Shown: positions 1 through 23,725 of the stretch, piece after piece
How positions within the stretch are numbered: the stretch's first letter is position 1
How the letters are laid out: the number at the start of each line of letters is the position of its first letter
DNA from: Pezizomycotina sp. ARF18
Taxonomy: Eukaryota; Ascomycota
NCBI GenBank assembly: GCA_002224055.1
Contig: AZLU01000378.1
Location: 1 to 23,725 of the forward strand
Length of the DNA stretch: 23,725 nucleotides
Reading direction: 5' to 3'
Notes under the pieces: model-generated
Told to the model about the DNA's origin: nothing
The model's input: only the letters and a program-made list of their open reading frames with translations
Databases searched by the model: none
Translations under genes and position numbers: made by a program

Positions 1-663
1 GGAAAGAGAAACGAAACTTTACCATTATAACGGACCTTTCCTTGTGGCTGGCATTACGTTGGGGATTCGTCGCTGAATACCTTGGTATATTCTCAGACGA
101 TTCAGATTCGGACTTTCAGGATCTTCTTCGAAGCCGATTAGGTAACCGTAATGCCGATACGAGGGGTGAGCCTGTCGAGCTCGAGACTGGCAGATTTGAT
201 GTAGTCGTCACGACTGGAGGAGTTTCTAATGGAAGGAGATCTGGGCTTCATTGCAGATGCAATAGTGGAGCTCGGAGCAAGAATCGTCCAAGGAGTCAGA
301 TGCGCCGGGTGAAGAGTCCTTTTCGCTTCCTTTGATCTGACAACGTTGGCTTCTTTGGTTTGCCTGGCGAACCTGTCGCAGCGATTGTGCCTACGCTTCC
401 TTGTATTACCGTATCTTCTTGTCCTGGCCAGAAGGGAGCTTGAACGGCCTTACGCTTGCGCCTGCCGATCGACGCCGACGAGAATCGTACACGATATTCA
501 GGTAACCGTGGCGACAGCCATCGACGGCCTTTGAGAGAGAAAGAGGGCTTCACAACGGTTGGGCTTGGAAGATGTCGGTGGATACGGTGGGCAATTCGTT
601 CTCAGCGAAGTCGCCGCCTGCTCGCCCTCAAGAGTTTACCCACTATTGCATGAAAGCTGGTGA
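1..663 (+). pseudogene. MoeA/gephyrin-type molybdopterin molybdotransferase, 3' part, frame-disrupted
   Basis: This is the C-terminal half of a MoeA-domain protein, the enzyme family that inserts molybdate into adenylated molybdopterin in molybdenum-cofactor synthesis. The upstream part lies outside the window. Read across frames, the conserved blocks come in family order. First is YHYNGPFLVA, corresponding to the D-x-N-x-P block, at about 21-50. Next come AEYLGIFSDD (73-102) and FDVVVTTGGVS (195-227, the TTGGVS signature). GDLGFIADAIVELGARIV follows at about 235-288, then GVR and VLFASF at about 295-335. FFGLPGEPVAAIV (the GLPGNPV block) is at about 351-390, CLRFLVLPYL at 388-417, and the C-terminal VYPLLHESW ends in TGA at 661-663. 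At least five frame changes interrupt it, for example near 229, 300, 345 and 390. No introns are evident. Fungal relatives include cnxE-type proteins. Identity is solid; whether it is truly dead or only mis-sequenced is open. Confidence 0.82.
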
Positions 664-1367
664 TAGTAAAGGATAGGCGTTGAAAAGGCAACATAATCAC
701 GGGGAGACAGAGCAGCAGCTCGTAAACGTATTTTCTTTAAATACTTGAATTAATACTATGCATGTAATTATCCAGCTTACGGGCCTTTCAAATAAGAATA
801 TACTTTTGCAATTGTTTCATCAATTTTCAGATTCTGTGCTCCCGTGAATAATGAAGTTCTTCTTCCTTGAAAGGCCTAAGCGGTTATTGATACGAATGCT
901 CAAGTTGCCTCGGGTCGTTTTGCGCTGTCGGGCTCCCATAATTTTACTCTCCTTGATCCGTATATTGTTTTCACTGTCATTTATTGTATACGTTACGCTG
1001 CATGACCCGTTTTATGACGCTTTGAGTTGCATTATATTCATCTGCCGCAGAACACTGTTCACACCATCAAACCGTCTCCTCGGCCCTCACACACCTACGT
1101 TGCGAATTTGAACCCGCTCGCGCGGGCCGGAAATATTATCCGTTGAATACATCATTGCAACTGGCTTCGGCGAAAACCCCCATAAGACTGAAGGAATTCA
1201 GGCCCTCTAATTGCCTTTAAAAAGGCTTCTCGATTTAGCATCCTATTTACATCTCACACTCATCATAACTTTGAAATCGATCATTTATTCTAGAATTATC
1301 TTCCTCTCATATAACTTTGCTTCTCTATGTATTTGCTTGGGGTCAGCTAATTCAGCTAATTCCAGAA
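664..1367. other. intergenic, no supported gene
   Basis: This spacer lies between the molybdotransferase and the TUDOR-domain gene. An 86-codon open frame at 851-1111 (+) is rich in Leu, Ile and Arg but matches no family I know, and the DNA is AT-rich with no coding-like conservation. Just before the next start codon, 1343-1362 holds a 9-bp tandem duplication of CAGCTAATT. The last 150 bases probably carry the promoter and 5' leader of the downstream gene. Confidence 0.5.
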
Positions 1368-1665
1368 ATGCCTTCAACGACTAAAGACAAAGAAGGTAAT
1401 CCCATTAAGGAGGAGACTTGTTTCTGTGAAATCTCGCGGCGGTAAACACCGGGCGATGTTGAAGCAGTAGTTACGAGCGAGGCTCAAGCTTCTCAGCATC
1501 CAGACCACGACGTCAAGAATCCCGAAGGTATTATTGAAGACTAGCACGGTATGTATCCTCCCAGCTCTTCATTTCACTGTGTAAACTAACGAGTCTTACC
1601 TGGATTAGGACACAAGGTTTCTCACAATCCCCAAGCGCTAGTCCATGGACGACCCAAGGAAATAA
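1368..1665 (+). pseudogene. Hypervirulence-associated (HVA1-type) TUDOR-domain protein, frame-disrupted
   Basis: This is a small two-exon gene of the fungal hypervirulence-associated TUDOR-domain family (formerly DUF2945), roughly 75-80 residues. Exon 1 starts MPSTTKDKEGNPIKE at 1368. It continues in shifted frames as VSVKSRGGKH (about 1418-1448), GDVEAVVTSEAQASQHPD and VKNPEGIIED. The intron runs 1549-1608 (60 nt), with a GTATGT donor, a CTAAC branch site and an AG acceptor. Exon 2 gives GHKVSHNPQALVHG and then the Asp-Asp-Pro-Arg-Lys tail just before TAA at 1663-1665. The DxxGHKVSHNP...LVHGDDP block is diagnostic of the family. Disruptions are frame shifts between 1414 and 1450, a TAG at 1542-1544 where the family has Gln (CAG), and a shift at about 1649. 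The family's biochemical role is not established; the name comes from a virulence phenotype reported for a yeast homologue. Confidence 0.85.
1549..1608 (+). other. Spliceosomal intron of the TUDOR-domain gene
   Basis: The GTATGT donor follows CACG at 1548 and the ATTAG acceptor ends at 1608. CTAAC at 1586-1590 fits the fungal branch-site consensus. Splicing joins CACG to GACAC and rebuilds the His-Gly-His motif that the family requires. Confidence 0.85.
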
Positions 1666-1669
1666 AATG

Positions 1670-2238
1670 ATGTGGGTATTATGCTTGTGTTGGATGTGCT
1701 ATTCGTTCGGAAGGAGAAAATAACATGATTATACTACCGTCTCTTTGCTTGAGAAGTAGTTCGTATCGGTACCGACTCGAATCTCTCTGTTAAATCTCTA
1801 AGCTAAAGCCTCGCAGTGCTTATTTCTTCTCTTTGCGACCTCTTTCTTCTGTAATACATATATAAAATCGATTGTATTTCTCAGCAGTTACTGTCTTTCC
1901 AATCCACGTTTGTTTGTTTAGAAAGATCGCTTAGGAGTGAATAAAAAGGTATATATATCAACTTCACACATTGCCGCCGCAGCCTTTCTCCTCAGGTTAT
2001 GTCCTCGGTAAGCCCGCATCGACCCGTCGAAAGGTTTCATAACCGGGGTGTTCACAAATAAGACGCTCTAGCAGACACCATCTCAGCTGGATGAGAACAC
2101 GTCTCACCCGTTACGCCGGGATCACCGAATTAACAACGAAACAATTCAGTCTTATGAGTCAGTTGCCTTGCTTTATTAATCAGGACAGAGCCCGTTGCAA
2201 GACATTTTCAACTATCATTCATCAAACAGATTTCAACC
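1670..2238. other. intergenic, promoter-like, no gene
   Basis: I see no coding signal here. The stretch contains TATA-like segments (TATATAAAATC near 1860 and GGTATATATATC near 1950) and pyrimidine-rich DNA. It probably contains the 3' end of the TUDOR-domain transcript and the promoter of the secreted-protein gene that starts at 2239. Confidence 0.4.
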
Positions 2239-2682
2239 ATGCGCGTCGCTACTCTCGCTGCCATTATCGCCTCCGCATTAGTGCCTATTTATGCAGATGA
2301 AGCAGTTTTTTAATCGACTGCAGATAGCGATAGTCCCCCATCCAACGCGGTGGCATCCCGAGCCGCGTATTACACCGATAACAACATGCCGCCGCCTATC
2401 AACCTTCAGATCTATCCATCGAGCTACAAGGGGGCCAAACGCACCAGTGCAGTGGGTTTCGAATTCATGGCGCGATTTCCCTTTCAGGTTCAGGCGTCAG
2501 TTCTGGGCGTACATATTTGGCCAGAACGGCGTCAACTCCGTTTTGCAACGTCCCGGGACAGAAATGGGAACGCTATCCACGATTGGAATGCGATGGAGAG
2601 GGGCGACATCTTCGATTACTGGGACGGACAGAGAAACGCACCCATGAGGTGTGCTGCGAGGTATCACTGCCACCATACCTAA
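2239..2682 (+). pseudogene. Small secreted protein, unknown family, with early in-frame stop
   Basis: The ATG at 2239 opens a classic secretion signal: MRVATLAAIIASALVPIYA, with a basic n-region, a hydrophobic core and an Ala-x-Ala-type cleavage site. A TAA at 2311-2313 stops the frame after 24 residues. The same frame then stays open for another 122 codons to 2682. That later part begins STADSDSPPSNAVASRAAYY and includes NNMPPPINLQIYPSSYKG and DIFDYWDGQRNAP. The stop follows a run of six T, so it could be a CAA-to-TAA change or a homopolymer error. The second half may also be frame-shifted, since other frames near 2480-2640 look equally plausible. I do not recognise the family. A short, signal-bearing product with a few Cys near the end fits a fungal secreted effector or wall protein, but that is inference. 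Confidence 0.5.
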
Positions 2683-3365
2683 GCGAAAGAAGTACTGTAT
2701 ATAAACGTTGGTCTGCATCGTCCGGGTGGATTCGACTGCTTAGCCTTATCAAAATAGGCTAACTCGAAGCTCAAATGCTTGCTAAAACCGGTCATATGAT
2801 CGATAGTGTTGTGTAACCATCGACTCGAAAGCCTTATTATATTAGCTGATGCTATGCGATAAAGAAAAAGGGCTGGGAAATGACCTGAACAAAATAACCA
2901 AAACTAGCAACCCTCAATTCTCTGTGCAGGCAGATCTTCCTTGGTAATGGGTGAATTAGTGTCTTTGATTAATGATCGATTACTTGTAAACTATTCTACT
3001 ACCTTTTTAAAAAGCGGAAAAAAAAGATGCGATATATCTACATTCTATATCTACATTCAGGAAACCCATCCCTTGTAATGTGGCCGATAAGAATATATTT
3101 TTTCCATGGAAAAAAAGTCCCAACCGAAACTCCATTAACCGATTAACAACCAAAGAATACAAAAAAATGAAATGCTTCCAATTCTTATACAAGTGACATG
3201 TCAAATCGTGGTAACTTGCATTAACCCATAGATCAAGCCGTAAAATCCGCCAAAGAAAGTCAAAAATCTTTAGCGGTCTTGCTTTTCCGTGTCAATGGCC
3301 TTTCTCCTCTCCTGGCTGCGAGGATAAACCAAGGAACGTTCAAACGTTTTGAATTGCATCAGGGT
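2683..3365. other. AT-rich intergenic, no gene
   Basis: The spacer separates the plus-strand secreted-protein gene from the 3' end of the minus-strand SAT4-like gene. It is rich in A-runs (for example around 3014-3025 and 3104-3116). Open frames on both strands here are low-complexity and match nothing. It probably holds the two convergent 3' untranslated regions. Confidence 0.5.
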
Positions 3366-4000
3366 TCATTTCCAAGATCTCAGAAGGTGCCGATCCAGCT
3401 CCTGACCATGGCCTGGATACCGGTCGTGATCTGTTGTGCTCTCGGTTTTCTTCCGGATTTGGGAAGATAGTATCAGAGTCGGCCCGTCCAAAGGATCACC
3501 AGCAAAGCTGTTTAGCTGTACCGAGTCCCTCCTCGTACTCAGAACGAATCCCAAATCGTATCCATCGTCCGGGTCCATCGTAACGAGGTTACGGTCTTCT
3601 TGCCCTTAGGGTTGGAGGCGGAGCGGCTCGAGGCAGTCGCACCTCCGCGAGAGCTAGAATTTGCCAGGCTTCTCGCCTTCGTCTGCCACAGCCACTTCAA
3701 TGGGGACAGCATGCTACAATAATTCCTGCTCCTTGCTCCGCACTCCCCCACAGCGCAACAGGAGGCAGCCTGGTGCTGTCTCCAACGACGATCGTTCGGT
3801 AATGGTGCAAGCGATCGCAACCCCCCGAGGGAGAAAATGATAATCAGGCCCGCGATCTTTTTCTTTGAAAGAAGTAGGTGTCGTAATAAGAAAACGGCAA
3901 TGCATATATCATGCAATCGGAGATGAAATGGAAACCTAAACTCGTAAAATAAGGTTGTAGTGCGGAAAAGGCGAGGCAGGTTTCCGACTGCAATAACGCC

Positions 4001-4070
4001 CTATAATTAATAGTCAGTTTCCAGCTTGAACATTCGATCTTGCATTCGAAGCATCAAACCCTTAACTTAC
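4001..4070 (-). other. Intron 3 of SAT4-like gene
   Basis: The 70-nt intron has donor GTAAGT and acceptor ATTATAG. It splits the Trp codon of the conserved Cys-x-Pro-x-x-x-x-Asn-Trp motif, and joining restores NW followed by ALLQSETCLAF, as in the family. Confidence 0.8.
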
Positions 4071-4270
4071 CAATTACTACTGATAGGCATGCACCAGAAT
4101 AGGTTGATGAATATCGATATCGTGAAACGACCGTCGTAAAAGCTATCGTGATATATAATGCGTAACGTAATTTCTTGAGTAGGCGGGAAAAGCTGAAGAT
4201 AAAAGAGAAGAAACGATGCCTTAACGCAGTAAAGGCATAATAACCACGGCATAATCGAAGAATAACAGAG

Positions 4271-4396
4271 CTATAATTTAGGTAAATAAGTAAGAACAGG
4301 TTGCTCTATCGTCTCCGTGTTACTGACATTCATTGGCTCGAGGGGTGCCGCAACCTTCATAACTCGTAATTGTATAGCTCTATCTGGGAAAACTAC
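4271..4396 (-). other. Intron 2 of SAT4-like gene
   Basis: On the minus strand the donor is GTAGTT after His-Phe-Gln and the acceptor is AAATTATAG. It is 126 nt, phase 0. Without splicing, the frame hits an in-frame TAG that is part of the acceptor itself, which supports removal. Confidence 0.65.
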
Positions 4397-4612
4397 TTGG
4401 AAATGGAGCGTGAGTGCCCCCAAAATTGAAATCCACATCCCATACGCCCCACTGCCAGAGTAGAGATCGACGACCGTAGCGCCGACGAAAGAGACCCATC
4501 CTACAACAATGATGAAATCGGAGAGCGCAAGGCGTTTTTGTAGCCAACCACGGACCCATAGCCGTAGAAGAACAAAGATGAGAGAAACGCCTACAATTGT
4601 CCACTCCGCTAT

Positions 4613-4714
4613 CTGAATTGGGACTTGAGATTAGCGCTGCACAAGAAATAAAAAGTAAAAGAGAAAGGTACTGCAAATGTATCAAAAGCCTGTATAAACT
4701 CCTGGCGCACTTAC
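4613..4714 (-). other. Intron 1 of SAT4-like gene
   Basis: Reading the minus strand, the donor is GTAAGT directly after the ninth codon and the acceptor is CAATTCAG. Splicing is in phase 0 and joins Thr-Ala to Ile-Ala-Glu-Trp. The second SAT4-like gene near 13.3 kb has an intron at the equivalent place. Confidence 0.75.
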
Positions 4715-5533
4715 CGCTGTGTTAAGGTCGCTAAGAGTCATCACGGGCGCGATCCTTTTTCACCTGCAGACGCGATACTTCGGTCCATGTGAAAAAAAAA
4801 AACAAATGATGTGAACAAAGGTGTAGGTGTAAATCCTTTGCAGGGTCTTATTCTAAGGGGATGCAATTCGTATTTAAATCAGCCCTTAGAAAAACAAGTA
4901 GACTGTCAACCCGGCTGTTTTAGTATACATGAAAACGTCGTCAATATTGGCAATAAATCCGTATTCATAACGGTCCACTCCACTGCAAAGGGGTGGGTTC
5001 TTGGTGGGGTCCCGCCACCAATAGCAGCAGCCTTGGAGGAGACATTATTACATTCTGTGACAAGTAACAGGGAAATTATATACCCTATATCCTCCGTTTC
5101 GAAGAATAAGAGGAGATCATTAACGAACAGGGAGATAGTCTGCAGACCGAGGGCCGTAATGTTTAGCCGAACGAATAAGCAGACAAACAGAGCGTAGTTT
5201 AATAGCAATTGGTATTATAATTTCCCCATTCGACGGGGCTGAACCGAAAAACGATAAAATCCTAGCAGGTCTTGTGTTCCCTGCAGGACAGAAAATACGA
5301 GGATGATTGGCTGGTCATAGTAATAGGAGAGCGTCCTATTGCTCTGGTAGTCACTCGGAGGGTCCAATTCACCTTCAAAAACATCGTGAATATTAAGAAA
5401 TTGCCCTAATCCGACATGAATATTCCGAATTCCCGATACTTTAGTGTATTCTTGGCCCGATAAGCTCGTTCAAGCCCCTGATATTGAGAAAACTCGTACT
5501 GTATTTGATATTGAGGCTTGCTAACAAGATCTG

Positions 5534-5615
5534 GAGATAGTGTCGTATCAGTAAGGGGTACGAACGTTTATTCAAACCCCTGGCTGTCTTTTAAGTTTTT
5601 ATTAGACACTATCTC
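5534..5615. repeat. Perfect 11-bp inverted repeat
   Basis: GAGATAGTGTC at 5534-5544 is matched by its reverse complement GACACTATCTC at 5605-5615, with a 60-base loop. No target-site duplication or transposon end was seen, so its role is unknown. Confidence 0.5.
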
Positions 5616-6050
5616 AATGTATCGTTTAACTTCTTTCTCAATATACGTATTAACTAAGATTGGTAATCCGCTAATACTTGCCGGAATAACGGCGAAAGAA
5701 AAAATAGTGTCTGATGATATTTCTTATCCGCTCACCACTCCGCGGAGGCTATTCATAACACCAATAAAACGGCATCCTGCGCCGATCCCTTTGATTCGCA
5801 AGGGAGAGAGAAACTTCAACCGCCCTTGTTATCTGGCAATTGATTGCGATTCTTCGCTAATCCTACGCCGAGTATCATGAAAATAATATTGTTTTGACAG
5901 ACTTTCTCGGTAGATCGCAGAAACGGTTCTAGCCCAAAAAAAATCTAAAAAGCATCGCAGATCGTATGACAGATAATTTCCATGTTTAGTTTTCCTGGTG
6001 ACTTTCAAACTGCCGACTCCGGCTCTGCTAGAATTGGAATCTGCGCCGAC

Positions 6051-6066
6051 CCAATCATCTCATTGG
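6051..6066. promoter_or_regulatory. Palindromic pair of CCAAT boxes
   Basis: CCAATCATCTCATTGG holds two inverted CCAAT elements about 590 bp upstream of the metallo-beta-lactamase-fold gene. CCAAT is the binding site of the fungal HAP complex. The match is direct; function is inference from position. Confidence 0.3.
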
Positions 6067-6643
6067 CAATTCTCCAAACCTCGGAATCTCTCAGTTCCTG
6101 GCAACTTTTCGTTGGTAGGTAACCTGCCAACTTACTCACTCACCTTTGTTCAATCCCTACCCCAAACTAGCATGATAGTTGCCGTCGCTAGTTGCCTATT
6201 TCTTAGCGTTTGAATTACTAGGTATTCAGTATGTCAGTTTCGACATACAGGCAGTCAGAGGCATGCCAGAAGCTTGCTGTTGGTGGGAGCCCCTTCAGGA
6301 ACCGAGATCACAGTTTGCGAACCTTTGGAATGGTTTACAATTCAATTTCCGGGATAAAATATAAGGCTTAATGGCCTTTTCTTTGATGACGTTGGGGACC
6401 TCTTTCTTGTTTTCTTCACTGAATAACCTTCCGTCGCAAAAGAGAATATTGGAGCGCTAAACGAGGTGACAAAATCTCGGAAAATGTTCTCCGTGATGAC
6501 CAATACTTTGAACTTGACGTATTTCTCAATGGCATTCCATTGCAAGCTCCGATTCTCTTTATTATCCTCCGCAGCGAGCCATTATCATGACTATGTGTTG
6601 TTGAATCAAACTTGATCAAACTCAGAAACGCAATCAATCCACA

Positions 6644-7955
6644 ATGTCCGCGATCACAAATTTAGCTATCGACGTCGACAAAAAGGCGCCACCAACTAGA
6701 ATTCATAGGAACCCTCCGGATCGATTACCCCCGGCTAAATCCACCCAAAGGCACCCCGACCTAGAACCGAAGCCTGGTGAAACACCTAATCACGGTGCTA
6801 GTCTGTATTTTATTGGAAACGCGACGACGGTTCTCGAATGGGAGGGCCTAAGACTCCTAACTGATCCGAACTTCTTGCATGCTGGAGGTATGACTTCATA
6901 AAACTATTCTCCGTGAAAATTACCAACGCCGGCTATATGCTTGCAGACGCCGCTAATTTTCAAAACCCTTTCAACAGACCACGTTCATCTAGGACCCGGC
7001 GCTACGAGCGTTCGTCTCAAAGACCCTGCGATTCCCATAGACCAACTACCCAGCGTTGACCTCGTCCTCCTGAGCCATTATCATGCCGACCATTTCGACC
7101 AGGAAGTTGAAGAGTCGCTGCGCAGAGACTTGCCTATAATCTCGACTACGCATGCAAAGGAGTGTCTCACCGAAAAGAAAGGCAGCGACGCCTTCACGAA
7201 CGTCCACGCTCTAGAACCTACGACTGGCTCTACTGGACTTATCAGGTGGGATATCGGAGATGAGGGCCGTGAAAGCAGGATACCTCGAGTTAAAGTTACG
7301 GCGATGCCTGGAAAGCACGTACCTCCGGCGTTGCGTCAACCTTGAATGACCTTGTTGCAGCTGTGAGTGTTGGAAATCTCTATTTTTATGCACATTTTTC
7401 GCTCCGCGGGCGCGGGAAGTTGTCAAGTTTCAGCCCTAGAACTTCGTAGGCTAATACACTCGGAGCCAGGTCCCCAACGAATGGCTGGATGTTGGAGCTA
7501 GGCTACAACAAAGGCGGAGGCAATGAGACATTCACATGTGGCTACAGGATATATATCACCGGAGACACGCTCATGGTCGACGAGCTCAAGGAGATACCGG
7601 AGCGGTACAAGGACCAGGGCATCGACCTGATGCTCATACACCTGGGCGGCACGACCATCCCAGGCCCCAAGATGCCGTTACTAATGGTGACCATGGACGC
7701 CGAGCAAGGAATCGAGCTCGTAAAACTTATCCACCCGGATCTAACCATCCCTATACATTTTGAGTAAGTCTTAAAACTCTGCATGTGAAGTATCAAAAGT
7801 TGGTACAAGGCATCCGCTGACTCCAAAGTAGTGACTATGATGTCTTTGCGAGCTCCTTGGACGACTTCAAGAAGGCTATTACCGAAGCGCAACTCGATGG
7901 CAAGGTCGTGTACCTCGATAGAGGTGACACTTTCAAGTTTGAGGTCAAGGAATAG
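6644..7955 (+). CDS. Metallo-beta-lactamase-fold (UlaG-like) metal-dependent hydrolase, four exons, two small frame breaks
   Basis: This is a probable cytosolic Zn-dependent hydrolase of the metallo-beta-lactamase superfamily; the substrate is unknown. The start MSAITNLAIDVDKKAPP lies in a good context (ccacaATG). Exon 1 (6644-6887) carries ASLYFIGNATTVLEWEG and LLTDPNFLHAG. Exon 2 (6978-7362) starts DHVHLGPGATSVRLKDP and contains the metal site LLSHYHADHFDQE (HxHxDH). Exon 3 (7470-7763) holds YRIYITGDTLMVDELKEI (metal-binding Asp) and MLIHLGGTTIPGPKMP. It ends in TIPIHF, whose His is likely the last ligand. Exon 4 (7832-7955) ends in VVYLDRGDTFKFEVKE. Introns are 90, 107 and 68 nt. Two lesions occur: a one-base loss in CCGGC at about 7327, before the expected GVASTLNDLVAA, and a one-base gain in the C-run at 7472-7475, before NGWMLELGY. 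They offset each other in frame but leave a TGA at 7344-7346. This is the best preserved gene here and may be intact in reality. Confidence 0.88.
6888..6977 (+). other. Intron 1 of metallo-beta-lactamase-fold gene
   Basis: The donor GTATGA and acceptor TTCAACAG flank 90 nt. Joining GGAG to ACCAC yields Gly-Asp-His-Val-His-Leu-Gly-Pro, the conserved continuation in this family. Confidence 0.8.
7363..7469 (+). other. Intron 2 of metallo-beta-lactamase-fold gene
   Basis: The donor is GTGAGT after GCAGCT and the acceptor is GAGCCAG. A GCTAATAC branch-like site lies about 20 nt upstream of the acceptor. The frame on each side is shifted by the adjacent one-base indels. Confidence 0.7.
7764..7831 (+). 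other. Intron 3 of metallo-beta-lactamase-fold gene
   Basis: This 68-nt intron has a perfect GTAAGT donor, a CTGAC branch-like site and a GTAG acceptor. Splicing gives His-Phe-Asp-Asp-Tyr-Asp-Val-Phe. Confidence 0.85.
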
Positions 7956-8097
7956 GCCGTTCGGGTACTTGAATTCATCGTAGTATTGAAGATTGCCGGT
8001 TGATACTGGAAATAGGGTTGCACAGCAAAAGCAAAAACCAGAACGAAATGCGAATATATACTTTTTTTTTCTCGTGTTACAGGAAATATCGTGTATT

Positions 8098-10115
8098 AAT
8101 AAGAGTGCTCAAGATTTAAAATAGACGCCCAAGCAATGCAATGTTCAACTATAAACCTCCTTCCCTTTTCCCTATTTCTTTTATGTTTATACTGTGTATT
8201 TCTGTCAAACCCATCTCTCTTCTCTCCGTCATATCCCTTCTCATCTATATCCAGAACGAGTAGCTTGTGACAGCAAAGATGGTGGGAACTAAAGATTGAT
8301 CTTCTCTTCTCATCGTTTTCATAGACTCGAGTGGGAGACACTGGATTCATGCGACTCTTCGTGAACCGCTCCGACAAATCTGTATAAAAAGGTGTCGCAG
8401 TTAGTAATTCGTGACACCCTCAAGCTGCATCAGAAAACAACTCGACACGGATGACAGATACTCACAATCGTAAAGAACCGGCATGAAAACGCTCAAGGCG
8501 ACAATCTGGCCAAATCCCCACGCCGAAAATTCCCAGTTGACGACGGCGACGAAGGGGATCAGGAGGATGAGGAGGAGCACCAGGATGGCGGCATACGAGA
8601 ACGCGGTGACGAACTTGAAAACCCTCTCTGCCTCGGAGAGCCAGCTGACCCTTGCCCTCGCCACCTCGTGCATTTCTAGCCGGATGATGAAAGCGCGAGC
8701 AGACTGGCAGAGCACACCGTCAGGGTGCACCAAAATACAGCATTTGGAACCGCATCGACGATGTGGAGGAAGTTGTGGATCGCCCAGAAGTGCGGCAAAG
8801 CGACGGCGAAGAAGCTTTCCCTCCCGCACCACTGAGAGTGATGCCACAGCGAGCTGAGGCTGTAGAGGCTGTTCTTTCTCTCGCAGACGGAGATGTACAT
8901 GAACCGGCGCACATGGCGAAGGCCCAGAGCTAAGGTAGAAGGTGCTCCAACCCGCTTCCTACCAACTGCTGCATGATCAGCAGTGTAAGTGGGATCAGGA
9001 CGACGCCGTTCAGCGACACGCACAGGAGGAGGTAGTGGTCCGTGTCCGACACCTGGTGGTCGCCTGGCGAATACACGCAGCGATGACGAGAGAAGCAGAA
9101 AACCACGCCTGCAATTTCTGGAATGACTCGAGCGCGTTGGTAAAGGCCGGGGGCATCGCGCCGACCGAACACGTTCGAGGATACGGAAGCGGCGGGATAG
9201 TGGCAGTTATACACCGCACTGTGGCAATTTCGATGGTAGTACGGGGAGATATACTTGAGAAGAAGTAGAACATGATATAGCGATGAGAAGCTGGGTTGCA
9301 TATGATATGAAGACCTGTAAAGAGCTCAAGTTAGTGTCAGCGTCGCTCTCAGGGGAGGGAAACAAGGCAAGCTTTGCTTACTCCAGGCCCGCCGATCTCT
9401 GGATCCGCTGTTAGTAAGTTTCTGGCTCGGATGCAGATATCTGCTTGGCATCGGTTCGTCGCGTCGAACGATAGCGTGACGTTGTTTAGGAACAAATTCT
9501 GGCAGGATCTGACATGACCATATCCGGCGCCGTATCCCTCATCCTCTTCCTCTTCCCCGTGCCCCTTAGGTTTGTCGTTATCTTCCAAGCCCCACTTGTC
9601 TTCCCTTTCCATCCCACATCGCAGGATCTTGCAGTTGAAATGCATCGCCCGTCCAATAACTGACGCCAGCCTATCTCCAGCAGAACTGAGTCGTCCGTGC
9701 CGTTAATTTTATATGCTGACAAAGCGTCCGTTAGGTTCTTCGAGTACCTGCCGTCGTGAAGCGCCCTGGTAACGTTTGTATAGGAGACGCACGTACCAGT
9801 TGATTCCACGAGTAATCTAGTTCCGCGTCGCTGAGTTCGTGCATGATCGTTTTGCAGTAGCTCGGGACGGACGTGATTTGTGATAGATCCGTTCCATTGG
9901 CAAAGTTTCCGCAAGCACAGATAACGACGGGTCCGTTTGCTCGTATGTCTCCGAGAACTCCTCCCAATGTATCGCAGCCGGGTCTCGTAGCACTTCCGCG
10001 CGAAGTACTTCTCAGAGTCATTCGAGATGTTCTGAGATTCCATCTCGATTGAATGGTCTTCGTCCTCTAATGCTGCTGCGGTCAGTGAATTACTCTTCTG
10101 TGACCAGAAGGACAT
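8098..10115 (-). pseudogene. Uncharacterised fungal polytopic membrane protein, frame-disrupted
   Basis: This is a multi-exon gene for a membrane protein of a kind seen in ascomycetes with no assigned function. The first recognisable block, PGCDTLGGVLGDIRANGP (about 9960-9910), lies in a Cys- and N-glycosylation-rich, probably extracellular region (also NGTDLSQIT, YTNVTRALHDG, NNVTLSF). Next comes NLLTADPEIGGPG, and after the intron at about 9312-9380, VFISYATQLLIAI, the first membrane segment. Later blocks are PAFTNALESFQKLQAWFSAS, then HYLLLCVSLNGVVLIPLTLL, then EAERVFKFVTAFSYAAILVL, then WGFGQIVALSVFMPVLYDY. The last intron has a GTGAGT donor and TATACAG acceptor at about 8392-8466. The final exon gives LSERFTKSRMNPVSPTRVYE and a charged tail to TAA at 8098. 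At least four frame shifts separate these blocks. The N-terminus (ATG at 10115) is uncertain. Confidence 0.65.
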
Positions 10116-12385
10116 TCTGGTAATTTTGGGCCAGCCGTTAATAATATATATATGATTTTATCTGAGTTGATTAGAGAAATTATGTCACACTCGGTGATAA
10201 ATGAAGAAAAGCGATTATAATTAGCGCACAACAATATGCATCCAACATTCCAGAGGTCTTCCGGACGGGAGCAGGACGGGAGGGGTCTTGGCTCCTTAAT
10301 ATATGGCCAAGCAATACGTTCACCCTGCCTCAGGAGTTCAGATACTATCTTTTACCCGTAGAGAGATAAGTTTTCCGATCGACAGACTCGGACCCTCTCA
10401 TCATTCCTTGGCTTTCGAATTATCAACCCCTCCTCTCTCACAAAGAGTAACGGCAGCAAGGCAAAAAACTGATACTCCACCGTCCTCTCTATGGCAATCA
10501 AGGACACATCGCTCTTCCTTCCGAGTCGGGGTAGCGGGATGACATTTTCGGTATACGAGGTGAAATGTTTTGTAAGATTTGCTCGCAGACAAGAACCGTA
10601 CTATCTCGTGTCCTTGAACTTGTCTGCTCTACCGATCGGTTTCAGGTCAACCTCATGCATGCAGATTAAACAAAGTCCTAATAAGCAGTAAGAAAGCTAT
10701 TACAAAGAAACATTTCGAAATGCTAATCTTTCGGCGAATCTCTGCGGAATGGAAGTGATGCGTGCCTAGAACCGATGGCTGCTCATGATAATCTACGGCC
10801 AGCACTTCGCTTTGGAGATTTGAGGACAGATCACGAACCTCGCTGGACTATATGAGCTGATCTTCCCCCTACAAACACGGACTGTTCTATCCTGTCTCGG
10901 TCGGCTATTTTGCTTCGAAAGGCTGAGATCTTCTCCCGTTCACGTTTTCATTCTTTTCTGGAATTGGTTGACCGCTGAAAGACCCTCGCATTCTTGAGGC
11001 ATGTCAACATTGCAAGTGGCGTACGCGTCATTGTCCATCAGATGGCGCACAACCAGCAAAATCCAGAAAATTCTTATAACATTCTATAACATTCTCTTTC
11101 GTCCTTTTCAGAAATTCAGGCACTGGTGCTGCTACTGTTGTTTATTGTGTTCTTACCTTACACTCTGGGATTAGTGGGTTATTTCAATGTTGGTGCATCC
11201 AAGTGTCATTTGGGTGAACGGTTTATAACCAGCGCATGAACTTCCTCATTTTACGAGACTCTGCAGAACACCATCTAAATTGTTTCAATGCAACCTTTGA
11301 TTTGAATTCATATAAATATAGATATTATACCTATCCACCCCCTATTCCTGATCATTATTAAAAGGGCGGAGATTAGATTTGCTTGACTCGGTGCGGAGTT
11401 ACGCTTAAAAGTAAGTGCTCCTATCTCCTCCATGCGATGTCTCCGCTCTAAAAGTTGACGGTTGTGTTGGTCAGACTGGGAAGTCAGGAGGGTATCTTAG
11501 ATAATTGACGACTAGACCCTCAAGCAATGATAATATCCTTACAACTGAGGCCGATTCTCGATATGCCTTTGAGAGCAGCTAGCCGCGAGGTTATTTTAAT
11601 TCGACAACATCGCTAACTTCCGTTTACTAGCCTCGCCTGACCTTACATGATTGGCACAGTCGCTAGAACTAAAAAGGGAAAGTTGAGTATAGCTCTATAG
11701 GATGACTCTAGAAAGCCATATATCAGGCTTATAGTACTAATCTTATAATATGTTTGACCGATGCGTGTTCCTTGTCTTGTTGCGGCTATGATGACAGAGT
11801 CGCAAGTTCGACGACCCTCGGCTACCCTTTTATATGGTTGAAGTCACGCCAAAATCATAGTATACGCATTGTAACCTACTTTTTATGAACGCGCCTGCGC
11901 TATAATGTCCTACCCAAGATTTTATTTGCAAATTATCATCCACCGCGGGAGAGAAAGAGGAGGAAGAGCAACAAAAGGGGAGGGGCGGTGCTCAGCGCAA
12001 CTCAGTTTCATCAGACTCGGGACTATCCGAATCAGAATCGGGTCGTATTCGACCCCTCGTGTTCGGCAATTTCTCGTGACTGCCAGAAAAAAAGATATAC
12101 GCTTCGAATATGAATAAATGATAGATCAATCTCTGAAAATGGAACCAAAGTCGTCACTCTTATGTGTTCTTTTTCTGCGTCGATGGAAACGACTTCTCCG
12201 AGACATCATGCATCGGGAAGAACATCAAGTATCGTAAAAGAAGTCGAAGTATCATCATGGAACATAAAAAGTAATGATAAGATCAACTTGAATGAGATCA
12301 TAGACGCCGAAAACATTGACGTGCCGCTAGATACAAATATGATAGACACCGATGCGCGGAATTTCAAGAAATCGCTTGAACGGAG
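10116..12385. other. 2.3-kb gene-poor region
   Basis: I see no supported gene. Open frames of 63-79 codons at 10303-10691 overlap on both strands and match nothing. The plus-strand frame at 11905-12117 is basic and low-complexity, and the 155-codon frame from 12162 (+) has no recognisable domain. A minus-strand start-less stretch near 10985-11050 reads VVRHLMDNDAYATC without family match. A short direct duplication of ATAACATTCT occurs at about 11076-11096. Short AT-rich tracts near 10142 and 11320 could be promoter or 3' flank. I looked for tRNA box patterns and found none. Confidence 0.45.
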
Positions 12386-13314
12386 TTATAGATGGACAAA
12401 GGAAAATCCTGCCGGCGCGGGAAAGGAAAGAGAAGTTTCAAAATGGCTTTCACGTCCGTTGGGCGATATCGGGTCGACAATTTGGTCCGCTGCAACTCCT
12501 CGTTCAACGTCTGCTCCGCCAGTGCTTGACCCTCCCCATCCGCGCATCTGCATCAAGCTCCTCAGAGGGGCTATCCAACTCCAGCCTCGAAATCCCAGCG
12601 TCCACCCACTGCCGCTATTTCTCTCCTGAACATCGTCATCCCCTTGTCCGTTATCCGAGGGGTTCAGACTAATTTTCGCCGGTTCCTCCTTGACATTGTG
12701 ATTTTTCACTACCATCGCCTTCCCTCAACACCGCCATCTTCGCCATCCTTCTCTCTCACGGTCCCAAGATCTGTCCCAGCGTCCCCCGTAGTCCGCGTTT
12801 TGTTACTCTTCCTGCTTCTCCGGCTCAACTCACGGTCCCAAACTCAACTCTCGTATCGGCGCTCAACACCTGTAGACCCGGGAGTCGTCGAATTCCCATC
12901 GCCGGTTGCCGTCGAGTTAGAGACTAGCGGCGGGGTTGCGGCAGCAGGCGCAGGGTGAAGGAAGACCCATACCGTCAAGACAGTGTCGGCACAGTGCGAA
13001 TACGTCATGCAGAGAAGGGCGAAGATGACGAAGATGTCACTCAGGACACCTGCTGCTGCTTGTACCAGCGGACCCACATCCGGAGGCACGTGAAGAAGAA
13101 AGCCACGAGCCAGAATATCCATTGCGCAACCTGAGGATAAAGAGGACGGGTATCGACACATTAGCATAGTCTCGAATAAATCCTTCGAAGAGTAACAACC
13201 AGGCATCTGCTCCGTGCTCCTCGCGTTCGATTCCCTGCCTCTTTCTTGGACCATTTGCTCCGAATCTCGGGGTTTAGATTTACTACTTACAACTGCGCTG
13301 ACCGTGGAAATCAT
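12386..13314 (-). pseudogene. Second SAT4-like membrane protein, N-terminus plus hydrophilic tail, probably internally deleted
   Basis: The start MISTVSAV is at 13314-13291, followed by a GTAAGT donor and an intron ending TATCCTCAG at about 13131. Exon 2 begins VAQWIFWLVAFFFTCLRMWV, which aligns with IAEWTIVGVSLIFVLLRLWV of the gene at 4.7 kb and has the intron at the same place. After a frame shift in the CAG/GCA repeat at about 13048-13060, it continues LSDIFVIFALLCMTYSHCAD. The downstream helices expected of a seven-helix protein are not found. Instead GC-rich DNA from about 12840 to 12390 reads, in changing frames, as hydrophilic tail-like sequence (GTDLGTVREKDGEDGGVEG, KEEPAKISLNPSDNGQGDDD, RLELDSPSEELDADARMG). 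That resembles the cytoplasmic tails of SAT4 proteins, but the link is inference. The boundary at 12386 is approximate. Confidence 0.55.
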
Positions 13315-14117
13315 GGCCCAGGACTGTGCGCGTTTCTAGCAGAAAGAGAAGAATTGCGATTCCGTGTAGTGCACGGAGCAAGCAGGAACATCTGAGTCCG
13401 AGAGAAATACATGCGGAAAGTATGGCGCAACGACCGCTCATATACTTAAGCACGCCTCGTAACACAATACAAGCACGACAGAGGATCTCCTCCACCTTTA
13501 ACTTGGTGGATAATTTCTAAATTTGGGTTCACCCCGCCCCTCTCAAAATCCCTATTCGCTACCTCTCTTGGCTGCGACGTGGTGGTTAACCCATTTCTCT
13601 CACGGCCTTCTAGGTTCGGCCATGAGCGTTCTCGTCAAATTTTCGTTCATAGGATTCCGAGTATCCACACAACGCGACACTGGCAAACCTCTCAGAGAAA
13701 TGAGACGGAACTTGCCAGTGCGCATGGCATGGGTTTATCAAGAAACTTTGTCCAATCTCGCTGCACCAACCCTCGGCGAACTCCAAGCGAACCTATTGGA
13801 TCGTCTTCGTATATAGCAATCTAATCCCGATAACAGGAGAGCAAACTCGTTTTCTCAAGATCTACGCATTTCACCGACCCTCCGATACATAGGAGGTAGG
13901 CACGAGATCAAATTAGTTCACGAACGACCAAAATATGCAAGCAAGCCTATTGAAAACGACAAGGCTTTAGCGTTAATGCCTCCTGTAAATACTCGCATTC
14001 GTTACGCCTCTATTACGTACAAACTTTGTGAAAGAGATCGAACCATCTCTTCTCAACTTCGCTAATCTTCACCTCGAAGAGCAGGTGGATTTCGTTTACC
14101 AGTCCATCAAGTGCAAA
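13315..14117. other. Intergenic, no supported gene
   Basis: The region lies between the 3' end of the MFS gene and the start of the second SAT4-like gene. Overlapping open frames at 13283-13495 (-), 13523-13816 (+) and 13579-13824 (+) match no family. A perfect 8-bp inverted repeat (ACTGGCAA at 13679-13686, TTGCCAGT at 13712-13719) could form a small hairpin. Confidence 0.45.
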
Positions 14118-14273
14118 TTAGAATGCTTGGTCCACCTGCGGAAGTTTTTGCCCCAGAAATAAAACGAAGGCGCCGAGGGCTGTGGTGCCGACTGTCAAGC
14201 CTCCGACGAGCATGATGGGGCCGATGAAGCCGGACCTGGCAGCCCAATCGTTGATCCAATATGTCATGCCGAA

Positions 14274-14338
14274 CTACAACAAGAAGTCAGCTACAACTCG
14301 CACAAACCCTGTGATATAATGTCGGGTTAAGAACTTAC
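14274..14338 (-). other. Last intron of MFS gene
   Basis: The 65-nt intron has donor GTAAGT and acceptor TTGTTGTAG, phase 0. It joins Asn-Thr-Phe-Ala to Phe-Gly-Met-Thr, a well-conserved transition in this MFS group. Confidence 0.8.
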
Positions 14339-15198
14339 AGCAAATGTGTTCTTGAGCACGTGCCTGTCACCATGATCTGTCCAGAGATCGTCGATAGCAA
14401 TCAACGGCGTACTAGTGATTTACAAAGAGCATCAGTTCACCATACTCCCATCTCAAACTTTTCACTCCGTCTATCTATAACGATCTCGAAAGGACGTTTC
14501 ACAACTTACAGTGATAGCAATAGTCGGTATCGAAACAACCTCCAACCCCACGATCCCAAACCCCAGCACAACTACGACCTCCCAATCCCACTCCTCTGAT
14601 ACCCATACGCAACAATCAAACTGCCCACCAGGCACCCCAAAACGTGCACCGCGACCGCCGGCAATCTCATCTCCGGCTCCTGATCCCGCCATTCTTCTTC
14701 GTCGCGCGCTGCTAACCAATCGCTCAGCGGTCCCGCTGTAAGTAACCCGAACATTCCGCCGCCGATAAGCGCAAAGTTGACCAGTCCAACCTGCCTCGGC
14801 GTGAAATTAATACGGCGGCTTAGAGAAAGACTGGGATTGCGTCAGGTTGAGCGCTAGGAGTAGGCAAGACGCGAATGCCATGGCTGCAGCGCCCAGAGGA
14901 TGATGGGTACGAAGAAGATCTTGAGTGGTATAATAACATCAGTCGCAAGGAGTCGGACAACGTCGGGATCCGCGCGGGTGATGAGGCGAAACTCCTTTTT
15001 TGACGGGGAGCCGTGGCCGACGATCGCGGATGTAGACGCGGTGGGGTCTTCGATGTCGTCTGGTACTTTGTCGCGGGTTTATCGGAATCTGAAGGGGACG
15101 CGGAGGTGTCGGGTCCTCGGCAGGGGAGAGGCTTGTACTTTGTTTCCGGAAGGAGACGACAAGAGAATGAAGCTGACGACTTGGAGGATCGTGCAGAT

Positions 15199-15287
15199 CT
15201 GACAGCATTCCCAGAAACCGTTAGTTTTTTTTCAAGTTCTCCATCGTCACGGTGACATTCTTCGCGGAAATAAGGGAATTTTCTTAC
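15199..15287 (-). other. Intron of MFS gene
   Basis: The donor is GTAAGA directly after a conserved Trp-Phe-Phe-Trp (rebuilt with one missing T) and the acceptor is CTGTCAG. It is 89 nt. Confidence 0.65.
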
Positions 15288-16379
15288 CCAGAAGAACCAC
15301 CTCCACCCAAAGCTTCACTGACATTCCCAGATATAATCGGTCCCAGAAACAACCCCATGAAGAAGCACCAGCTAAACGCCTCATCAATACCTTCACCAAA
15401 ATATACAACGAATCATTACTCACAAGTAAAGCCCAACCACGTGCCCCTCTCATGCAGGAAGAAGTATCAGTAACGAAACCGTCATGATACTCTCGTGCGT
15501 CGCCGCGCCGATCCCGCACAGCACCCTCGCGCCGAGGAAGGAGCTGTAGGACGTAGCAGTGGCCTGCCATATATTTGCCGCGATGCAGATGGCACCGTAT
15601 ACAATGCTAGCGCTCCGGCGGCCGAAGGCGTTGCAGTACGGAATGATGATGAAGTTGGCGTACCAAGAGCGAGGACGGTCGCGCCGGTCTGGCAGAAGAA
15701 CCATTTCTCATTAGCGATGGGGTTCGCAGAGAGAAGAGGAAGGAGTAGAGGAAAGGGGGAAAGGGGAAGGGTGTTGCGTACTAAGATGCAATCCGCGATT
15801 CAGATTTATCCCACAGTTGCATGAATATGGGCGTCATCGGCGCGATGCTGAGCGGGTCAGAACGCTGACGAAAACGAAGAAGCTCTGGTGAAGATGGTGA
15901 TGAACTTCACCAGCGGCTCCAATTCTAGAGGAAGAGGGTGGCAAATAAATCAGCGCGACCGGATTCCGCATGGTGGAAAAGTTCAGACTTGTAAGTTACA
16001 TACCAGCGGATCCCGCGGATCGTTCGACGGCTGGGGATCAAGACGGAGCCTTGTCCTTTCCGTGAGAATGGACAAAGTGAACATCACCTACGTCCTTCAT
16101 GATCTCTGTCCCGGCACTATTCGATGTGCAGCTCATCCTCGACCGCGTGGATCTTGTCATTCACCGTTGCGGCTGTCATCTTGTTACCAGTCCGATGTTC
16201 GAGTTGTAAAATAAAGATCTTCAGACGACAGAGGAACGAGGGAGAGAAGGAGCCTTAAAGGGAGAAAGTTACTGAGGAAGGAGGATTCAGACAGATGATA
16301 AACGTCTATCAAAACCTGCTCGTCCTTCCATATTCTAACAGATCACCGGGGTCAAGGATGTTCGCGTTCATTTTATAGA

Positions 16380-17330
16380 CGTCCTACAAAAGCGCTATCA
16401 AATACGAAGATATCTACGTAACCCTGAAAGTTGGATATTGCTCCGAGGTAGTTGGCTTGATAAGGACGGAAATCCTGGTTCCTCGCGATCACAACGTTGA
16501 AAGACGTTTCAGCGCCTGTTTTGGCAGACTCTCGCGAGATTCGGCCGACCTCAACTACCGTTTTTCGCCGACACCCATACTGAAACACTCAGTTTGGGGG
16601 ATTGAGGTGATTGTTTTGGCGGGGTTGTTTGCGGGGGTGTCCCCAGCCCGGAGCCAGGATTCCGCACAACTCCCGCACGAGAAACGTGACGGAATCGGAC
16701 TTCCGTATGGCGAATTGAGCGTTCCTGACTTCAAACCAAAAACTTCTATACTAATCTCATATCGATATGGAGGACCTTCTGCAATGTGAATATGTCGCGG
16801 GTAACACGCGCTTCTGTCTCGGAGATAGTCCAGTTGAAATCGGGGAAACTGCATCTTGACGCGCCTCTCCTTGCAGATCCGGATCTAAAGCCACGACAAG
16901 TAATATCTTCTCGACGATAGCATGCAGCTTAGAAATCTAGCGGCGTGCATTCGCGAAAAAGGATAGGATGCACGATATCGAGCTTGTATTCCGCGAGGTC
17001 TGTGACCAATATTCAGATACCGATATCTGAGTAACCATGTCGTCGCCTCCTCCGCATTCCACCAATTCCCATTTTTGTAGAAGGCTGCGAAATCGGCCTG
17101 ATGCGCCATCACGAGAAACAAAGTCGTCTAGCGTCGCGATGGTATCGAATAGAGTACCGACGCTTTCATCTTTCGGCGTGACCAAGGACTTCATCTCTAC
17201 TTTCGAACATGACTAAGCTGGAACTGTCATCGTATTGGTATTTTGTTTTGAAATCCAGTTCGAAAGGGGCCGACATCTCTCGTCTCAAAGCATCAAATAT
17301 CTCCATCACAAATTCCTCGGCAATAGCTTG
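16380..17330 (-). pseudogene. Unidentified coding-like region, frame-disrupted
   Basis: Between the MFS and hydrolase genes the minus strand has stretches that read like real protein but jump between frames. From about 17330 there is AIAEEFVMEIFDALRREMSA, then ELDFKTKYQYDDSSSLVMFE and SRDEVLGHAE. Next come SVGTLFDTIATLDDF (about 17165-17121), TDLAEYKLDIVHPILFRECT (about 17003-16944) and FPDFNWTISETEARVTRD (about 16848-16795). FNVVIARNQDFRPYQANYLG follows at about 16500-16441, then VDIFVFDSAF. Composition and amino-acid balance look coding, and shifts occur roughly every 150 bases as in the neighbours. I do not recognise the family, cannot fix start, stop or introns, and propose no function. 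Plus-strand open frames here are weaker. Confidence 0.4.
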
Positions 17331-17466
17331 TATAATGTACACAAATAATAATGAAAACGGATGCTAGCATGTAACTGAACACCTGACGCCTAAGGCTTCC
17401 TCGATCTTCCATCTCTAGTATGATATCTCACACATGAATGTTCCGGTCAAGGTGCCATTATACTCA

Positions 17467-18765
17467 CTAATACTTCGCCGCCGCCCTCTCCACAAACTCC
17501 CTAACAAGCTCATTATACTCCCCTTCAACCTCAATATTCAACGCATGACCGCCTTATACTCCTTCACCTCACAAACCGGCTTCAGCTCCTCCGCCAAATA
17601 CCTCGAATGGCTAACCCCGATCATCCTATCCTCCGTCCCCGTGCATACGAGTATAAATCGATCTTCTCCTTCAGGACCTTCAGCCTCTCGGGGCGAAGTA
17701 GTGCCATCCCGCAGCAATCGCCTGAGCGAGAAAAGATAGCAAGGTCGGTTGCGTCACGTTGATGTTCCTCCACACTTCCTCGGCGTTGAAGCGGTCGGCT
17801 TTCGTGGGAAGATATCGTCTGGCGATTCGAGCCACTCGTCGGTGAAGAGGTTGTGGCGCTGGACGCGGAGGCGCTCTTCGAAGGATTTGGGCGGAGGAGC
17901 TCGAGGCGCTTTTGGAGGTGACCGAGGAAGCCCTGCATTTGAAATCAGTACCATAAATCCGCTATTTCCCCTCACCGACGAACCCATACAGAACAGTAGG
18001 ACATAATATTCTACGCACGAGATTATCCCTCGTCAAGAACGCCGCAGTACTCTGCAGCGTCAAGCTGGCTATCCGCTCGGGGATCTTGTACGCCAGCTCT
18101 AGCGCGATCATCCCACCATGGACACGCCGACGACGTGTATCTTCCGCTCGTCCTTCGGCCAGCCTACGTGCGCCATCAGCTCGATGACGTCCTGCGCCAT
18201 TTCGGAGGTGCTGTAGCGCATGATCGGCTTGTCGGAGCTTCCCACGCCACGGTTGTCGAAGACGAGGACGGAAGTACTTGTCGCCGTGGATTTTACCGAA
18301 GTACCGGATCTATGAGGGGTGGATCAGAGGTCAGTCCAAGGTCGAGTGCTGTGGCGCCGGAATATTGAAATTTACCTGTCTGTCCCACGCGATGAGCGGT
18401 GCCCTGAGCCCATGATGAAGACCTAGAAGGTGTTGCCCTAGAGGTCAGTCTAGGTATGTTCTCACTAAATCTACCGCGACTCGCGGCCTTGTCCACAGTG
18501 AAGGATCATCAAGCGTCGAGCGGTTTTCACATACGAGATGATCGGTCCAGTTCCATGAAGCTCGTAGTTGATATTCAGCGACCCCTCGGCCCTTAGCTAC
18601 TCCGCTAAGCCCTTCTTAGTTGGTTCGATGAGTTCGTAGACGATTTTGATCCTCTCGTCCTTGAGGAGTTCGGGAATCGGATCCTGCGGTTTCGCGACGC
18701 CAGTGATACATAGTAGTCAGTTCCCAGTGCGAGTGCAGGAATAGAGAGCTTTGAAGGGTGAGGTA
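17467..18765 (-). pseudogene. Alpha/beta hydrolase, full length, frame-disrupted
   Basis: This is a serine hydrolase of the alpha/beta-hydrolase fold. From the 5' side (about 18700) it reads PQDPIPELLKDERIKIVYEL, then SLNINYELHGTGP. An intron follows (18534-18438), then VFIMG...APLIAWDRQ, a second intron (18375-18310) and RYFGKIHGDKY. Then VLVFDNRGVGSSDKPIMRYS carries the DNRGxGxS block. The nucleophile elbow is VVGVSMGG (Gly-x-Ser-x-Gly) at about 18132-18109, followed by MIALELAYKIPERIASLTLQ. After the intron 18018-17933 come SFEERLRVQRHNLFTDEWLE and ERLKVLKEKIDLYSYARG. MIGVSHSRYLAEELKP follows, and GGHALNIEVEGEYNELVREF carries the catalytic His just before TAG at 17469-17467. Around eight one-base shifts occur, for example GGT in the nucleophile elbow at 18116-18117. 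The start is uncertain. Substrate unknown; lactone, ester or epoxide hydrolysis are all possible. Confidence 0.85.
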
Positions 18766-18835
18766 GTTACATGGTGAAGGTGTCCCCTCTCGTGCGACAC
18801 TGGCGATGTCTCGTGGGATGAGGATGACGTGTTGC

Positions 18836-18853
18836 TTTTTTTTTTTTTTTTTT
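18836..18853 (+). repeat. Poly(T) tract, 18 bases
   Basis: An uninterrupted run of 18 T lies upstream of the minus-strand alpha/beta hydrolase; on its coding strand this is poly(A). Such tracts can exclude nucleosomes in fungal promoters, but their length is also error-prone. Confidence 0.9.
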
Positions 18854-19020
18854 CCTTGAAGTTGTTGATGGTGATCTTTGTTGGTTGGGCGGGCGGGCGG
18901 ATGGATCGAAGGAAGGTTTTTGTTAAGCCTCGTTTTTCTTACTTCCTCTTAACTTCCCGTGGCCGAAAATGGGCTCGAAAAAGAAAGCACCTGCAATATT
19001 TGGCAGGTAGGTCCGGAAAC

Positions 19021-19047
19021 AAAAAAAAAAAAAAAAAAAAAAAAAAA
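19021..19047 (+). repeat. Poly(A) tract, 27 bases
   Basis: An uninterrupted run of 27 A. No retroelement open frame or target-site duplication was found next to it, so a retroposon tail is not supported. Confidence 0.9.
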
Positions 19048-19200
19048 CAAGGCCAGGAAACCATCACCAACGGATGTTTACTTCTCCATTATTTCAGTAG
19101 TTTGAATGCGTCACTCCAAAAGCGAATTGCTCTATATACTCCTTGCTTTTGTACATGCGGTACTATCTAGCTCTAGTTCCGATCTTAAGCCGAGGCTTGA

Positions 19201-19980
19201 TCACCAGTTGAAGGCCGGACGGACTCTAGCTCCAAAAGGTTCTTGTAGAAAAACGTTCCACCTATCGGGATCCATCCAGCGGCGATATACCATACTAGGG
19301 TATGAACCTGCACTGTTGCGTACCAGAAATTGCGTCAGCAGGTGAATCTTTAAACTTGAGATTTGATCCGGGTAGTGTGCGAAAGCTACAATGGAAGGAA
19401 ACCAACCCGAACGTGCCCCAGCCTCGCATACACGGTCTCCGCAGGACTCCCAGTCTCTGTATCCAGAAGCTAGTGGTCGAAGGGCGTTCCCCTGTCAGCG
19501 AACAGTGTATTGCTGCTGAAACTAAGGCAGCGGATCGAAAACGCACCAACAGCGTCCTCTTCACTTCCCTCGCGACCTCCTCAATCTTAAGCATGAGTAC
19601 TCTCGCGACGCCTTCCTCTTAAAATCCGGCGACACCAGTAGCTTCTCCACGATGCCCCTAAATGGTCCGGTCTCCGTTACCGGCTTGAACAGCATCGCAA
19701 CGCCAGCGACAGTATTCCGATCGTCTGGGGACAGCACGATAGCTGTATTGCGGTGAGTGCGGATGTTCATGAGCCCGCTCGTCCACCACCGCACCATTTT
19801 CTCCTGGTCGAGGGAGGAAGGAACGTCGCGATCGTATTGTCTCTCAGAATACAAGCTGCGTGAAGCCCTTGCTTCCATGATCATAATCTCTTGAACAACT
19901 GCTGGTATGTAGATGAGTGGCAGTGCACTAGGTATATCTCGAAAGAGAATTCCCACGAAACATATTAGCTTTTTATACAA
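19201..19980 (-). CDS. GNAT-family N-acetyltransferase, three exons, one clear frame break
   Basis: This is an acetyl-CoA-dependent N-acetyltransferase of the GCN5-related fold; the acceptor is unknown. The open frame begins upstream of DIPSALPLIYIP. The core reads LDQEKMVRWWTSGLMNIRTH, then NTAIVLSPDD..NTVAGVAMLF, then GPFRGIVEKLLVSPDFKRK. A one-base loss in a GGG context at 19611-19612 shifts to GVARVLMLKIEEVAREVKRT. This is motif A, with the R/Q-x-x-G-x-A acetyl-CoA loop as RKGVAR. The intron 19546-19470 (GTGCGT donor, CACTAG acceptor) joins Thr-Leu-Leu to LLDTETGSPAETVYARLGHV (motif B). A second probable intron, 19389-19295, precedes YGISPLDG, and GGTFFYKNL closes the domain. The nominal stop is TGA at 19201-19203, slightly beyond the usual FFYK-x-L end. 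Length and motif order fit a complete enzyme. Confidence 0.83.
19295..19389 (-). other. Probable intron 2 of GNAT gene
   Basis: The donor is GTAGCT and the acceptor is ACCCTAG, 95 nt. The flanks read GFLP and YGISPLDG, which are adjacent in relatives. The phase does not join perfectly, so either the donor differs or another one-base error lies nearby. Confidence 0.55.
19470..19546 (-). other. Intron 1 of GNAT gene
   Basis: The donor GTGCGT follows Thr-Leu-Leu and the acceptor CCACTAG precedes Leu-Leu-Asp-Thr. It is 77 nt, phase 0. Removing it restores the uninterrupted strand between motifs A and B. Confidence 0.8.
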
Positions 19981-22700
19981 TTATGCAAAAAAAATAACTA
20001 TCTACTTAGTATCTAGAAACATGAGATCTTCAGGCTCACAAGCTTCGGGTGACTCAAATGGATTGGAAAATCACCGAAATCCTGGCGCGTTCAGTGGATT
20101 TTCCAAAGATTATCATCGCCAGCATGACGCGATGCCACGTGTGCCACGAAAGTTGAAACAACTCCCCCCGATATCGCTCTCATACGATCGTCGGCGTCTC
20201 CGCCGCTTAGCTTCGGAAGGCTCAGAAGCCATTGTACGAAGCTTGAATACATCCATGTTTTTTTTTTTCTCCCTTTACTAATTGTCTTTATAAGGCTATG
20301 GTTCCAATCTTCCAACTTCAAATCATAGAGCGAGGCTCCCGATGAGCTTCACTCTCGTTTACTCTACGTTCACGCTCTAGTTATATTGTTGATAGCGGTA
20401 ACGCTCGTGATAGGTTGTTGATCAAAATCTCGTCAATTAAAATACATATATATAAAAAAAGAGATATATACCTCCTCTACCGGTTACTATTTTTGGGAGA
20501 GCAATAGAATAGGGAGCAGGAGAACAAGAAATAACAAAAAGCGTACGTTGTGGAAAAAAAAAATGAGATCCTGGCGCGTAAGCATCTATGCATCTCTCTA
20601 AGGTAAATTGACTCTAGCTCAGGACGTTTTCCTTAACTTAGAAGTTCGGGATGAGCTATTTTTCTCCTTTGAACTCACAACGGCTAAAATCCGGAGAAGC
20701 TTACCTATAGTGCTTCAAAGCTCTATGCTTTAAAAACAATAAACAACGCCTTTATGAGAAATTGGCTCGCGAAAGGATTCACAAGAACCTTTTATCCAAC
20801 TATATTATAGTAATATTATAATCTATATCTCTGACGCGCCATGTGGTTGAGAAAGAAAGATCATGAAACGGGAACTTATGCAGGGTTCCTCTGCCTTCGG
20901 CTGAGAAAACAGGAAAAGAGGAAGGAAGGCTTGCCGTGGGCGTTTGTTTTGCCTAGAGAGAGCGTTTGGAGTTTGGAGTTTGGTGCCGAGAGCCGGAAAT
21001 CGGCGCCTTCGTGCCCCTGAGGTAAACTGACGCTTTTGGACATGTCCGCGCGAAAGAGCTGTCTGAAACACTCAAGATGCAGAGACTCAGGAGCGCCGAT
21101 AGGAAGAAGTACGTGGTAACGAAAGAGTACTGACGAGGAGAGCAGAAGAGTAAAATTCAGGAGTGCTTATTGGAAAGTATTCTGCTAACTTTATAGACAA
21201 TAGTCATTGAATAGGCGTCTAAAGCAAGGATATAACAGTTAAAAGCTCCAGTTCCGGAGAGGCTTTGATGAACCTCATTCCGGAGTTGAGGGAGAAAGAT
21301 TTTTTCAGAATGGAGAAGACGGCGCCACAAAACGTATTATAGACGAAAATAGCACCAAACAAAAAAGATCAAGCTGTTCAATCGTGTCTGAGGTGGATGG
21401 ATCATAGAACTTGATGTTCAGGAACCAGGACATTCGCAAAGACAACCAAAAAAGGTTCCTTTCATCGGTTGGTCCAGCGTTTGCTGCTACTGGCTACAGG
21501 TTGTGCAACAATCGAAAAGAGATAGCGAGGTGACCTTTTGGAAACGAATTTCATTTTTTGATAGAGTGGACTGTTCTCAAATTCATTTCTCCTCATTTTA
21601 TTTCTGTCGCGAGTGGAGGATAACAACGTTAAAAGGGCAAAGGATTGCGTACACCTCATTTAACTGGGCGGTTTGCCCTACGCTCGGTTCCCTATTCCGA
21701 AGCCCTTCATCAGTGCACTTTTTTTGATTTTAAGAGTCGGTGGGTTAACTTTGACTTTATTCATCTCGCAGTCTTTGAAAATTCTCAAGAGATTGAAGGC
21801 CTGTAATAACAAATAACAAAGATAATACTACTAACAGCTTTTTATTTGCTTCGCCACCACTTAATTTTGCAAAGCAATACCTTTTTCTGCTATAGTCCAC
21901 TGTTATAGTCCTTATCGCTTCTGGATGGAATCGCAGATGCCGGCTGCGCTCAACGAGATTAAAGCAGACGCAGATCGTTATATCACACATAGTGACCATA
22001 CCCTTGTTGGCAGTCCGCGAGCCTGTGATTCCGTCGCGTTGGCACTGAGAAAGCAAGAAAAATTTAGTTTAACTGTTTATATACTATAAACGTTGGAGGG
22101 GTTTCTGCTGATTTTCTTAGAGGCAGAAAACAGAATCAAGAAAAGAGTTAAGGAAACAGAAAGGAAAGTATTGGAATCATCGGCACGAGGTGTTCCTTAG
22201 CGGTAGTTTGCAGCTTGAGCATTAACCACCGTATAAAAAAGGTTCGGGACCTCGTATACGTGGAAAGACTTGCTCTATCTTGGAGCTTATCACCCGTCCA
22301 AGCACAGGAGTTTTCTCAAAGCATCGTTTTTTGTGCTCATCCCATGCACGAAATGCCTTGTCCTCGTTATCGAGAAAAATCTCCAATTATGGTATGATCT
22401 GCCAAAACAGTTCAGCCGTTCCAAGCTTTGGTAAGCGCTTTGGGAAGAGAAGAGACTGGAAAGAATTCGGGAGAACAACTGGGGTTGTTGATTTTAATTT
22501 TTTATGACATGGTACGGTTAATCCTTTCGGTTCTCGAGACAACAAGGTAATGGAGCTTAATTGCTTAAGTGGAAAAAGGGGAACGATCACTGTGAAATCG
22601 ATAATCACCAAAAAGAACACCATCAACAATGTCGGAGATCGAAAATCATCACGCTTGATTCTAAAAAAAAAAAATCTCCTCGATATAAAGATCGAGGAAG
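19981..22700. other. 2.7-kb AT-rich gene-poor region
   Basis: No gene is supported. The largest open frames (19913-20281 +, 20823-21071 -, 21757-22056 -) overlap on opposite strands and show no family signature. The left 350 bases probably hold the promoter of the minus-strand GNAT gene. Local repeats include three copies of GTTTGGA/T at 20964-20984 and short A/T runs. I looked for transposase motifs and terminal repeats by eye and saw none. Confidence 0.45.
20964..20984 (+). repeat. Three-copy 7-bp tandem repeat
   Basis: GTTTGGA, GTTTGGA and GTTTGGT follow one another directly. Confidence 0.7.
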
Positions 22701-22716
22701 GATTACCATTGCTTAC

Positions 22717-22737
22717 GAGAGAGAGAGAGAGAGAGAG
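22717..22737 (+). repeat. (GA)n microsatellite
   Basis: About 21 bases of uninterrupted GA. A complementary (TC)n tract lies about 600 bases downstream. Confidence 0.9.
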
Positions 22738-22749
22738 CGCGCCGAGACT

Positions 22750-23250
22750 TCATTGAAGGTATTAGAAGGATTTCAAAACCTCCATCCCCGTAATTGAAAT
22801 TGAATCTTGGATCGCGATAGCGCTGCTTCAAGAAAGGATCCATATTGACCCTAGTCGCATTCTGAATATGAAAAAGGTAAACTACTTTGTTCCCTCTTCG
22901 GTTGAATGCTGAAAAAAAAAAAAAAAAAAAAAAAAAGACCGCAAAGTGTCTGCAATACGGTGACATCGTCCTTTGGTAAAAAGGATGGTTCGGGTGTCCA
23001 CTTTTTGCCCTGCCCTTTTGGTGTTTTGTTGATGAGATAATTACTTATATTGCCTCAGGGGTAAAGAAGAGCACATCAAAGTGAGCGCGGACGGCGGGGA
23101 TATCATGTTTTTCAGGAAAATGTGAGTGAACTGGTAGCGAGCCTGGCAATGCACTTCACGATATTCAGCCACCAACGACAGGGTATACGTAGAGGAGAGG
23201 GTACCTTTTCTGTCTAGGAGACGGCGAAAAAGAACAATAAGAGTCAAGAC
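22750..23250 (-). pseudogene. Faint coding relic, family unknown
   Basis: On the minus strand two short blocks look coding. The first, at about 23190-23055, reads EVHCQARYQFTHIF and, one frame over, HDIPAVRAHFDVLFFTPEAI. The second, at about 22864-22770, reads RVNMDPFLKQRYRDPRFNFN and then YGDGGFEIL. Between them lies the 25-base homopolymer, which on this strand is a T-run ending in CAG and so resembles a 3' splice site. A second acceptor-like TTTTTCATATTCAG follows 45 bases later. I do not recognise a family and cannot define start or end. Confidence 0.25.
22912..22936 (+). repeat. Poly(A) tract, 25 bases
   Basis: An uninterrupted run of 25 A. On the minus strand it is a polypyrimidine run followed directly by CAG. 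Confidence 0.9.
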
Positions 23251-23261
23251 GCTTAGAGGAC

Positions 23262-23330
23262 TCTTGGGTATTTCTAGCCTCTTGGGATAGTTCCTGGGTA
23301 CTTTTAGGATGTCTTGGAGGTCTTTAGCCT
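23262..23330 (+). repeat. Degenerate short tandem repeats
   Basis: About four diverged copies of a 13-20-base unit based on CTTGGG-N-TATTTCTAGCCT (later copies CCTGGGTACTTTTAGGA and CTTGGAGGTCTTTAGCCT) abut the (TC)n tract. Confidence 0.5.
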
Positions 23331-23347
23331 TCTCTCTCTCTCTCTCT
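23331..23347 (+). repeat. (TC)n microsatellite
   Basis: Seventeen bases of uninterrupted TC, followed shortly by a T run. Confidence 0.9.
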
Positions 23348-23725
23348 TTGAGTACCTAAGTAATTTATTTCCTTTTTTTTTTTTCTTCTTCCTGCATCCT
23401 GACAGAAACAAAAAAAAAAGCAAAGTGGACCCTATATTTCTCTGATCTTGCCCCTTAAAGGGAGATTGTCATTTTAAACGAGCTGTACCAAGAAGAGATT
23501 AACCCAGTCACGCTTCTTATTTTCTCGGACTCGTCTGAGTTTTCGGCTAGACCACTGGGTGCGTCTTTTAACAGACGGGGGTTGTTATTACGAGTAATTA
23601 TTAGAGCCTATTTGAAGTATTTTATTTTATCAATTGACCATGGTTCCATTCGCCCCACAGGCGAGGCAGCGCGGTTTCGTTCAGAATGAGCAATAATTAT
23701 TAGTGTTTACTGTACTTTGCTATCA
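23348..23725. other. AT-rich end of window, no supported gene
   Basis: It contains T- and A-runs and two copies of TAATTATTAG (about 23596 and 23692). A short open frame beginning MVPFAPQARQRGFVQNEQ at about 23639 ends after 18 codons and is not supported as a gene. Confidence 0.4.

Follow-up and report, generated by a model that had tools for sequence, protein, structure and literature searches.

The frame shifts that interrupt the genes in the window are, with high confidence, consensus errors of the assembly and not a genuine feature of the DNA. The window is the entire contig C378, 23,725 bases long and one of the 408 contigs of a 46,361,250-base assembly, and the introns and the SAT4-like Fung_rhodopsin domain found in it indicate that the source DNA is fungal. 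The first-pass annotation had attributed the shifts to sequence errors and had associated core genes free of shifts with a true pseudogene block. We found that core genes are not free of them, as 21 shifts lay in 2,124 codons of five core genes, each on a different contig outside the window; the sequence-error reading held, because core genes were broken in the same manner and the two window genes compared with homologues together fit the core rate. Since the core genes are broken alike, the problem is one of base calling or consensus across the assembly rather than a cluster of dead genes confined to this region.

The errors would chiefly be single missing bases, occurring about once per 300 coding bases, and would strike essential genes as often as window genes, on contigs of all tested sizes. 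The window genes are therefore most likely whole in the living fungus, and the window would represent ordinary Pezizomycotina genes (an MBL-fold hydrolase, an alpha/beta-hydrolase, a SAT4-like membrane protein and a transporter) written in a faulty consensus. The probable source is an uncorrected long-read consensus. The longest contigs of the assembly reach 1.12 Mb, long A/T runs are frequent (in the sampled stretches, at most 39 bases for A and 40 for T) and missing bases are in excess, which together suggest a long-read platform.

Frame shifts in core genes on other contigs

Shifts were separated from introns with our own protein-to-DNA aligner, which contains states for a frame shift and for a GT-AG intron; it admits GT-AG introns only, and the intron borders are thus GT-AG by construction. 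Two settings, a stricter and a looser one, were used, and protein homologue searches were made for the MBL-fold gene, eEF2 and the hydrolase. On intact synthetic genes the aligner called one false shift in 16,776 codons (52 pairs, comprising 20 hydrolase and 32 MBL pairs from the homologues, the lowest identity printed being 0.44), and with planted single-base deletions it called 47 against 48 planted. The core count was based on one locus for each of the following genes, taken as single or main copies (copies outside the assembly are possible):

Actin, contig C382: 4 shifts in 365 codons; identity 0.92 to yeast actin
Beta-tubulin, contig C143: 3 shifts in 421 codons; identity 0.97
eEF2, contig C64: 4 shifts in 795 codons; identity 0.80
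eEF1A, contig C25: 8 shifts in 433 codons; identity 0.86
Histone H3, contig C32: 2 shifts in 110 codons; identity 0.78

Over the 6,372 nt covered, this amounts to one shift every 303 nt (95% range, one every 199-490 nt), or about 0.33% of coding bases. One base was missing in 18 events, two bases were missing in 2 and extra bases were present in 1, although a few of the eEF1A events may be aligner compromises close to introns. None of the five genes contained an in-frame stop, and their readable codons were 78-97% identical to the references. Near-identical second copies were absent from the fetched stretches.

Several loci were left out of this count. On C380, 133 codons of a partial eEF1A-like piece were free of shifts, and the H3 copy on C66 had 5 in 128 codons at the looser setting; GAPDH on C164 appeared as two overlapping pieces in different frames. 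Also left out were H4, which gave no good match, an actin-related gene on C15 and the translation factors of stretches L020-L024, for which the three frames alone were inspected. The assembly contains two eEF1A-type genes, the main copy at C25:211644-213630 and the diverged partial copy at C380:3745-4703.

Genome-wide, 38 matches to the DEAD domain fell into 25 loci, of which 13 were in two pieces; judged without the aligner, 7 of the 25 changed frame at a point where no intron could fit. At one locus on C50, a match of the mitochondrial-type NADH dehydrogenase was composed of overlapping pieces in two frames, a case rendered less certain by the mitochondrial code and introns. Twenty 10-kb stretches, partly picked for core-gene matches, were also sampled. 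Among the 19 without withheld bases, 13 had no stop-to-stop frame of 300 amino acids and the other six had 8 such frames in all; as introns also break frames, this scarcity is only supporting. Intact long frames were found on C53 (596 amino acids), on C151 (577) and in the first frame of eEF2 (341). If shifts fell evenly, one every 303 nt, intact stretches of this kind would be uncommon, yet a large genome is expected to contain some.

Frame shifts in window genes

The window contained the following features:

183..239, plus strand: piece resembling a molybdopterin-binding domain (E 0.024, below cut-off)
4067..4567 (about), minus strand: SAT4-like Fung_rhodopsin domain (E 1.8e-7; a single frame covers profile positions 1-125, with X in place of stops)
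6659..7952, plus strand: MBL-fold metallo-hydrolase gene (Lactamase_B_2; Pfam, two frame pieces, E 7.1e-8 and 2.9e-5)
6888-6977, 7764-7831 and a third at 7367-7465 or 7330-7433, plus strand: introns of the MBL-fold gene, from alignments
7322..7340, plus strand: frame-change region of the MBL-fold gene
7367..7475, plus strand: end of an intron and start of the next exon in the MBL-fold gene
15486..15653, minus strand: transporter piece with a weak Sugar_tr match (E 0.0011, below the curated cut-off)
17540..18600 (bounds approximate), minus strand: alpha/beta-hydrolase gene
19612..19803, minus strand: piece resembling a GNAT acetyltransferase (E 0.2, below cut-off)

Two of the nine genes that had been described as broken, the hydrolase and MBL-fold genes, were compared with homologues. 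Lesions were recovered in both, about one of them in the latter, but one site assigned to the MBL-fold gene, 7472-7475, did not stand and instead adjoins an intron.

The alpha/beta-hydrolase gene, recognized by an Abhydrolase_1 match in Pfam on a single frame piece (17962-18309, E 2.7e-4), was aligned with nine homologues and showed 5-8 shifts at the stricter setting, mostly with one base missing. At the looser setting, P0245, P0246 and P0247 each gave 11 and P0249 gave 9. In the alignment with P0246, 7 of the 8 events were of the type with one missing base (FS2). In-frame stops numbered 0 or 1 against the nine homologues, residues were conserved on either side of the shifts, and identity to the homologues was 47-60%, close to the 44-52% found between intact homologues of different genera. 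The shift reported at 18116 was recovered, as the 18110 bin was called in all four alignments printed (two homologues at two settings). With 8 shifts in 915 nt, the gene exceeds the 3.0 expected from the core rate (P 0.012). The five best homologues carry names from Orbilia, Drechslerella or Dactylellina.

The MBL-fold gene carries about one lesion. In alignments with 120 homologues, 71 contained no shift, 48 contained one and 1 contained two, and in-frame stops were distributed as one in 70, two in 1 and none in 49. The region 7322-7340 received 44 of the 50 shift calls, in agreement with the shift placed at 7327. At 7472-7475, by comparison, the aligner called no shift (none of the 48 calls listed, of 50 in total), and an intron was placed at 7367-7465 or 7330-7433 in the three alignments with printed coordinates. 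A second lesion right after the intron acceptor near 7472-7475 is possible. The density of 1 shift in 999 nt is compared with 3.3 expected from the core rate (P 0.16).

Density and sequence context of the shifts

The similar density of shifts across genes noted in the first-pass annotation was not borne out, given 8 in the hydrolase and 1 in the MBL-fold gene over comparable lengths. The core genes are likewise uneven, as seen in eEF1A and eEF2. Pooled, the two window genes had 9 shifts in 1,914 nt versus 6.3 expected at the core rate (P 0.19). Read depth varying along a contig may account for this unevenness.

No enrichment was detected at homopolymers, at which many of the shifts had been placed. 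For 30 events (21 core, 8 hydrolase and 1 MBL), the mean longest nearby run was 2.47, versus 2.35 for coding positions drawn at random from these genes, and 97 of 400 draws equalled or exceeded the observed value; the test is weak because the placement of each shift is uncertain by several bases. With no such enrichment detected, the homopolymer claim is unsupported, and the platform is one that we infer from the general features given above. No stop codon was present at any of the 21 core shift sites, and the nearest stop in the incoming frame lay 24 to 327 nt downstream. We also found no k-mer shared by the core shifts beyond background (275, 297 and 186 of 300 draws were as high for k = 3, 4 and 5, respectively).

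PMC12007338 describes a comparable situation, in which indel errors in long-read drafts fragment genes and correction lowered annotated pseudogenes from 23.3 to 5.6%. The draft treated there resembles the present assembly in its short indels without matching substitutions, in their assembly-wide occurrence and in the splitting of conserved genes into frames. It differs in two respects: deletion errors there are tied to homopolymers, whereas no enrichment was detected here, and the rate reported there is below 0.05% of the genome, as against that of the core genes here.

Alternative explanations

Decay of dead genes should add substitutions and stops to indels and spare actin and tubulin, and neither is the case here. 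The window could in principle be a true pseudogene block, with the contig representing a decaying subtelomeric or dispensable region, and it resembles a pseudogene cluster in having many adjacent genes with broken frames; the hydrolase density above the core rate also points this way. However, essential genes show the same kind of break on five contigs outside the window, hardly any in-frame stops occur, the hydrolase retains an identity near that among intact homologues, and the MBL-fold gene, likewise on C378, carries about one lesion. Moreover, the usual indices gave no signature of repeat-induced point mutation (RIP) in the window, where the composite index was below zero in 23 of the 24 one-kilobase segments, ruling out RIP as the cause of the breaks. 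We consider such a block very improbable. A narrower version, in which the hydrolase alone is a genuine pseudogene on top of assembly-wide errors, draws on the same higher density and is somewhat less improbable but still quite unlikely, because its stops are few, its events are of the base-missing type seen in core genes, its flanking residues are conserved and coverage may vary along the contig. Of a different kind is the misreading of introns or splice-site choices as shifts, which may apply to some of the claimed shifts and is, as an explanation for these, doubtful though not far-fetched. The site 7472-7475 fits it, and the core genes are intron-rich, with 9 introns in beta-tubulin and 5 each in actin, eEF2 and eEF1A (stretches L036, L043, L033 and L045), a count that we take to be rich for such a fungus. 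It leaves the DEAD-helicase loci without intron room unexplained, and the aligner called its shifts even though introns were allowed.

Programmed frameshifting is known in Euplotes, and insertional RNA editing is known in Physarum mitochondria; in both, the frames of DNA and protein differ in one direction, and here, too, bases were lacking in 20 of 21 core events. Genomic shifts bridged by such frameshifting or editing are nevertheless extremely improbable, since, unlike in those systems, the sites have neither a stop (21 of 21) nor a motif beyond background, and up to 8 events fall within one gene. A shade less probable again is that bases are truly missing from nuclear genes, essential ones included, of a deep-branching fungus and are restored in mRNA by insertional editing. 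Real gaps would upend the accepted picture of how fungi express their nuclear genes, and nothing here favours that. As gene decay, programmed frameshifting and RIP do not match the evidence, consensus error remains. Any tally of pseudogenes, lost genes, short proteins or unusual gene structures based on the window or on the other 407 contigs would consequently be misleading, and gene models of this assembly need accurate reads first.

Additional features of the assembly

The eEF2 of the assembly had a maximum identity of 0.806 to the homologues compared. As a yardstick, the eEF2 proteins of Dactylella cylindrospora (P0231) and Hyaloscypha (P0149) are 0.801 identical, which is about an equal distance.

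No Rfam match was obtained in 140 kb of sampled DNA (14 of the 20 stretches), and ARAGORN gave no tRNA genes on 19 of the 20. The genome-wide tRNA search yielded at least 54 matches, from 63 of 1,606 candidates scored. C50, at about 5177-230876, accounts for 33 of the 54 tRNA matches listed, every one on the plus strand, and for all eight matches of the Proton_antipo_M family (NADH-dehydrogenase-type). The pattern suggests that this contig is a mitochondrial genome with a length of 230 kb or more, or else a concatemer of such a genome.

A tandem array with units of approximately 110 nt, the copies being about 60-69% alike, was observed on C10 (L028:3742-5770), and this stretch holds three frames longer than 300 amino acids. 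The window itself contains A/T runs of 27 (A), 25 (A) and 18 (T), with sites 19017-19047 and 22912-22936 listed for long runs. At 2237-2682 of the window, there is a short frame with a signal-peptide-like start and no Pfam match.
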